64,000 nucleotides of DNA from Sphingobacteriales bacterium. Lineage in GTDB: Bacteria; Bacteroidota; Bacteroidia; Chitinophagales; LD1. Made by a program: the position numbers and the translations under genes. Positions within the stretch are counted from its first letter, which is position 1. Each line of letters starts with the position of its first letter. The notes beneath the pieces are model-generated. The model was not told the DNA's origin and ran no database searches. It saw only the letters and a list, made by a program, of their open reading frames with translations. Positions 1 to 64,000 of the stretch are shown piece by piece. The DNA is taken from contig JADFDM010000012.1 of assembly GCA_018262795.1 (NCBI GenBank), positions 62,001 to 126,000 of the forward strand. The letters are read 5' to 3'.

Positions 1-1058
1 AGTGCATCCGCATCCAGCACGCAAGCCTTTATGGTTTGCTCCAATGCTCCGCGAAGAAATGCTTTGGCCTTGGCAGAAATTCCAATACCCGGCCCTATAC
101 CAATAGCGGAAAACTTCGATAAATCGGGCGCTTGCGAAAGTTCATTGGCGGCTGCATCGGTGATCACCATCGCCTCCGGTGCAGTGTTTTGCAGAATTTC
201 ATAAGCACAACCCGGCACATAAGCCGAAACCAAACCGGCACCGCTGCGCAAGGCCGCTTTCACCGAAAGCACTGCGGCTCCTACTTTACCATAACTACCC
301 GCAGCCATCAAGGCGTGGCCGTAGGTTCCTTTATGCGAAAAACGGTTTCGCGTTTTAAGTATAGTTCGAATAAAAGAAGGAGTGAGATAATGATAGGGAG
401 AAGGAAAAGTTTCGGCACATACCTTATCCAATCCAATATCCAATACTTCAAAATCGCACAAGTAACGCGATGAGCAGGGCAATAAGAAAGTGAGTTTAGG
501 GCAATGAAAAGTGTACGCCAAGTCGGCCGCTATCACCTCATCCGTTTCAGCATTTACCTGATCGCCATACATTCCCGAAGGCATATCTATCGAGTAAATC
601 GTAGCATCGGCTTCATTTATCTTTTGTATCACCGCAGCCGAAATTCCCGTAACCGGTCGGGATAGTCCGCTTCCAAAAATTGCATCTACCACCACGCAGT
701 GGTTGGGTATCAATGGAATTTGAAAATCAGTTTCGATGTAGCGCAGTCCCGAAATACTTTTGAGGCGCTCCTCATTCACACTGAAATCATCGCTCGCTTT
801 GGGAGAATGGCGAACCACGAATGTGGAAACATGCAGGTAGCCCCGCTCCATCAACTGACGAGCCACCGCCAGCCCATCGCCTCCGTTGTTACCCATACCG
901 CAGAACACCATCACCTGCTCATGCGTATTCACCCGCTCAGTCAGCAAATCTGTAACAACTGCCGAGGCGCGCTCCATCAAATCAATAGAGCGGATAGGCT
1001 CGTGTTGAATCGTGTATTGATCCAAAGAGCGAACTTGTTCTGTAGAGAGAATTTTCAT
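1..1058 (-). CDS. nnr: Bifunctional NAD(P)H-hydrate repair enzyme (epimerase + dehydratase), 3' end outside window
   Basis: Reading the minus strand from the ATG at 1058 gives about 352 codons with no stop before the window edge, so the C-terminus is missing. The N-terminal half is a YjeF_N domain: it has FCGMGNNGGDGLAVARQL near residue 52, VVDAIFGSGL near 122 and IDMPSG further on, the family's substrate-binding pattern. The second half begins the carbohydrate-kinase-like dehydratase domain (HKGTYGHALMAAGSYGKVGA, then GIGPGIG). By family knowledge the protein epimerises and dehydrates damaged NAD(P)HX in the cytosol. The start is chosen because the family begins with a short M-K-I-L-S lead just before the first helix. 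The gene has the same strand as bshC but is separated from it by 42 bases. Identity is strong; only the last part of the kinase-like domain cannot be checked. Confidence 0.93.
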   Translation of the reverse strand, partial: MKILSTEQVRSLDQYTIQHEPIRSIDLMERASAVVTDLLTERVNTHEQVMVFCGMGNNGGDGLAVARQLMERGYLHVSTFVVRHSPKASDDFSVNEERLKSISGLRYIETDFQIPLIPNHCVVVDAIFGSGLSRPVTGISAAVIQKINEADATIYSIDMPSGMYGDQVNAETDEVIAADLAYTFHCPKLTFLLPCSSRYLCDFEVLDIGLDKVCAETFPSPYHYLTPSFIRTILKTRNRFSHKGTYGHALMAAGSYGKVGAAVLSVKAALRSGAGLVSAYVPGCAYEILQNTAPEAMVITDAAANELSQAPDLSKFSAIGIGPGIGISAKAKAFLRGALEQTIKACVLDADA

Positions 1059-1100
1059 ACCCTAAAAATAAGATGGGAATAATAGAAAGTGCAGGGAGGA

Positions 1101-2678
1101 TTATTCCACAGCGAAAAACTTAAAGGTTCCCGCCAACGGGCCCATCCATTCCACCGCTTGCGCAATAAAGTGCCCGTCATAGTAAGATAGAAAACCTTCC
1201 GTCCGTTCCTGAAGAGAGCCCCCCGGATACAGTGCTTCGCGCACCGCCCAAATTTGATTTACCGCCACTTCCTGATTTCGTTTTTCGGCCTTCAGCATTT
1301 TTGCTTCCAGATTATTTAAACTGTTCATTACTTTTTGTTTTTCTGCTGCAGCACTTTGCATTAATGTCGCATCCACCAATGCTGCTTTCGCAGAGATGTT
1401 GTCAAATAGTTTTTCCACCGTTTGCTTTTCACTTTCGAGCGAAGTATCTGCAGTGGTATGTTCCTTTACATACTCCTTAATCAAAGAATCGGTTTCCTGA
1501 AAGAATGGAGCGCATTTCATCTCTAACTTTTTCAATTTGTTTTGGGTAGATGAAGAGAGAATAGCTCCGGCTCCCCGCATCAGCAACATCGGGTAATTCA
1601 CTTGATAATAATCGAACAGCGGTTTCAATTCCATCCAATAGCTAAGTTCACCGCTCCCACCTATGAAGGCGAGATTGGGCAGCGTGAACTCCTGAAAGAG
1701 CGGGCGAACAATCACGTTTGGGCTAAAACGCTCGGGGTGATTCGCTATTTCTGCTTGCAGCTCATCCGCAGTAAATGACAGTGCTCTGTTATGAATGTCG
1801 AATGTATCAGTGTCGCTGTTATACACAATTCGCTCTCGGTAGTCATCCGCCATGTAGAAATAGTTTATCTCTCTGGGTTGCGCCTGCACCTGATAGCGTT
1901 CCTGAAGAAATTCAAGATTAGCGCGCAATACCTTATCGGCTCGTTGCTGAAAAATTTCATCGCTGATGCACGATGCAAATTTCTGTTTCAGTTTCGCATT
2001 GTCAGCATCCAGCACCAGCAATCCAAAATCTTTGAACAGTTCGTTCAGAAGGTATTGAGTAAGCTTTCCGAAGGTGGAATAGCGAGAGAGTCCGCTCTCT
2101 ATCATTTGCAGCACTTCATCCTTCGCGCCAATCGCTTTCAGTTCCGCTAATGCAGATTGCAGGATGGAGGAAGGGATTCTTCCCACCGGGCCGCTTGCTT
2201 CTCCTGTCCATTCTAACCGTTTGCCTTTTACGAAAACGTGATTCACCTCGGCTACATCATGATCTTCGCTCCCCAACCAAAACACGGGCACAAAGTGGTA
2301 ATCGGGATAGGCTTGTTTTAATTGGCGACAAAGTTGAATGGTGCCGGCTGTTTTCCAAATGTTATAAAGCGGCCCCAGAAAAAGGCAGGGCTGATGAGCC
2401 GCTGTAACGGTAAACGTGTTGACATCACTTAAAGCGGCAATATTTTTCGTGACCACATCAGTAGTGGCAATATCGGCATACTGCGCCAACAAGACTTCTA
2501 CCAACAGTGGCCGGTCGGTAGGATCCTTCTGTTTATCGTGGATAGCTTGGGCAAATGATTCTAAAGAAGGCCGGTATTGGTAAAGTGGAAGAAGGCTTTC
2601 GTTCCCTTCGAGATAATCGCGAATCAAAGGAGGCAGTATCCCGGTTTCCGTCAGTTTAATTTCCTCGATAAGCTGCAT
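1101..2678 (-). CDS. bshC: Bacillithiol biosynthesis cysteine-adding enzyme BshC
   Basis: A 525-residue protein, close to the usual length of the family (about 540). The signature AHQPCLFLGPLYNIWKTA near residue 93 corresponds to the conserved HQ-x-GLFTGPLY-type segment of BshC, and FWLGSEDHDVAEVNHVF matches the conserved catalytic-core pattern. A helical coiled-coil region (about residues 400-470) precedes the C-terminus, as in the family. BshC is believed to add cysteine to glucosaminyl-malate in the last step of bacillithiol synthesis. Its presence suggests this organism uses bacillithiol as low-molecular-weight thiol; bshA and bshB are not in the window. It starts only 7 bases after the rimO stop, so the two are probably co-transcribed. 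Confidence 0.92.
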   Translation of the reverse strand: MQLIEEIKLTETGILPPLIRDYLEGNESLLPLYQYRPSLESFAQAIHDKQKDPTDRPLLVEVLLAQYADIATTDVVTKNIAALSDVNTFTVTAAHQPCLFLGPLYNIWKTAGTIQLCRQLKQAYPDYHFVPVFWLGSEDHDVAEVNHVFVKGKRLEWTGEASGPVGRIPSSILQSALAELKAIGAKDEVLQMIESGLSRYSTFGKLTQYLLNELFKDFGLLVLDADNAKLKQKFASCISDEIFQQRADKVLRANLEFLQERYQVQAQPREINYFYMADDYRERIVYNSDTDTFDIHNRALSFTADELQAEIANHPERFSPNVIVRPLFQEFTLPNLAFIGGSGELSYWMELKPLFDYYQVNYPMLLMRGAGAILSSSTQNKLKKLEMKCAPFFQETDSLIKEYVKEHTTADTSLESEKQTVEKLFDNISAKAALVDATLMQSAAAEKQKVMNSLNNLEAKMLKAEKRNQEVAVNQIWAVREALYPGGSLQERTEGFLSYYDGHFIAQAVEWMGPLAGTFKFFAVE

Positions 2679-2685
2679 GAAAATT

Positions 2686-3999
2686 CTACTCCACTAACTC
2701 ACCGTACAAATCAAATTCCTCTGCTGCGGTGATTCTTACATCGGCAAAATCGCCAATGCGAACGTAGTTCTTTTTAGCATCAATCAGAACTTCGTTGTCT
2801 ATTTCAGGCGAGTCATATTCCGTTCTACCAATAAAATAGCCTCCCTCTTTCCGATCGAAAAGCACTTTAAATGTTTTGCCTATTTTGGCTTGATTCAGTT
2901 CTCGTGAAATTTCTTCTTGCACACTCATCAGCTCGGCAGCACGCTCCTGCTTTAAATCTTCTGCTATGTTATCTTCTAACTGGTATCCTTTGGTATTTTC
3001 TTCGTGAGAGTAAGTGAACACGCCCAGGCGGTCAAAGCGCATTTGCCGCACAAAGTCTTTCAGTTCATTGAAGTCTTCCTCCGTTTCACCGGGGAAACCC
3101 ACCAGCATTGTAGTGCGCAAGGCAATATCCGGAATACGGCTTTTGATTTCGCTCATCAGTTGGCGCATCTCTTCATTCGTAATATTTCTTCGCATAGCCG
3201 TAAGCATGTGATCGCTGGCGTGCTGTAGCGGCATATCTAAGTAATTACATACTTTCTTATTGCCAGCAATCGCATCGGCAATCTCTATTGGAAACTGAGC
3301 GGGGTAAGCATAGTGCAGGCGTATCCATTCTATTCCTTCCACGTTTGCGAGTTCATGGAGCAGTTCTGGAAGTTTTCGGGCTTTATAAATATCCAAACCA
3401 TAGAAAGTTAGTTCTTGCGCAATGAGCATAATCTCCTTCACTCCTTGTGCGGCTAATTTCTTTGCCTCGATCACCAACTCCTCAATGGGGCGCGAAAGAT
3501 GTTTCCCCCTCATCAGCGGAATAGCGCAAAATGAACAGGTGCGGTTGCAACCTTCCGAAATTTTCATGTAAGCGTAATGAACAGGGGTGGTCAAGAGTCT
3601 TTCGCCTACCAGTTCTTGCTTGTAATCTACCTTGAGTGTTTTGAGCAGTCGGGGAAGTTCATTCGTACCAAAGAAAGCGTCCACCTCCGGAATTTCTTCT
3701 TCCAAACTGTCTTTATAGCGCTGCGAAAGGCAGCCGGTCACATACAGTTTTTCAATTTTGCCTTCGGCCTTTGCCCCGGCATATTCCATAATCGTGTTAA
3801 TGGATTCTTCCTTGGCGCGGTCAATAAATCCACAGGTGTTTACAATCACTATGTTTCTGCCCTTGTTCCATTTATCGTGCTGCACATCGTATCCGCCATG
3901 CTGTAATTGACTCATGAGCACTTCGCTATCCACTAAGTTTTTAGAACAACCCAATGTAATCACCGAAACGCTATCTCGTTTAATCGCTTTAGTTTTCAT
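2686..3999 (-). CDS. rimO: Ribosomal protein S12 methylthiotransferase RimO
   Basis: 437 residues with the three-part methylthiotransferase layout. The N-terminal MTTase domain carries the second-cluster cysteines (LGCSKN at about residue 16, NTCGF, VTGCLSQR). The radical-SAM domain has EGCNRTCSFCAIPLMRG, the CxxxCxxC cluster motif, and a TRAM domain ends the protein. LGCSKNLVDSE is the RimO rather than MiaB form. The enzyme methylthiolates an aspartate of ribosomal protein uS12. The ATG overlaps the ftsY stop by four bases (ATGA), indicating translational coupling in an ftsY-rimO-bshC transcript. Confidence 0.95.
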   Translation of the reverse strand: MKTKAIKRDSVSVITLGCSKNLVDSEVLMSQLQHGGYDVQHDKWNKGRNIVIVNTCGFIDRAKEESINTIMEYAGAKAEGKIEKLYVTGCLSQRYKDSLEEEIPEVDAFFGTNELPRLLKTLKVDYKQELVGERLLTTPVHYAYMKISEGCNRTCSFCAIPLMRGKHLSRPIEELVIEAKKLAAQGVKEIMLIAQELTFYGLDIYKARKLPELLHELANVEGIEWIRLHYAYPAQFPIEIADAIAGNKKVCNYLDMPLQHASDHMLTAMRRNITNEEMRQLMSEIKSRIPDIALRTTMLVGFPGETEEDFNELKDFVRQMRFDRLGVFTYSHEENTKGYQLEDNIAEDLKQERAAELMSVQEEISRELNQAKIGKTFKVLFDRKEGGYFIGRTEYDSPEIDNEVLIDAKKNYVRIGDFADVRITAAEEFDLYGELVE

Positions 4000-4955
4000 G
4001 CCACACCTTTGAAAAGTGATTCTACAAACAACTTTTTGTTGAACACTTGCAGTTTGTCAATTTGTTCGCCCACTCCAATGTATTTTACAGGAATATGAAA
4101 CTGCGCGGAAATACCTAACACCACTCCTCCTTTGGCGGTGCCATCTAATTTGGTAATGGCCAAAGCGGTAACCTGAGTAGCCGCTGTAAATTGCCGAGCC
4201 TGCTCAATAGCGTTTTGTCCGGTAGAACCATCGAGCACTAACAATACTTCATGTGGCGCATCGGGAATAACCTTCTGCACCACCTTGCGGATTTTTGTCA
4301 ATTCGTTCATCAAATCTACCCGATTATGCAAGCGCCCGGCCGTATCAATGATCACCACATCAGCACCGATGGCAGCCCCTCGTTCCACGGCTTGATAAGC
4401 GACCGAAGCGGGATCGGCATTATCTTGACCGCGTACCATTTCTACTTCTGAGCGCTTGGCCCACACTTCCAATTGATCCACAGCCGCAGCGCGAAAAGTA
4501 TCAGCCGCCCCCAACAATACCTTCTTTCCGTTATTTCTGAACTGGTGTGCGAGTTTACCTATGGTAGTGGTTTTGCCGGCCCCGTTTACTCCCACCACCA
4601 TTATTACATAAGGCTTTTTATCGGCAGGAGTATCGAAATTTTCAAGATCAACATTCTTGTTCTCGGCAAGAATGCTTTCAATTTCTTCTTTAATAAGTGA
4701 ATTCAGCTCCGAAGTAGAAACGTATTTATCTTTTGAAGCGCGCGCCTCTATTCGCTCTATAATTCGGATAGTGGTTTCTAAGCCTACATCACTGGAAACA
4801 AGGGCTTCTTCAAGATTATCCAACACCTCATCATCTACCTTCGATTTGCCGGCCACTACCCTTGTCAGTTTCGACAAAAATCCCTCTTTGGTTTTCTCTA
4901 ACCCTTTCTCCAGATCATCTTTCTTCTCCTTTGTAAAAAAACTGAACAGTCCCAT
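3996..4955 (-). CDS. ftsY: Signal recognition particle receptor FtsY
   Basis: 319 residues. An N domain with a helical bundle is followed by the SRP GTPase G domain: P-loop GVNGAGKTTTIGKLA (residues 122-136), DTFRAAA, DTAGRLHNRVDLM and TKLDGTAKGG. The acidic A domain found in enterobacterial FtsY is nearly absent, as is common outside Proteobacteria. It docks ribosome-SRP complexes to the membrane translocon. It is separated from the DUF4295 gene by about 100 bases that contain a terminator-like hairpin, so it may have its own promoter even though it lies downstream of the ribosomal protein genes. Confidence 0.97.
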   Translation of the reverse strand: MGLFSFFTKEKKDDLEKGLEKTKEGFLSKLTRVVAGKSKVDDEVLDNLEEALVSSDVGLETTIRIIERIEARASKDKYVSTSELNSLIKEEIESILAENKNVDLENFDTPADKKPYVIMVVGVNGAGKTTTIGKLAHQFRNNGKKVLLGAADTFRAAAVDQLEVWAKRSEVEMVRGQDNADPASVAYQAVERGAAIGADVVIIDTAGRLHNRVDLMNELTKIRKVVQKVIPDAPHEVLLVLDGSTGQNAIEQARQFTAATQVTALAITKLDGTAKGGVVLGISAQFHIPVKYIGVGEQIDKLQVFNKKLFVESLFKGVA

Positions 4956-4997
4956 GTTTGATTCTTTAGCGTCTTGCTTTTGTTGATTTCCTCAAAA

Positions 4998-5027
4998 CAA
5001 AAAAGCATCACTCATACAGAATGATGC
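4998..5027 (-). terminator. Rho-independent-type terminator after the rpmB-rpmG-DUF4295 operon
   Basis: A 6-bp GC-containing stem (gcatca at 5005-5010 with tgatgc at 5022-5027, 11-base loop) is followed on the minus strand by a T-rich run (complement of 4998-5004). It sits between the DUF4295 gene and ftsY and would end or attenuate the ribosomal protein transcript. Confidence 0.6.
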
Positions 5028-5052
5028 CTTGAAATAATTTTTCAAAATAGAT

Positions 5053-5223
5053 TTATACTTCTTTACCTGCTAAGTAATCCTGCACTTTGTCCTTGTGCAC
5101 AATTTTTTCAAGGAAAGAATAGTTGCTGCCTTTTGATTTTACCGCCTTAATAACTTTCACATAGTCTTTAGAGCCGACTTGTGCCTGACGATTGGTTTTC
5201 GCGTTCTTTGAAATTTTTGCCAT
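5053..5223 (-). CDS. DUF4295 family small basic protein
   Basis: A 56-residue, lysine-rich protein, too short for a usual ORF cutoff, beginning MAKISKNAKTNRQAQVGSKD and ending with LAGKEV. It matches the DUF4295 family, which in Bacteroidota follows rpmB and rpmG almost without exception. The ATG lies 8 bases after the rpmG stop, consistent with one operon. The strongly basic composition and conserved position suggest a ribosome-associated role, but that is inference; no function is established from the sequence. Confidence 0.88.
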   Translation of the reverse strand: MAKISKNAKTNRQAQVGSKDYVKVIKAVKSKGSNYSFLEKIVHKDKVQDYLAGKEV

Positions 5224-5231
5224 GATGCTAT

Positions 5232-5420
5232 TTATTTAATCTCTTTATGAACTGTTACTTTTTTCAGATAAGGGTTGTATTTCTTCAACTCCATTCTCTC
5301 GGTGGTATTCTTGCGATTTTTATAAGTCATATAACGACTCATACCGCCCACCCCGCTATCCTTGTGTTCGGTGCATTCCAAGATAACTTGGATTCTATTG
5401 CCTTTGCTTTTCTTGGCCAT
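5232..5420 (-). CDS. rpmG: 50S ribosomal protein L33 (bL33)
   Basis: 62 residues beginning [20 protein letters not shown], with [21 protein letters not shown] typical of bL33. Only one cysteine is present, so the four-cysteine zinc site of the C+ form is absent; this is a zinc-independent C- form, which family knowledge links to tolerance of low zinc. It lies between rpmB and the DUF4295 gene, 23 bases after rpmB. Confidence 0.96.
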
Positions 5421-5443
5421 GACTGCTTATTGTTTCTGCTTAA

Positions 5444-5686
5444 TTAATTCAATTTGATTTCACCCTTCTTACTTAACTCTTTCAGGTAATTGTAAATACC
5501 TTTTTTGTTGATGGTGCGGAGAGCGGATACCGAAATTTTCAATTCAATCCACTCATCTAATTCAGGGATAAAGAATCTCTTCTTCTTCAGATTAGGAAGA
5601 AATTTACGGTTGCTTTTGCTGTTGGAGTGCGACACGGTGTGACCGAACATCGGGCGCTTACCTGTTAACTCACATACTTTAGACAT
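5444..5686 (-). CDS. rpmB: 50S ribosomal protein L28 (bL28)
   Basis: 80 residues with the L28 signature: SKVCELTGKRPMFGHTVSHS at the N-terminus, then KSNRKFLPNLKKKRFF. It is the first gene of the rpmB-rpmG-DUF4295 operon and has a well-matched Bacteroidota-type promoter about 20 bases upstream. It is a structural component of the large ribosomal subunit. Confidence 0.97.
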   Translation of the reverse strand: MSKVCELTGKRPMFGHTVSHSNSKSNRKFLPNLKKKRFFIPELDEWIELKISVSALRTINKKGIYNYLKELSKKGEIKLN

Positions 5687-5706
5687 ACTTTTCGATTTTG
5701 GGAGCG

Positions 5707-5738
5707 CAAATATGAAATTTTAATCCCGAAATTCCAAA
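5707..5738 (-). promoter_or_regulatory. Bacteroidota-type promoter of rpmB operon
   Basis: On the minus strand, TTTG (complement of 5735-5738) is followed after 20 bases by CATATTTG (complement of 5707-5714). This fits the known -33 TTTG / -7 TAnnTTTG pattern of the Bacteroidota primary sigma factor, with one mismatch in the -7 element. Transcription would begin near 5701, giving rpmB a leader of about 15 bases. Confidence 0.55.
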
Positions 5739-5979
5739 CAGGTGTTTTCTAACAGATTAGAGAGGAACTGGCCACCATATAAAGCAACCATGCAGACATA
5801 CTGTATTTTGTTAAAATAGCTCGGTTCAAAACTTTTCCGGGAGGTTGAATTCAGATCTTTCGGGTTTAAACCTATAGGAGTTTTTAAAGAAAGGGGTAAA
5901 CCGTTCAAATTTATTGTGAGAAATTTCTTGCAATAAAATATTGCTTGTTCACGTTCACACACTATATTCACCACAGTTC

Positions 5980-6008
5980 TTTGAAAATATATTCAGCAAA
6001 TAGAAATG
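5980..6008 (+). promoter_or_regulatory. Possible promoter of the structured RNA
   Basis: TTTG at 5980-5983 and TAGAAATG at 6001-6008, 17 bases apart, loosely fit TTTG / TAnnTTTG with two mismatches in the second element. The predicted start (about 6013-6016) falls just before the 5' arm of the long closing stem at 6024, which supports pairing this site with the RNA. Confidence 0.35.
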
Positions 6009-6013
6009 CTGAA

Positions 6014-6218
6014 TCATGATACGCCCACACAGACCGATGCGTTAGTTGGATATTATTTATAGAACCGGGCCTAAGTTGTAACTTCAATGGCGGGTCGCAA
6101 TCACCGTCAACGGTGGTCTTCGTCCACAAAACAAGTTAACCGCGAATTACAGCGAGGTTACTAAGCCCAAATCCTGACTTAAGTGCAACTTAACGTCAGA
6201 TTCTGTGTGGGTTTTTTA
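6014..6218 (+). ncRNA. ssrS: Structured RNA of about 200 nt, candidate 6S RNA, with intrinsic terminator
   Basis: The ends of this gene-free stretch pair over a long distance. cccacacaga (6024-6033) is the exact complement of tctgtgtggg (6202-6211), and the stem extends inward through gcgtta/gttg against caac/taacg. Six T's follow the 3' arm at once, making a terminator on the plus strand. Inside are weaker pairings (gtaac with gttac) and an apical hairpin with stem caccg/cggtg and loop tcaa near 6101-6114. A closing stem, a bubble and an apical rod in about 190-200 nt is the layout of 6S RNA, which binds RNA polymerase holoenzyme; divergent 6S forms are known in Bacteroidota. The 6S identity and the symbol are inference. 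The 3' end runs into the stop codon of the convergent acyltransferase gene. Confidence 0.5.
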
Positions 6219-7079
6219 TTTTCTTTTATGCTTCCACCTTTTGTGGCTCCAAAGCCAATCAGAAGGGTTTTCCCGGATCTGATTTTCTAATAACCTCACA
6301 AACTTTTCCGTAATCCCATTCTCAGGTTCTGCCTGTGGATTCTCTGTAATTAGATGTAAACGTGCTTTGTAGTGTCCACGAGAGGTTTGCACTATTTTAG
6401 GATAAATGACCACGCAATTATGGTGTCGAGCGTACCTTTCTGCTCCGGTAAAGAAGGGGGTATCTTGATGCAGGAAGTTGGTCCAGTAGGCTCGTGAAGG
6501 AGTGGGTGGTGACTGGTCGCTGATAAAAGCCCCTACCGATAACTGCCGAAGTTCTTTTTTGAAAAATAGTTGAGCATCTTTCATCGTCACCAAGTGCATT
6601 CCGAGTTTGCCTCTTGTGCTTTGCACCAATGTGTTGAAATACCTGTTGCTAACTCTACTTACAATAGCGAAATTCCAAAAGCGGGAGTTTATACTCAGTT
6701 TATACCCGGCAAACTCCCAGGAAGCAATATGACCAACCATTAAAACCACATGGCGACCCTTCTTGTAATAACCATTCAGCAATTCCATGTTTTCAGTGAT
6801 CACTCTTTGCTGAATTTCATCCTTCGAAACAGTAACACTTTTAATACTCTCTACCACCCGATCAGCGAGATGAGTGTAGGATTGCTTTGCTATCCTGTCT
6901 ATTTCCTTTGCTGTCTGATCCGGAAATGAGTTTCGCAAATTGGCATATACCACCTCTTTGCGGTAGCGCACAATATATAGTAGTGTAAAAGCTATTACAT
7001 CTGAAATCCTATACAGCAAAGCAGAGGGAAGCCGGGAAAACAAATAAAGAAAGGGCAGCAACAGATAATAGAGAAGCAT
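6216..7079 (-). CDS. Lipid A biosynthesis (LpxL/HtrB-type) acyltransferase
   Basis: 287 residues, the usual length for the family. An N-terminal hydrophobic anchor (LLLPFLYLFSRLPSALLYRI) precedes the LPLAT domain, which has the catalytic HxxxxE motif in VGHIASWEFAG and a later SDQSPPTPSRAYWTNFL segment corresponding to the conserved DQ-x-P block. Members transfer an acyl chain from acyl-ACP to the lipid A precursor at the inner membrane. In Bacteroidota these genes are often annotated only as lysophospholipid acyltransferases, so the acceptor is not certain. The stop codon lies within the T-run that ends the convergent RNA. Confidence 0.88.
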   Translation of the reverse strand: MLLYYLLLPFLYLFSRLPSALLYRISDVIAFTLLYIVRYRKEVVYANLRNSFPDQTAKEIDRIAKQSYTHLADRVVESIKSVTVSKDEIQQRVITENMELLNGYYKKGRHVVLMVGHIASWEFAGYKLSINSRFWNFAIVSRVSNRYFNTLVQSTRGKLGMHLVTMKDAQLFFKKELRQLSVGAFISDQSPPTPSRAYWTNFLHQDTPFFTGAERYARHHNCVVIYPKIVQTSRGHYKARLHLITENPQAEPENGITEKFVRLLENQIRENPSDWLWSHKRWKHKRK

Positions 7080-7085
7080 ATCTTG

Positions 7086-8411
7086 TTATTTCCGTTTCAA
7101 GTCGTTCTGATTAATACTGTATTCGCGCTTTTTATAACCACCTCTACCAAATATTTCAATCTTCATTTCTCGGTTACCCTTTTCTCCACTGATGGAAATG
7201 CGTCCGAAATTTTTAAGTGGATAATCGGTCCCTTTAATTCGCCATGGGTTATGATAGGCTCCAAAAATTCTGCGGGGAAGAGCGGGGCTGGTAAGCGGAG
7301 AACAAGTAAAATCGTAGAGGGGGAACCCATTCCAATCGCGCTTGCATATTTCACTATAGTGTTTATCGCCTGTCAAAAACATCACCCCCTTAATATTGTT
7401 ATGAGAAATGAAATCAAATAGATCATCACGTTCTCGTTTGTAACGGGCATACGATTCCCCGAAGTGATTATCATTGAGCACTTGCGACCCAACACAAATA
7501 AATTTAAAGCTGGCATCGCTCATCAGCAGTTTATTTTTTAGCCACACCATTTGTGTTTCACCCAAAAAATCACCTGTCGAATCAGATTCAGGGTCGCGGT
7601 AAAAGCGGTCGTCCGTCATAAAGAACTCCGCATCGTGATATCGAAAATTGAAATAATTGCCGGGAAAAACTTTCTGGTCAGGATAGTAATTTGGCCAAAA
7701 GCCTTTATACACGAGCAGAGAAGTGTCTTTCAAAGGAAAATTCTTATTAGCATCATTTGGTCCAAAATCATGGTCATCCCAAATTGAAAAGTTCGGTTGA
7801 TTTCCAAGAAAGTCGCGATACTTCTTATTATACACCTTCCTGATTTTAAGCTGGCGCTTAAACATATCTTCATAGCTTCGGTAGTGGTGTGGATAGAAGT
7901 AGTAAACATTATCTCCCAGCCAAACCATAAAATCGCCATTCTTCTTCTTCATCCGATAAAAAATCCAGTTCGACCCTCCGGGAAATAATCCCCTGAGAAT
8001 ATCTGTATTCATTAATGCACAGGAACCTAATAGAAAATTAAAATCCTGATAAGTGCTGTCAGAAGATGTTTTGAAAGAATATTTGGTATGTGCCCCCCAC
8101 CCTTGTATGGAGATAAGTATGTTATAAATATGACCTGGCTTTAACCCTGTAAAATCCATAGTGAGCGCTACCTCTCCGGCTTTGTTATTGATATAGCTGT
8201 AATCCGTAGGATAGTACACTCGCTTTTCAGCAGTATCGCCCAATATCAAAGCATTTTGTCCTTTGCCCCGGTAGGCAATCCAAACCTGAGCAGTGGTGGA
8301 GGTAACATTACCAATTACAGGGCCTGCCAACAATCGAGAGGCCTCTTTCTTTTGCGAATACAGCGTGAAAAACAATAGGAAAAGAAGGGTGCTTAGGGTG
8401 GCTTTTTTCAC
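7086..8411 (-). CDS. PhoD-like phosphatase/phosphodiesterase, exported
   Basis: The preferred start is the GTG at 8411, because it gives a clean signal peptide (VKKATLSTLLFLLFFTLYSQ); the frame is open further upstream to 8486 but that extension is not signal-like. The mature part starts with a fibronectin-like PhoD N-terminal domain (GPVIGNVTSTTAQVWIAYRG). The metallophosphatase core follows: CALM, MVWLGDNVYY, SIWDDHDFGPND and LTGDKHYSE supply the metal-binding Asp, Asn and His residues. Predicted product is 441 residues, exported, hydrolysing phosphomono- or diesters. It starts 7 bases upstream of the acyltransferase, so both may share a transcript; no functional link is evident. Confidence 0.87.
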   Translation of the reverse strand: MKKATLSTLLFLLFFTLYSQKKEASRLLAGPVIGNVTSTTAQVWIAYRGKGQNALILGDTAEKRVYYPTDYSYINNKAGEVALTMDFTGLKPGHIYNILISIQGWGAHTKYSFKTSSDSTYQDFNFLLGSCALMNTDILRGLFPGGSNWIFYRMKKKNGDFMVWLGDNVYYFYPHHYRSYEDMFKRQLKIRKVYNKKYRDFLGNQPNFSIWDDHDFGPNDANKNFPLKDTSLLVYKGFWPNYYPDQKVFPGNYFNFRYHDAEFFMTDDRFYRDPESDSTGDFLGETQMVWLKNKLLMSDASFKFICVGSQVLNDNHFGESYARYKRERDDLFDFISHNNIKGVMFLTGDKHYSEICKRDWNGFPLYDFTCSPLTSPALPRRIFGAYHNPWRIKGTDYPLKNFGRISISGEKGNREMKIEIFGRGGYKKREYSINQNDLKRK

Positions 8412-8530
8412 GGCCGCTAATCTAAATAAAGTTTGAACTAAGCAATGCAAGCAAACAGAAGTTGAAAACTGTTGCCCATTGTGCAAAAATGACTCTTGAC
8501 CAAATTCAAATTCCCTCTTACTTTGTTTCG

Positions 8531-10309
8531 ATGGCCAGAGAACAAAGTCGCTCCATTTTATTGCTTGATAATGATGAAACCAGTGCGCAGGATATTCAGC
8601 GTTTTCTGAAAGTAAGTGCGTTTACTTTTAGCGTTAGCCATGCCGGCACTGTGCAAGATGGAACCGATTTTCTGAAAAATCGCCAGCCGGATCTGGTTTT
8701 ATTAGATGCCGGTTTTGCTGAACTGCCCGGTTATCATTCTGTAAAAAAGATACTGAACAATTACAAAGCACCTATTATTCTTTTATCGGAGGCGGTAGGA
8801 GGTGGAGAATTGAAGCAACAAGCTGAAAAAGCCGGAGCCATTGACTATTTGACTAAGAATAAAGTGAATCTATTCAGCCTTCAGAAAATCATTATCAATA
8901 CGCTGAAGTTGAATGAAACCGAAAACCGGTTAGACCATGCCGTAGAAGAATACACCGCCCGGCAAGAATCGTTTTCGCAAATTCTCAATCGAGTGTCCGA
9001 AGGTATTCTCATTATTAATCGCGATAACCTTATCCGCTTCGCCAACGAAAAAGCATATAAAATTTTAGGAGAGAGCAACATCCGAAAAGATGTAAGCGGT
9101 TTGATTCTGTACCACGAAACCGAAGAGGAAGAAGTTATAGAACTGAAAGGAAACCGAAAACACCAACTGCTTCTTCGCATTAGTCCTATTGATTGGCAAG
9201 GGGAAAAAACCAACTTGGTTATTCTTCAAGAAATAAAAAATGAAAAGCCGGAGCAGAACCGGCTTATCATGGAATTGCTAACGGTATTCTTAGATAACGT
9301 TGACACCAGTATTCTTCTTCTCAAAAACGATCAAATTACTTTTGCAAACCACTTTGCTGCGCAAAAGTTACTGCTAAAACAAAGTGCCGTCACGCGAAAA
9401 AAACTACACGATATTTTTGGCAGTGAAGATCCCTTGCACAGTTCGGCATCACTCACCGACTTTATGGCAGAGCGAAGTGCAACAGGCATTATCAAATTAG
9501 GAGACGGCAGCACCCGAAATGTAAACTACACTCTCCGTTATTTAAATGTAGCCGATGAGATATATCAATTGATGTCGTTTGAGGTAATAGAAGTGCTCAG
9601 TGAAAATGAAATACCGCGCGGCAGAACAGATGAAGATCGCTTTTCAACAGACGATGTGCTACACCTCGCTTCTCATGATTTGCGCGAGCCGGTGCGCACT
9701 ATTTTGAATTACGTGCAATTAATAGCCGACCATCTCGCAAAAGGGAAATACGATGAAGCCACCGAATATGCAGGCTTTGCGCGGCAAGCAGCCACTCGAA
9801 TGGATACGCTGCTCAGTGATTTAAAAGTATATATCGCGCTGAGCGATTATGCCTTTACCATGAATAAGGTCTCTATGAAAACCGTAGCAGCCGAAGTATT
9901 GAAAACACTGAAACATAAAATTGCCGAAACAGGTGCTACGGTAGAAATTGCAAATCTTCCCGACATCAGTGCCGATCGCGAATTGGTAGAGAAACTCTTG
10001 TTGCATTTGGTGGACAATGCACTGAAGTTCCACAGGGACAATAACAAGCCGACTGTGGATATCGGCTATGATAAGTTTGAAGGCAACATCATATTTTGCG
10101 TTCGCGACAATGGTATTGGTATTTCAAAGAAATATCAATCCAAGATTTTCGAGCTCTTTGAGCGTTTGAATAGAGTTGATGAGTATCCGGGAAACGGCTT
10201 GGGTTTGGCTATCTGCAAAAAAATAACTGAAATGCACGGTGGCAAAATATGGGTAGAAAGCGTGCCGGGAGCCGGAAGCAACTTCTTTTTTACGCTTCGA
10301 AGTAAGTAA
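8531..10309 (+). CDS. Response-regulator/PAS sensor histidine kinase
   Basis: 592 residues from the ATG at 8531; the frame is open back to 8462, but MAREQSRSILLLDND is where receiver domains normally begin. Order: a REC domain (about 1-125) with phospho-acceptor D59 in LVLLDAGF and the conserved Lys in YLTKN; two PAS-like regions (about 140-250 and 265-370); HisKA with H382 in LASHDLREP; and HATPase_c with N496 (LVDNALKFH), D526 (DNGIGI) and GNGLGLAI. There are no membrane segments, so this is a cytosolic kinase that probably receives a phosphate or partner signal through the N-terminal REC. No cognate output regulator is adjacent. The target is unknown. Confidence 0.9.
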   Translation: MAREQSRSILLLDNDETSAQDIQRFLKVSAFTFSVSHAGTVQDGTDFLKNRQPDLVLLDAGFAELPGYHSVKKILNNYKAPIILLSEAVGGGELKQQAEKAGAIDYLTKNKVNLFSLQKIIINTLKLNETENRLDHAVEEYTARQESFSQILNRVSEGILIINRDNLIRFANEKAYKILGESNIRKDVSGLILYHETEEEEVIELKGNRKHQLLLRISPIDWQGEKTNLVILQEIKNEKPEQNRLIMELLTVFLDNVDTSILLLKNDQITFANHFAAQKLLLKQSAVTRKKLHDIFGSEDPLHSSASLTDFMAERSATGIIKLGDGSTRNVNYTLRYLNVADEIYQLMSFEVIEVLSENEIPRGRTDEDRFSTDDVLHLASHDLREPVRTILNYVQLIADHLAKGKYDEATEYAGFARQAATRMDTLLSDLKVYIALSDYAFTMNKVSMKTVAAEVLKTLKHKIAETGATVEIANLPDISADRELVEKLLLHLVDNALKFHRDNNKPTVDIGYDKFEGNIIFCVRDNGIGISKKYQSKIFELFERLNRVDEYPGNGLGLAICKKITEMHGGKIWVESVPGAGSNFFFTLRSK

Positions 10310-10313
10310 GATG

Positions 10314-10339
10314 AATCTGCTGTGAGGCAGTCGCAGATT
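10314..10339 (+). repeat. Short inverted repeat after the kinase gene
   Basis: aatctgc (10314-10320) and gcagatt (10333-10339) form a 7-bp stem with a 12-base loop, directly after the kinase stop. There is no T-run, so it is a weak terminator candidate. The same 7-bp arms occur in the hairpin at 30755-30771. Confidence 0.35.
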
Positions 10340-10361
10340 ATTCTGAAACATCCACCAAACG

Positions 10362-11540
10362 ATGAAGAAATTCTGCAGCGAATGCGGTCATCCACTTGAA
10401 GTCAACAAAAGGTTTTGCAGCGATTGCGGCAATGCCAACCCCTTCCACTCTCTTAGTTTTGAATTTACTGCCGTGCGCACCAATACGATGGAAAAGCTTC
10501 GCCAAAAGCGCTTGACCATTGAGCGACAATTGGAGGAAATTGAAGACGAGCAACAGGAGCTAATGAAGAAGGAGCAACTGCGCAAAGAAATGGCGGAACT
10601 GGAAAAGCAGAGGGTAGATCGCCAGGAAAAAGAGAAGGAAATAAAGGAGAAGTTTGAGCGGGATGAGATTGGGGCCATCCTAAAAAAAGAAATACAACAA
10701 GTAAAAGACGAGGCAGAAGCCTATAAGCACCAAACGACTGAATTGCTGAAAGAATTGCGCCATGTAATTGTGCAGATTGATGAAGAGAATAAACGATTAA
10801 AAGAAGAAGTAGAACACATCAGCAAAGTGCAACCAACTATTTCGGCTCCTGCTATTGCAGTAGAAATAGAAGCAGAACCTGCGGTGGAAGCAAGTGCAGA
10901 GGAGGAAGTAGCGCCAATAGAACCAACAGAGAAAAAGACTTCCGGCAGTCGTAAATTCATTTGGGGGATCGTGGCAGTATTGTTTTTAGCAGCCAACCTG
11001 TTTGTTTACTTCCGTTATTTCCACTCCACCACCGGGCAAATGCCACAAACAGCTTCTTTAGCGCCACCGGTCATACCTGCCAAAGTAGCGCCATCTGAAG
11101 AAATAATTACTGAACCCATTGCCACCGATGAAAAAGTAACCCCTGAAGTGGTTAAAAGCGAAACTCCCGTTGCGGTGGTGAAGGAGAAAAAGATAAAGGT
11201 GGAAGTTCCCAAAGAAAAAGCATTGCCAGCTCCGGTTGCGGCTGCACCCGTTTCTGAAAAGAAGAGTTCAAAATCAGTCTTCCATCTTACCAAACTCACT
11301 GCTAAAAAAGATTTGGTGGGCAAGAAACTTTCCGGTTGCGGCATCACACTGCTAAACACGAGCGAAGTGAAAGATATAACAGAGCCCGTGCTGGTAGAGA
11401 ATTCGGCTGCTAACGGTTATGTAAAATATAAAATGAGCGTGAAGGTGGCACAGGATGGCGAAACTTATAGCGTAACGCCCTATGTATATTACAGCCCCTC
11501 TGGACAATTTATCAAAATAGATGCGAGTAATTGCGAGTAA
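10362..11540 (+). CDS. Zinc-ribbon, coiled-coil, single-pass membrane protein of unknown function
   Basis: 392 residues. The N-terminus is a zinc ribbon with two CxxC pairs (C5/C8 and C19/C22: FCSECG and FCSDCG). A charged coiled coil (about 43-165, rich in E, K, R and Q) follows, then an acidic linker, one membrane helix at about 198-220 (WGIVAVLFLAANLFVYF), a Pro/Val/Lys-rich spacer, and a compact C-terminal domain of about 100 residues starting near the FHLTKLTAKKDLVGKKL segment. The layout implies a cytosolic zinc ribbon and coiled coil with an exported C-terminal domain. It lies 52 bases after the kinase gene and 14 bases before the MORN-repeat gene, suggesting a three-gene unit. I do not recognise the C-terminal domain. 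Confidence 0.82.
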   Translation: MKKFCSECGHPLEVNKRFCSDCGNANPFHSLSFEFTAVRTNTMEKLRQKRLTIERQLEEIEDEQQELMKKEQLRKEMAELEKQRVDRQEKEKEIKEKFERDEIGAILKKEIQQVKDEAEAYKHQTTELLKELRHVIVQIDEENKRLKEEVEHISKVQPTISAPAIAVEIEAEPAVEASAEEEVAPIEPTEKKTSGSRKFIWGIVAVLFLAANLFVYFRYFHSTTGQMPQTASLAPPVIPAKVAPSEEIITEPIATDEKVTPEVVKSETPVAVVKEKKIKVEVPKEKALPAPVAAAPVSEKKSSKSVFHLTKLTAKKDLVGKKLSGCGITLLNTSEVKDITEPVLVENSAANGYVKYKMSVKVAQDGETYSVTPYVYYSPSGQFIKIDASNCE

Positions 11541-11554
11541 AGAATGAAAAATCT

Positions 11555-12796
11555 ATGAAAAGATATTTTACCCTATTTCTGCTTTCTCCCTTGTTTACGC
11601 TGTCCATTTATGCGCAGGAATATCTCAGCGGAAAAATGATAAAAGCCGATAAGCAAGAGGAACAAGTATTTTACGACAGAACACAAATCAACATCAGTGC
11701 CTATGTGTTCCAATCGGTTTATAAAGTGTTGGATAAAGACAAAAATCCTATTTACTCTATCACGCTGACCCACGACCAACTAAAATCAAGATTGTATATA
11801 GCTCTCAAAAATGAAGGGGCCGGTGCAAAAGGTTTTACGATGGAATATGATAAGGAGACGAGCGGTCTTATATTCAGTGACAGAGGCAATACTGATACCA
11901 GTTACTCCTTAACATCCCCATGTCATTATCTCATTTCATTTACCGATATCAGCAGAGACTTTCCGGTGTTGCATAAAATCAGAACCGATAAAGCAGTAGT
12001 ACTATTGTTAGACCCCCTCAGCCGTATTCGCTTGCGAATGCACCGCGAGATAGTAAACAAAGTGCCTGCGGTCGAGAAAGAAATCACTGAGCCGGACCCC
12101 AGTTTTCGGGCTTTTTACCACTTAGGTGCACCAGACCCTATGAGTGAAGCACTGTATAGAGCCAGAGCAGATTTGCAGAAACTGAAAGACGATTACATAG
12201 ACTCCATTACCGCTATGAGAGCGACTATTCAAAAACAAATTGAAACACGCTTCAAAACCAATCGCGTAACAGCCGATGAAAAAAAATATGACGGGGATTT
12301 GAAACGAGGGGTGCCGCAGGGCAAGGGTTTGCTGATCGAAAAGGGCAACCTCTACAACGGAGAATTTAAAAAGGGGGAGTTTGAAAAAGGATTTGCCGCT
12401 ATCAAAAATGAAGATTTCGAATATCTGGGAGAGTATGCTTCTGGAAAATTTGAAGGCTTGGGTTGGGTGAAATATGCCAACGGCAGTTACTTGATCGGGC
12501 AATTTGGAAACTCTAATGTAGTGACCGGCATCTCTCTCTCAAAGGATCAAGCCGGCGAAATATTTTTTGGCAGATTTCAGAATAACCAACGAACCGGCTA
12601 TGGGGAGTTGCGGAATGTAAATGGCAATTTATATTACGGAGAATTTGAAAATGGGAAACTAATAAAGGGCTATTCAAAAGAAATAGATCAATTCGGCTAC
12701 GCTACCTACTCCATCGTTGAAAGTGGAGTGAAATCACAAGCTAACCTGCCCTTAGCAGAAGCTTTCTTTAATACCATCGTGTACGCTAAGAACTAA
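11555..12796 (+). CDS. Exported MORN-repeat protein
   Basis: 413 residues from the ATG at 11555, which gives a signal peptide (MKRYFTLFLLSPLFTLSIYA, cleavage near AQE). A unique N-terminal part of about 230 residues precedes several MORN-type units, recognisable by YDGDLKRGVPQGKG, YNGEFKKGEFEKG, YLGEYASGKFEGLGWVKY, GRFQNNQRTGYGELRN and YYGEFENGKLIKGY. MORN repeats form elongated beta surfaces that bind proteins or lipids. The preceding gene ends 14 bases upstream. Function unknown. Confidence 0.82.
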   Translation: MKRYFTLFLLSPLFTLSIYAQEYLSGKMIKADKQEEQVFYDRTQINISAYVFQSVYKVLDKDKNPIYSITLTHDQLKSRLYIALKNEGAGAKGFTMEYDKETSGLIFSDRGNTDTSYSLTSPCHYLISFTDISRDFPVLHKIRTDKAVVLLLDPLSRIRLRMHREIVNKVPAVEKEITEPDPSFRAFYHLGAPDPMSEALYRARADLQKLKDDYIDSITAMRATIQKQIETRFKTNRVTADEKKYDGDLKRGVPQGKGLLIEKGNLYNGEFKKGEFEKGFAAIKNEDFEYLGEYASGKFEGLGWVKYANGSYLIGQFGNSNVVTGISLSKDQAGEIFFGRFQNNQRTGYGELRNVNGNLYYGEFENGKLIKGYSKEIDQFGYATYSIVESGVKSQANLPLAEAFFNTIVYAKN

Positions 12797-13078
12797 GTAA
12801 TTCGAGGGAGTCATAAAAGAATAAAGCGCTGGCGTAGCACTGTTTTATAACCCAAGTTACAGAGTGGAATAGTGCGAGTTGCAAAGGGGAATAAAGCGGA
12901 AAGCATTATTCTTGGAGAGAAATAGCTGACCTCTCCATCCAGAAAAAGTTTCGATAGTCCAAATTTCCCCCGCTAAAGCGCGGTTGGTATCCACCAAGTT
13001 GGGAACTCTTAAAGATTCAGTGTATCGAACAGACCCGGCTCCAAGACGTTTTATCGGCAATGTGAGAAGTGAAAGTAT
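12797..13078. other. Gene-free spacer of 282 bases
   Basis: This lies between the MORN-protein gene and sucC, which converge. A 67-codon open frame on the minus strand has no recognisable features and no family resemblance, and I see no convincing hairpin with a T-run. Confidence 0.4.
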
Positions 13079-14290
13079 CTAACTCAGCGCCTTCTTCACC
13101 GCATCGGCAGCATCTTTCAACTGCACCGCTCCGGTTACTTTTAAGCCACTGTTATCAATTATCTTTTTTCCTTCTTCAGCATTGGTGCCTTGAAGGCGAA
13201 CGATAATAGGAACAGGAATATTTCCGATTGATTTATAAGCATCCACGATTCCCTGCGCTACACGATCGCAGCGCACAATGCCTCCAAAAATATTTACGAG
13301 GATTGCCTTTACGTGTTCATCGCGAAGTATAATTCTAAACGCCTTTTCTACTCGTTCCGCATTGGCTGTGCCGCCCACATCAAGGAAGTTGGCAGGGTCG
13401 CCACCGCTTAGTTTAATAATATCCATTGTGGCCATAGCCAATCCGGCACCGTTGACCATGCAACCCACATTGCCGTCTAACTTTACATAGTTCAGGTCGG
13501 CTGCCTCAGCTTCCAGTTCAATAGGATCTTGTTCATTATTATCCTTCATTTCTTCCAAATCGCGATGGCGAAAGAGGGCATTGTCATCCAAAGAGATTTT
13601 CCCATCTACCGCCATAATGCGATTGTCGGAGGTTTTGAGGCAAGGGTTAATTTCTACCATACCAGCATCGCTACTCATGTAGGTTTTATACACCGCTTTG
13701 GCAAATTTGATCATCTCTTTATAGGCGTTGCCGCTCAAACCCAAGTTGAAGGCAATTTTTCGACACTGAAAATCTTGCAAGCCAACTTTAGGGTCAATCC
13801 ATTCTTTGTGAACTTTCTCGGGAGTTTTATCGGCCACCTCTTCAATATCCATCCCTCCTTCGGTGGAGTAAATGATTACGTTTTCGCCTTTAGCGCGATC
13901 TAAAAGCATAGAGAAGTAAAACTCCTTCGGCTCACTTTCTCCGGGGTAATACACGTCCTGCGCCACCAGTACTTTACGCACTAATCGGCCGGCTGCTCCG
14001 GTTTGCTTGGTCACTAAAATTCCGCCCAAAATATTTTCAGAAATCTGTTTCACCTGATCTATGTTCTTGGCCAGTGCCACACCATGCTGCTCCGTACCTT
14101 CTATCTTCCCTTTGCCGCGACCACCGGCATGTATCTGACTTTTGATAACTACCCAGTCGCTGTTATATAATGCTTTTAATTTTTTGGCGGCCTCCACTGC
14201 TTGTGCCGAAGTTTCAGCAACAATTCCTTCTTGGATAACTGCCCCGTTCTTTTTCAAAAGTTCCTTAGCCTGGTATTCGTGTAAATTCAT
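13079..14290 (-). CDS. sucC: Succinyl-CoA synthetase (ADP-forming) beta subunit
   Basis: 403 residues starting MNLHEYQAKELLKKNGAV, the family's normal N-terminus; the 22 upstream in-frame codons are discarded for that reason. ATP-grasp residues are visible (KSQIHAGGRGKGK), with EINPC and the C-terminal VGCMVNGAGLAMATMD and NIFGGIVRCD motifs that contact CoA/phosphate and the alpha subunit. It catalyses succinyl-CoA to succinate with substrate-level phosphorylation in the TCA cycle. sucD is not adjacent, so the two subunits are encoded apart. Confidence 0.97.
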   Translation of the reverse strand: MNLHEYQAKELLKKNGAVIQEGIVAETSAQAVEAAKKLKALYNSDWVVIKSQIHAGGRGKGKIEGTEQHGVALAKNIDQVKQISENILGGILVTKQTGAAGRLVRKVLVAQDVYYPGESEPKEFYFSMLLDRAKGENVIIYSTEGGMDIEEVADKTPEKVHKEWIDPKVGLQDFQCRKIAFNLGLSGNAYKEMIKFAKAVYKTYMSSDAGMVEINPCLKTSDNRIMAVDGKISLDDNALFRHRDLEEMKDNNEQDPIELEAEAADLNYVKLDGNVGCMVNGAGLAMATMDIIKLSGGDPANFLDVGGTANAERVEKAFRIILRDEHVKAILVNIFGGIVRCDRVAQGIVDAYKSIGNIPVPIIVRLQGTNAEEGKKIIDNSGLKVTGAVQLKDAADAVKKALS

Positions 14291-14401
14291 GGATTTGAAG
14301 ATTTGTTTGCGAGAATAAAAACCGCACGAAAGTAATCTTTCAGAAAGAAAAGCCAATAGCCGAAAGGCGGATAAAACTCATCATCGGTTTATAACCCGCT
14401 G

Positions 14402-14430
14402 TTTGTCGTTTATAAAATCCGCTATCTTTC
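14402..14430 (+). promoter_or_regulatory. Possible promoter of the lolD-like gene
   Basis: TTTG (14402-14405), a 17-base spacer, then TATCTTTC (14423-14430), one mismatch from TAnnTTTG. The predicted start would coincide with the ATG at 14435, implying a leaderless or nearly leaderless mRNA. Confidence 0.35.
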
Positions 14431-14434
14431 GCGC

Positions 14435-15088
14435 ATGATTTTAGAGGCTCACAACATCCATAAGCGATATGGAAATATAGAAGTGTTAAAGGGAGTTTCA
14501 ATAGCGGTTAAGAAGGGAGAGATTGTGTCGCTGGTGGGGCCTTCAGGAGCCGGCAAGTCCACTTTGCTGCATATTTTAGGCACGCTGGACCGACCGGATT
14601 CGGGCACTGTTACCATAGAAGGAAAGGGTGTGTTTGCGCAAAGCGATAAAGCATTAGCTCGATTCCGAAACAAATCCATTGGTTTCATCTTTCAGTTTCA
14701 TCATCTGCTGCCGGAGTTCACTGCGGTAGAGAATGTGTGCATCCCCGCATTTATCGGTGGGGCATCGTCTGGTGTGGCGGAAACTCGGGCCAAGGAACTT
14801 CTTAGTATGTTGAAATTGGACAGTCGTTTGCAGCATAAGCCCGGGGAGCTTTCGGGGGGAGAACAACAGCGAGTGGCAGTGGCGCGTGCCTTAATGAACA
14901 ATCCGGCTATTGTAATGGCCGATGAACCTTCCGGCAACTTAGATACAAACAATGCTCGCGAACTTCATAAATTATTTTTCGAGTTGCGCGATCAGTTGAA
15001 TCAGACTTTTATTATCGTCACCCATAATGAAGAACTGGCCGGTATGGCCGACCGTGAAATTCACCTGAAGGATGGTGCGATGGTTTAA
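14435..15088 (+). CDS. lolD: LolD-type ABC transporter ATP-binding protein
   Basis: 217 residues, a single ABC domain: Walker A GPSGAGKST (about 35-43), Q-loop FIFQFHHLLPEFTAVENV, signature LSGGEQQRVAVARAL, Walker B IVMADEPSGNLD, and the H-loop IIVTHNE. The QFHHLLPEFTAVENV segment and the length fit LolD, the ATPase that powers release of lipoproteins from the inner membrane. Related MacB/FtsE-type ATPases look alike and no LolC/E permease gene is adjacent, so the subfamily is likely but not proven. Confidence 0.85.
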   Translation: MILEAHNIHKRYGNIEVLKGVSIAVKKGEIVSLVGPSGAGKSTLLHILGTLDRPDSGTVTIEGKGVFAQSDKALARFRNKSIGFIFQFHHLLPEFTAVENVCIPAFIGGASSGVAETRAKELLSMLKLDSRLQHKPGELSGGEQQRVAVARALMNNPAIVMADEPSGNLDTNNARELHKLFFELRDQLNQTFIIVTHNEELAGMADREIHLKDGAMV

Positions 15089-15118
15089 ACTCACTATTCC
15101 ACACAACGTATTTTCGCT

Positions 15119-15562
15119 ATGAAAAATCTATTGCCCTTTCTATTGCTAACCGGCTTAGTACTGTGCGGCTGCAATGAAAGCAAAACAAAGAAACCGGTGC
15201 CGGTAACAGAAGAAGAGGCAGCGGTAAAACAGGGAGAGCTTTCATTTTTGTTAGACTATAATCAGAAAACACCGGAAGAAGCCGGCCTGCTCACCAATCC
15301 GGTAGTTAAACAAAAGCTGGCAGAATTGATGAAGGATAGCTTCTCTGTGCTTGCTTCTAAAACAAAATTCTCACAACCATTGTCAGTATCGAAGCAAACA
15401 GGATTGGTGATGGCGAAATACTTTTTTGATGAACAGCGAACTGATCTTTCGGCAGTGATTATTGTGGATGCTCTTCGAAATGTTCTATGGGTGTATTATT
15501 ACAATGGAGATAAGATGGTGAAATTTTCTAATAATACCGCAGTATCGAAAGTAAGTTTCTGA
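15119..15562 (+). CDS. Putative lipoprotein of unknown function
   Basis: 147 residues beginning MKNLLPFLLLTGLVLCGCNE. The hydrophobic segment ends in LCGC, a plausible lipobox with lipidated Cys at about residue 19. The mature part is small and charged at its start, followed by a mixed alpha/beta domain; no known family is recognised. It lies 30 bases after the lolD-like gene, a fitting but not demonstrative neighbour. Confidence 0.7.
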   Translation: MKNLLPFLLLTGLVLCGCNESKTKKPVPVTEEEAAVKQGELSFLLDYNQKTPEEAGLLTNPVVKQKLAELMKDSFSVLASKTKFSQPLSVSKQTGLVMAKYFFDEQRTDLSAVIIVDALRNVLWVYYYNGDKMVKFSNNTAVSKVSF

Positions 15563-15926
15563 TCGTTCCCGGGTAGCCAAGCCCTATCTTAGCTGGAGGA
15601 ACGAACCCGCCTGCATCACAAAGACGGGTAGGAATAGGTTGACTTTGGCGGTTGCAACATCTGTATTAAATCAAGCATAATAGCCTAAGTCAATCTTCCT
15701 TACCTATTAGCAAATATCTGTTTCAAAATCTGTAGCTGAATTTTCAAAATGCTTTTTAGGGTCTTCTCTCTTGTCGCCTCCTCTCCTGCCACTTTGTTTT
15801 TCCGAGCAACCAACAAAAGTTTCGGAGTTGCACGAAACTGAAAACTTAATGTAGTACTCAATTAACGATTACCCCATTAACCAATAAACAATTCACGTCC
15901 TCCGCACATCGCCTTATCTCATTCGC
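15563..15926. repeat. Gene-free region of 364 bases with three consecutive inverted repeats
   Basis: No coding frame is supported. Three pairings stand in a row: tcgttcc/ggaacga (15563-15569 with 15598-15604), acccg/cgggt (15605-15609 with 15625-15629), and an imperfect longer pair, aataggttgactttgg (15633-15648), whose two halves recur inverted at 15684-15693 and 15703-15708 around a 9-base insertion. They may represent a terminator array or a decayed small mobile element. The rest, up to the helicase stop, holds nothing recognisable. Confidence 0.4.
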
Positions 15927-17189
15927 TTAATACCGTGGCGTTTTAGGTTTGCCATAATTCTTCTTCGCGCTGTTATTGGACGAGTGCTTGTGTCCGGAGT
16001 ATCCGGTGTTTCTTTTGCCTTGTTGCTGCTTAGGCGCTTTCACCGGATGGTGGTCGGTTAAAGGAAAAGAGTGCGACTCCACCACCGGAATCTTTTTACC
16101 AATTAATTTTTCAATATCGCGCAAGTACTCCTTCTCTTCGGCATCGCAAAAAGAGAAAGCAGTTCCTCTTGCTCCGGCTCTTCCTGTTCTGCCAATGCGA
16201 TGAACGTAAGTTTCGGGCAGGTTCGATATTTCATAGTTAATCACATACTCCAGATCATCTACATCAATTCCGCGAGCGGCAATATCGGTAGCCACTAACA
16301 CGCGAGTAGTTTGCGCTTTAAAGTTTGCTAAAGCGCGCTGCCGGGCATTCTGCGCTTTGTTGCCATGTATCGCTTCGGCTTTAATGTGATGTTTCTGTAG
16401 GGTGCGCACCACCTTGTCGGCTCCGTGCTTCGTGCGAGTAAATACCAGTGCGGTTTTTATGTTTTTGTCATTTAAAATTTCGAGTAGCAGTGAAATTTTA
16501 TTGCCCTTGTCCACAAAGAAAACCTGCTGTTGAATAATATCAACGGTGGAAGAAACAGGGGTCACAGAAACTTTTTCGGGTTGGTGAAGAATGCTTCCGG
16601 CCAACTTTACAATTTCAGGAGGCATGGTAGCCGAGAAGAAAAGCGTTTGTCTTTTTTTCGGCAGTGCCGCCAGCAACTTTTTTACATCATGGATAAATCC
16701 CATGTCCAACATGCGGTCTGCTTCATCCAACACAAATATCTCCACATCGTGCAGGCTGATGTAACCTTGGCTCATCAAATCCAACAAGCGGCCGGGCGTA
16801 GCGACCAAAATATCAACGCCTCTTTTAAGTGCTGTTACCTGCGGACTTTGTCCCACTCCGCCAAATACCACGGTGCCGTTCAAATGGGTGTGCCGTCCAT
16901 AGGCTTTAAAACTTTCGCCAATCTGTATCGCCAATTCGCGAGTGGGAGTCACAATAAGGCTGCGTATCTTTTTCTTTTGATTCGTAGCGGGCGCAGCACT
17001 CAGCAGTTGAATAATAGGAATGGCAAAGGCTGCCGTTTTGCCGGTGCCCGTTTGCGCACAACCCAGCAGGTCGCTTCCCTTCAACACAATGGGAATAGCT
17101 TGTGCTTGAATAGGAGTGGGCGTAGTGTAGCCTTCTTCCTTTACAGCTTTTAAAATAGGTTCTATCAGTTGAAGTGATTCGAATTGCAT
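15927..17189 (-). CDS. DEAD-box RNA helicase (RhlE-like)
   Basis: 420 residues with all helicase motifs in order: Q motif (TPIQAQAIP), I (AQTGTGKT), Ia (PTRELA), Ib (TPGR), II (DEAD in [13 protein letters not shown]), III (SATMPPE), IV-V ([11 protein letters not shown]) and VI ([13 protein letters not shown]). A short basic tail ([20 protein letters not shown]) gives extra RNA affinity. Length and tail fit the RhlE group. It acts in RNA remodelling, ribosome assembly or decay. It is the last gene of a minus-strand set with lepB and dapB, but 182 bases separate it from lepB. Confidence 0.95.
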
Positions 17190-17371
17190 AACGTTGAATA
17201 AGTAGATATAAAAGGGAAAAAGAAGAAAATCGCTCCTCTTAGAAATTTCGCGAAGGTAGTCGGATTAATTTGAAAATGCAGGGGACTTGCTGCGAAACGA
17301 TAAGGGGGCGGAAGCCTATTCAAACAAAACCCCGCTTAGCGCAGGATTTTGTGACCCAGCAAGCACTGAAT

Positions 17372-18982
17372 TTAATTCGTGTATTTCTTCTCCTTAGGAG
17401 CCCAGCGCCCGTGGATAGAACTGAAGATGCGGCTCCAGCGTATTTTCTTGAAGAAAGAAGTGGCTTCCTTATTATAGCTCATCCAGATAAACCAAGCCTT
17501 GCCCACAATATGATCTTCGGGCACAAAACCCCAGTAGCGCGAATCCTGTGAGTTGTGGCGGTTGTCGCCCATCATCCAGTAGTAATCCATATTAAAAGTG
17601 TAGGTAGAAGCTTCCTTCCCATTGATAAAAAACTTGCCGTCTTTCTGCTCTACCTGATTGTTTTCATACACTCGAATAGCGCGATCGTACTGCTGATAAA
17701 TGGAATCGTTGAGGGCTATGGTCATTCCTTTCTTGGGCAAATACACCGGCCCAAAATTGTCCACGTTCCAAACATAGCGCGAAGTGTCGTTCGGAAAAAT
17801 ATCTTGCACAGGCGATTGCATTTCACCCTTCGGATAATAATAAGGCTGCACCACTTTGGTCACCCCCAACGAAGAAAGTTTTTCGGCATTTGCCTTGGTC
17901 ATTAATGCCACAAAATGATTGGGAGGCAAAGCAAACCGTTCTGTCACACGCGAGGTCATGTCTTCAATTTCCAAGTCCTGCATCTGTTCAGCCGAAATGT
18001 TTTTCCCATCAGCAAACACAATCAGATAAGGGGTATAAAGATTCTCCGGACGATAAGCCGGGGCATCATTGATATACAGCACTCCGTCAATCACCTGCAA
18101 CTTATCACCGGGTATCCCCACGCAGCGCTTAATGTAGTTCTCGCGCTTATCTACCGGTCGGGCTATGATGTGAGTGCCGGGGCTATGCCATAGCATCTCT
18201 CTCGCTTGTTCGTAACTAACGCGGTTAGAGTAAGCCGTATAACGAACGATATCATAATAGGAGGGAGCCTGATTTTCCAACACTACGGTATCTCCTCCGG
18301 GGAAATTAAACACCACCATATCGTTGCGCTTCACATTTTCAAAGCCCGGTAACGTTTTGTAAGGCAGCTTAATCCACTCTACATAAGATTTGATGTTAAG
18401 TCCCGGAATAGTGTGGTGCACAAAAGGCATCGCAAGCGGTGTGTTGGGAACGCGCGCCCCATAATCGAACTTTGACACAAAAAGAAAATCGCCCACCAAG
18501 AGTGTTTTCTCCATCGAAGGCGTAGGAATCATATACGCCTCGGCCACAAAAATCCGGATGAGAGTAGCCGCCACCACCGCAAACACAATGGCATCGGCCC
18601 ATTCGCGAATTACCGAACGCTTAAAGGGAGCTTCTCCGGGCTTCACGCCACCGGGAGCCACAAACTTTTCGTTGGGCGCAAAACCCAAATAAGGAATGTA
18701 AGCAAAGGCAAACACCACCGCGGCAAAGTGCTCAAAGAAACCGTAGCGTTTAAAAGCGGTACTCATCTCCGTCAACTGACTGGCTACATAAAACAAGTTG
18801 ACTCCCGGAATAAATAGCATCCAGGTCCACCACTTCGGTTTGTCAATTACCTTCTGCCATTCCATAGAACTAAGCACCGGCACAAAAGCCTTCCAGGGTT
18901 CAATGCCGAGCTTTTTGTAAATGCCATAAGTGCCTATGCGGATAAAAAGCAGATAGAAAAGAACTATGAATAGTAATATCAT
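17372..18982 (-). CDS. lepB: Signal peptidase I, large Bacteroidota form
   Basis: 536 residues, longer than the 250-330 of most bacterial enzymes. The N-terminus has extra hydrophobic segments (about 1-18, 51-70, 83-101) before the catalytic part. Ser156 lies in MIPTPSMEKTLLVGD, the nucleophile box, and Lys285 in KRCVGIPGDKL is the general base. The C-terminal box MMGDNRHNSQDSRYWGFVP is intact. About 100 extra residues lie between the last two boxes, as in other Bacteroidota. It removes signal peptides on the periplasmic side of the inner membrane. It follows dapB at 75 bases on the same strand. Confidence 0.94.
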   Translation of the reverse strand: MILLFIVLFYLLFIRIGTYGIYKKLGIEPWKAFVPVLSSMEWQKVIDKPKWWTWMLFIPGVNLFYVASQLTEMSTAFKRYGFFEHFAAVVFAFAYIPYLGFAPNEKFVAPGGVKPGEAPFKRSVIREWADAIVFAVVAATLIRIFVAEAYMIPTPSMEKTLLVGDFLFVSKFDYGARVPNTPLAMPFVHHTIPGLNIKSYVEWIKLPYKTLPGFENVKRNDMVVFNFPGGDTVVLENQAPSYYDIVRYTAYSNRVSYEQAREMLWHSPGTHIIARPVDKRENYIKRCVGIPGDKLQVIDGVLYINDAPAYRPENLYTPYLIVFADGKNISAEQMQDLEIEDMTSRVTERFALPPNHFVALMTKANAEKLSSLGVTKVVQPYYYPKGEMQSPVQDIFPNDTSRYVWNVDNFGPVYLPKKGMTIALNDSIYQQYDRAIRVYENNQVEQKDGKFFINGKEASTYTFNMDYYWMMGDNRHNSQDSRYWGFVPEDHIVGKAWFIWMSYNKEATSFFKKIRWSRIFSSIHGRWAPKEKKYTN

Positions 18983-19057
18983 GAGTGAGAGTATAAATTC
19001 TTAAGGTCGCTAAAATAGAATTTCATTTTGTTGTCAGATGACGAAATCAGCCGAGGT

Positions 19058-19792
19058 TTATATAGCCAGCATATCCTTCATTTCAAAAACCCCTTTTTTC
19101 CCGACCATCCAGCGGGCAGCCATCACGGCTCCTTCGGCAAATCCTCTTCTACTTTTGGCTTCGTGCTTTATTTCGATGAGGTCAACGCTACTGTTATAAG
19201 TAAGGGTATGCGTGCCCGGCACGCCCGGCAGTCGTTTTGCAACTATTAACAGCGAATCAGCAGGCAGGGTTTCAGCTTTTGCATCTGCCCCCAATTCCCA
19301 TTGGTTGATTCGCTCTACTTCTGCTATCACTATCTCTGCTGTTTTTACAGCCGTGCCACTGGGCGCATCCTTTTTTTCGGTGTGATGTATTTCTTCCATA
19401 GAAACGCGATACTGCGGTTGAGTATTCATCAGTTCAGCTAATCTGCGATTTACTTCCCAAAAAAGATTGACTCCTATGCTATAGTTGGGAGAATAAAATA
19501 AGGAGCCGTTCATTTCGCTACATCTCTGCTTCACTTCCTCTAATCGGTGCAGCCAAGCAGTGGTTCCCACTACTACCGGAATCCCCGCTTCAAAACATTT
19601 AAAGATATTCTCCACCGCTGCTTCGGGCTGTGTAAATTCAATAGCCACATCTGCTTTCTTCAGATTCTCAATTGTGAACTCTTCCTTGTTATCTTCCGAT
19701 ATCTTCAGCACCACTTCATCGGTATGCTGCTCTTGAATCACAGTTTCAATGGTGTTCCCCATTTTGCCGTATCCGATTAATGCAAACTTCAT
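19058..19792 (-). CDS. dapB: 4-hydroxy-tetrahydrodipicolinate reductase
   Basis: 244 residues. The N-terminal NAD(P)-binding Rossmann segment reads MKFALIGYGKMGNTIE, and the catalytic/substrate loop HHTEKKDAPSGTA carries the His, Lys and the PSGTA dipicolinate-binding motif. It is a diaminopimelate/lysine biosynthesis enzyme. The dapB-lepB order is common in Bacteroidota. It is divergent from hmgA. Confidence 0.95.
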   Translation of the reverse strand: MKFALIGYGKMGNTIETVIQEQHTDEVVLKISEDNKEEFTIENLKKADVAIEFTQPEAAVENIFKCFEAGIPVVVGTTAWLHRLEEVKQRCSEMNGSLFYSPNYSIGVNLFWEVNRRLAELMNTQPQYRVSMEEIHHTEKKDAPSGTAVKTAEIVIAEVERINQWELGADAKAETLPADSLLIVAKRLPGVPGTHTLTYNSSVDLIEIKHEAKSRRGFAEGAVMAARWMVGKKGVFEMKDMLAI

Positions 19793-19938
19793 TTCTTTAA
19801 AAAATTTGTGCGAATGTAGGAAATGCGTTGAGCAATCTGCGTTTGGCAGAACCTCTTATTCTGACTACCTTCGGCTTTTGCTTTTTGAGAATAGGACGTT
19901 TGTTTTCAACTCTTAATTTCGTCACTCAAACTTTAAAT

Positions 19939-21099
19939 ATGCCACACTATTGTATCAGAGGAAAGATACCTCCTAAGCGCCACACGCAGTTCAGAAAACC
20001 CGATGGGAAATTATATGCCGAGGAATTATTGAGCACCGAAGGCTTCTCAAGTGTTTATTCCACCGTTTACCATTGTCACCCGCCTACGATGGTCACTAAA
20101 ATTGATGAGCCGATTGATGTATCGCCTAAAATTGCTTATCAGAAAAACCTGCAACATCGTTGTTACAATGGTTTTCAGATAGCTCCCAAGGATGATTTTA
20201 TTGAGTCGCGCAAAGCCGTACTGGTCAATAATGATTGCCATGTAGTGTTGGCAGCTCCCCGCAAATCCACCAAAAATTATTTCTATAAAAATAGCGATGC
20301 CGATGAAGTGATTTTTGTTCACGAAGGCAAGGGGAAAGTAAAAACCGTTTTTGGCGAATTGAAATTCCAGTATGGCGACTATGTGGTGATTCCGCGCGGA
20401 ATTGCCTACCAGATAGAATTTGAGAATGAGAACAATCGTTTGTTCATCGTTGAATCTTTTACTCCTATTGTTTATCCGCATCGGTACAAAAATGAGTGGG
20501 GACAGTTATTAGAGCATTCACCGTTTTGCGAGCGCGATATTCAACAGCCGGAAAACTTGGTGACCAATGATGAAAAAGGAGACTTCTTAGTTTATATTAA
20601 AAAGCAAGGGTTGCTTTACCCCTATCACTATCAATATCATCCATTCGATGCGATAGGGTGGGACGGTAATCACTACCCGTTCATTTTCTCTATTCATAAT
20701 TTTGAACCGATTACCGGTCGGGTGCATTTGCCGCCTCCTATTCATCAAACTTTTGAAGCGCACAACCTTGTTATCTGCTCCTTTGTGCCACGCCTATATG
20801 ACTATCATCCCCTATCCATTCCCGCCCCCTACCACCATGTGAATGTGGACAGCGATGAATTGCTGTATTACGTTGATGGCGATTTTATGAGCCGTAAACA
20901 TGTAGAGCGCGGAATGATTACTTTGCATCCCATAGGAATTCCTCATGGGCCACACCCCGGAACAGTGGAACGCAGCATTGGCGCAAAAGAAACCAAAGAA
21001 CTGGCAGTAATGGTGGACACTTTCAAACCTCTTTGGATCACCGAAGAAGCAGTGAAAATTGAAAATCCCGATTATTATAAAAGTTGGATAGAAGATTAG
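19939..21099 (+). CDS. hmgA: Homogentisate 1,2-dioxygenase
   Basis: 386 residues from the ATG at 19939; the open frame extends to 19828, but MPHYCIRGKIPPKRHTQF is the family's N-terminus. The cupin-like core has DEVIFVHEGKGKVKTVFG and the C-terminal metal-site pattern HHVNVDSDELLYYVDGDF, ending in HPIGIPHGPHPG. The enzyme is a non-haem Fe(II) ring-cleaving dioxygenase converting homogentisate to maleylacetoacetate. It is 19 bases before hppD, so the two successive steps of tyrosine degradation are coupled. No fumarylacetoacetase gene is adjacent. Confidence 0.95.
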   Translation: MPHYCIRGKIPPKRHTQFRKPDGKLYAEELLSTEGFSSVYSTVYHCHPPTMVTKIDEPIDVSPKIAYQKNLQHRCYNGFQIAPKDDFIESRKAVLVNNDCHVVLAAPRKSTKNYFYKNSDADEVIFVHEGKGKVKTVFGELKFQYGDYVVIPRGIAYQIEFENENNRLFIVESFTPIVYPHRYKNEWGQLLEHSPFCERDIQQPENLVTNDEKGDFLVYIKKQGLLYPYHYQYHPFDAIGWDGNHYPFIFSIHNFEPITGRVHLPPPIHQTFEAHNLVICSFVPRLYDYHPLSIPAPYHHVNVDSDELLYYVDGDFMSRKHVERGMITLHPIGIPHGPHPGTVERSIGAKETKELAVMVDTFKPLWITEEAVKIENPDYYKSWIED

Positions 21100-21118
21100 T
21101 TAACCTCTTAAATATTAT

Positions 21119-22255
21119 ATGATGGAAACAAGCACTTTAGAAACCGCTAAAGACGAAACAAAAGCAAAAGATTTTCTCCCCTTAAATGGAACAGACCATA
21201 TAGAATTCTATGTGGGAAATGCGAAGCAGAGCGCCTATTATTATCAAAGCGCATGGGGCTATCAACTAATTGCCTATGCAGGCCCCGAAACCGGAGTGCG
21301 CGACCGAGCGAGTTATGTGTTGCGTCAAGGGAAAATTACCTTGATACTCACTTCTTCCATTCTTCCCGATACAGAAATATCAAAGCATCATCAAAAACAT
21401 GGGGACGGGGTAAAGGTATTAGCACTTTGGGTGGACGATGCCCGCAAGAGTTATGAGGAAACCACCAAGCGAGGAGCAAAAGGAGTGATGGAGCCTACTG
21501 TGTACAAAGATGAAACCGGTGAAGTAGTGATTTCGGCCATTCAAACTTATGGCGAAACCATTCACAAGTTTGTAGAGCGCAAAAATTACAAAGGCGCGTT
21601 TCTTCCGGGGTATCAAAAAAGAGAATCCACCGTATCGGTGAAGCCGGCCGGCCTTAAACATGTTGACCATTGCGTAGGAAATGTTGAACTCGGTCACATG
21701 AATGAATGGGTAAAATTTTACGAAGATGTGATGGGCTTTAAGCTACTGCTGACTTTTGATGATAAAGATATTTCAACGGAGTATTCAGCACTGATGAGTA
21801 AGGTGGTGAGTAATGGGAATGGGTATATTAAGTTCCCCATTAACGAACCGGCAGATGGGAAAAAGAAGTCGCAAATTGAGGAGTACATAGAGTTTTACAA
21901 AGGAGCCGGCTGCCAGCACATTGCAGTGGCCACTGACGATATTATTGCCACGGTTACCGATCTTCGCTCACGAGGGGTTGAGTTTCTTTATGTTCCCGAT
22001 ACTTATTATGACGAAGTATGGGGTCGAGTAGGAAAAATTAATGAGGATGTGGAAGCTATCAAACGTTTAAATATTCTCGTTGATCGCGATGAGGAAGGTT
22101 ATCTGTTGCAATTGTTCACCAAGCCGGTGCAAGATCGCCCAACTGTCTTTTTTGAAATTATTCAGCGTTGTGGGGCAAAGAGTTTTGGCAAAGGAAACTT
22201 TAAAGCCCTATTTGAATCTATTGAACGCGAACAAGCATTGAGAGGTAATTTGTGA
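21119..22255 (+). CDS. hppD: 4-hydroxyphenylpyruvate dioxygenase
   Basis: 378 residues with two vicinal-oxygen-chelate domains. The N-terminal one starts NGTDHIEFYVGNAKQSAYYY. The C-terminal, catalytic one contains the Fe(II) ligands in LKHVDHCVGNV, QHIAVATDD and VFFEIIQRCG. It converts 4-hydroxyphenylpyruvate to homogentisate, feeding hmgA just upstream. Two ATGs stand in tandem at 21119 and 21122; either can be the start. Confidence 0.96.
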   Translation: MMETSTLETAKDETKAKDFLPLNGTDHIEFYVGNAKQSAYYYQSAWGYQLIAYAGPETGVRDRASYVLRQGKITLILTSSILPDTEISKHHQKHGDGVKVLALWVDDARKSYEETTKRGAKGVMEPTVYKDETGEVVISAIQTYGETIHKFVERKNYKGAFLPGYQKRESTVSVKPAGLKHVDHCVGNVELGHMNEWVKFYEDVMGFKLLLTFDDKDISTEYSALMSKVVSNGNGYIKFPINEPADGKKKSQIEEYIEFYKGAGCQHIAVATDDIIATVTDLRSRGVEFLYVPDTYYDEVWGRVGKINEDVEAIKRLNILVDRDEEGYLLQLFTKPVQDRPTVFFEIIQRCGAKSFGKGNFKALFESIEREQALRGNL

Positions 22256-22287
22256 TAATTGGCTATTTTGCTTTAGGCAAATAGCAG

Positions 22288-23466
22288 ATGAAACATAACT
22301 CTACCATACAGAAAGCAGCACTGATAATTATTTCAGTGTTGCTTTCTCTTTTTATTGCAGAGTGGGGGCTGCGCCTTCTCCATCCGAACGATTCTCACTA
22401 TTATGTTTGGCAACCCGATCTGCGACATGTCTTTTCTCCTGACTCCACTATTTTCTATGGCATTCACGGCAACAAAACTTTTTCTATCAATCATCAAGGC
22501 CTGCGCGGTGATTTACTATTGAAAAATGTGGAAGATAAAACCGGCAAGAGAAAAAGACTTTCCTACAATCGCTTATTTCTTGGTGGAAGTACCACTGAAT
22601 GTCTGTACTTAGATAACAGCGAAACATGGTGGCATTTATGGGATAGCATTTCAAGCAGTAAAAACCACAAAATAGCGGGAGGCAGCATTGGCAAAAGCGG
22701 CATTTCGAGTATGGATCACTATCTCCAAATGAAATACTTTGTTCCGCAACTGAAATATGTGGATGAGGTGATCCTCATGGTAGGGCTGAATGATTTAATG
22801 AAGCGACTGAGTAGCGACACTGCATTTGAAAATGATTTCCGATGGACCCCGGCTATAGAAGACTCTTTGGTGCGCATCGCTTTTTTGCGAAAAGGCAGGA
22901 ACTATGAGAAGAGTATTTTAAAGCGAACGGCCTTGTTTGAATTAGTGCAGCGGTTCTATCATCGCCTGCAACCCGGTGGCGTAAAGTGGATGATTCAAGA
23001 TGATCATGGGGAATCATTAAAGCGATGGAGACAATATCGAGCAGCGGCAAAAGTGCTTAGAGATACTCTACCTGACATGACTGGCGCACTGAAAGAATAC
23101 CTGAGAAACTTAGAGTTAATTTATGATGAAGCACAAAAGCAGCAACTGCGCTTAGTGTTCATTAATCAAGCTGCTATGTATAAAGATACCATGAGCCGAG
23201 AAGATCAACACTTACTTTGGATGGGTTGGGTTGGGGAATCTCCCAAAGGGGCTGGGGGCACTTATTATACAACGAGAGCCTTACGAGAAGGACTGAATAG
23301 GTATAACAACACACTGAAGTTTTTTTGTGAGGAGCATCACCTGATATATGTAGATATTGATGCTGTGCTTCCGCGCGATACCTCTGTGTTTTATGACGAC
23401 TGCCATTTTAATGAGCACGGAGCGCAAAAGTTAGCGGAATATCTTTCTACCTTACCTCATCTTTAG
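22288..23466 (+). CDS. SGNH/GDSL-like hydrolase with N-terminal membrane anchor
   Basis: 392 residues. An N-terminal hydrophobic helix (AALIIISVLLSLFIAEWGLRLL) is followed by an SGNH-type fold: FLGGSTTECLYLD (block I nucleophile Ser), GLNDLMKR (block III Asn context) and DDCHFNEHGAQKLAEYL (block V DxxH). The catalytic Ser-His-Asp set therefore appears present. Likely substrates are acyl or acetyl esters of envelope glycans; this is inference from membrane-anchored relatives. It sits 32 bases after hppD but has no evident pathway link to it. Confidence 0.75.
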   Translation: MKHNSTIQKAALIIISVLLSLFIAEWGLRLLHPNDSHYYVWQPDLRHVFSPDSTIFYGIHGNKTFSINHQGLRGDLLLKNVEDKTGKRKRLSYNRLFLGGSTTECLYLDNSETWWHLWDSISSSKNHKIAGGSIGKSGISSMDHYLQMKYFVPQLKYVDEVILMVGLNDLMKRLSSDTAFENDFRWTPAIEDSLVRIAFLRKGRNYEKSILKRTALFELVQRFYHRLQPGGVKWMIQDDHGESLKRWRQYRAAAKVLRDTLPDMTGALKEYLRNLELIYDEAQKQQLRLVFINQAAMYKDTMSREDQHLLWMGWVGESPKGAGGTYYTTRALREGLNRYNNTLKFFCEEHHLIYVDIDAVLPRDTSVFYDDCHFNEHGAQKLAEYLSTLPHL

Positions 23467-23500
23467 CAAACAGTTTTAATTACATTCCTCAAATCGAATC

Positions 23501-23977
23501 ATGAATATTCCAATCGCACTTCAATTAATTGGCAGCATTGCCATCCCATTAGTGGTAGGGGGAGTTTCCGGTATAGCTACCGCCAAAGCAATTCCCGGTT
23601 GGTATGCTCATTTGCGCAAGCCATCTTTCAATCCTCCTAACCGCTTATTCGGCCCAGCATGGACTTTACTTTACATTCTGATGGGCGTTTCCCTATTTCT
23701 GATTTGGCAATTACCTGAAAGTGCTGAAAGGAACATGGCATTTTTGGTTTTCGGCATTCAACTGTTTCTTAATTTCAGTTGGAGCATTATTTTCTTTTAC
23801 TTCAAAAGAGCAGACTTGGCACTCGTTGAAATAAGTATTCTTTGGCTTTCTATTCTATGGATGATTATCATCTTTATTGGATTAAAGCCGATGGCAGGGT
23901 ATCTTCAAATACCTTATTTGTGTTGGGTCAGTTTTGCTGCGTTGCTCAATGTTTACATTTGGAAACTGAACAAATAA
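23501..23977 (+). CDS. tspO: TspO/MBR family membrane protein
   Basis: 158 residues with five hydrophobic helices. The signature WYAHLRKPSFNPPNRLFGPAWTLLY is the conserved N-terminal TspO segment (W-Y-x-x-L-x-K-P-x-x-x-P-P), and the family's aromatic-rich later helices are present. TspO proteins bind porphyrins and cholesterol-like ligands and take part in stress responses. The function in Bacteroidota is not settled. Confidence 0.93.
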   Translation: MNIPIALQLIGSIAIPLVVGGVSGIATAKAIPGWYAHLRKPSFNPPNRLFGPAWTLLYILMGVSLFLIWQLPESAERNMAFLVFGIQLFLNFSWSIIFFYFKRADLALVEISILWLSILWMIIIFIGLKPMAGYLQIPYLCWVSFAALLNVYIWKLNK

Positions 23978-24012
23978 TCCTTACTCCTATTCGTTTCATT
24001 TTACGATAACAT

Positions 24013-24612
24013 TTGTTGGTGCGATATATTCTTCTTCTCCTGCTCCTCCTGTTTATTCTTTTCAAAGTAGCGATATGGAATTTAGGTAGAACAGCGAACT
24101 ACACCTTTCGAGAAAATGCGCTTAAAGCACCTTATGATGCCATCATTATTCCGGGATTCCCATTAGACACTTCAAAGATTCACCGCATCATAAAAGTGAG
24201 AATGTACTGGGCGAAAAAATTGTTGGAGAGTGGCATTACAAGAAACATAATTTTTTCGGGAGCAGCCGTAAACAGCCCTTACGTAGAAGGGGTGTACATG
24301 AAAATTTTGGCAGACTCATTAGGCATGACCAAGGCGCATCTCTTTTCTGAGACCCAAGCCCTGCATGGCGATGAGAATGTAATTTATGGAATGAACTTGG
24401 CGAAGAAACTGGGGTTTAAGAAAGTTGCCATAGCTACAGATCCCTTTCAGTTTGCGTATCTGCGTTACCTGATTTTTAAAGAGGGCATAGATTTTCTTCC
24501 TTTCCCTCCCGATTCAATGAAGGCATTTGAGCAGCCATTGCCCAAAGCAGATTTCTCGCCAGCCTTTGTAAAAAATTTTGTTCCCTTGAAGGAAAGGAAC
24601 AAGTCAGAATAG
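24013..24612 (+). CDS. DUF218 (YdcF/SanA-like) membrane-anchored protein
   Basis: 199 residues. No ATG stands at the 5' end: the frame opens with TTG TTG GTG at 24013-24021, so a non-ATG start (most likely TTG at 24013 or GTG at 24019) must be used, directly before a hydrophobic anchor of leucine-rich residues. The DUF218 core follows: DAIIIPGFPLD, IIFSGAAVNSPYVEG, ETQALHGDENVIYGMNLAKKLG and KVAIATDPFQ. SanA and ElyC in this family affect envelope integrity and undecaprenyl-phosphate use; that role here is inference. It is convergent with proS, 10 bases away. Confidence 0.78.
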   Translation: MLVRYILLLLLLLFILFKVAIWNLGRTANYTFRENALKAPYDAIIIPGFPLDTSKIHRIIKVRMYWAKKLLESGITRNIIFSGAAVNSPYVEGVYMKILADSLGMTKAHLFSETQALHGDENVIYGMNLAKKLGFKKVAIATDPFQFAYLRYLIFKEGIDFLPFPPDSMKAFEQPLPKADFSPAFVKNFVPLKERNKSE

Positions 24613-24622
24613 TTTTGCTAAA

Positions 24623-26098
24623 TCAGTATGCGCGGGCAAATATCACCCGCTCTTTGGAAGGCTTGCCGGAAAAAATACACTTCCCATCTTCCGTAGCATT
24701 ATTAAGCGGAATACAGCGAATGGTCGCTTTCGTCAGTTCTTTAATCTTCTCTTCAGTTTCAGAAGTGCCATCCCAATGAGCGCTTACAAAGCCGCCTTTA
24801 TTTTCTATCACCTCCTTGAATTCATCCCAGGTATTTACCTGATGAGTATTCGTTGTACGGAACAGCTTTGCGCGGTTATAAATATTCTCCTGTATTTCAT
24901 AGAGTAAATTCTCGATGTAAGTTCCTATCCCTTCAAAAGGTTGAGACGATTTCTCTTTCGTATCTCTGCGCGCCACTTCAATGGTGCCGTTTTCATAATC
25001 GCGCATTCCCATCGCTAATCGCACCGGAACTCCTTTCAACTCATATTCAGCAAACTTAAACCCGGGGCGTTTGGTGTTGTCATCATCAAACTTCACCGAT
25101 ATATCTTTCGATTTCAGTTCTTTCAGCAGCGGTTCGCATTTTTCGAAAATCTTTTTCATATCCTCCTCTCCTTTCGAGATGGGAACAATTACTACCTGCA
25201 AGGGAGCCAGCTTTGGCGGAAGCACTAATCCATCATCATCACTGTGAGCCATAATCAGCGCACCGATAAGGCGAGTAGAAACCCCCCAAGAAGTAGCCCA
25301 AACTAACTCTTGCTTCCCCTCTTTATTGAGAAATTGCACTTCAAATGCTTTGGCAAAATTCTGTCCCAAAAAGTGAGAAGTGCCGGCTTGCAAAGCTTGA
25401 CCATCTTGCATTAAAGCCTCGATACAATAGGTATCTTCGGCACCGGCAAAACGTTCGTTTGCTGTCTTTCTACCCTGAATCACGGGCAAGGCCATCCACT
25501 GTTCTGCAAAATCGGTATAAACACCCAGCATTCTTTCCGCCTCTTCTACGGCTTCCTTCGAGGTAGAGTGAGCCGTATGCCCTTCTTGCCACAGAAATTC
25601 GGCTGTGCGTAAAAACAATCGTGTTCTCATTTCCCAGCGAACCACATTTGCCCATTGGTTAATCAGCAAAGGCAAGTCGCGGTAGGATTGAATCCAGTTT
25701 TTATAACTGTTCCAGATGATGGTTTCTGAAGTAGGTCGCACAATCAATTCCTCCTCCAATTTTGCATCAGGATCCACCATCACTCCACTTCCATTCGGAT
25801 CGTTCTTTAATCGGTAATGCGTTACCACCGCACATTCTTTGGCAAAGCCTTCTACGTGAGCCGCTTCTTTACTCAGAAAACTCTTTGGAATAAACAGCGG
25901 GAAATAAGCATTTACGTGGCCGGTATCTTTAAACATTTTATCCAGCGCTGCCTGCATTTTTTCCCAGATAGCATAGCCGTATGGCTTGATTACCATGCAA
26001 CCGCGAACACTTGAATAATCGGCAAGTCCGCCCTTAATTACGAGGTCGTTATACCACTGTGAATAATCGTTAACCCTTGAAGTGATTTCTTTTGCCAT
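24623..26098 (-). CDS. proS: Prolyl-tRNA synthetase, archaeal/eukaryotic-type (class without editing insert)
   Basis: 491 residues, the short ProS form lacking the bacterial editing insertion of about 180 residues. Class II motifs are visible (motif 2: [24 protein letters not shown]; motif 3: [20 protein letters not shown]), then an anticodon-binding domain ([13 protein letters not shown]) and a C-terminal segment ending with ARAY. It charges tRNA-Pro. This ProS type is usual in Bacteroidota, so it is not evidence of recent transfer. Confidence 0.95.
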
Positions 26099-26212
26099 AA
26101 AAATTGTGGTACGGTATTTACTTACTACATTACAAAGAGGCTCAAAAATATTAAAATCAGTGAGGTTAAACTCTTTAAGGTTAAATTTGTCTTAATCAAA
26201 AAACGGAGAATT

Positions 26213-27820
26213 ATGAAACGCGCTTCAATGGTATTTTTACTGGTAGGATTCATCATGTTTTTAGTACCGCGAAGTTCGTTTGCCCAAACGGACGATGTGT
26301 ACTACGACCCCAATAAGGATAACGGGCACCAACAAAACAATCAGCCTGCGAATACTGCTCCACAGAATAATCAGGAGAACGAAAACAATTACACCGTTCC
26401 TTCTGAAACCGATCACACAGACGGATACGGCAACCCTGCCGATAGATATGACTCCATAGAAAATTCTAATTCATACACCGATGGAAGTGGCAATACATAC
26501 ATCACCAATAATTACTATGGAGATGATGATTGGGACAATTATAGCTATACCACCCGCTTGAGAAGATATTACGGAGGTTATTCCGATGTGGGGTACTACA
26601 GCTATTTCTACACCCCTTCTTTTTACTGGGGTTGGAACAACTGGAATACGGTGGTTTATGCTTCTACCCCGTGGTACAGTGATCCTTGGTGGGGGTGGAA
26701 CAGACGGCCACACCGTACGGTAGTTGTATATGACCCTTACTGGAGTTGGAATTGGGGCTGGAACTCTTGCAGCTATTACAACACGTGGAGTGACCCGTGG
26801 TATGGCGGAGGGTATTGCTCTAACTATTACGGCAATTATGGTGGAGGTTATTATGGCGGCTACTACAATGGCTATAACAACGGTTACTATAATGGTTATT
26901 ACGATGGCTATTACGGAGGTGGTAATTATTATAACAACTGGAATGGCTACTACTATCATGGCCCTCGCCACAGAAACCAACCGGTGCAGAATACCCCTGT
27001 GGTAAATACCGGAAATAATGGAAATGACAATCACAATTCTGGAGGGCAGAAACAACCAAATGATGTAGAAATTCCTAAAGAGGGAATTACCAAGCCGTTT
27101 GAACCTCAATACAATGGTAACACAGATCATCAGAAGCAGGAGAAGTCATTCGAAAACAAATCGGAAGAGAAGTTTACCAATACTAAACCTAGTATAGAGC
27201 AAAAACCAAGCAAGGATAATGGCGAGTGGCAAAAATTTGATGAACCAACTAAAGGTTCCGGCAAAACCAATGAGCAAAATAAGTGGAACAATAATCAGGT
27301 AACGCCTAAATCAAACGTTCCCCAACCATCCAACGAAACAGAAAAGAGCAAGAACCCTGCTAAAAACTTTGAGGCTCCTAAACAGTTTGAACAGCCGAAG
27401 CAGTATAATCCTCAGCCTAAACAGCAAGAGCAGCCAAAGCAATATAACCCACAACCGAGACAGCAAGTGCAACCAAAGCAGTATGAGCAGCCGAAGCAAT
27501 ATAACCCTCAGCCAAGACAGCAAGTGCAGCCAAAACAGTATGAGCAGCCGAAGCAATATAACCCTCAGCCGAGACAGCAAGTGCAGCCAAAACAGTATGA
27601 ACAGCCGAAGCAATATAACCCTCAGCCAAGACAGTTTGAACAGCCAAGACAGTATGAGCAACCAAAGCAATTCAATTCGCAGCCAAAGCAGTTTGAACAG
27701 CCACGGCAAGAATATAATCCACCGGCACCGCAACAGAGAAATATCACTCCTGCGCCACGGCAAATGGAGCGCAACTTCAGCCCTTCACCTCGGGGTGGCA
27801 ATTTCAAAAAGGGCGGCTGA
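26213..27820 (+). CDS. Exported low-complexity protein with Tyr/Gly/Asn- and Gln/Pro-rich regions
   Basis: 535 residues: a signal peptide (VFLLVGFIMFLVPRSSFAQ), an Asn/Gln-rich lead, a Tyr/Trp-rich stretch, then a Tyr-Gly-Asn run (about 200-245, units such as YYNGYNNGYYNGYYDG). After a hydrophilic linker comes a Gln/Pro repeat region (about 385-510) with a 19-residue unit based on QPKQYNPQPRQQV plus QPKQYE. It lacks cysteines apart from two in the middle. The composition is that of an exported, unfolded, prion-like or matrix-forming protein. No family is recognised and the function is unknown. It is transcribed away from proS. Confidence 0.72.
   Translation: MKRASMVFLLVGFIMFLVPRSSFAQTDDVYYDPNKDNGHQQNNQPANTAPQNNQENENNYTVPSETDHTDGYGNPADRYDSIENSNSYTDGSGNTYITNNYYGDDDWDNYSYTTRLRRYYGGYSDVGYYSYFYTPSFYWGWNNWNTVVYASTPWYSDPWWGWNRRPHRTVVVYDPYWSWNWGWNSCSYYNTWSDPWYGGGYCSNYYGNYGGGYYGGYYNGYNNGYYNGYYDGYYGGGNYYNNWNGYYYHGPRHRNQPVQNTPVVNTGNNGNDNHNSGGQKQPNDVEIPKEGITKPFEPQYNGNTDHQKQEKSFENKSEEKFTNTKPSIEQKPSKDNGEWQKFDEPTKGSGKTNEQNKWNNNQVTPKSNVPQPSNETEKSKNPAKNFEAPKQFEQPKQYNPQPKQQEQPKQYNPQPRQQVQPKQYEQPKQYNPQPRQQVQPKQYEQPKQYNPQPRQQVQPKQYEQPKQYNPQPRQFEQPRQYEQPKQFNSQPKQFEQPRQEYNPPAPQQRNITPAPRQMERNFSPSPRGGNFKKGG
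27404..27700 (+). repeat. 57-bp in-frame tandem repeat inside the Gln/Pro-rich gene
   Basis: The marker cagcaagtgc starts at 27461, 27518 and 27575, an exact 57-base period equal to 19 codons, with degenerate partial units on both sides. Copies differ by only a few synonymous changes, indicating recent unequal recombination or slippage. Confidence 0.85.
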
Positions 27821-27836
27821 TTAATTAATTAAAGCG

Positions 27837-27874
27837 GCAAAGAAATCGAGAAGTTAATCGTCCGATTTCTTTGC
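27837..27874 (+). terminator. Perfect 12-bp inverted repeat after the repeat-protein gene
   Basis: gcaaagaaatcg (27837-27848) and cgatttctttgc (27863-27874) pair over 12 bases around a 14-base loop, 17 bases after the stop codon and just before the next ATG at 27884. The following sequence is only moderately T-rich. It may terminate the upstream transcript or be a leader structure of the outer-membrane protein gene. Confidence 0.55.
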
Positions 27875-27883
27875 ATTTATAGG

Positions 27884-29368
27884 ATGAGAACCGGAATAGT
27901 AACCTCCTTATTATTGATTTCATTTTTTGCCTTTGGGCAAAGCTATGACAATGAAGCGTTGTTGTATTCGCATAACCAAATCGCAGGCTCGGCCAGGAGT
28001 ATTGGAGTGGGTGGAGCCTTTGGCGCTATTGGTGCCGATTTGGGTTGCCTGAACATTAACCCCGCTGGCTTGGGTTTGTATCGCTCTACCGATTTCTCTG
28101 CCAGCCCCGGATTAATGGTGGGTTACAATAAAGGTTCCTATTTAGGGGGCACAACCAATGCTTCCTCTTCAAATATTTATTTTGGACAGGCAGGATTGGC
28201 TTTCACAAAGATGTTGCAAAAAGAAAGCAAGCCGGACGAAATCAGTTTTAACCCGCAAAGAGTAAAGTCGTTTACCATTGCGGTTAACTTTCAGCGACAG
28301 AATTTTTATTCTCGAAAGATTCAATTTTCAGGAACCAATTCTTCTTACTCCAATGCTGGCAGCTATGCTAACTACCTGAACTATACCATGTACCCTATTG
28401 ATTTCAATAACTATTCTCCCGAACTGGTTTTGATGAAGGAGGTGGATATAATTTACCGCGACACCACCGATGGAAATTACTACAGTCCGGTTCCCTTGCC
28501 TGCTTTGCAAAATGGTTTGGTAGAAACGAAGGGATCTAAAGATCAGATTGATATCGGCTTTGGCGTGAATGTGAACGACAAGGTCTATTTCGGATTGGGC
28601 ATAGGAATTCCACTGCTAAATTATTCCTACGCTTCGTCTTTTACAGAAGCCAATACAGTCGCTTCGGATACTTTCAACAGTTATTCGGTTTATGACTACC
28701 TGACGGTAAAGGGCGTGGGCATCAACACTACGCTCGGATTAATTTATCGCCCTGCCTCTTGGGTAAGAATTGGAGTGGCGTATCAGATACCTTCTTTTTT
28801 CAACATCCACGACACCTACGAAGTAGATGCCACTGCCGACTACGACACAGCCAATTTGGGGATAGGGGTAAAATACGACCCGCTGAAATATAAATTTCGC
28901 AGCCCGATGAAAGGAATTGTAAGTGCCGGATTTTTTATCCAGCAGTACGCTTTTATCTCGGTAGATTATGAATTTCAAAATGATGGAGCCTCTCACTACA
29001 ACTTCGGCAAGGACTATTCGAGTATTTCGGACGATGAAAATACTTTTATCAAAGATCATTACGGCTATGTGCATACTATCAGAGCCGGTGTAGAGGGGGC
29101 GGTGAAGTGGTTCCGGATTCGGGCGGGGTATAGTTTTTCATCCAGTCCGTTTAAAAAGAGTTATGTGGCGAAAGGGTATGATCAAAGCACCCATAACATC
29201 ACTGCCGGGTTCGGTTACCGAGGCAAAAAATTTTATGCCGACTTTGCATTTGTGCACAGTATGACTAAGGATGAAACTACTTTGATGGCGCTCGATCCGG
29301 TGCAAAGCAACTACGCGAGCAACAGAGCCATGATTACGGTGGGCTGGCGATTCAGTAAAAAGCAGTAA
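27884..29368 (+). CDS. Outer-membrane beta-barrel protein, OmpP1/FadL-like
   Basis: 494 residues with a signal peptide (VTSLLLISFFAFGQ). The mature N-terminus, SARSIGVGGAFGAIGADLG followed by NINPAGLGLYRS, is the hatch-type start seen in FadL/TodX-like transporters and the so-called hemin receptors of Bacteroidota. Alternating hydrophobic strands run to the end, which closes with ITVGWRF, typical of a barrel's last strand. Likely role: uptake of a hydrophobic small molecule across the outer membrane; the substrate is not known. Confidence 0.82.
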   Translation: MRTGIVTSLLLISFFAFGQSYDNEALLYSHNQIAGSARSIGVGGAFGAIGADLGCLNINPAGLGLYRSTDFSASPGLMVGYNKGSYLGGTTNASSSNIYFGQAGLAFTKMLQKESKPDEISFNPQRVKSFTIAVNFQRQNFYSRKIQFSGTNSSYSNAGSYANYLNYTMYPIDFNNYSPELVLMKEVDIIYRDTTDGNYYSPVPLPALQNGLVETKGSKDQIDIGFGVNVNDKVYFGLGIGIPLLNYSYASSFTEANTVASDTFNSYSVYDYLTVKGVGINTTLGLIYRPASWVRIGVAYQIPSFFNIHDTYEVDATADYDTANLGIGVKYDPLKYKFRSPMKGIVSAGFFIQQYAFISVDYEFQNDGASHYNFGKDYSSISDDENTFIKDHYGYVHTIRAGVEGAVKWFRIRAGYSFSSSPFKKSYVAKGYDQSTHNITAGFGYRGKKFYADFAFVHSMTKDETTLMALDPVQSNYASNRAMITVGWRFSKKQ

Positions 29369-29373
29369 GTGCT

Positions 29374-30408
29374 TTAGAGAATGTTTACTTCAGCCACTAT
29401 TTCTATTCCAAATTTCTCCATCACCGATTGTTGAATTTCAGAAGCTAAAGAACGGATTTCATTTCCCGTAGCATTTCCGTAGTTCACTAATACCAAAGAT
29501 TGCTTTGCATGTGAGCCGGTGTTCCCTATCACTTTCCCCTTCCATCCGCATTGCTCGATAAGCCAGCCGGCCGGAATTTTAAAGTTCCCATCGGCCTGTG
29601 CATAGGATGGCATAATCGGATAGACGGCTGCTAAGGATTCAAACTTTGCTTGGCTCACTATCGGGTTTTTAAAAAAACTTCCGGCATTGCCTATTACTCG
29701 CGGATCGGGAAGTTTGGATGATCGGATTCGAATGACGGCATCGCTGACTGCTTTTACCGACAGTTCGAAAATATTCTGCTCTGCCAAGATAGTTTTGATG
29801 TCGCCATAGTCAGTTTTGAAACGGTAGTTGACACCCGGGGCATCGGTTTTGATTAACCGTAGTGACACAGAGCTTATTAGAAAATTGCTTTTGAGTTTAT
29901 TCTTAAACACACTTTCGCGGTAGCCAAATTTACAGTCGGCAGCTTTAAATACCACCCGCTCTCCGGTTTGTAAGTGAATGGCTTCGAGTTGCTCGAAACA
30001 ATCCTTAATTTCTACACCATAGGCACCGATATTCTGCATGGGGCTTGCTCCCACAAGGCCGGGAATCAGGGATAAGTTTTCTATTCCTCCCAAATTGCGA
30101 CCAATAGCCCAGAGCACCAGTTCATGCCACACTACTCCGGCTCCTGCCTTTACCACGGCATCGGTAGTAGAATAATCGCCTACTTCTATGCCGGGAATTT
30201 TATTCTTAATCACTAAGCCGTTAAAGTTTTGAGTCAGCAGCACATTACTACCACCTCCCAAAATAAATTTGTCGTGATCCTTGTAAATTTTCTCTTCTTG
30301 AAGTTGACTAAACTCTTCTACTGAATTAATTTCAATAAAATATTTAGCGGAGGCATCAATGCCGAAAGTGTTATAGTTTTTCAGGGATTTCCCTTCCTCA
30401 ATGATCAT
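29374..30408 (-). CDS. murB: UDP-N-acetylenolpyruvoylglucosamine reductase
   Basis: 344 residues from the ATG at 30408 (an alternative is 30423). This start places MIIEEGKSLKNYNTFGID where the family begins; longer in-frame extensions are not conserved-looking. FAD-binding motifs are GGGSNVLL, LSLIPGLVGASPMQNIGAYG and, near the end, NAGSFFKNP with the catalytic Ser. YRESVFKNK marks the type I MurB loop. The enzyme reduces UDP-GlcNAc-enolpyruvate to UDP-MurNAc in peptidoglycan synthesis. It is convergent with the barrel-protein gene. Confidence 0.95.
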   Translation of the reverse strand: MIIEEGKSLKNYNTFGIDASAKYFIEINSVEEFSQLQEEKIYKDHDKFILGGGSNVLLTQNFNGLVIKNKIPGIEVGDYSTTDAVVKAGAGVVWHELVLWAIGRNLGGIENLSLIPGLVGASPMQNIGAYGVEIKDCFEQLEAIHLQTGERVVFKAADCKFGYRESVFKNKLKSNFLISSVSLRLIKTDAPGVNYRFKTDYGDIKTILAEQNIFELSVKAVSDAVIRIRSSKLPDPRVIGNAGSFFKNPIVSQAKFESLAAVYPIMPSYAQADGNFKIPAGWLIEQCGWKGKVIGNTGSHAKQSLVLVNYGNATGNEIRSLASEIQQSVMEKFGIEIVAEVNIL

Positions 30409-30497
30409 GTACGAATGTAGCATTATGTAGAGATAGTGAAAGTAAAGAGAAAAGAGGCGACAACTAAGTTGTAAGAAATATCCCCAAAAATTGCGTT

Positions 30498-30731
30498 TTA
30501 AAAATACCGGCAATTCTTATTTATAGTGACTGAATATTTTTTGGCAGAAGTAGGCAAAAGGAGGATGCTTATAGGAGGAAGAGCAAATCTCTTTTCTTTT
30601 TGACAAAACTTTAAACTGCCCATTACTATGTTGGCATAATCCCATTTGGTAAAAACATCTGCCCATCGGGGAACCGTAAACGTTACTAAGTGCAGGCCGT
30701 ATTGATCTTTTATGGAATACGCCAATGACAT
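30498..30731 (-). pseudogene. Remnant of a REP-associated Y1 (IS200-like) transposase
   Basis: The first 47 codons from the ATG at 30731 read like the N-terminus of REP-associated tyrosine transposases: MSLAYSIKDQYGLHLVTFTV, then WADVFTKWDYANIV and SLKFCQKEK. After that (below 30591) similarity stops; the remaining 30 codons are unrelated and the HUH and catalytic Tyr regions are missing. The intact family is about 180 residues, so this is a truncated relic. Hairpins typical of REP elements lie just upstream (30755-30810). Assignment rests on remembered family sequence, not a search. Confidence 0.65.
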
Positions 30732-30754
30732 TAGGTAAATTTATTTAGAATAGG

Positions 30755-30810
30755 GCAGATTACAAATCTGCTTATATCTGTGTGTGCGAGATGCCGGGCA
30801 GAACATCTCG
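30755..30810. repeat. Two REP-like hairpins beside the transposase remnant
   Basis: Hairpin 1: gcagatt (30755-30761) with aatctgc (30765-30771), loop of 3. Hairpin 2: cgagatg (30787-30793) with catctcg (30804-30810), loop ccgggcagaa. Both lie immediately upstream of the transposase remnant, where REP-associated transposases carry their cognate hairpins. They are thus likely remains of the transposon end or a REP pair. Confidence 0.6.
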
Positions 30811-30968
30811 AATAGCAGGTGAGCAGGTAATTTTCTCACGAAAGGTTCTGCCGTTGGTGCCCCCTCGAAAGGGAAGCGCCTAATCATCGCAGGTTTCTTT
30901 GCCCCTTTTATTTTTGGAAAAAACCTTGAGAAGAAAGATTGGCAGCGGGAGGATGTAAAAAGCAAATC
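30811..30968. other. Remaining gene-free part between murB and the M19-like gene
   Basis: With the stretch from 30409 this makes 560 bases without an intact gene. Outside the transposase relic and its hairpins I see only a 74-codon minus-strand frame lacking any recognisable feature, probably fossil DNA of the same insertion. Confidence 0.35.
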
Positions 30969-32417
30969 TTACACAAAATAGTCTTCATAAAACCTCACGG
31001 CATTTTCGCGCATCAATTTCTTTACTAATTGAGCTGGGGTGTAACCGAACCACAGTTCCTGCTTGTATTTATGCTCTTCTAAATACGCTTGCAAATCGCT
31101 CATCAACAAAGGGAGTTGCGCACTGCCGGGGTAGGGATCCATGTGGGTAATGGTTCCTTCGTAATCGGTGCCCATGCTCAGGACATCCCAACCTTTTTCA
31201 TTGCCCACTGCCTTCACGATGGCAAAGGCATTCTCCCAAAACATCCGACTAAACTCGCTGCGCATTCTTTCCTTATCCGATATTTCAGAAATTCCTTTGA
31301 TAGCTTTTAATCCACCCAAGTTTCCTTTATCCATCATTAAGCCAATGAGGCCTCCTGACTGATGGATATAGCAGGCTTCATCATTGCATACATTAATACT
31401 CCATTTATAAAGGCGCTGATGGCGCGTTTTGCGCGGGCTGTCCTTTTCGCGAATTGAACTCTCGAGGCTGTTGTAACCGTTTACTCCTGCATGACTGAAT
31501 ACCACAGGGATTTTATCCTGTGGATTCAGGTAATTATAATTCTCAATAAAGGAGTAAAATTCTTTGCGAGCTATAGCGCTCATGTGCTTGGTGTCAATGA
31601 GTATGCGCTTTCCATTTTCGCGACTCAGTAATTCGCGCACCACATGCCAGCCAAGTGGTGTAATGTTTTTATCCTTCCCCTTATTCTGATTCAGCAAAGC
31701 ACTGGTAGGCATTTTAAAACTGGTGGCATGTCCACTCAAATTATTCCAAAAGTGGTGCGCCAGATTAATAGTAAAGGGAGGATACTCCCAACTCTTTACT
31801 TCCCGGATACGCTCGCTCATCAATTCCTTCTGTTCCTCCAAATTCAATCGTTCAAACTCATCGCCTACTGTGCCGAACACATGAGCGCCTTCAATGCTGA
31901 TAATACCCACTAATGTATTGGGCTTTTTGAGCAGTGCTTTTGCCTCTTTAAAATTATTAGCCAAGCGAAATTCAAAACGGCCATCGGGGCTTTGGCCCTG
32001 GCTGTCGCGCACATAGCGATACTCACCGGCTAAGTATTCGTAATAGTCAATATGGTTTTTTAAGTAAGAAATCCGTTTGGGATCGAAACCCAAAATCACT
32101 TCGTGCATAATATCTAAGCGCTCTTTGCCGATGATAAGGCCGGGCACATTCCGCAGTTTCAAGAACCCTTTTTCAATGGGATACAGTGATATATTGAACA
32201 GCCGCACGTTTCCTTCGGCCTGTGTATATAAGTTGCACTGCGATTCCTTCAACACCTGTTGCGATGTTTTTTCAATGCGCTGTGCAAAGGGAGTGCGATC
32301 GGTTTTGTGATAAATTTTTTCCCACATGTTTTTTACCGGATGTGGGTGACCGCTGTTAAAAGCTTTGGTGTTGGGGTGACAATGCAAGTCAACAATAAAA
32401 TCTTCAGGGTTCATCAT
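30969..32417 (-). CDS. Membrane-dipeptidase-like (peptidase M19 / amidohydrolase-fold) protein
   Basis: 482 residues from the ATG at 32417 (a second ATG follows at 32414); the longer frame would overlap the mnmD start. The metal-binding start is DLHCHPN, i.e. HxH rather than the HxD of classical M19 enzymes. Later metal or active-site segments are ISIEGAHVFG, IDTKHMS, VVFSHAGVNG and LSMGTDYEGTI, arranged as in M19 proteins. No signal peptide is seen, so it is likely cytosolic. A hydrolase of dipeptides or related amides is plausible; the substrate is unknown. Confidence 0.75.
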   Translation of the reverse strand: MMNPEDFIVDLHCHPNTKAFNSGHPHPVKNMWEKIYHKTDRTPFAQRIEKTSQQVLKESQCNLYTQAEGNVRLFNISLYPIEKGFLKLRNVPGLIIGKERLDIMHEVILGFDPKRISYLKNHIDYYEYLAGEYRYVRDSQGQSPDGRFEFRLANNFKEAKALLKKPNTLVGIISIEGAHVFGTVGDEFERLNLEEQKELMSERIREVKSWEYPPFTINLAHHFWNNLSGHATSFKMPTSALLNQNKGKDKNITPLGWHVVRELLSRENGKRILIDTKHMSAIARKEFYSFIENYNYLNPQDKIPVVFSHAGVNGYNSLESSIREKDSPRKTRHQRLYKWSINVCNDEACYIHQSGGLIGLMMDKGNLGGLKAIKGISEISDKERMRSEFSRMFWENAFAIVKAVGNEKGWDVLSMGTDYEGTITHMDPYPGSAQLPLLMSDLQAYLEEHKYKQELWFGYTPAQLVKKLMRENAVRFYEDYFV

Positions 32418-32463
32418 GCTGTTTTGACGTTTGTTTGAGAGCGATATTTTGTGTGAGAGTAAA

Positions 32464-32471
32464 TATATTTG
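32464..32471 (+). promoter_or_regulatory. -7 promoter element of mnmD
   Basis: TATATTTG matches TAnnTTTG exactly and ends 4 bases before the mnmD ATG at 32476, which would make the mRNA nearly leaderless. No well-spaced TTTG -33 element is found, so the call is weak. Confidence 0.3.
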
Positions 32472-32475
32472 CTTC

Positions 32476-33150
32476 ATGCAGATTATCACCACAGAAGATG
32501 GCTCGCATACTCTTTTTTCGGAGCAGTTTAATGAAATATACCACTCTTGCCACGGAGCTATTCAGGAAAGCAAACATATTTTTTTGAAGAGTGGATTAGA
32601 AGCGGTGTGGCAGTATCAAAAGAGAATAGAGCGCCTCCGAATTTTTGAAGTGGGCTTTGGCACGGGGCTAAATGCTTTACTCACTATGCTGCAAGCCGAG
32701 AAGGAAAACTTGAAGATGGATTACGAAACCGTTGAGTTATATCCGGTACCTATTGAAATCATCAAGGGGCTTAATTACACCAAGCAGTTGAATTTTGAAT
32801 ACTGCTATGGCCCCTATCATACCATGCACTTAGTGCGTTGGGAGGAATGGCATGAACTCACCCCCTTCTTTCGATTTCGGAAAATGCAAGCATCACTTTT
32901 AGAAGTAGCCCTTGAAAAAGAAACTACTGATTTAATTTATTTCGATGCCTTCGCCCCCGAACACCAACCTGAAATGTGGACGGTAGAGGTGTTTAAGAAA
33001 TTATACGAAGCTTTAACTCTCGGTGGGATATTGGTAACTTATTGCTGTAAAGGATCGGTTCAGCGCGCGCTGAAAGAAGCTGGCTTCCGCCTCGAAAAAT
33101 TACCTGGACCTCCGGGAAAAAGAGAAATATTGCGAGCACATAAAAACTGA
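32476..33150 (+). CDS. mnmD: tRNA 5-methylaminomethyl-2-thiouridine methyltransferase MnmD (MnmC2-like)
   Basis: 224 residues from the ATG at 32476; the family begins with a QIITTEDGSHTLF-type segment, so the open frame upstream to 32431 is dropped. The SAM-binding motif is IFEVGFGTGLNALL, the catalytic DAFAP motif is in LIYFDAFAPEHQPEMW, and the C-terminus has LPGPPGKREILRA. It is the stand-alone methyltransferase half of MnmC that completes mnm5s2U at the wobble position of tRNA. It is divergent from the M19-like gene. Confidence 0.92.
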   Translation: MQIITTEDGSHTLFSEQFNEIYHSCHGAIQESKHIFLKSGLEAVWQYQKRIERLRIFEVGFGTGLNALLTMLQAEKENLKMDYETVELYPVPIEIIKGLNYTKQLNFEYCYGPYHTMHLVRWEEWHELTPFFRFRKMQASLLEVALEKETTDLIYFDAFAPEHQPEMWTVEVFKKLYEALTLGGILVTYCCKGSVQRALKEAGFRLEKLPGPPGKREILRAHKN

Positions 33151-33289
33151 TACTGCGCAAATACATTGCGTATTCTCTACTTTTATTTGTAATTCGCTGA
33201 ACGGTTATTCAATTAGGAATTAAGAATGACGATTGACCTGACACGAATACAACAATACCTAATACACGATTAACAATTAACCAACCACC

Positions 33290-36200
33290 ATGCTCCGCAT
33301 CTATAAAGCTTCAGCCGGTTCCGGCAAAACCTACACCTTGGTGCGCGAGTACCTGCGGCTGGCATTTCAAAGCACCGATGCTTTTAAGCACATCCTAGCA
33401 ATCACTTTTACTAATAAGGCGGCAGCCGAAATGAAATCGCGAGTGATTGAGTCGCTGGAGGGAATTGCAGCGTGGAAGGAAAATTACAATGACCTTACTT
33501 TTGAGTTGAGCGCACTCACCGGAAAGCAGGAGGATGCCCTACGTAAAGAGGCGGGGATGATATTGCGAAACATGCTACATCAATATGCCGATATTTCTAT
33601 CAGTACTATTGACAGTTTTGTGCACCGCATTGTAAGAGCGTTTACTTATGACTTGCACCTGCCCATGAATTTTGAGATAGAAATGGACAGTGACAAACTG
33701 TTGCTCGAAGCCGTGGATTTAATGTTAGACAGATTGAATGAAGCTGATACACAGGTGACGCAAGCGGTACTTGAATTTGCAGAAGGCAGAATAGAGGAAG
33801 GGAAGAGTTGGCGGGTGGAAAGAGATATTGCTTCACTCGGCAAAGAGTTATTTGTAGAGGATGCCATATCGCAGGTAGAGAAACTCCGCTTTGTTTCTTT
33901 CGATGCTATGCGCGAAGCACGAAAATCATTATTCGCTCGAAGATCACTCATTACTCAACGCCTATATGCGGAAGGTAAAAAGGCTTATGATTTGATTTTG
34001 AATAGCGGCCTCACTACGAAAGACTTTCATCAAGGTGCACGCGGACTCTACGGCTTTTTTAGCGCTTATGCTTCGGAGCAGTTTCCATCACAGATAAAGG
34101 GCAACAGCTATGTACTGACCACTGTGAACGAGGATAAATGGAGTAAGACTTCCTCCGTAACAGAAGATTTAAAGGCGCAATTCAAGCAGCACTATGAAAA
34201 AATTATTTCCATCTGGGAGGCAGACGGAAAGGATTTTTATCTCTGCGAATTACTGCTTCGCAATTTTTTCTCATTTATTCTGCTGGCCGATTTGCAAAAA
34301 CTGATGGAGGAGTGGAAGCGCAGTAATCACCTGCTGCATATCTCCGATCTTCAACACCGCGTTTTTGACATTGTAAAAGATCAGGAAGCCCCCATCATTT
34401 ACGAGCGCATTGGTGATTGGTACAACAACCTGCTCATTGATGAGTTTCAAGATACCTCGGTGGTGCAGTGGCGCAATCTGTTGCCGCTGATAGAGAATAC
34501 ACAATTTAAGAATCAAGATAGCTTGATAGTGGGCGATGGCAAGCAAGCCATTTATCGGTTTCGTGGAGGAGAAGTAGAGCAGTTTTCGATGCTGCCCGCT
34601 ATCTATGGTAGCCATGAGGATAAGCTACTCAAGGAAAGAGAAGTGGCGGTAAATAATTATGGTGTAGAGGTCATCCCGCTCGAAAAAAACTTTCGGAGTC
34701 GCGGAAAAATTATTGACTTCAACAATGCACTTTACAGGGAGTTGCTTCAATTGCCTGAACTAACGAACAAAACTATTTACGAAGATTATCATCAGCTACA
34801 AGGACGAAAAGAGGAAGGCGGCTTTGTGAGTATTGAGTTTTTGAAAACTGACGAGAACGATGAATACACCATACACGACTACCGCTGCGAACGGGTGGAG
34901 GAGATTTTGACCGAAGCCTTAGAGAAGGGGTATAGCTATAGGGATGTGGCGGTGCTCACCCGATCTAACAGCAATGCCAGCATTATCGCTTCATATTTGG
35001 TGAGTCGAGGCATTCAGGTAGTGTCTCCCGAAAGTCTGCTTATCCATCATTCTCCAAAGGTGCGCTTATTGCTTTCGGCACTCGCCTATTTAGATCGAAT
35101 GGATAATCACATTGCCCGCATGGAGGTGCTTCACTTTACCCATCTGCTACTCGGCCAACCTATTCAGTACGAACAAATAGATATGAATACCTCTGCCGTT
35201 GAATTTGAAAAACTGATTCTGCGCACCACCGGCATTCCCTTCAACTCTTCCACCTTACCCACCGGTCGTTTGGTGGATTTACTGCATCAATTAGTGTTTG
35301 ATTTCAACATAGATAGTGACGATCCCTTTGTTCAGTTCTTTTTAGATGAAGGCTTGCTGTATGCTTCCCGTTATGGAAATAACATCAATGACTTTTTGAT
35401 GTGGTGGGAGAAGGTAAAAAACAAAAAGAGCATTCTGTATCCCGAAAGTATGGATGCCGTGCGCATAATGACCATTCATAAATCGAAGGGGCTGCAATTC
35501 CCGGTGGTGATATTGCCCGATGCCAACGGTAAGAAATATATGAACAAAAATTTCTTCTGGGTGAATTTGAAAAAGCAGTGGGTGCCGCAGTTGAATCTTG
35601 CGATTCTGCCGGTAGATAAAAAAGTGCAGGAAACCGAATTTGCCCCGTTGTACGAAAGAGAAGATGAGCAGTCCTTTCTCGACTTGCTCAATTTATTGTA
35701 TGTAGCCACTACCCGCCCCGAAGACGCTTTATATATTCTGAGTGAAGAGCTAAAAAAAGAGCCGGACGAAATAAATTCAGTCACCGCCTTGCTTACTGCT
35801 TTTCTAAAAATGACCGGTCAGTGGGAAGGCTTTCGCCACTATACATTTGGCGAAGATCAATATCGAAAAATACAGAAGGCCGAAAAGAAAGTGACGGTGC
35901 GCTTATATGAAAGACAAAAGACTAAATCGGCTAACCTGTTGACTTCCGCTATTCGAATAAAAATGAAATCTGCTTTGCTTTGGAGTGAAAATGATACCGG
36001 CAAAATAGATACCGGCAATTTGCTGCACGAGATATTAAAGCAGGTGCGATATGCCGGAGAGGAAACAAAAGTAGTATGTCAGTTCGCTGCGGAAGGATTT
36101 ATTCAGGAGGAAGAAACGACAAGCTGGATAGCAAGAATCAAAGCCGTGACCGGTCACCCCGAAATGGAAACATTTTTCACTCGCGATTGCGAAGTGGTGA

Positions 36201-36424
36201 ACGAGCGCCCTTTATTAAAGAAAGATGGGAAAATGAGGATACCGGATCGCGTTGTCCACAAAGGAAAATCGGTGGTGGTGATTGATTACAAAACCGGAAA
36301 TCCGCGACCTGAACATCATCAACAGTTAAATGATTATGCTGCATGGTTGAGCGAGGCAGGAATTATGGTGGATCGCAAAATACTTTTCTATACCGCTACT
36401 CAAACTACGGAGGTATTGCTATGA
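33290..36424 (+). CDS. addA: UvrD/AddA-type helicase-nuclease subunit
   Basis: 1,044 residues. Superfamily 1 helicase motifs: Walker A KASAGSGKTYTLV (residues 5-17), TFTNKAAAEMKSR (Ia), LLIDEFQDTS (II), GDGKQAIYRFRGGE (III), NFRSRGKI (IV), TIHKSKGLQFPVVILPD (V) and LLYVATTRPEDALYI (VI). The C-terminus is a PD-(D/E)xK nuclease with VVIDYKTGNPRPEHHQQL. This is the AddA layout, the helicase-nuclease that with AddB resects double-strand breaks for RecA. The next gene overlaps by 4 bases (ATGA), confirming the pair. Confidence 0.9.
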   Translation: MLRIYKASAGSGKTYTLVREYLRLAFQSTDAFKHILAITFTNKAAAEMKSRVIESLEGIAAWKENYNDLTFELSALTGKQEDALRKEAGMILRNMLHQYADISISTIDSFVHRIVRAFTYDLHLPMNFEIEMDSDKLLLEAVDLMLDRLNEADTQVTQAVLEFAEGRIEEGKSWRVERDIASLGKELFVEDAISQVEKLRFVSFDAMREARKSLFARRSLITQRLYAEGKKAYDLILNSGLTTKDFHQGARGLYGFFSAYASEQFPSQIKGNSYVLTTVNEDKWSKTSSVTEDLKAQFKQHYEKIISIWEADGKDFYLCELLLRNFFSFILLADLQKLMEEWKRSNHLLHISDLQHRVFDIVKDQEAPIIYERIGDWYNNLLIDEFQDTSVVQWRNLLPLIENTQFKNQDSLIVGDGKQAIYRFRGGEVEQFSMLPAIYGSHEDKLLKEREVAVNNYGVEVIPLEKNFRSRGKIIDFNNALYRELLQLPELTNKTIYEDYHQLQGRKEEGGFVSIEFLKTDENDEYTIHDYRCERVEEILTEALEKGYSYRDVAVLTRSNSNASIIASYLVSRGIQVVSPESLLIHHSPKVRLLLSALAYLDRMDNHIARMEVLHFTHLLLGQPIQYEQIDMNTSAVEFEKLILRTTGIPFNSSTLPTGRLVDLLHQLVFDFNIDSDDPFVQFFLDEGLLYASRYGNNINDFLMWWEKVKNKKSILYPESMDAVRIMTIHKSKGLQFPVVILPDANGKKYMNKNFFWVNLKKQWVPQLNLAILPVDKKVQETEFAPLYEREDEQSFLDLLNLLYVATTRPEDALYILSEELKKEPDEINSVTALLTAFLKMTGQWEGFRHYTFGEDQYRKIQKAEKKVTVRLYERQKTKSANLLTSAIRIKMKSALLWSENDTGKIDTGNLLHEILKQVRYAGEETKVVCQFAAEGFIQEEETTSWIARIKAVTGHPEMETFFTRDCEVVNERPLLKKDGKMRIPDRVVHKGKSVVVIDYKTGNPRPEHHQQLNDYAAWLSEAGIMVDRKILFYTATQTTEVLL

Positions 36425-39234
36425 AATTTCTGGAAGAGGTCGCTCAACAACTCATTCGTACGCATGGTCACGATTTGAGCGGAATATTAGTGCTCATGCC
36501 CAATCAACGCTCCTGCACTTATCTGCGAAATGAATTGCAAGCGCAGGCACAGCATGCCATTTTTGCTCCACAGCTAAGTACTTTGCAAAACTGCATGATG
36601 GGCTTGAGTGAATATGTGGTGGCAGATAACCTTGAATTGATAGCGGAACTCTACGCTTGCCACCGACAGATAGGCGGAGAGCTTACCATGGATGAGTTTA
36701 TCGGAACAGGTAGCGTGTTGTTGAATGATTTTGAAGAACTTGATTTACAAATGGCAGATGTGAAGAGTTTCTTCAAGAACCTCGAAGCCTTACAAAGCAT
36801 GAAAACCTATGAGCCGGGAGAAACTCCTTCGGAATATAAAATGAATTACCGCAGATTTTGGGAAGAGTTTGGGCAGTTGTATCACGCGCTGCAAAAAAAA
36901 CTTATCGAACGAAAAAAATCTTATCGAGGAATGATGCTGCGGCAAGTAGCCGAAAACAAGCTATTGATGCAGTCGCTTGAAACTTATAAGGCGACTTACT
37001 TGGTTGGCTTCTCCGGTTTAAATAAAACAGACGAGGTTTTTATTTCATACCTGATAAGCGAGCGTAAAGCAGAATTGGTTTGGGATGCCGACAAGTATTA
37101 CTTGAACGATCCGTTAAACGAAGCGGGATACTTCTTCCGAAAATATCTCTCAAAATTCAAAATCAGTGAAACTGTACTAAAAGATGAAATCGCCACCGGC
37201 TCTAAGGCTATTGAAGTGATAGGTGCCGCTAAGAACATAGGGCAGGTAAAAGTAGTGGCCGATCTTTTACAGAACCGTTTGCATTTAGATGAACACACTG
37301 CTATGGAAACAGTAGTGGTAGTGCCCGATGAAAAACTGCTGAGTCCGCTCATTGCTCACTTGCCGGCTACTATTTCCGCTGTGAATATTACTATGGGAAT
37401 AAGCATGGCCGGCAGCAATGCCGCTTCGTGGATTGAAATTCTTTTCAGACTGTATGAGAATGCGCAGCGATTCCGATCCTCCTCAGGCGTGCAGCGCTTT
37501 TACTACAAGGATGTATTTACACTGCTGCAACATAATTTCTTTCGTTTGTTATACGGCAATACCGGTGCAGAAGCGTTCATTCAACGGATGAAAAAATTCA
37601 ACCGCATCGTCATTCGCAAGGAGGAGATTGCCGAAACATTGGGAGCTAAAGCGGAGGCACTTTTCTTTGAAGGAGAATCTTCAGGCAAATTCGCGACCTA
37701 TTTATCCGATCACATCAGTCAGCTTCTCGATAAACTGATTCAACGAGTTCGGCAGGAGAATTATGCGTGGTCGTCTGAAGTAGAAATAGCACATCGGCTG
37801 TTGAACATTATTAATACCACCGGTACTATTACGGCACTGCCGGAAACTCCACTCATCGGCACTTTAATTTCGCTCTTGCGTGAAAGTATTCGCAAGGAGC
37901 GGATTCCGCTGGAAGGCGATCCGGTAAAAGGATTACAGATAATGGGATTGCAGGAAACGCGCAGTCTCGATTTTAAGAATGTAATTATCCTATCGGCCAA
38001 TGAAGGTATTTTTCCTTCGGGGAAGAACTTGCGCACCTACATTCCGCATGAAATGCGTCAGAAATTTTTGACCACTTACCGCGAGCGCGATGCCGTGACC
38101 GCTTATCTTTTTTACCGACTGTTGCATAAAGCGCAGAATGTATTTATCCTGTACAACACCGAGCCGGACGAATTGGGAGGAGGAGATAAAAGCCGCTTCA
38201 TTCTTCAACTGCAACATGAACTAAAAAGTGATGTAATCAAAATAGAGGAGAAGATTTTTGCCGTAAATCCACCTGCGGTATTGGCAGAACCGGATATCCA
38301 AATCAGAAAACAGAAAACCGTGATGGAGAAATTGCTCCGGCTGCTCACCACTTCGGGTATTTCACCTTCTGCACTGAATACCTACATCAACTGCTCACTG
38401 CAATATTATTTTCGTTACATAGCCGGTATAAGAGAGCAAGACGATATGGAAGAAAGCCTCGATGCCTCTACCATCGGCTCTGCCGTGCACGATGCTTTAG
38501 AAGGTATTTATAAAGAACGATTAGATAAAACATTAGATGCCGCCTTCATTGAAAAGCATTTGAAGGATAAAGCAAATATAGAGCAGCGGGTGCGCGAACC
38601 TTTGAAAGAGCGTTTCGATCAAGAATCGCTAAGCCGTGGCAAAAATCTTTTGTTGTATAAAGTGTGTGTGAAATTGGTAGAGGAATTTCTGAAGCACGAA
38701 ACAAAATATCTGCAACAATTATATGATTCCGGCACTTCGATGCAAATAATTGGATTGGAAGAAGATTTGGAATACCGGATTGCTATAAACGAAGTAGAAG
38801 TGAAAGTAGGAGGGCGAACAGATCGTGTGGAACAGATAGAAGAGGTGGTGCAAATAGCAGATTACAAAACTGGTACTCGCTCTACTATCCCCACGCTAAC
38901 AGAAGAAACATGGGCCAATTTGATGAAAGACCCCAAATATGCCAAGCCCGTTCAGTTGCTGATGTATGCATGGCTTTACTTTAAGAATAGTGGAAAGAAA
39001 GACTTAGAAATTCGTTCGGGAATTTACTGGCTACGAGATGCAAACAAGGAGTTGAACACGCTATTGGTTTCAAAAGATAATGACAAGTTGCAGGCAGCCG
39101 ATTTGCTAATGTTTGAAGAGAAACTGAAAGCCACACTACGCGAGTTATTAGATGTAAATATTCCCTTTGCTAAAACTGAAGATAAAAAGCGCTGCCTCTA
39201 TTGTGAGTTTGCAAAAATTTGTGGCAGAGACTGA
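36421..39234 (+). CDS. addB: AddB-like PD-(D/E)xK nuclease subunit
   Basis: 937 residues from the ATG at 36421, which overlaps the addA stop; the in-frame extension to 36343 lies wholly inside addA. The N-terminal two thirds are a degenerate helicase fold: the Walker A is replaced by a MPNQRSCTYLRNEL segment, as in Bacteroidota AddB-like proteins. The C-terminal nuclease has the core motif VQIADYKTGTRS. It is bracketed by NTYINCSLQYYFRY and a terminal RCLYCEFAKICG, four cysteines that could hold the AddB-type iron-sulfur cluster. It forms the helicase-nuclease complex with the preceding gene. Confidence 0.87.
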   Translation: MKFLEEVAQQLIRTHGHDLSGILVLMPNQRSCTYLRNELQAQAQHAIFAPQLSTLQNCMMGLSEYVVADNLELIAELYACHRQIGGELTMDEFIGTGSVLLNDFEELDLQMADVKSFFKNLEALQSMKTYEPGETPSEYKMNYRRFWEEFGQLYHALQKKLIERKKSYRGMMLRQVAENKLLMQSLETYKATYLVGFSGLNKTDEVFISYLISERKAELVWDADKYYLNDPLNEAGYFFRKYLSKFKISETVLKDEIATGSKAIEVIGAAKNIGQVKVVADLLQNRLHLDEHTAMETVVVVPDEKLLSPLIAHLPATISAVNITMGISMAGSNAASWIEILFRLYENAQRFRSSSGVQRFYYKDVFTLLQHNFFRLLYGNTGAEAFIQRMKKFNRIVIRKEEIAETLGAKAEALFFEGESSGKFATYLSDHISQLLDKLIQRVRQENYAWSSEVEIAHRLLNIINTTGTITALPETPLIGTLISLLRESIRKERIPLEGDPVKGLQIMGLQETRSLDFKNVIILSANEGIFPSGKNLRTYIPHEMRQKFLTTYRERDAVTAYLFYRLLHKAQNVFILYNTEPDELGGGDKSRFILQLQHELKSDVIKIEEKIFAVNPPAVLAEPDIQIRKQKTVMEKLLRLLTTSGISPSALNTYINCSLQYYFRYIAGIREQDDMEESLDASTIGSAVHDALEGIYKERLDKTLDAAFIEKHLKDKANIEQRVREPLKERFDQESLSRGKNLLLYKVCVKLVEEFLKHETKYLQQLYDSGTSMQIIGLEEDLEYRIAINEVEVKVGGRTDRVEQIEEVVQIADYKTGTRSTIPTLTEETWANLMKDPKYAKPVQLLMYAWLYFKNSGKKDLEIRSGIYWLRDANKELNTLLVSKDNDKLQAADLLMFEEKLKATLRELLDVNIPFAKTEDKKRCLYCEFAKICGRD

Positions 39235-39235
39235 G

Positions 39236-40321
39236 CTACTCTTCAAAAAGTTCTTCTAACCTATCATTTAACCGATCGCCCCACAGGTATTCATCTATCA
39301 CGATTCCATTCTTATCCACTAAGAAATTGGCGGGAAGCACTTCCACATCGTATAATTCAGCCGCAGAGTTATGTACTTTTAGCTCGCTCACCTGTGTCCA
39401 TACCAAGCTGTCCTCGGCAATGGCTTTCAGCCAGTTGCTTCTCGAATTATCTAATGAAACACTGATAATTTCAAACCCCTTGGAGTGATACTTTCGATAA
39501 GTCTGCACCAAAGCCGGGCTTAAATCTCTGCACGGTTTACACCACGATGCCCAAAAATCTATTAGAAAATATTTTCCCGAAAACATCTTAGTAGAAACGC
39601 TTCTGCCTGCCGTATCGTTCTGCGCAAAGTTGATCACCGGCTTGCCTGTTTTGCGCAAGGTGATGGTATATTTTGCCACTTCTCTGTTGCGAGCATACTT
39701 ACAATGCTGCACCTTGTCGCTCATCAACTTTAGTAAACTATCCCCTTTTGCCAGTTTCTCAATATCAATGTAATGGTATAAAAGAAGGTAGGCATTCACT
39801 TCGGCATCCTTGTGTTGCAGCATCCATCTCTCCTTTTTTTGCTCTGCGGCTTTTGCCGCCTCTTCATATCGGTTCCAATATTTTTGAAACTCGGCTTGGT
39901 CGGTTGAATGGCGGAAGGCCAAATCCTTGAGAGAATCATTCTGCTGATACAAAGCCGCTTCGATAGCTCTGAACTCAGCATAATTTTTTGTGGAATTGCC
40001 TCCGCGAATAAGTAAGTTCTCCGGTTGTGAGGTATCGCCTGTAATTTCAGTATTTCCGGCTTCAAAGAAAAAGGTGATGCTTATAGTGCCGTCTGCCGAA
40101 AACAAGCCTGCGGCTGTAGGCTCGGCTATCTTACCTGTAAACCTGAAAATACCCTCCGTTGAATAGGCAGAATCTATTCGAGTATGCAAGCTGTCGTCCA
40201 TATAAGAAAGCGAAACCCATTGATTGGGAAGATGACTGATGTGACCAACTATCTGAAACTTTTGCGCGAAGGACGATAAAGCGGCAACGGTGGAGATCAA
40301 TAGAAGGCACATCCGAATCAT
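39236..40321 (-). CDS. Exported TlpA-like thioredoxin with N-terminal DUF4369 domain
   Basis: 361 residues with signal peptide MIRMCLLLISTVAALSSFAQ. The N-terminal half (FQIVGHISHLPNQWVSL, then FFEAGNTEITGD) is a DUF4369-type beta domain. A helical linker leads to a TlpA/AhpC-type thioredoxin domain with active site FWASWCKPCRDLSP (CxxC = CKPC) and the family's ISVSLDNSRSNW and PANFLVDKNGIV segments. It probably reduces periplasmic disulfides, for example in apocytochrome or cysteine-containing exported proteins. It converges on addB with one base between the stops. Confidence 0.9.
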   Translation of the reverse strand: MIRMCLLLISTVAALSSFAQKFQIVGHISHLPNQWVSLSYMDDSLHTRIDSAYSTEGIFRFTGKIAEPTAAGLFSADGTISITFFFEAGNTEITGDTSQPENLLIRGGNSTKNYAEFRAIEAALYQQNDSLKDLAFRHSTDQAEFQKYWNRYEEAAKAAEQKKERWMLQHKDAEVNAYLLLYHYIDIEKLAKGDSLLKLMSDKVQHCKYARNREVAKYTITLRKTGKPVINFAQNDTAGRSVSTKMFSGKYFLIDFWASWCKPCRDLSPALVQTYRKYHSKGFEIISVSLDNSRSNWLKAIAEDSLVWTQVSELKVHNSAAELYDVEVLPANFLVDKNGIVIDEYLWGDRLNDRLEELFEE

Positions 40322-40506
40322 TCAGCTAAGTTAGGAAGCTTATAGAGATTTGGCAACCAGCATAAGGAAGCGCAGTAAAGAAGCCGAAATATGCCATGAA
40401 TGACTGAAAATAGGATGATCTAAGAAATATTACTTGACAATATAGACTCATTGCCTATTGATAATGGAACGCCAGCCGCTTACCATTCGGTTACTTATTC
40501 AACATA

Positions 40507-40537
40507 AAAAAAGCAGCCTTTGCAGGACTGCTTTTTT
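40507..40537. terminator. Bidirectional-type terminator hairpin
   Basis: aaaaaagcag (40507-40516) pairs with ctgctttttt (40528-40537) around an 11-base loop, giving T-runs on both strands. It lies 31 bases past the stop of the small exported protein gene (minus strand) and most probably ends that transcript. Confidence 0.75.
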
Positions 40538-40568
40538 CCTTCAACTCTATTCCTCTAATCAAATTATC

Positions 40569-40934
40569 TTATTTACCCGTTACCGCTGTAGCGGAGGAGT
40601 TGACCTCTACCACAGTAGTTTCCGGCTTGATGATAGTGCAGGCGATAGGTTTCTTTTCGCCACTCATCAGGCATACGACATCATTCGGTTTTACATATAC
40701 GCTGTTACTGCTCAATCCGCCATAGGTGCGCAATCGGGGGTCGCGTATTTCTTCCTTAGGCCCGGCAAAGATGGCGATGCTCCTTTCTGAACTATTTTTT
40801 ACCGTCACTTGCTTTTCTTGCGTGTTGGGCAATGCGGGGTTTTCGTTGCTGGCTAACAACTGTTGGCCATATCCACTCAAACTAAAGGCGGTACAAAACA
40901 TCATCCCCGTTACCAATTTTCCAATCGTTTTCAT
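40569..40934 (-). CDS. Small exported protein of unknown function
   Basis: 121 residues with a signal peptide (IGKLVTGMMFCTAFSLSGYG, cleavage near QQ). The mature part is about 97 residues, with two cysteines (VVCLMSGEKKPIACTI) that could form a disulfide, and a beta-rich hydrophobic pattern. No family recognised. A clear terminator follows, so it is a single-gene transcript. Confidence 0.65.
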   Translation of the reverse strand: MKTIGKLVTGMMFCTAFSLSGYGQQLLASNENPALPNTQEKQVTVKNSSERSIAIFAGPKEEIRDPRLRTYGGLSSNSVYVKPNDVVCLMSGEKKPIACTIIKPETTVVEVNSSATAVTGK

Positions 40935-41042
40935 ACTCTATAATTTAGTATCTACGAAGATACTGCCTTTGCGAGGCATCTTCTCCACAAAGATTGGAGG
41001 TGTTCATAAAGTTGTACGCTAAATAGGAGGATGCGGATAGAG

Positions 41043-41426
41043 CTATTTAATATAGATAAGCGTACTACCAAAACCATACTGACTGTGGTAGGAGTTTTCG
41101 TAGCTTCTCACATTTGGATGCTTGTCTAACAACTTGTGAATTTCCTGTTTCAGTTTACCCTTGCCGTGCCCATGTACCACCCTGAACTCTAACCTGCCGG
41201 AGGCAATAGCTTTATCAAATGCCTTTTCAAATTCTGCTAACTGATGAAAGAGCGCATCGGATGGGGGAATTTTTCCCTGCCCTACCTGTCTCCGGTCTAA
41301 GTGTAGGTCAATCACATCAACGGCATAGTTTATTTTGTTGCCTTGCACGGGATTGGCAGCGCCCATCATATACATTTTCAGTATTTCGGGATCAAAACCC
41401 GGAGGGGTATGCTTTTTCTTTTTCAT
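41043..41426 (-). CDS. Smr-domain protein
   Basis: 127 residues. A basic N-terminus is followed by the Smr domain, with the DLHLD motif near residue 45 and the VVHGHGKGKLKQEIHKLL loop typical of the nuclease-like Smr fold of MutS2 C-termini. Stand-alone Smr proteins bind or cut branched nucleic acids or collided ribosome complexes; the role here is not known. Confidence 0.88.
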   Translation of the reverse strand: MKKKKHTPPGFDPEILKMYMMGAANPVQGNKINYAVDVIDLHLDRRQVGQGKIPPSDALFHQLAEFEKAFDKAIASGRLEFRVVHGHGKGKLKQEIHKLLDKHPNVRSYENSYHSQYGFGSTLIYIK

Positions 41427-41655
41427 TAGGCTAAGATATAAAATGATTGCCTGAAACGATACGCTGAGGCTGTATCTTTATTTAAAACAACTGGCTCTAT
41501 TAGTCTAAGCCCGAATAGTTAAAGCAACAACGGCCACTGGTGACAAATCAGGGAAGATAGATTCCCCAATTATTCACAGTTTTAGGGCACTTTCAAACAA
41601 TCATTTGATTTTAAAATCGTACTGTCTTATCTTCGTTATAATTAAAAAACAAAGC

Positions 41656-41937
41656 ATGAAATATTCCGAGCAAAGTTCTCCTGAACAGGAGGTGGAGTTG
41701 GATGAAAACATTGACATTGAAAACCGATTAATCATTCACAATGATGATCACAATACTTTCGACTGGGTAATTGAAGCCTTAATGGAAATATGCCACCATA
41801 CCCCCCACCAAGCCGAACAATGCGCTTACATTATACACCATCGCGGTAAATATGCTGTGAAACATGGCAACTTTGGGATGCTGAAACCCATGAAAGATGA
41901 GATTGCCGAGCGTGGAATTAACGTAACGATTGAATAG
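41656..41937 (+). CDS. clpS: ATP-dependent Clp protease adaptor ClpS
   Basis: 93 residues from the ATG at 41656. The ClpS core is present: LIIHNDDHNTFDWVIEAL, then CAYIIHHRGKYAVKHG, and the C-terminal AERGINVTIE. The HNDD segment with the following His forms the N-degron-binding pocket in the family. It delivers N-end-rule substrates to ClpAP/ClpCP. The frame is open upstream to 41605, but the family has no such extension. Confidence 0.95.
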   Translation: MKYSEQSSPEQEVELDENIDIENRLIIHNDDHNTFDWVIEALMEICHHTPHQAEQCAYIIHHRGKYAVKHGNFGMLKPMKDEIAERGINVTIE

Positions 41938-41976
41938 TAGCTTTGCTTTCCTTTTTCATCATAACCAAGGTCAACC

Positions 41977-43590
41977 ATGAGTGAGTATTTTACCGAAGAG
42001 CATGAACTCTTTCGCCACTCTGCTCATGAATTCATCCAAAAGGAGGTGCTTCCATACTCCAATCAATGGGAGGAAGACCAAAAAATACCCCGCGAAGTGT
42101 TTCAGAAAATGGGTGCGCAGGGCTTGCTGGGGATCAATTTCCCCGAAAGCTATGGCGGCACTGATAATGATTTCTGGTACACCGTAGTTTGGTTAGAAGA
42201 AATTGCCAAATCGAAGTTAGGTGGTTTTGCCGCAGCTGTGAGTGTGCATCAGTATATGGCCACTAACCATATACTACATGCGGGAAGCGAGGACTTAAAG
42301 AAGAAATACATTGTGCCATCGGTAGCCGGTGATTGGGTGGGCAGCATTGCTATCAGTGAACCAGGAGCCGGCAGCGATGTAGCGGCCATGCTTACCACGG
42401 CTAAACGAGAAGGCGACCATTATCTGATTACGGGCAGCAAAACCTTTATCACCAATGGGTACTACGGCAACTTTGTAACCGTAGCTTGCAAAACCGACCC
42501 CAATGCAGGTATGGCGGGCATCAGTTTGATAGTGGTTGATCAGGGCACTCCCGGCTTCACTACTTCCAAACTAAAAAAGATGGGCTGGAAATGTTCCGAT
42601 ACCGCTGAACTTTTTTTCGATAATGCCCAAGTGCCTTTAAGTAATTTGGTCGGGCAAGAGGGCAAAGGGTTTTTCTACATCATGGAGAGTTTTCAATTAG
42701 AGCGCTTAGTGGCGGCTATCATGGCGGTGGCGGGTGCGGAGTTTATTATCCAATCCACTCTCCATTACATGAACGAAAGAAGTGCCTTCGGTAAACCTAT
42801 TTCAAAGTTCCAAGTGCTGCGTCACAAGATGGTGGACTTGATAACTGAAGCGGAAATAACAAAGAGATTTGTTTACTATTGTTGCGATCTTTTTGCAAGA
42901 AATGTGTTTTGCGTAAAGGAGTGTTCTATGGCTAAAATGAAGGCTACCGAATTAGCTAAAACGGTGGCGGATGAATGCCTTCAAATGTTCGGTGGCTACG
43001 GATGGATGACAGAGTTTCCGGTGGAAAGAGCCTATCGCGATTCACGAGTAGGAACCATTGTAGGCGGCACCACGGAAATAATGAAAGAGATTTTGGCTAA
43101 AATAACGATTGACGGAATTAATTACGAGTCGGCTTATAAGAATATGAAAGCAGCAGAAGAAAAGGAGAAACCCGTAACTTCGTCCTCTTCTAACGAAGCA
43201 CCACAAGCAACGAAACCTACTAATCATTCAATCACAAAACAAAACGACACAATGGATCAATTACCTGAAACAGCTCGCGACATTATTTACTCATTACCTA
43301 ATCGCCTAAAGGCGGATAAGGTGGACGATTCGGCTCTCCATCGCTTCCATTTTTTTCTGGATGGCGAAACGGGCGGCAACTTTACTGTCACTCTTAAAAA
43401 CAAAACGGTGACCGTATTAGATGGTTTAGTAGATGAGCCAACTTGTGAAATCAGAGCTAAGGCGACCGATTATGAAGATTTGGAGCATGGTCGTGGCAAT
43501 CCGCAAATGATGTTTATGATGGGAAAAATTAAAGTTTCGAACTTGGGAGAGGTAATGAAGTTTATTACCTATTTTTCAAGAATCAGCTAA
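41977..43590 (+). CDS. Acyl-CoA dehydrogenase (LCAD-like) fused to an SCP2 sterol-carrier domain
   Basis: 537 residues. Residues 1-385 form a complete acyl-CoA dehydrogenase: SIAISEPGAGSDVAAM, GSKTFITNGYYGN and ERSAFGKPISKFQVLRHK. The catalytic base appears to be E242 in SFQLERLVAA, as in long-chain dehydrogenases, while the end reads GTIVGGTTEIMKE with Gly where medium-chain enzymes have Glu. A Ser/Thr/Asn/Gln/Pro-rich linker (about 390-425) leads to a C-terminal SCP2 domain (HRFHFFLDGETGGNFTVTL, then GNPQMMFMMGKIKVSN). The SCP2 domain could bind fatty acyl chains. The ATG at 43252 opens exactly at the SCP2 start. Function: beta-oxidation of fatty acyl-CoA. Confidence 0.88.
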   Translation: MSEYFTEEHELFRHSAHEFIQKEVLPYSNQWEEDQKIPREVFQKMGAQGLLGINFPESYGGTDNDFWYTVVWLEEIAKSKLGGFAAAVSVHQYMATNHILHAGSEDLKKKYIVPSVAGDWVGSIAISEPGAGSDVAAMLTTAKREGDHYLITGSKTFITNGYYGNFVTVACKTDPNAGMAGISLIVVDQGTPGFTTSKLKKMGWKCSDTAELFFDNAQVPLSNLVGQEGKGFFYIMESFQLERLVAAIMAVAGAEFIIQSTLHYMNERSAFGKPISKFQVLRHKMVDLITEAEITKRFVYYCCDLFARNVFCVKECSMAKMKATELAKTVADECLQMFGGYGWMTEFPVERAYRDSRVGTIVGGTTEIMKEILAKITIDGINYESAYKNMKAAEEKEKPVTSSSSNEAPQATKPTNHSITKQNDTMDQLPETARDIIYSLPNRLKADKVDDSALHRFHFFLDGETGGNFTVTLKNKTVTVLDGLVDEPTCEIRAKATDYEDLEHGRGNPQMMFMMGKIKVSNLGEVMKFITYFSRIS

Positions 43591-43611
43591 TTATTACATC
43601 CTATTTATTAG

Positions 43612-43645
43612 AACCCGTGCCGAGAAATTTGCACGGGTTTCTTTT
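43612..43645 (+). terminator. Rho-independent terminator after the dehydrogenase gene
   Basis: aacccgtgc (43612-43620) pairs with gcacgggtt (43631-43639), a 9-bp GC-rich stem with a 10-base loop, followed by tcttttatt. It separates the dehydrogenase gene from the nuo cluster. Confidence 0.8.
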
Positions 43646-43792
43646 ATTCTGGCGGTTCCTCAACGTTTCCCTGCAATTTGATTGCACCTGATATAAATCA
43701 GTTCGAACTTATCCCCCTGTAATTTGTGCAAATATAGTTTGGAGTTGTGCCTATGTGCGCATACATTTGCCCGCGTTCGCAATAATTGTTGT

Positions 43793-44836
43793 ATGCCTAA
43801 AGTGACTATTGACGGAGTAACGATTGAGGTAGAACCGGGAACTACCATCATGAATGCCGCGCGCAAAATTGGTGGAGATCTGGTTCCGCCCGCTATGTGC
43901 TATTACAGCACCTTGAAAACCAGTGGCGGCAAGTGTCGTGTTTGTTTAGTAGAAGTAACCAAAGGAAGCGATGCCAACTCTAATCCTATGCCTAAGCTTC
44001 AGGCCAGTTGTTGTACTCCGGTAATGGATGGCATGGAGGTGAAAAATCTGACCAGTCCCAGAGTGCAAGACATGCGCCAAGGAGTAGTAGAATTTCTATT
44101 GATTAATCACCCCTTGGATTGCCCTATCTGCGATCAGGCCGGAGAATGTGATTTGCAAGATCTGAGCTTTGGCTATGGCGTTTCAGGAAGTCGCTATAAA
44201 GAAGAAAGACGCACCTTCGATAAGATTGATATTGGAGATAAGATTCAACTGCACATGACGCGCTGCATTCTTTGCTATCGCTGTACTTATGTGGCCGATC
44301 AACTTACTCCGGGCCGCGTACATGGTGTTATTGATCGCGGTGATGCCGCAGAAATATCTACCTATATCCAACATGCAGTGGACAATGAAATGAGCGGCAA
44401 TATGATTGATGTGTGTCCCGTAGGTGCACTCACTGATAAAACATTCCGTTTTAAATCACGGGTGTGGTTTCTGAAACCTTTTGATGCGCACAGAGATTGT
44501 GAAAAATGCTGCGGTAAGGTAACCGTGTGGATGTTTGGCAACGAAATATACCGCGTTACCTCTCGCAAGAATGTATTTCGCGAAGTGGAATGTGACGAAA
44601 ACGGACAGCCATTCTTTATCTGCAACGAATGTCGGTATGATAAGAAAGATAAGAACGATTGGGTGATAGAAGGAGTTCGGAAAAAGGAAGAATGGAGTGT
44701 GATTAATCAGGGTAAGTACATGTTAGATACAGAGAAGGTGATAATAGATGCTGACCCTCGCTTATCATTTGGCCGCAAAGAAGACCGGAAGGCGATTAGC
44801 ATGGTCAATTTAAAAGTAGATAACAAGCAAGAGTAA
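43793..44836 (+). CDS. nuoG: NADH-quinone oxidoreductase subunit G, short form
   Basis: 347 residues from the ATG at 43793 (MPKVTIDGVTIEVEPGTT). Clusters: [2Fe-2S] cysteines in PPAMCYYSTLKTSGGKCRVC and QASCC; the His-Cys3 [4Fe-4S] in HPLDCPICDQAGECDLQD; and CILCYRCTYV with DVCPVGALT for the next [4Fe-4S]. Two further Cys pairs, DCEKCCGK and ICNECR, lie in the molybdopterin-like N-terminal stub. The large molybdopterin-oxidoreductase part of classical NuoG (about 900 residues) is missing, as in other Bacteroidota. It passes electrons from NuoF to the hydrophilic arm. It is the first gene of the nuoG-N cluster. Confidence 0.93.
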   Translation: MPKVTIDGVTIEVEPGTTIMNAARKIGGDLVPPAMCYYSTLKTSGGKCRVCLVEVTKGSDANSNPMPKLQASCCTPVMDGMEVKNLTSPRVQDMRQGVVEFLLINHPLDCPICDQAGECDLQDLSFGYGVSGSRYKEERRTFDKIDIGDKIQLHMTRCILCYRCTYVADQLTPGRVHGVIDRGDAAEISTYIQHAVDNEMSGNMIDVCPVGALTDKTFRFKSRVWFLKPFDAHRDCEKCCGKVTVWMFGNEIYRVTSRKNVFREVECDENGQPFFICNECRYDKKDKNDWVIEGVRKKEEWSVINQGKYMLDTEKVIIDADPRLSFGRKEDRKAISMVNLKVDNKQE

Positions 44837-45021
44837 CCGCTAACGCTATCATCTGAAAGCAGGGCGTAATAAATGAGAGCATTATCTCAGATGGTAGAAG
44901 TGACAAGATTTTGAAAAGTAAACGAAATTCAAAAAATGATAAACAGATGGCAGAACAAATTGAACGGAACAATATTGCGCTGCTCTGTGATGTCAACATT
45001 CTGTTGTCTTAAATAAATTCG

Positions 45022-46077
45022 ATGGATTCATTTTTTCTGATTGAAAAGGGAGTATTAATCGTAGTGATATTTGCAATTACTATGCTGATTGCCCTCTACT
45101 CTACTTTTGCAGAGCGTAAAATCGCTGCGTTCTTTCAAGACAGAGTTGGACCTAACCGGGCTGGGCCTGGGGGAATTTTGCAACCATTAGCAGATGGTTT
45201 AAAAATGTTCACCAAAGAAGATTTTACTCCCGATACTCCCAATAAATTTCTTTTTATTCTGGGGCCGGGTTTGTTTATGACTACCGCACTGCTCACCAGT
45301 TCAGTTATCCCTTGGGGCGATACGGTGAACCTTTTTGGCAGAGAATTTAATTTGCAAGTGGCCGATATTAATGTAGCCGTTATCTTTATTTTCGGAGTGG
45401 TTTCCATAGGGGTTTATGGCATTATGATCGGAGGCTGGGCCTCCAATAATAAGTATTCGCTTTTAGGTGCTGTTCGCGCTACTTCACAAATGATTTCTTA
45501 CGAAATAGCAATGGGTCTGTCTATCATCTCTGTATTAATGATGACGGGAACGTTGAGTTTGCGCGAAATCTCCTTACAGCAATATGGCTTCATTAATTGG
45601 AACGAACATTGGTTCTCTTGGTACGTATTTCGGCAACCTTTAGCCTTCCTTATTTTTCTCACTTGCGCCTTTGCAGAAACCAACCGCACTCCCTTCGACT
45701 TACCTGAATGTGAATCGGAACTGATTGGCGGGTATCACACGGAGTATAGCTCCATGAAACTTGGATTCTACTTGTTTGCAGAGTACATCAATATGTTTAT
45801 CTCCTCTGCCATTATCTCCGTCTTGTTTTTTGGTGGATTTAATTACCCGGGCATGAATTGGGTGAATGAAACATGGGGAATTAATGCAGTCGCCTTTTTA
45901 GGGGTAGTCGCCCTTTTTATAAAAATCTTCTTCTTTATTTTCTTTTACATGTGGGTGCGCTGGACCGTTCCTCGCTTCCGCTACGACCAATTAATGAATT
46001 TAGGTTGGAAGGTGTTGATTCCGCTTTCTATTTTAAACATTGTTATAACTGGTGGGGTGATACTACTTTTGAAATAA
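45022..46077 (+). CDS. nuoH: NADH-quinone oxidoreductase subunit H
   Basis: 351 residues with about eight membrane helices. Characteristic segments are ERKIAAFFQDRVGPNRAGP, QPLADGLKMFTKEDF and CAFAETNRTPFDLPE(C)ESEL, the quinone-channel signature with conserved acidic residues. It links the hydrophilic arm to the antiporter-like subunits and forms the quinone site. It begins 185 bases after nuoG; that gap contains no clear terminator. Confidence 0.97.
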   Translation: MDSFFLIEKGVLIVVIFAITMLIALYSTFAERKIAAFFQDRVGPNRAGPGGILQPLADGLKMFTKEDFTPDTPNKFLFILGPGLFMTTALLTSSVIPWGDTVNLFGREFNLQVADINVAVIFIFGVVSIGVYGIMIGGWASNNKYSLLGAVRATSQMISYEIAMGLSIISVLMMTGTLSLREISLQQYGFINWNEHWFSWYVFRQPLAFLIFLTCAFAETNRTPFDLPECESELIGGYHTEYSSMKLGFYLFAEYINMFISSAIISVLFFGGFNYPGMNWVNETWGINAVAFLGVVALFIKIFFFIFFYMWVRWTVPRFRYDQLMNLGWKVLIPLSILNIVITGGVILLLK

Positions 46078-46150
46078 AGTAGCGAGTATAAATAATTGAA
46101 AGAGAGAGGGGATAGTATTTTGAGAATTATATTTTTGTGACTGTTTGGAA

Positions 46151-46681
46151 ATGGCAACAGATATTAAGAGCATATCATTATCGGGAAGAAAGAAAGAAGT
46201 TTCTGTGAAGGAAATGACCTTCATGGAAAAGATATACTTGCCGGAGATTGCAAAAGGCATGGGTATCACTCTTCGCCACTTTTTTAAGAAGAAAGTAACC
46301 ATTAATTATCCCGAAGAGAAGAGAGAGTTTTCTCCCGTTTACAGAGGTCGGCATATTTTGATGCGCGATGAAAATGGAGCAGAGCGCTGTGTGGCTTGCG
46401 GTTTGTGCGCAGTGGCTTGTCCCGCTGAGGCTATTACCATGGTGGCAGCTGAAAGAAAACCCGGAGAAGAAGGCTTGTACCGCGAAGAAAAATATGCCTC
46501 AGTATACGAAATCAATATGTTGCGCTGTATTTTCTGTGGCTTGTGCGAAGAAGCCTGCCCGAAAGATGCTATCTACCTTACAGAGGACTTGATAAAGCCT
46601 GATTTTACCCGCGAAGGGTTTATTTATGGCAAGGATAAATTAGTAATGCCTTTAGAAGACAAAATCGAAAAAATTAAGTAA
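46151..46681 (+). CDS. nuoI: NADH-quinone oxidoreductase subunit I
   Basis: 176 residues from the ATG at 46151 (a TTG two codons earlier is possible). Two [4Fe-4S] ferredoxin motifs: CVACGLCAVACPAEAI and CIFCGLCEEACPKDAIYL. An amphipathic N-terminal region precedes them, as in NuoI. The subunit carries clusters N6a/N6b at the junction with NuoH. Confidence 0.96.
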   Translation: MATDIKSISLSGRKKEVSVKEMTFMEKIYLPEIAKGMGITLRHFFKKKVTINYPEEKREFSPVYRGRHILMRDENGAERCVACGLCAVACPAEAITMVAAERKPGEEGLYREEKYASVYEINMLRCIFCGLCEEACPKDAIYLTEDLIKPDFTREGFIYGKDKLVMPLEDKIEKIK

Positions 46682-46686
46682 CCGGA

Positions 46687-47196
46687 GTGACCCTTTACAT
46701 TTTCTACTTTCTATCCTTTGTAGCTATTTTTTGTGGACTGATGACGGTCTTCTCCCGCAACCCTATCCATTCAGTCTTATACCTTATCGGATGTTTTTTT
46801 GCTATAGCCGGTCACTACCTTTTATTAGAAGCTGAGTTCCTCGCAGTGGTGCATATCATTGTTTATGCCGGAGCCATCATGGTGTTGTTCCTATTTACAC
46901 TGATGATGATGAATCTAAATGAACAAATCGAGAAGCACAAACCGGCTTTAGCGCGTATGGCAGCAGTCATCGCCAGTGGCTTGCTGATGCTGGTACTCAT
47001 CGCGATATTGAAAAAGGCGGATACCTTGACGGTGGCCACTAATCAAAATGATGCTATCGGAACCATCAAGAACCTCGGCAAGATATTATTAGATGAATAT
47101 TTCTTCCCGTTTGAATTTGCCTCCGTGCTGTTTTTAACTGCAATGGTAGGAGCCGTATTATTAGCCAAGAAAGATAAATCGAAGGTCGCCTCATGA
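46687..47196 (+). CDS. nuoJ: NADH-quinone oxidoreductase subunit J
   Basis: 169 residues with five hydrophobic helices, starting with GTG at 46687, 5 bases after nuoI. SRNPIHSVLYLIGCFFAIAGHY and VVHIIVYAGAIMVLFLFTLMMMN are the conserved NuoJ segments. It is a membrane-arm subunit with the pi-bulge helix next to NuoK. Confidence 0.94.
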   Translation: MTLYIFYFLSFVAIFCGLMTVFSRNPIHSVLYLIGCFFAIAGHYLLLEAEFLAVVHIIVYAGAIMVLFLFTLMMMNLNEQIEKHKPALARMAAVIASGLLMLVLIAILKKADTLTVATNQNDAIGTIKNLGKILLDEYFFPFEFASVLFLTAMVGAVLLAKKDKSKVAS

Positions 47197-47522
47197 ATTC
47201 GCTACTCAACATATTCTCAGTAGTGCCCATCCAATATTATGTGTTTGTGAGTGTGGCATTGTTCTGTATTGGTGTGTTGGGAGTGCTGATGCGCAGAAAT
47301 GCGATTATCATTTTTATGAGCATTGAGTTGATGCTGAATTCGGTGAATTTGTTGTTGGTAGCATTTTCTAGCTTTCACAATGATGCCAGTGGACAAGTGT
47401 TTGTGTTTTTTATTATGGCAGTAGCTGCTGCTGAAGTAGCCGTGGGCTTGGCCATCTTAGTCACCATTTACCGAAATATTCATTCGATTAGTATTGATGA
47501 GTTGAAAAATTTAAAGTGGTAA
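47193..47522 (+). CDS. nuoK: NADH-quinone oxidoreductase subunit K
   Basis: 109 residues, three helices. It has the family pattern LMRRNAIIIFMSIELMLNSVNL, with the conserved Glu in helix 2, and then AAAEVAVGLAILVTIYR. The start overlaps the nuoJ stop by four bases (ATGA). Confidence 0.96.
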   Translation: MNSLLNIFSVVPIQYYVFVSVALFCIGVLGVLMRRNAIIIFMSIELMLNSVNLLLVAFSSFHNDASGQVFVFFIMAVAAAEVAVGLAILVTIYRNIHSISIDELKNLKW

Positions 47523-47539
47523 GCTAAAAGGAAAGAAAA

Positions 47540-49462
47540 GTGACGAACCTCTATATTATTATTCTGGCTCCTTTAATTGGTTTTCTGCTAAATGCTTTGG
47601 CGGGAAAGCAGTTACCAAAGAATGCTTCCGGCATTATTGGATCAGTGACAGTATTTATCTCCTTCATACTCTCCTGTGTTCTCTTTTACGGTTTTGTAAG
47701 TGGCACTCAACAAAAAATGGATGCCGATGTATTTGACTGGGTATCTTTTGGCAGTGCCGCTACCGGTGAGGCAGGCATAAAGATCGGTTTTGGTCTGCTG
47801 CTCGATCAGCTTTCGGTGATGTGGCTCATGGTAATTACCGGTGTGGGCTTCTTGATTCATATTTATTCTATTGGTTACATGCACGGGGATGAAAAGGAAC
47901 ATGTCTTCTTTTCTTACATGAACCTATTTGTGTTCTTCATGCTTCTGTTAGTGCTGGGTAATAATTTGCTGGTTACCTATATAGGTTGGGAAGGAGTAGG
48001 ACTTTGCTCCTACTTGCTCATCGGCTTTTGGTTTAAAAATCAAAGTTTCAATAATGCCGGCAAGAAGGCTTTTATCGTAAACCGCATTGGTGACCTCGGC
48101 TTTTTGTTGGGCATGTTCCTGTTATTGTTCCATTTTAAATCACTGCATTTTGGAACCCTTCAGGCAGCCATTGCTGCTGCTCCCGTAAATCATGCACTGA
48201 TGATTGCCATTACCGTTCTGCTTTTTGTGGGCGCAATGGGAAAAAGTGCGCAGATTCCTTTATACACTTGGCTGCCCGATGCAATGGCCGGCCCAACTCC
48301 TGTTTCTGCTTTAATACATGCAGCTACGATGGTTACCGCAGGGGTATATATGATTGCAAGATCTAACTTCATGTATGTGCTCGCCCCGGAAACCATGCAA
48401 TTTGTAGCCATTATTGGAGTGGTCACTTCCTTGTTTGCCGCTATCATTGGTGTGATGCAGAACGACATTAAAAAAGTACTCGCTTACTCTACCGTTTCTC
48501 AGTTGGGACTTATGTTTATGGCGCTGGGGGTAGGCGCTTTCAGTTCAGGCGTATTTCACGTAGTAACTCATGCTTTCTTTAAAGCCTGCTTGTTCTTAGG
48601 AGCCGGTTCGGTGATCCACGGCTTGCATGGGGAGCAAGATATTCGCAAAATGGGGGGGCTTAAAAAATGGATGCCTATCACCTATTGGACTTTCCTTATC
48701 TCCTCGCTGGCCATCTCGGGCATCTTTCCACTTTCAGGCTTCTTCTCGAAAGATGAAATGTTGGCAGCAGCTTTTGAACATCATAAAATAATATGGGCTA
48801 TCGGCTCCTTCGCATCTTTCCTAACTGCCTTTTATATGTTCCGTTTAGTGTTCCTCACTTTTAACGGTGAATTCCGTGGAACAGAAGAGCAGAAGAAACA
48901 TATCCACGAGTCTTCTTCTACCATTACTATTCCTTTAATAGTGCTTTCACTCTTAGCTGCCGTTGGCGGTTTCATGGGCTTACCCGAATTCTTAGGTTTT
49001 CATCATTGGTTGAAAGGATTTTTAGCCCCTGTATTCACAGCGGTTCCGGTGGCCGAAGCTGGCGGAGGCTTATCGCATGGCGCAGAATTAGGATTAATGG
49101 CATTTGCGCTATCGTTGGGATTAATCGCCATTGCTATTGCCTACCTGCTTTATATCAGCAAAAAGAATCTTCCTTTAGCAGAAGGGGAAGAAAGCGGCTT
49201 AGGCAAATTGGTGTACCGCAAATTCTATGTAGATGAGATTTATGATCTGCTGGTGGTAAAACCAATCATGTTCTTATCAGGCCTATTGCATGATTTTGTA
49301 GATCGCGTGGTGGTGGACGGAGTGGTGAGTTGGGTGGGGCGAATTGCGCTGATGACAGGGGCGCAGGTGCGCAAATTGCAAAGCGGATATATCGGCTTTT
49401 ACCTGCTGGTGATGGCCATGAGCATTGTAGTGATATTTTTTTACGCATTCATTTTAAAATAG
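47540..49462 (+). CDS. nuoL: NADH-quinone oxidoreductase subunit L
   Basis: 640 residues, start GTG at 47540. This antiporter-like subunit has about 16 helices: NLFVFFMLLLVLGNNLLVTYIGWEGVGLCSYLLIGFW, PLYTWLPDAMAGPTPVSALIHAATMVTAGVYM is split across the proton-channel core, and MGGLKKWMPITYW. The usual amphipathic lateral helix lies near the C-terminus. It translocates protons at the distal end of the membrane arm. Confidence 0.97.
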   Translation: MTNLYIIILAPLIGFLLNALAGKQLPKNASGIIGSVTVFISFILSCVLFYGFVSGTQQKMDADVFDWVSFGSAATGEAGIKIGFGLLLDQLSVMWLMVITGVGFLIHIYSIGYMHGDEKEHVFFSYMNLFVFFMLLLVLGNNLLVTYIGWEGVGLCSYLLIGFWFKNQSFNNAGKKAFIVNRIGDLGFLLGMFLLLFHFKSLHFGTLQAAIAAAPVNHALMIAITVLLFVGAMGKSAQIPLYTWLPDAMAGPTPVSALIHAATMVTAGVYMIARSNFMYVLAPETMQFVAIIGVVTSLFAAIIGVMQNDIKKVLAYSTVSQLGLMFMALGVGAFSSGVFHVVTHAFFKACLFLGAGSVIHGLHGEQDIRKMGGLKKWMPITYWTFLISSLAISGIFPLSGFFSKDEMLAAAFEHHKIIWAIGSFASFLTAFYMFRLVFLTFNGEFRGTEEQKKHIHESSSTITIPLIVLSLLAAVGGFMGLPEFLGFHHWLKGFLAPVFTAVPVAEAGGGLSHGAELGLMAFALSLGLIAIAIAYLLYISKKNLPLAEGEESGLGKLVYRKFYVDEIYDLLVVKPIMFLSGLLHDFVDRVVVDGVVSWVGRIALMTGAQVRKLQSGYIGFYLLVMAMSIVVIFFYAFILK

Positions 49463-49474
49463 ACAACGGAGAAG

Positions 49475-50926
49475 ATGTTGTTACTGATAGTATTATTTTT
49501 CCCCTTAGTAGCTGCGCTGATTACTTATCTGCTGGGGAATCGCTATGCCGGTAAGGCAGCACTCCTATTCTCGGTGCTGGAGTTAGTCGCATCACTGGTG
49601 CTGATACCCGCCTATCGAAATGCCGATGCGCTGAATATCTCTTATCTCACCGAATGGATACAAAATCCGCATATCCTATTTCAAGTATCGGTGGATGGTC
49701 TCAGCTTGCTAATGGTATTGTTGACTACTGCACTGATTCCTGTAATTATTCTCTCCTCCCTTTCAAAAGAGCCGGAGAATCAACGCAGTTTTTATGCACT
49801 GATTCTGTTGATGCAGTTTGCACTCGTTGGTGTGTTTACCGCTACAGACGCATTCTTGTATTACATATTCTGGGAGCTTGCTTTAATCCCCATCTACTTT
49901 ATAGCGCTTTTATGGGGTGAGGGAAAAGACAAAGAGTTTCGCAACCGCGCCATTTTCAAGTTCTTCATCTACACCATGGCCGGCTCTTTATTTATGCTAC
50001 TCGGATTTATCTACCTGTATCAATATGCCGGTGGGTTTGGGTCCAGCGAACTGTATGGGCTGCATCTTTCCGACAAAGAACAAACCTTTTTGTTCTGGGC
50101 TTTCTTTGTATCCTTCGCAGTGAAGATTCCGGTTTTCCCTTTTCACACCTGGCAGCCCGATGCTTACAAAGAAGCACCTGCTGTGGGCACTATGTTGCTG
50201 GCCGGTATTATGCTCAAGATGGGATTGTACAGCTTGTTGCGTTGGCTATTGCCCGTATTGCCGCATGGGGTGATGCTTTGGACTCCGGTAGTGATGGTGT
50301 TGGGCGTTATCGGAGTAATATACGGTTCGGTCATTGCTATACGTCAGTCCGATTTAAAGAAACTGTTTGCTTATTCTTCCTTAGCGCACGTGGGCTTGAT
50401 TACAGCCGGTATTTTTTCAATGACGCGAGCAGGATTTCAAGGCTCAGTGGTGCAGATGGTGGCACACGGTGTGAATGTGGTAGGGCTTTTCTTTGCGGCT
50501 GAAATTATTTACAGAAGAACCGGCACTTTAGATATTTCTAAGTTGGGCGGTATCCGGAATGTGGCACCAAAGTTTGCCGCAGTTTTCATGATTATAATGT
50601 TAGCCAGTGTGGCGCTCCCTATCACCAATGGTTTTATCGGAGAGTTTCTATTGCTGTTTGGAGTGTATGAATACAATACCATTCTCGGAGCCATTGCCGG
50701 TATCACCGTAATTCTTGCCGCAGTTTATTTGTTTAGGATGTATCAGAATGTAATGTTAGGGGAAACGAATGAACTCACTGCTAAGTTTACAGACTTAACC
50801 CCCACTGAATTTGCGGCATTTGTACCCGTGGTAGCTGCCATCTTTATTTTTGGTATTTACCCTAAGCCGATCATGGAATTGGCACAACCCGCTTTGGATA
50901 TAATTATGAATTACGCACTGAAATAA
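49475..50926 (+). CDS. nuoM: NADH-quinone oxidoreductase subunit M
   Basis: 483 residues with about 14 helices. ALIPIYFIALLWGEGKDKE, PFHTWQPDAYKEAPAVGTML and FAYSSLAHVGLITAGIF are the conserved NuoM segments. It shares one base with nuoN (stop TAA, then ATG). Confidence 0.97.
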   Translation: MLLLIVLFFPLVAALITYLLGNRYAGKAALLFSVLELVASLVLIPAYRNADALNISYLTEWIQNPHILFQVSVDGLSLLMVLLTTALIPVIILSSLSKEPENQRSFYALILLMQFALVGVFTATDAFLYYIFWELALIPIYFIALLWGEGKDKEFRNRAIFKFFIYTMAGSLFMLLGFIYLYQYAGGFGSSELYGLHLSDKEQTFLFWAFFVSFAVKIPVFPFHTWQPDAYKEAPAVGTMLLAGIMLKMGLYSLLRWLLPVLPHGVMLWTPVVMVLGVIGVIYGSVIAIRQSDLKKLFAYSSLAHVGLITAGIFSMTRAGFQGSVVQMVAHGVNVVGLFFAAEIIYRRTGTLDISKLGGIRNVAPKFAAVFMIIMLASVALPITNGFIGEFLLLFGVYEYNTILGAIAGITVILAAVYLFRMYQNVMLGETNELTAKFTDLTPTEFAAFVPVVAAIFIFGIYPKPIMELAQPALDIIMNYALK

Positions 50927-52296
50927 TGAAGACGCTTATATATACATCGGCACTGGGTGTGCTGTGCATGTTGGCCGAAATGCTGAACCTGCGGAAATTC
51001 ATTATTCCGGTGGCAGTCATAGGATTGCTGAGCATTTTTGGCCTTAACCTGACCGATTGGAATGTGAATCATGGATTCTATCACAACATGGTGATGATAG
51101 ATAACTTCAGTGTGGGCTTCTCTGCCTTAGTCATTCTGCTCGCTATTTTCTTGATCTTACTCAGCGGTGATTTCTATCGGCAGGAAAGTGAAAAGATTTC
51201 CGATTACCTCACCGTTATCATTTTTACGGTGGCCGGGGCGCTTGCCTTGATTTCTTTCGGCAACATGGCCATGTTCTTCATCGGCTTAGAGGTAATGTCT
51301 ATCTCGCTTTATATATTGGCCGGCAGTCGCAAAAGAGATGTGCGCAGCAACGAAGCAGGGATGAAGTATTTTCTGATGGGAAGTTTTGCTTCGGGGGTCT
51401 TGCTGTTTGGTATCGCACTCATTTATGGTGAAACCGCTTCTTTCGATCTTCAGCAAATTACCAATTACGCCAACTCCACTCCTCCTTCCGTCATGTTTTA
51501 TGTAGGAGCAGGTCTTATTTTAGTGGGGCTGTTGTTTAAAGTATCTGCGGTGCCGTTTCATTTTTGGGCACCCGATGTGTACGATGGTTCGCCTACTTTG
51601 ATTATGGCCTTGATGGCTACTATTGCCAAAATAGCGGCTATTGCAGCCTTCTACCGTCTATTCAGTGGTAGCTTGCTGCTGGCTATTCCGCAATATGCTT
51701 GGGTGCTTTCTGCCATCACTGCTTTAACCATCACCGTAGGTAATTTTACCGCCTTACATCAGGATTCCTTCAAACGTTTGTTGGCCTATTCGGGTATTTC
51801 TCATGCGGGTTACCTGCTGTTAGGCTTGGTAGGTATTTATGGGAAAACAGACAATGCCATTTTCTATTATTCGCTGGCTTACGGAGTTGCTTCCATTGCT
51901 GCTTTTGCGATTGTTATTTTGGTGAGAAAGAATGTTGGTTCCGATAAAATTGAAGCGTATAACGGACTCGGAAAGCGCAAACCACTTTTGGCAGCTGCGC
52001 TTACAGTGGCAGTTCTCTCGTTGGCAGGTATTCCGCCTTTTGCCGGCTTCTTTGGTAAGTACTACATCTTCAGCGAAGCCATTAAAAACGGACATATCTG
52101 GTTAACTGTCGTTGCCGTGATCAACTCCATTGTGGGAATCTATTACTACTTCAAAGTGATCCTCGCCATGTTCACCAAAGATTCAGAAGAAATTCCTTTC
52201 CGGGTAAGCCCCGCTTACACCTTTGTAATAACTGCTTGCGTGCTGATGACCCTGCTCATTGGAGTGTTCCCATCTCTATTCGCCAATCTGTTTTAG
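50926..52296 (+). CDS. nuoN: NADH-quinone oxidoreductase subunit N
   Basis: 456 residues with about 14 helices. Conserved segments are VMSISLYILAGSRKRD, VPFHFWAPDVYDGSPTLI and LLAYSGISHAGYLLLG. It is the last gene of the cluster, translationally coupled to nuoM. It is convergent with the MerR-type gene 83 bases downstream. Confidence 0.97.
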   Translation: MKTLIYTSALGVLCMLAEMLNLRKFIIPVAVIGLLSIFGLNLTDWNVNHGFYHNMVMIDNFSVGFSALVILLAIFLILLSGDFYRQESEKISDYLTVIIFTVAGALALISFGNMAMFFIGLEVMSISLYILAGSRKRDVRSNEAGMKYFLMGSFASGVLLFGIALIYGETASFDLQQITNYANSTPPSVMFYVGAGLILVGLLFKVSAVPFHFWAPDVYDGSPTLIMALMATIAKIAAIAAFYRLFSGSLLLAIPQYAWVLSAITALTITVGNFTALHQDSFKRLLAYSGISHAGYLLLGLVGIYGKTDNAIFYYSLAYGVASIAAFAIVILVRKNVGSDKIEAYNGLGKRKPLLAAALTVAVLSLAGIPPFAGFFGKYYIFSEAIKNGHIWLTVVAVINSIVGIYYYFKVILAMFTKDSEEIPFRVSPAYTFVITACVLMTLLIGVFPSLFANLF

Positions 52297-52379
52297 AGAG
52301 GGGAAATAAGGTTTATTAATTTACACTATTGGAGGAGGTAAGGTTGCGAATGGAATCGGTCGCGAATCAAATGACCCAC

Positions 52380-52724
52380 TTACTCCTTCCCTAACTCCTC
52401 TTTCAGTTCCAACAAAAAACTTTTGACCTTTTTCAATTTCTCTACCAGCTTTAGTTTTTTTTCTTCGCCTTCCAAGTTGTCTTTTAATCGAAGTTTGGCG
52501 CCTTCTAAGGTGTAGCCCTTTTCTTTCACGAGGTGGTGAATCAGTTTAATCTTTTCAATATCGGCTTTGGTAAACAAGCGATCGCCTTTTGCATTTTTCT
52601 TGGGCTTCAGCATGTCAAACTCCTTTTCCCAATAGCGCAGTAAAGAAGCATTTACCTGCATCAGTTCGGCTACTTCACCAATGGAGTAGTAGAGTTTTTC
52701 TATTTCCTTTTCCTTGTAGGCCAT
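52380..52724 (-). CDS. MerR-family transcriptional regulator
   Basis: 114 residues. The winged-helix MerR DNA-binding domain is complete (YYSIGEVAELMQVNASLLRYWEKE, then KPKKNAKGDRLFTKADIEKIKLIHHL), followed by a short coiled coil. There is no effector-binding domain or metal-site cysteine, so the signal is unknown. This small MerR type is very common in Bacteroidota genomes. Confidence 0.92.
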   Translation of the reverse strand: MAYKEKEIEKLYYSIGEVAELMQVNASLLRYWEKEFDMLKPKKNAKGDRLFTKADIEKIKLIHHLVKEKGYTLEGAKLRLKDNLEGEEKKLKLVEKLKKVKSFLLELKEELGKE

Positions 52725-53078
52725 ATTACTTCAGCGAGCGAAATTAACTTCAATTTCTGTAGATGGATGGATGAAAGTAATATTTTAAAAGTACGCATCC
52801 GGTAAACCCTATATTGCCTCCCTACAATTCACTGGATCACATTTGCGGTATAAAAAAATTATCATCCGTCTCTCTATCCTCGGCATCTCTAAACTATTTA
52901 AAAACTCAACGATTAGACACTCAGTACAAGAGAACCTTTTGCACTTTCAGAAACTGCTGCAATTACCATCCTTTTACGCTCTTCAAAATTTAAGCTCCCC
53001 CTTGCAACGCTCTACTCGCTGAGGCTGTCAGAAGTAGAGAGTTTTTTTTAAGTTCACCCCTCATTAAAAATCACATCC
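52725..53078. other. Gene-free region of 354 bases with one terminator-like hairpin
   Basis: ctctact (53010-53016) pairs with agtagag (53033-53039) around a 16-base loop and is followed by a run of eight T's, about 30 bases before the TTG start at 53079. There is no coding frame of note in the region. The plus-strand hairpin has no gene to terminate, so it may close an unknown small RNA or act as a leader attenuator. Confidence 0.45.
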
Positions 53079-53489
53079 TTGAAACAACTTCTGATTCTCA
53101 CCGGTGCTGTACTTTTCAGCCTATCGTCATTTGCTGCCGACAATTGGACCACCTACTACAACAACAACTTGATTTCTATACAATATAAAAAGGCCGATTG
53201 CCATGATGAGCACAACGGCATTCATCAGCAAAAGCTATGGCTTCGTTTTAGCAATGAAAGTGACAGTAGCATAGCCCTTACTTTTAGTAAAAAACTGACT
53301 TATACCAACCGGCCCGCCACCACTACAGATGTTACTTATAAAGTGCTTCTGGCTCCCCACGAAACCAAAGAAGGCGACTGCAACACGAAGGACAATTCGC
53401 TATATATCTTTTCAAAGCAACTAAATATTCAAGGCTCCGAATTGAAGTCTTTTGATTTGAAAAACATTGAAGTAAAGATTATTGAATAA
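53079..53489 (+). CDS. Small exported protein of unknown function
   Basis: 136 residues starting with TTG, chosen because the signal peptide (KQLLILTGAVLFSLSSFAAD) begins right there and no ATG is near. The mature part has two cysteines (KADCHDEH and GDCNTK) and a beta-rich pattern (LWLRFSNESDSSIALTF). No family recognised. It ends 7 bases before the giant T9SS substrate gene, so the two may be co-expressed. Confidence 0.6.
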   Translation: MKQLLILTGAVLFSLSSFAADNWTTYYNNNLISIQYKKADCHDEHNGIHQQKLWLRFSNESDSSIALTFSKKLTYTNRPATTTDVTYKVLLAPHETKEGDCNTKDNSLYIFSKQLNIQGSELKSFDLKNIEVKIIE

Positions 53490-53496
53490 TTGAAGC

Positions 53497-56400
53497 ATGA
53501 AACAGTTTATCCCTATCTTTTTTTTAGTCGCACTTTCTTTCCGCTCCTCCTCACAAGGCTGCACCTTAGATGCCAGTGTTCCTTTCGATACCATTGTATG
53601 CGGACAAAGCACTTTGCTTTCTGCCTACGGGCAGGGGCAGGGCATAGCTGTGCTTTCCGAAAACTTTAATAATGGCACTTTTGGTCCGGGCTGGAGTGCC
53701 TCGCCACAAGCGATGTGGAATAACCCATGTAGTCCGGGTGGCGTAGATGGCACTACTCATATTTGGTTGGGAAACTCATCGCCCGTGCCGCGTATATTAA
53801 CCACGGCCTCTTTCGACCTGAGCAGTTGTGCTGTTGCCGGAGTTACAATATGTTTCGATATGAAATTTGCCAAGCAAGGCGATGCCTCTCCCTGCGAAGG
53901 CCCCGATGAACCCAACGAAGGAGTGTATGTGCAATATTCTACAAATGGCGGTGGAACTTGGACCTCTATTCACTATTTTGATCCCAACGGAGGAAACGAT
54001 CCACAGCTCGTGAACTGGAACAACTGGTGCTTCCCGGTGCCGCAAGCCGCCTTAACCACCACTACACAGTTTCGTTGGTTTCAGGATAATGACTCGGGTG
54101 CTGACTATGACCACTGGGGGATTGATAATGTAGTAATTTACTGCAACGACCCTTCCTACAACATTGTGTGGCAACATGATAATTACAGCTTAGGCCCCTC
54201 CGGTGGAACCGATCCGAATGCTGTAGCACCTCACCAAACTACTACCTACACGGTGGTGATGTCGAACGGCACTTACAGTTGTGTGGACTCTATCACCTTA
54301 GTAGTGCGCAATCCCACTTTAGTAGTAGATGCCGGAAATGATACCACCATCTGCCCCGGAAGTTGTGCGCAGTTAAACGCTACTGCCAAGGTGATTGAAA
54401 GCCCGGCTAAAACGCCTTCTTATTTCAACAATGAAGTCACTCCTATTACCACCGGCTTGGGGCAGGTGTCTAACATCAACATCAACGTAACGGGGTTGAA
54501 CATGACGAATGTGCTGCCCAATTCCATTACGCAAGTGTGCATCAACAATGTTTTCTTTTTCGGCTTTGGAGGTTTCCCTCCGGTACAGATTGACATCAGC
54601 GATTTGATTCTAACACTCACTTGTCCCAGCGGCCAAACCATCACCTTGGTCCCCGCTAATGTAACTACCGGAGGAAGCAACCCGCTTTCCGGGGGGTATA
54701 ATAATACTTGCTTTGTACCCGGTGGAGCGAATATTGCCACCGGCACTGCCCCTTACTCGGGTAGCTGGGCACCTAACCAGCCCTTTAATAACCTATCAGG
54801 ATGCACCGCAAACGGACTGTGGACGCTAAATGTAACCATGAACACCGCTCTTGGTTTCGGCTCCGGCACCTTTAGTGGATGGAGCATCACCTTTAATGAT
54901 CCCGAAATTTCTTACACCGGGAATTTTGTTTGGAGCCCTACCACTAACATGACGAGCGCTTCTACTTTAACTCCTACCGTATGCCCACCGGCCAACGCTA
55001 CATATAATATTACCGTGCAAGATACAGCCGGTTGTGTATCGGCTTCAGATGCCGTGAATGTGAACGTGCAGCCTTGTTGCAATTTTTCTTTCGCTCCGGT
55101 GATTACGCAGCCCACTTGCGCGCTGAGCAACGGCTCGGTAGTGATGAATATTCAAAACGGTTCGGGCAACTACACCTATGTGTGGAGCAATGGCTCTGCT
55201 ACCAACACTGCCGGCAATCTGGGCGCGGGAGTGATTAGCGTCACCGTCACTGATCTTGGGCAAGGCTGCTCAAAAGATACTAGCTTTACCTTGAATTCGG
55301 CATCTACCTTAAATCTTAGTTTCAGCAACCAAGTGAATCCAACTTGTGCCGGAGGCGATGGAGCCATCACCGTGACGCTATCGGGTGGCACGGCTCCTTA
55401 TCAACTCACGATTGATACCGGAGGAACTCCTCAAACCGCTACTTTGCCTTTTGCCATCTCGCAAACGCTTACCAACCTATCCGCTATGACGGTGAATGTA
55501 TCTGTGACCGATGGGCAGGGATGTCAGGCTTCTAACGCTGCCACCTTAATAGCTCCGACTAATTGCTGCACCTTCAGCCTTAGTCCGGTAGTTACTTCAC
55601 CTACTTGTGGGCAAAGCAACGGCTCGGTGGTGATGAATATTCTGAACGGCTCGGGTAACTATACCTATGCGTGGAGCAATGGATCTTCGGTAGATAGCGC
55701 GAGTAGTTTAGGGGCTGGAGTGATTAGCGTCACCGTCACTGATCTTGGTCAAAACTGCTCGAAGGACACCAGCTTTACTCTCAATTCCAATTCTACACTA
55801 AATCTTAGTTTCAGCAATCAAGTGAATCCGACTTGTGCCGGAGGCGATGGAGCCATCACCGTGACGCTATCGGGTGGCACGGCTCCTTATCAACTCACGA
55901 TTGATACCGGAGGAACTCCTCAAACCGCTACTTTGCCTTTTGCCATCTCGCAAACGCTTACCAACCTATCCGCTATGACGGTGAATGTATCTGTGACCGA
56001 TGGGCAGGGATGTCAGGCTTCTAACGCTGCCACCTTAATAGCTCCGACTAATTGCTGCACCTTCACCACTTCGGCAGTGATCACTTCACCAAATTGCGGG
56101 CTATCGGATGGGGATATTACATTGACCAGTGCCAATGGTTCAGGTAATTATTCTTACGCTTGGGCGAATGGCTTAGGAACCGCCAACAGCGTAAACAGTA
56201 TTGGAGCGGGTAACTATAGTGTAACCATCACCGACAATGCTTATGCCAACTGCTTTATTGATACTTCTTTCAGCCTTAGCAATCCAAATGCTCCGGTCAT
56301 AAATGGAGTGTCGGTAACGGATGAAACTTGCCCCGGAACAGGCGATGGTTCTGTTGCTATCAATGCGAGTGGAGGCACCGGCACCCTTACTTACTTGTGG

Positions 56401-57711
56401 AGCGATGGGCAAGCAGCAGACACTGCCTTTAATCTGACTGCCGGAACATTTTCATTTACCGTAACCGATGCCAGCAGTTGCCAAGCCACCGGTTCGGCTA
56501 CCGTTCACTCGGGAGTTTGCTGTACCCTGAAAACAAGTGCTACCGCTTCCTCCCCTGCTTGCGGACAAACCACCGGCACCATCACCGTTAATATTACGAC
56601 TGCCGGCATTCCGCCTTACACTTATTCCATAGACGGAACCACCTATCAGCAGAGCAATGTATTCAGCAATGTGACCGCAGGAAACTACACGGTAATCACG
56701 CAAGATTCTATTCATTGCCATGATACAGTTTCAGTTAGCATAGCACCCGGAGGCGCTAACTTAACTTTAACGATGACAGCTACCGATGTGACTTGCAACG
56801 GTGGGAATGACGGCACCGCTACCGCACTTTCTACCAACGGAAATGCTCCTTTTGCCTATAGTTGGAGCAATGGACAAAGCAACGATGCCATCACTAACTT
56901 AGCGCCCGGCAGTTATACGGTTACCGCTACCGACCAATCGGGTTGTTCGGGAACGGGAACTGCTTCCGTCACCGAGCCGGCTCCTTTATCCTTTGCACTT
57001 GGAAATGATGTAACGGCTTGCGAAGGCACTCCCATCGTGGTAAGTGCCGGCAATGCTTTTGTAGGTTATACATGGAGCACCGGTGAGAGTAATGCTTCTA
57101 TCAGTGTGATTGCTTCGGGAGTGTACTCCGTAACGGTGAGCGATGCAAATGGCTGCACAGCCAGTGATAATATTGACATCACCATTATCCCAACCCCTAC
57201 TGTTGATTTAGGGCCTGATAAATTAGTATATACCGGAACGCATGTTGGGCTGTTTGCCAACATCAGCGGCAGCACCACCGGAGGAACCTTCAACTGGCAG
57301 CCCGATACGTTGTTGAGTTGCGTTCACTGTGAGAACACCGTTGCTATTGCCGCAGATACTATTACCTACAATTTGGTTTATACCGATGCGAATGGATGTA
57401 GTTCTTCTGATGACATTACCCTGTATGTGCTACCGGTCGAAAATGTATTTTTCCCCAATGCCTTCTCTCCAAATGGTGACGGAAACAATGATGTATTTAC
57501 AGTATTCGGCACGGGGATTAAGTTGGTTGATCTGAGAATCTTTAATCGCTGGGGCGAAAAAATATTTGAGTCCACTAATTTCTTGCAAGGATGGGATGGC
57601 ACTTACAAAGCAAAGATGCAGCCACCTGGGGTTTACGTGTATTACGCCAAAGTAATCATGATGAACGATGAGGAGAAAAAATTCACCGGCAGCTTAACCT
57701 TAATACGTTAG
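53497..57711 (+). CDS. Giant exported multidomain surface protein with T9SS type B sorting domain
   Basis: 1,404 residues. Signal peptide (MKQFIPIFFLVALSFRSSSQ). Then a reelin-like jelly-roll domain (about 45-225, ending DHWGIDNVVIYC) and a P-domain-like beta sandwich (about 310-485). Next comes a series of SprB/PKD-like cysteine-marked repeats of about 80-90 residues (each with a PTC/NCC pair and the GNYTY-WSNG or GGTAPY motif) from about 525 to 1,190. The C-terminal 90 residues (VFFPNAFSPNGDGNNDVF, then RIFNRWGEKIFES, WDGTYK and PPGVYVYYAKV) are the gliding-motility/T9SS type B sorting domain. It is likely secreted by the type IX system and attached to or released from the cell surface as an adhesin. 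Pieces of the repeat region are duplicated at the DNA level. Confidence 0.88.
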   Translation: MKQFIPIFFLVALSFRSSSQGCTLDASVPFDTIVCGQSTLLSAYGQGQGIAVLSENFNNGTFGPGWSASPQAMWNNPCSPGGVDGTTHIWLGNSSPVPRILTTASFDLSSCAVAGVTICFDMKFAKQGDASPCEGPDEPNEGVYVQYSTNGGGTWTSIHYFDPNGGNDPQLVNWNNWCFPVPQAALTTTTQFRWFQDNDSGADYDHWGIDNVVIYCNDPSYNIVWQHDNYSLGPSGGTDPNAVAPHQTTTYTVVMSNGTYSCVDSITLVVRNPTLVVDAGNDTTICPGSCAQLNATAKVIESPAKTPSYFNNEVTPITTGLGQVSNININVTGLNMTNVLPNSITQVCINNVFFFGFGGFPPVQIDISDLILTLTCPSGQTITLVPANVTTGGSNPLSGGYNNTCFVPGGANIATGTAPYSGSWAPNQPFNNLSGCTANGLWTLNVTMNTALGFGSGTFSGWSITFNDPEISYTGNFVWSPTTNMTSASTLTPTVCPPANATYNITVQDTAGCVSASDAVNVNVQPCCNFSFAPVITQPTCALSNGSVVMNIQNGSGNYTYVWSNGSATNTAGNLGAGVISVTVTDLGQGCSKDTSFTLNSASTLNLSFSNQVNPTCAGGDGAITVTLSGGTAPYQLTIDTGGTPQTATLPFAISQTLTNLSAMTVNVSVTDGQGCQASNAATLIAPTNCCTFSLSPVVTSPTCGQSNGSVVMNILNGSGNYTYAWSNGSSVDSASSLGAGVISVTVTDLGQNCSKDTSFTLNSNSTLNLSFSNQVNPTCAGGDGAITVTLSGGTAPYQLTIDTGGTPQTATLPFAISQTLTNLSAMTVNVSVTDGQGCQASNAATLIAPTNCCTFTTSAVITSPNCGLSDGDITLTSANGSGNYSYAWANGLGTANSVNSIGAGNYSVTITDNAYANCFIDTSFSLSNPNAPVINGVSVTDETCPGTGDGSVAINASGGTGTLTYLWSDGQAADTAFNLTAGTFSFTVTDASSCQATGSATVHSGVCCTLKTSATASSPACGQTTGTITVNITTAGIPPYTYSIDGTTYQQSNVFSNVTAGNYTVITQDSIHCHDTVSVSIAPGGANLTLTMTATDVTCNGGNDGTATALSTNGNAPFAYSWSNGQSNDAITNLAPGSYTVTATDQSGCSGTGTASVTEPAPLSFALGNDVTACEGTPIVVSAGNAFVGYTWSTGESNASISVIASGVYSVTVSDANGCTASDNIDITIIPTPTVDLGPDKLVYTGTHVGLFANISGSTTGGTFNWQPDTLLSCVHCENTVAIAADTITYNLVYTDANGCSSSDDITLYVLPVENVFFPNAFSPNGDGNNDVFTVFGTGIKLVDLRIFNRWGEKIFESTNFLQGWDGTYKAKMQPPGVYVYYAKVIMMNDEEKKFTGSLTLIR
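55342..56065 (+). repeat. Exact 235-bp duplication with 489-bp period inside the adhesin gene
   Basis: The bases 55342-55576 recur without a mismatch at 55831-56065; I compared them base by base. The offset is 489 bases, i.e. 163 codons, exactly one double unit of the protein repeat. The other half of the period has clearly diverged, so the identity is localised to one block. Confidence 0.88.
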
Positions 57712-57963
57712 CATTTATCGGGGATTAGTTAGTAGGAGATTGGTTCACCGCGGATGAGGCTATCGGTACTGGTGAGGTTGCCTGTGTTCGGCAGGGAGCC
57801 CCTTTCTCCCAATAGTCATCTGTGGATGCCAGTTTCTCAAGTGTCAATACGCAATCCTGCGCGCTCAATGGCTTCTCCTCTCCTTCTCAACATGCACGGA
57901 GTTCCTTCTATGGTAAACAGACATCCCTCCGAGGGGGACAGGGTTTCTATAACTTATGACAAA
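57712..57963. other. Gene-free spacer of 252 bases
   Basis: It lies between the adhesin gene and the prenyltransferase gene, which converge. A 74-codon plus-strand frame is open but shows no coding features. No clear terminator is seen. Confidence 0.35.
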
Positions 57964-58917
57964 TCATTTGTTGAATAAAGAAAAGGCCGGGATGGACAGA
58001 ATTCCCAACAGCATTATTGCCTTTAAAAGATAACTAAGTACACGGAAGTCTTTTGATTCTTTTGCCCGCAGCAGCAGCCCGAAAGTGATTACCACCGGAA
58101 TTTGCACCGCAAACAGTAAGTAATAGAACTGTTTCATTGCATTAGCAGTAAGGAACAATTGCTGAAAATAGGCTACTCCTGCTATCAGGAAGAACAAGAC
58201 CAGCGCTGCGGTAATTTTACCGGCCGTCATGCCAAAGTGAACCGGCAGGGTTTGAATATTATAGGCTTCATCACCTTCTATATCTTCTAAATCTTTTATC
58301 AATTCTCGGCTTAGACTGGTGAGAAAGGCGAAGCCTGCATAAAAGCGCAGCTGCCACAGAAGAATATCCATCACATAATCGGTGTTCACCACGTGAATAC
58401 GCTTTAGAAAGTTTAGACTGTTTGCCTCAAACATCATCAGCAATACAAAGATGAAAGCCGCGAGGCCTGCTACCACCATATTCCCGATTAGTGGTATCTT
58501 TTTTAGATAGGCGGAATAGAGATAAAGCAGCAATACGCAGATGATATAGACATAACCAATTTTAAAATTTCCAATTTGCCATCCTTCATAAAACCCTAAA
58601 CAGATTCCGGCAATAGCAAACAGGCCATGCAGATACATGGCAGTATTTAATGTAAATGCACCGGAAGGTAGCGGGCGATTGGGCTTGTATTCGCGATCCA
58701 ATTCAAAGTCGAAATAATCGTTGATAATGTTTCCGGAGGCAGCTATCAACACCACCGAAAACACAAAGAGTATAAAATCTTGCGTGATAAACGGAACGAT
58801 GGGGGTAAATAGCTTGGTGTGATGAGCCGGAACGATAATAAGGTAATAGAACAGCGATAAGCAAAGCGCTATCATCAAAAGGTTCGCTATCCGAATCAGT
58901 CGAAAGAATGCAATCAT
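57964..58917 (-). CDS. UbiA-family prenyltransferase
   Basis: 317 residues with about eight to nine membrane helices. The two aspartate-rich motifs are NDYFDFELDREYKPNRPLPSG (NDxxDxxxD) and DLEDIEGDEAYNIQTLPVHFG, placed in the usual loops. It transfers a prenyl chain to an acceptor at the membrane. In Bacteroidota this type is usually annotated as geranylgeranylglycerol-phosphate geranylgeranyltransferase-like; the acceptor cannot be read from the sequence. Confidence 0.88.
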   Translation of the reverse strand: MIAFFRLIRIANLLMIALCLSLFYYLIIVPAHHTKLFTPIVPFITQDFILFVFSVVLIAASGNIINDYFDFELDREYKPNRPLPSGAFTLNTAMYLHGLFAIAGICLGFYEGWQIGNFKIGYVYIICVLLLYLYSAYLKKIPLIGNMVVAGLAAFIFVLLMMFEANSLNFLKRIHVVNTDYVMDILLWQLRFYAGFAFLTSLSRELIKDLEDIEGDEAYNIQTLPVHFGMTAGKITAALVLFFLIAGVAYFQQLFLTANAMKQFYYLLFAVQIPVVITFGLLLRAKESKDFRVLSYLLKAIMLLGILSIPAFSLFNK

Positions 58918-58957
58918 TGGTTGCGAAGGTGGAAATTAGAAGATGAAAACAAAAGGG

Positions 58958-59722
58958 TTATTTCTTATTGGCATGCACAATGCTTTCAGTGAGCATCTGA
59001 TAAATTTTTTGAAGGCGCGGTTCTCGTGCCAACAGCCGAAGGTGATGTTCTACCGTCAACCGATCCCCTCTTACTGCGGGGCCGGTTTGCAATTCACTTG
59101 GAGAGTAATGATGCAGGCTGTCCACCGCTTTAAAAATCAACGGCTTCACAATCTCAAAAGGCAAGTCATGCTCTGCCAAAAGATGCTCTGATAAGGAGTA
59201 GATGTGGTTGGTAAAATTATTAGCAAACACAGCTGCTACATGGATCCATTGCCGTTGCTGCTCGTCCACGCGGTGAATTCGTTTAGAGATGGAGGCCGCC
59301 AATTCTTCTAGCACTGCCAGCGTTTTCTCATCATTCCCTTCTATGAGCATAGGCACCTCCGTAAAATCAACTTTTGAGAGCTTAGTCATAGTTTGCAGCG
59401 GATAGAATATCCCGAAATTGGAAGAGGAGAAACTGAGCAACTCCTTCTTTTTAGTGCCGGAAGTATGCGCCACAATTTTGTCATTCACTTTCAGTTGAGA
59501 GGCCACATCGGCAATAGAGTCATCCTTCACGGCAATGAGGTACACATCAGCGTCCTCCAGCTTTTTGGTATTGGAAGTAAAGGAGGCACCAACAGTATGG
59601 GCCAACTCCTCTCCAGCTTCGTTGCTCCGGTTGTATATCTGCACAATATGGTGCCCGGCTTTGCGCAAACCCAAGGCCAATTGAGTGGCTACATTACCTG
59701 CACCAAGTAGGGTAATCTTCAT
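58958..59722 (-). CDS. Rossmann-fold/DUF2520 protein
   Basis: 254 residues. The N-terminal NAD(P)-binding motif is ITLLGAGNVATQLALGLRKAG, as in NADP oxidoreductases related to F420-dependent and ketopantoate reductases. The C-terminal helical DUF2520 domain (HVAAVFANNFTNHIYSLSEHLL, then LQTGPAVRGD) follows. A dehydrogenase role is likely; the substrate is unknown. It lies between ccmF and the prenyltransferase gene on the same strand. Confidence 0.87.
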   Translation of the reverse strand: MKITLLGAGNVATQLALGLRKAGHHIVQIYNRSNEAGEELAHTVGASFTSNTKKLEDADVYLIAVKDDSIADVASQLKVNDKIVAHTSGTKKKELLSFSSSNFGIFYPLQTMTKLSKVDFTEVPMLIEGNDEKTLAVLEELAASISKRIHRVDEQQRQWIHVAAVFANNFTNHIYSLSEHLLAEHDLPFEIVKPLIFKAVDSLHHYSPSELQTGPAVRGDRLTVEHHLRLLAREPRLQKIYQMLTESIVHANKK

Positions 59723-59757
59723 ACAGTAAATTTAGAATTAGAAGTTGAAAAAGCTAA

Positions 59758-62268
59758 TTACATATTGTTTTCGCGATGCCTGCGCCACATACTGATGAAG
59801 GCTCCGAGGAAAGTGATAAGTCCGCCCAGCCATACCAAGTTGATATATGGGAAGATGATAGCTTTCAGAATAATGAAATCAGCCGCTCTCTCTTTTTCAT
59901 GAATTTCAAGAGTTACCTTTTTTGATTGCGGGTCTATGCGTCTCACATCAAAGGTAAGTCCCAACTTTGGCAGCGCAGAGGCAATGGAACTGATGCTATT
60001 ATTATCAGTCATGTCAATCACAAATATCGGGGTGGTTCTGAATGAGTCGCCCTCCAATGTTTGGGCATCCAATTCGATTCCTACCACTAATTTCCCTTCC
60101 TTCTCGAAGTCAGAAGGGAGAACAGGATTGGGATTAAGGGTTCTGAAAATGACATAAGAATTACGGGTATAAACGGTATCGCCCACCGAAATTTCAGCCA
60201 CCGTCATGCTGTCCTTTAAATTCTCATTATCAGGGATAGAAGACACGTGCGTAAACACATCTTTCGTGAGATAGTGCTTGGTATCGGGGTTGGCAATCAA
60301 ACCCATCTTGGGATTAATCTGCGCGTTGGGGCGAAGCGTAAATACTTCGGCTGTATCACCATTTTTATCTTTCCGTACATAGTTTACCAAAAAATAGAAG
60401 TTAGGTTTTTCCTCTTCACTGCCGGTGTAAGTCACGAAATAGTCGCCCATTTTCAAGGTAGAATCTTTCAACAGCAGAATATTATCCATCTTCTCGTTGG
60501 CCTTAAATTCTGCTCCGAAATCAATTCCGGAATGATTGATAGAGATGACTTCCTTTTGCCCCTGAGAAATAACAACCCCTACCAGAAAAACGCCAAAGCC
60601 AAAGTGAGCTATGCTTCCACCCGATAGCTTGAACTTCCCTTTTATTACAAAGAAGAAATAGGCAAGATTTCCAAAAACAGCAAACAAGGCGGCCGTTAGA
60701 AAAAGAAAATGAGAAGAAAGGAAGGGGAATTTGATAAACAACTTGGCGGATAGCTTACTTAAATCAATGACGTGTTGCTCTGTCATGGCAATATTCATGG
60801 ACAGTGAAATAGCAATCGCTAACACTACTGAAAGAAGGAAGGAGTATGCCGCCCACTTAGCTGTTGCAGGTATTTTCCCAATTTTATAAGAGAGGAATTG
60901 AACTGCGGCAGTAAATATTCCGGCAAGGATTCCCAACCATATTTGAATAGAATTATAATGTTGTATCACATCCTCCGGTGGTGCCAGATTAAGGCCGAAT
61001 ATTTTATTCCAGACCGGGATAGAAGTGGTAAAAGTCATTTGCAATCCAGACAGCAATAACACCAAGGTGCCTATGAACATCCAAAACTCGCGGCTCCATA
61101 TATCTTCCTCCTTCTCAACAGAAGGAATCTGTTTCTTAATGATTCTGATCAGCAATAAAGTGAAGCCGACCGTAGCAAAGAAGGCCAAATAAATGAGCAA
61201 CTGCCCCGTCATTCCCAAATCAGTAAAGGCATGCACAGAGGTTTCGCCCAATATGCCGCTGCGGGTTAAAAAGGTGGAATACAATACAAAGCTGAAGGAC
61301 GCAATGAGGAATATATAGGTACTGATAAGCGAGTGCTTGGCGTACTTGTAAATTAGAAGGTTGTGCAGCCCGGCAACTATCATTAGCCAAGGCACCAAAC
61401 TCATATTCTCTACGGGATCCCAAGCCCAGAAGCCACCAAAGCTCAAAGACTCATAAGCCCAAGCACCACCCATCAAAATGCCGGTGCCCAATGCCCCTAC
61501 CGAAAAGAGGGTCCAAGGCAAGGCGGGCTTTACCCAACCCGTCCAGTCTTTGCGCAGCAAGCTGGCTATCGCGAAGGCAAAAGGAATGGTTACCGAAGCA
61601 AAACCCAGAAACAATACCGGTGGGTGTATAGTCATCCAATAGTTTTGCAACAGTGGATTTAAGCCATTTCCGTCTTTAATTAATTCTAAATAATTAGCGC
61701 GTTGAAACACCGGGGCGCTGGCCATTTCATCGCGCAACAGCACAAAGGGGTTACTGCCTATCTTATGCCCAAACACATAAATGCCCACCACCATCGAAGC
61801 CAGAAACACTTGAGTAAGAGCTACAATCCCCATCACCGGGTTTTCGTATTTCTTGAGGGTGAAAATGCCTACGACACCTAACACGGAAAGCCAGAACATC
61901 CAGAGCAGGAAACTACCCTCTTGCCCTTCCCAGAAGCTGGAAATAATATACTTGAGCGGCAATTCGGTGGAGGAGTGCCGCCAAGCGTAATGATACTCGA
62001 ACATGTGGTTCAAAATCATAATGAACAACAACACAAACACTCCTAATACAGCCAAGCTCTGCCCCACATAGCTGTAGCGCCCCATTTTGTTCCAAGATGA
62101 TTTGTTGGAATCTTTTTGCGAAAACTCAGCCGCGAAGTAGGCTACGAAAGATAGTAAAGCTGCAAAGAAGCTGAATACTATGAAGAAGTGACCAAGATGT
62201 CCAAGCCAAAGTCTTTCGCCCTGAAAAATCCCGGAACCGAATCGCTCGGCAAAAAAGTTTAGAAGCAT
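59758..62268 (-). CDS. ccmF: Cytochrome c maturation protein CcmF / haem lyase
   Basis: 836 residues with about 15 membrane helices. The haem-handling WWD-type domain reads GGFWAWDPVENMSLVPWL, and TFLTRSGILGETSVHAF is another conserved block; His residues flank it as in CcmF. The C-terminal part contains an exported domain of about 150 residues and a final helix. It joins haem to apocytochrome c outside the inner membrane. It is 19 bases downstream of ccmE, its functional partner. Confidence 0.9.
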   Translation of the reverse strand: MLLNFFAERFGSGIFQGERLWLGHLGHFFIVFSFFAALLSFVAYFAAEFSQKDSNKSSWNKMGRYSYVGQSLAVLGVFVLLFIMILNHMFEYHYAWRHSSTELPLKYIISSFWEGQEGSFLLWMFWLSVLGVVGIFTLKKYENPVMGIVALTQVFLASMVVGIYVFGHKIGSNPFVLLRDEMASAPVFQRANYLELIKDGNGLNPLLQNYWMTIHPPVLFLGFASVTIPFAFAIASLLRKDWTGWVKPALPWTLFSVGALGTGILMGGAWAYESLSFGGFWAWDPVENMSLVPWLMIVAGLHNLLIYKYAKHSLISTYIFLIASFSFVLYSTFLTRSGILGETSVHAFTDLGMTGQLLIYLAFFATVGFTLLLIRIIKKQIPSVEKEEDIWSREFWMFIGTLVLLLSGLQMTFTTSIPVWNKIFGLNLAPPEDVIQHYNSIQIWLGILAGIFTAAVQFLSYKIGKIPATAKWAAYSFLLSVVLAIAISLSMNIAMTEQHVIDLSKLSAKLFIKFPFLSSHFLFLTAALFAVFGNLAYFFFVIKGKFKLSGGSIAHFGFGVFLVGVVISQGQKEVISINHSGIDFGAEFKANEKMDNILLLKDSTLKMGDYFVTYTGSEEEKPNFYFLVNYVRKDKNGDTAEVFTLRPNAQINPKMGLIANPDTKHYLTKDVFTHVSSIPDNENLKDSMTVAEISVGDTVYTRNSYVIFRTLNPNPVLPSDFEKEGKLVVGIELDAQTLEGDSFRTTPIFVIDMTDNNSISSIASALPKLGLTFDVRRIDPQSKKVTLEIHEKERAADFIILKAIIFPYINLVWLGGLITFLGAFISMWRRHRENNM

Positions 62269-62287
62269 TTATGTAGAGTCCTCAGAA

Positions 62288-62707
62288 TTAAATGTTGGTT
62301 TTAACGGTCACATTGCTGCCGTCTTCCTTCAACGTTATCTCATCATTCACATATTTTGAAGGGCATTTCATGGAGATTTCGGAGCAACGAAAAACCTCTC
62401 CATCCATCTTTCCCTTCACTACTACTTGTTCACTGCGTTCAAAATCTTGTGGCTTCCCGCCTTTGTAAACCACTTTTTGTTCATTGCCTTCCTTGTCTAT
62501 CATGGTAAACGAGAAATAATTCGGATCCTTTTGGGGATCATACTGCATTTCTTTATCTTTTACCAAATAACCGACCACGTTCACTGAATTTCCATTGGCT
62601 TTGGCCTGAATAAAATTAGCGTAAGTGGTATAGTCGCTGGTCATGGCTACAATAGAGCCTACTGCAACTGCCAGTGCGACTAATAATATGATGTGTAGCT
62701 TCTTCAT
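62288..62707 (-). CDS. ccmE: Cytochrome c maturation haem chaperone CcmE, CxxxY type
   Basis: 139 residues: an N-terminal anchor (LHIILLVALAVAVGSIVAM), then an OB-fold domain (VNVVGYLVKDKEMQYD, FSFTMIDKEGNEQKVVYKGG, VVVKGKMDGEVFRCSE). The haem-binding position carries CPSKY (C115 to Y119) in place of the HxxxY of enterobacterial CcmE. Cys-type CcmE proteins are known in archaea and some bacteria. It receives haem from CcmC and passes it to CcmF. It lies directly upstream of ccmF. Confidence 0.9.
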   Translation of the reverse strand: MKKLHIILLVALAVAVGSIVAMTSDYTTYANFIQAKANGNSVNVVGYLVKDKEMQYDPQKDPNYFSFTMIDKEGNEQKVVYKGGKPQDFERSEQVVVKGKMDGEVFRCSEISMKCPSKYVNDEITLKEDGSNVTVKTNI

Positions 62708-62878
62708 GTTTCAATTGCGGGGCAAATGTAAGCCAAAACAACCAAACCGTATCCGCCAATCTGATAAAAATCATAAAAGCGCAGTACATATAAGGTTGGC
62801 ACATGAAAGAGAGGGGAAAGGGCAAGCGTTTTAAATAAAAGAGACAACGATTATACCCTCCTTGCAACGGAAATAAAA

Positions 62879-62907
62879 AAGGGTTTCAGGAAAACCTTGA
62901 AACCCTT
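62879..62907 (-). terminator. Terminator of the tRNA-Val gene (minus strand)
   Basis: aagggtttca (62879-62888) pairs with tgaaaccctt (62898-62907), with gg/cc extending the stem and an aaaa loop. The complement of the preceding A-run (62872-62880) gives a T-tail on the minus strand. It lies just 12 bases past the 3' end of the tRNA fragment. Confidence 0.8.
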
Positions 62908-62919
62908 ATTTGTGTTCTG

Positions 62920-62966
62920 TGGGAGTTACAGGATTCGAACCTGTGACCCTCTGCTTGTAAGGCAGA
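62920..62966 (-). tRNA. 3' fragment of tRNA-Val(TAC), attachment site of an integrated element
   Basis: On the minus strand one reads an anticodon stem-loop (stem tctgc/gcaga, loop cttacaa, anticodon TAC), a 5-base variable loop, a T arm (stem acagg/cctgt, loop ttcgaat) and the 3' acceptor strand aactccc plus discriminator A. The CCA end is not encoded. Upstream of the anticodon stem (from 62967) there is no D arm and no 5' acceptor strand, so half of the tRNA is missing. This is the pattern left at one end of an element inserted into a tRNA gene, with the complete tRNA expected at the far end. The adjacent tyrosine recombinase supports this reading. Confidence 0.82.
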
Positions 62967-63084
62967 ATTTTACACTATTATTTTTCTATTTCTTTATTGC
63001 CGATTTGCCTATGAAAAAGTAATTTACAGAGGCAATTATACTATTCTTTTACTTTTTGATGTTAGTAGTTTATTTATTGTTTCT

Positions 63085-63122
63085 GTATGCAAATGGTATG
63101 CAACTGATTTATATTTGCATAC
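63085..63122. promoter_or_regulatory. Operator-like repeats upstream of the integrase
   Basis: gtatgcaaat (63085-63094) and atttgcatac (63113-63122) are exact inverted copies, and a third, partial copy gtatgcaa (63096-63103) lies between. The set ends 13 bases before the integrase ATG at 63136, where a repressor or the recombinase itself could bind. Confidence 0.5.
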
Positions 63123-63135
63123 AAACGTATAGACA

Positions 63136-64000
63136 ATGGAAAAACAATACTTCATTTCTCTGTGGTTAGATACCCGAAGAAAAAAGGCAAACGGCATGTA
63201 TCCTGTGAGGTTACGGGTATTCACTCCGTCACCAAGAAAACAGAAACTTTACCCCACCACCTTTGATTTTAAAGAAGCCGACTTTAAAGCCATTTGGGAA
63301 ACCGTTAAACCTCGTAACGAACACAAAGAAGTTAGAAAGCAATTACAGGCGGTGGTGGATTTGGCAGAAAGTGTTGCCGAAAAGTTAGAGCCGTTCAGCT
63401 TCACCGATTTTGAAAAAAGACTTTTTACCAGCAAGGGCGATGCCGCAAATGTTTTTTGGCACTACCAACAAATAATTAGTGAACTGAAACGAAATAACCA
63501 GTTGGGAACTGCCAGCAACTACGAATTGAGTTTAAAATCTTTGAAAGGATATATTGAACACACTAAAGGCAATGCTCCCGAAAAGCTACTCTTTAAAGAG
63601 GTAACAAAGAAATGGTTGAATGACTTTGAACGGTATATGCTAAATGAAAAACAGCGAAGCCACACCACCGTTTCAATGTATGTTCGCGCCCTCCGAACTG
63701 TATTTAATCGGGCTATCAAAGAAAATGATATTGAAAAGAGTATTTACCCCTTTGGCAAAGATGCTTACCAAGTGCCAGCAGTAAAGCGGGTAAAAAAGGT
63801 TTTGAACCGCCAACAGTTAAAGAAATTATTTGAAGCCAAACCACGAACCCCCGAACAAGAAAGGGCAAAAGACTTTTGGTTTTTCTCTTATTCCTGTAAT
63901 GGAATGAACATAAAGGATATTGCCCTGCTTCGTTATGAGAACTTACAGGGAAATACACTCAAATTTTTTAGAGCCAAAACCATGAACACGAATAAGGAAA
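63136..64000 (+). CDS. Tyrosine recombinase/integrase, 3' end outside window
   Basis: 288 codons are visible, without a stop. The start MEKQYFISLWLDTRRKKANG is the beta-stranded arm-binding domain of Bacteroidota integrases. A SAM-like core-binding domain follows (TASNYELSLKSLKGYIEHTKG, then SHTTVSMYVRALRTVFNRAI), and the catalytic domain begins near VLNRQQLKKLFEAK. At the place of the first catalytic Arg the sequence reads FSYSCNGMNIKDIALLRY, with Asn-Gly; loss of Arg I is known in the IntDOT group. The HxxR and Tyr motifs lie outside the window. It catalyses integration and excision at the adjoining tRNA-Val site. Confidence 0.88.
   Translation, partial: MEKQYFISLWLDTRRKKANGMYPVRLRVFTPSPRKQKLYPTTFDFKEADFKAIWETVKPRNEHKEVRKQLQAVVDLAESVAEKLEPFSFTDFEKRLFTSKGDAANVFWHYQQIISELKRNNQLGTASNYELSLKSLKGYIEHTKGNAPEKLLFKEVTKKWLNDFERYMLNEKQRSHTTVSMYVRALRTVFNRAIKENDIEKSIYPFGKDAYQVPAVKRVKKVLNRQQLKKLFEAKPRTPEQERAKDFWFFSYSCNGMNIKDIALLRYENLQGNTLKFFRAKTMNTNKE

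Follow-up and report, generated by a model that had tools for sequence, protein, structure and literature searches.

A complete integrative element of 6.7 kb occupies the tRNA-Val(UAC) gene of this Sphingobacteriales genome, and its most likely identity is that of a minimal phage satellite. Our confidence in this reading is moderate. The element combines integration, excision-type helix-turn-helix (HTH) and replication-type genes with a small-terminase-like gene, without recognised capsid, tail, large-terminase or relaxase genes. Judged from its gene content, the element is probably carried in phage particles and is not itself a carrier of defence genes.

The window, i.e. the whole stretch of 64,000 nucleotides that was analysed, corresponds to positions 62001-126000 of contig C3 in assembly G000 (a 3.48-Mb genome in 19 contigs); C3 ends at 131936. 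Features beyond the window are located in a stretch of 9.9 kb named L010, in which each position equals the window position minus 60000.

Attachment sites in tRNA-Val

The boundaries of the element are marked by the following features.

62879-62907, minus strand: original tRNA-Val terminator hairpin, kept beside the displaced 3' half (12-bp stem, minus-strand T-run, RNA fold z -4.2)
62919-62966, minus strand: displaced 3' half of tRNA-Val(UAC), from the anticodon stem to the 3' end, which is the attachment core on the integrase side (48-bp exact repeat)
L010:9609-9636, minus strand, beyond the window: strong hairpin supplied by the element past the restored tRNA (RNA fold z -8.3)
L010:9646-9721, minus strand, beyond the window: whole, intact tRNA-Val (ARAGORN) containing the second core copy (exact repeat)

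ARAGORN detected no complete tRNA in the window. A 46-base core pattern, searched with 3 mismatches permitted, had exactly two matches in the assembly, both on C3 and both with zero mismatches, and the reversed pattern, used as control, had 0. The exact repeat extends over 48 bp, the starts of its two copies lie 6,727 bp apart, and a chance origin of such a repeat at this distance is excluded. The far copy forms the 3' part of the intact tRNA-Val, near the contig end. When the left flank plus core was joined in silico to the right flank, an intact 76-base tRNA-Val followed by the old terminator was obtained. As this join reads, the 3' half of tRNA-Val is displaced by the element, which brings its own copy at the opposite end, and the tRNA stays whole because that copy replaces the displaced half. 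The hairpin at L010:9609-9636 may be a replacement terminator; it is without a long T-run and does not figure in the terminator scan list.

The preliminary description of this DNA had recognised one end of an element integrated in tRNA-Val(TAC), and the direct repeat together with the intact tRNA-Val at the other end bears this out. Its observation that only the anticodon-to-3' half of the tRNA is left, followed by a terminator, agrees with the minus-strand half, hairpin and T-run listed above, and the second core copy that it expected downstream in a complete tRNA-Val lies at the distance and place given here. It had put the core at 62920-62966, which located it to within one base; the exact repeat gives 62919-62966. 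Both features by which a tRNA-integrated element is recognised are thus present: the tRNA 3' end is directly repeated at the two ends, with one copy within an intact tRNA, and an integrase gene adjoins the attachment core.

Empty sites were sought via the left flank, in which ccmE served as anchor. A ccmE match was present in 36 of 40 genomes, and no tRNA lay within the approximately 1.5 kb taken near ccmE at the 29 loci (of 30) from other genomes, so that the left neighbourhood is not conserved; ccmE synteny at these 29 loci yielded no unoccupied site in a sister strain that is flanked as here. The core pattern itself occurs in 10 of the 18 genomes of the genus, own genome included. Intact tRNA-Val was found at 9 of 10 core-pattern loci from other genomes of the genus, all 9 with a terminator-like hairpin directly after the tRNA (by reading). 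The exception, L053, shows another displaced tRNA-Val 3' half with terminator (L146, G004:C72), and no integrase was recognised in the stretch taken there.

The integrase and its candidate sites

The preliminary description had further reported a tyrosine recombinase starting about 170 bases from the tRNA half; the distance between the core and the start codon at 63136 is 169 bases.

63084-63094, plus strand, and 63113-63123, minus strand: two exact copies of TGTATGCAAAT upstream of int, with one additional imperfect copy in 63084-63123
63136-64000, plus strand, running on beyond the window (whole gene L010:3136-4392): int, tyrosine recombinase of 418 aa (Phage_int_SAM_5 2.3e-19, Phage_integrase 2.6e-13)

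Four exact copies of TGTATGCAAAT occur in L010 versus 0.01 expected. One pair is close to the integrase end of the element (L010:3084-3123), the other pair close to the opposite end (L010:9585-9606), and these copies are candidate arm-type integrase sites or excisionase sites. By eye, the first catalytic arginine of the integrase (63136 on to L010:4392) is seemingly absent, an asparagine standing in the motif NGMN; this arginine is likewise absent in some other Bacteroidota integrases.

Of 30 loci holding the closest relatives of the integrase, drawn from 392 genomes of the order, five (own included) have a tRNA-Val 3' half approximately 170-220 bases from int, a sixth has a similar tRNA half with a different anticodon, and at the other 24 no tRNA-Val 3' half was found with that pattern. 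A tRNA-Val remnant is also present on the integrase side at L090, a 69% relative from the same genus. In another family of the order, a relative of approximately 7.8 kb (L098) has an intact tRNA-Val at one end and, at the other, a displaced half adjoining int. That locus additionally contains two tRNA-Val 3' fragments in tandem (L098:13172-13580), each with a terminator-like hairpin; by reading, the short gene between them resembles a GIY-YIG nuclease, and the arrangement looks as though two insertions shared one tRNA. No viral relatives of the integrase met the search criterion.

Gene content

The element comprises eight genes, all on the same strand. Besides int, these are genes B to H (L010:4414-9500), which lie beyond the window.

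L010:4414-5289, plus strand: B, 291 aa, no family; one relative found (L086, 32%)
L010:5384-5740, plus strand: C, 118 aa, HTH_17 (1.1e-7), phrog_66 excisionase/regulator (1.3e-6)
L010:5734-6780, plus strand: D, 348 aa, AAA_25 (2e-13), phrog_19 DnaB-like helicase (7.9e-17)
L010:6843-8066, plus strand: E, 407 aa, zinc ribbon, DUF6371 (2.5e-67) and DUF6965
L010:8086-8712, plus strand: F, 208 aa, no family
L010:8726-9049, plus strand: G, 107 aa, no Pfam match above cut-off
L010:9042-9500, plus strand: H, 152 aa, no family

Its zinc ribbon and position suggest that E is primase-like. Within the order, E has relatives in 50 of 396 genomes (own included) and H in 1 of 392, namely its own genome. No viral relatives of H met the search criterion, and F and H had no match in phages at E ≤ 0.1. 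Virion families (capsid, portal, large terminase) were absent among the eight proteins at E ≤ 0.001. Integration, excision and replication genes without own virion genes are a general mark of a phage satellite, and this is the combination found here. A gene or site by which helper packaging is redirected, such as terS, is a second mark, and for it G is the candidate.

The preliminary description had named the cargo as the most likely place for defence systems. This expectation fails for a 6.7-kb element in which none of the eight proteins matches a PADLOC model at E ≤ 0.001, and defence cargo was rejected for this copy. The sole result that leans towards it is a match of C to the NCBIfam defence HTH protein MADS1 (MAD1) of 1.1e-16 and 60.8 bits, below the cut-off of 80.

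The same genome contains a second DUF6371-type stretch with an integrase (L085, G000:C14, positions 160001-180000). By reading it encodes two HTH proteins and an ATPase, its DUF6371 protein is 47% identical to E, and no G gene was seen in it.

The small-terminase-like gene G

G is probably a small-terminase-like protein, for which a role in packaging is predicted. Its similarity to a Bacteroides phage protein annotated as DUF5681 reaches 1e-8 in tblastn. Members of the G family also have weaker tblastn relatives (E of 3e-3, 7e-3 and 1e-2) in the environmental phages MW202710 and MW202462 and in Sulfitobacter phage pCB2047-C; these are short ORFs, each overlapping the beginning of the gene annotated as large terminase. 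In two Pseudomonas phages the annotated large-terminase gene is separated from the G-like ORF by two other genes. SUSP2 was rejected as an example of a terminase neighbour, its G-like gene being followed by a DUF7788/DUF2828 protein and no terminase. One G-family search matched 298 phage records, mostly enterobacterial and, in the rows listed, largely with the N-terminal part; three of them were inspected.

Viral contigs were scanned with seven G-family proteins, and the G ORF was recovered in 79 of 80 loci, these being the best 80 of 364. In 56 of the 79, the next ORF lies on the same strand within 200 nt and measures 380-700 aa, and 47 of the 49 distinct terminase-sized neighbours match the TerL family phrog_2. 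Of the other ORFs in these contigs that measure 80-165 aa, 20 of 506 have such a neighbour, a control that left out ORFs open at the 3' end, which the count of 56/79 kept. The terminase-sized ORF is not next in the remaining 23 loci; these hold most of the closest matches to the present G (7 of the 8 best listed) and include contigs arranged like the Bacteroides phages in which G lies near or beside int.

When 12 G-family proteins, including two from Bacteroides phages, were compared by hhalign with 47 phage homologues (34 adjoin a terminase-sized ORF), the probability was 99.8 and the E 4.5e-29, versus 1.5 and 0.03 in a control with HTH proteins. The similarity spans about 75 of 105 columns, beyond the conserved N-terminal stretch GRPKGTPNK of the G family. 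The predicted structure of a phage G homologue, with three helices (pLDDT 75, pTM 0.40), is too weak to use.

G-bearing relatives across the order

Of 396 genomes in the order, 15 (own included) contain a relative of G (weakest E 8e-4), and an integrase accompanies G in 11 of these 15 (blast, profile, Pfam). By reading, each of the 11 has an HTH protein; with a profile built on six HTH proteins, one is detected in 6 of the 11. Seven contain a recognised replication family: DUF6371 with an ATPase or a DUF5906 protein, a G2P-type initiator (L141) or a BT4734/PriCT-2 primase (L145). DUF5906 is present in L142 and L143. The other 4 of 11 are without a replication family above the cut-off, which counts against the satellite reading; two show one below the cut-off (L133, L137) and two show none (L140, L144). 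In L139 large genes separate G from the integrase, which is on its far side. Three of the 15 G-bearing loci are cut by contig ends, and among G-bearing elements repeats at both ends were found for this one, L098 and L138 only.

Two relatives with a G-family gene carry defence genes. In L138:8966-13891, a defence-bearing relative, the G-family gene and the HEC-01A/B and SoFic genes are flanked by two copies of the mnmE 3' end, and no integrase was recognised; L144:2411-12605, an element of the integrase/HTH kind, encodes type I restriction-modification besides its G-family gene. Similar short gene sets recur in elements of other families of the order.

The 12 G-bearing stretches (11 with integrase plus L138) and L013, described below, form a set of 13 stretches with 102 ORFs. 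These ORFs gave 12 Phage_integrase and 13 HTH_17 matches, and DUF5681 was matched by two of the 102 proteins. A TerL profile matched 0 of 102; in a positive control with 7 terminases, annotated or presumed, it recovered 5, and the two that it missed were the presumed ones, L084 and BF1-TP2 gp60. The family tally for the sister stretches covers the 25 commonest families, and a relaxase in a sister element is possible outside these.

Three further observations concern these loci. L098:6920-7357 encodes a DUF6046/baseplate-hub-like protein (phrog_5233, 3.9e-15), and no other tail gene was recognised in that element. A genome of the same genus has two tandem G-like genes at a contig end (L136:8753-9284), one found by blast and one by reading. 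More generally, the distance from a G-family gene to the nearest contig end is often no more than a few hundred bases (L134, L135, L136, L141, L142, L145), a position that may reflect repeats or free element copies.

An apparent free circle

The IMG/VR contig L013 (6,683 bp) encodes relatives of C, D and E at 54-68%. The gene after its DUF6371 gene resembles the terminase small subunit phrog_24579 (2.9e-6) but scores better against a family of unknown function (9.2e-8). A reading frame of 229 aa runs in frame over the contig ends, and 18 bp of the mnmE 3' end are present in the contig once, a sequence found twice in L086 and twice in L138 (mnmE was identified by reading the protein). The contig ends show no terminal overlap, and no homologue spans the joined ends of the 229-aa frame. 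From this arrangement, L013 appears to represent a circular, excised element that contains one attP.

Comparison with known elements and alternative explanations

On the satellite reading the element would work like a PICI or a PICMI; it is assigned to neither, because the tested defining features of these classes were not found. PICIs are usually about twice the size of this element, and their hallmarks are an Stl-like repressor and divergent operons. Like PICIs (including SaPIs), it has a specific integration site, int, an xis/regulator gene, replication genes and, in G, a probable counterpart of terS, and no capsid genes of its own; unlike them, it carries its genes on one strand, its replication genes and small-terminase family are others, no Stl-like repressor or capsid-size gene was recognised, and beyond the HTH_17 protein no repressor family was detected among the eight proteins. 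The int, xis/regulator, replication and terS set of PICIs is given in the portions of PMC12409344 used here, and those of PMC10803314 describe PICIs as more widespread than any other satellite family, with reports from Firmicutes and Gammaproteobacteria. With PICMIs the element shares a very small size, an integrase, an AlpA/HTH_17 protein, a replication protein and the absence of capsid remodelling genes. It differs in its tRNA-Val site, DUF6371 and small-terminase-like gene, whereas PICMIs, according to the same portions of PMC10803314, are situated beside fis in Vibrionaceae, have DUF3987/DUF5906 primases as part of their definition and show no terS homologue; neither fis nor these primases mark the element described here.

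The element could also be an ordinary integrative mobilizable element that is conjugated by a helper relaxase acting on its own oriT or that has lost its relaxase. NBU1 is a small integrative element of Bacteroidota with a tyrosine recombinase, and the Bacteroides mobilizable elements of its type resemble the present one in these respects; the size, tRNA site and Int, HTH and replication genes fit mobilizable elements equally well. We nevertheless consider this explanation unlikely, as none of the eight proteins has a relaxase or mobilization family at E ≤ 1 and the small-terminase-like gene is left unexplained. The parts of the review PMC5704250 consulted describe mobilizable elements carrying only oriT, but they also state that the NBU1-type elements, and all of the few Bacteroidetes mobilizable elements then known, encode their own relaxase.

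A decayed prophage that retained its int, replication and small-terminase genes would fit three Bacteroides phages in which a G-like gene lies near or beside the integrase gene, as in the circular form of this element, although the integrase is there on the opposite strand. We regard such an origin as quite improbable: all eight frames are open, the core repeats are identical, similar short gene sets recur in other families, and neither the virion families of a prophage in the element nor TerL in the wider set was detected. Little credence is likewise given to G being a DNA-binding protein with another job, e.g. in regulation or replication, in an element that moves by a non-packaging route. 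Its GRPKGTPNK stretch does resemble a generic DNA-binding motif, and some phage homologues are not beside a terminase, but the similarity extends past the motif and the family's viral neighbourhood exceeds the control as described above.

Proposed life cycle and a possible wider class

On the satellite reading, infection by a helper phage would lead the HTH protein and Int to excise the element as a circle, which D and E would replicate. G would then direct the helper's large terminase, so that element DNA is loaded into helper particles; these would inject it into a new cell, where Int would integrate it anew. A search of this genome for a helper with one TerL model gave a single weak match, in an ORF that is PhoH-like by reading, and no capsid-remodelling gene was recognised in the element.

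More tentatively, and short of what we would call probable, the element may belong to a widespread, unnamed class of minimal phage satellites in Bacteroidota. As read, its members would measure approximately 4-12 kb and consist of int, an HTH gene, an interchangeable replication module and a small terminase gene, inserted in tRNA-Val or at the mnmE 3' end. Some would also carry anti-phage genes, and at least one seems to exist as a free circle, in a public viral contig. Our confidence in this class is held down because a replication family is recognised in only 7 of 11 genomes and both ends are known for few elements. If the class holds, the present copy would be a near-minimal member. No description of such elements in Bacteroidota was found in the open literature on phage satellites, tRNA-Val elements, DUF6371 and DUF5681, as covered by titles and the starts of abstracts, with subscription papers mostly outside.

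If these readings are true, minimal terS-bearing satellites in Bacteroidota would open another phylum for the study of phage parasitism. G together with an integrase would be a marker for counting such elements, pairs of satellite and helper would become testable, and DUF6371 and the G family would gain probable roles in replication and packaging.
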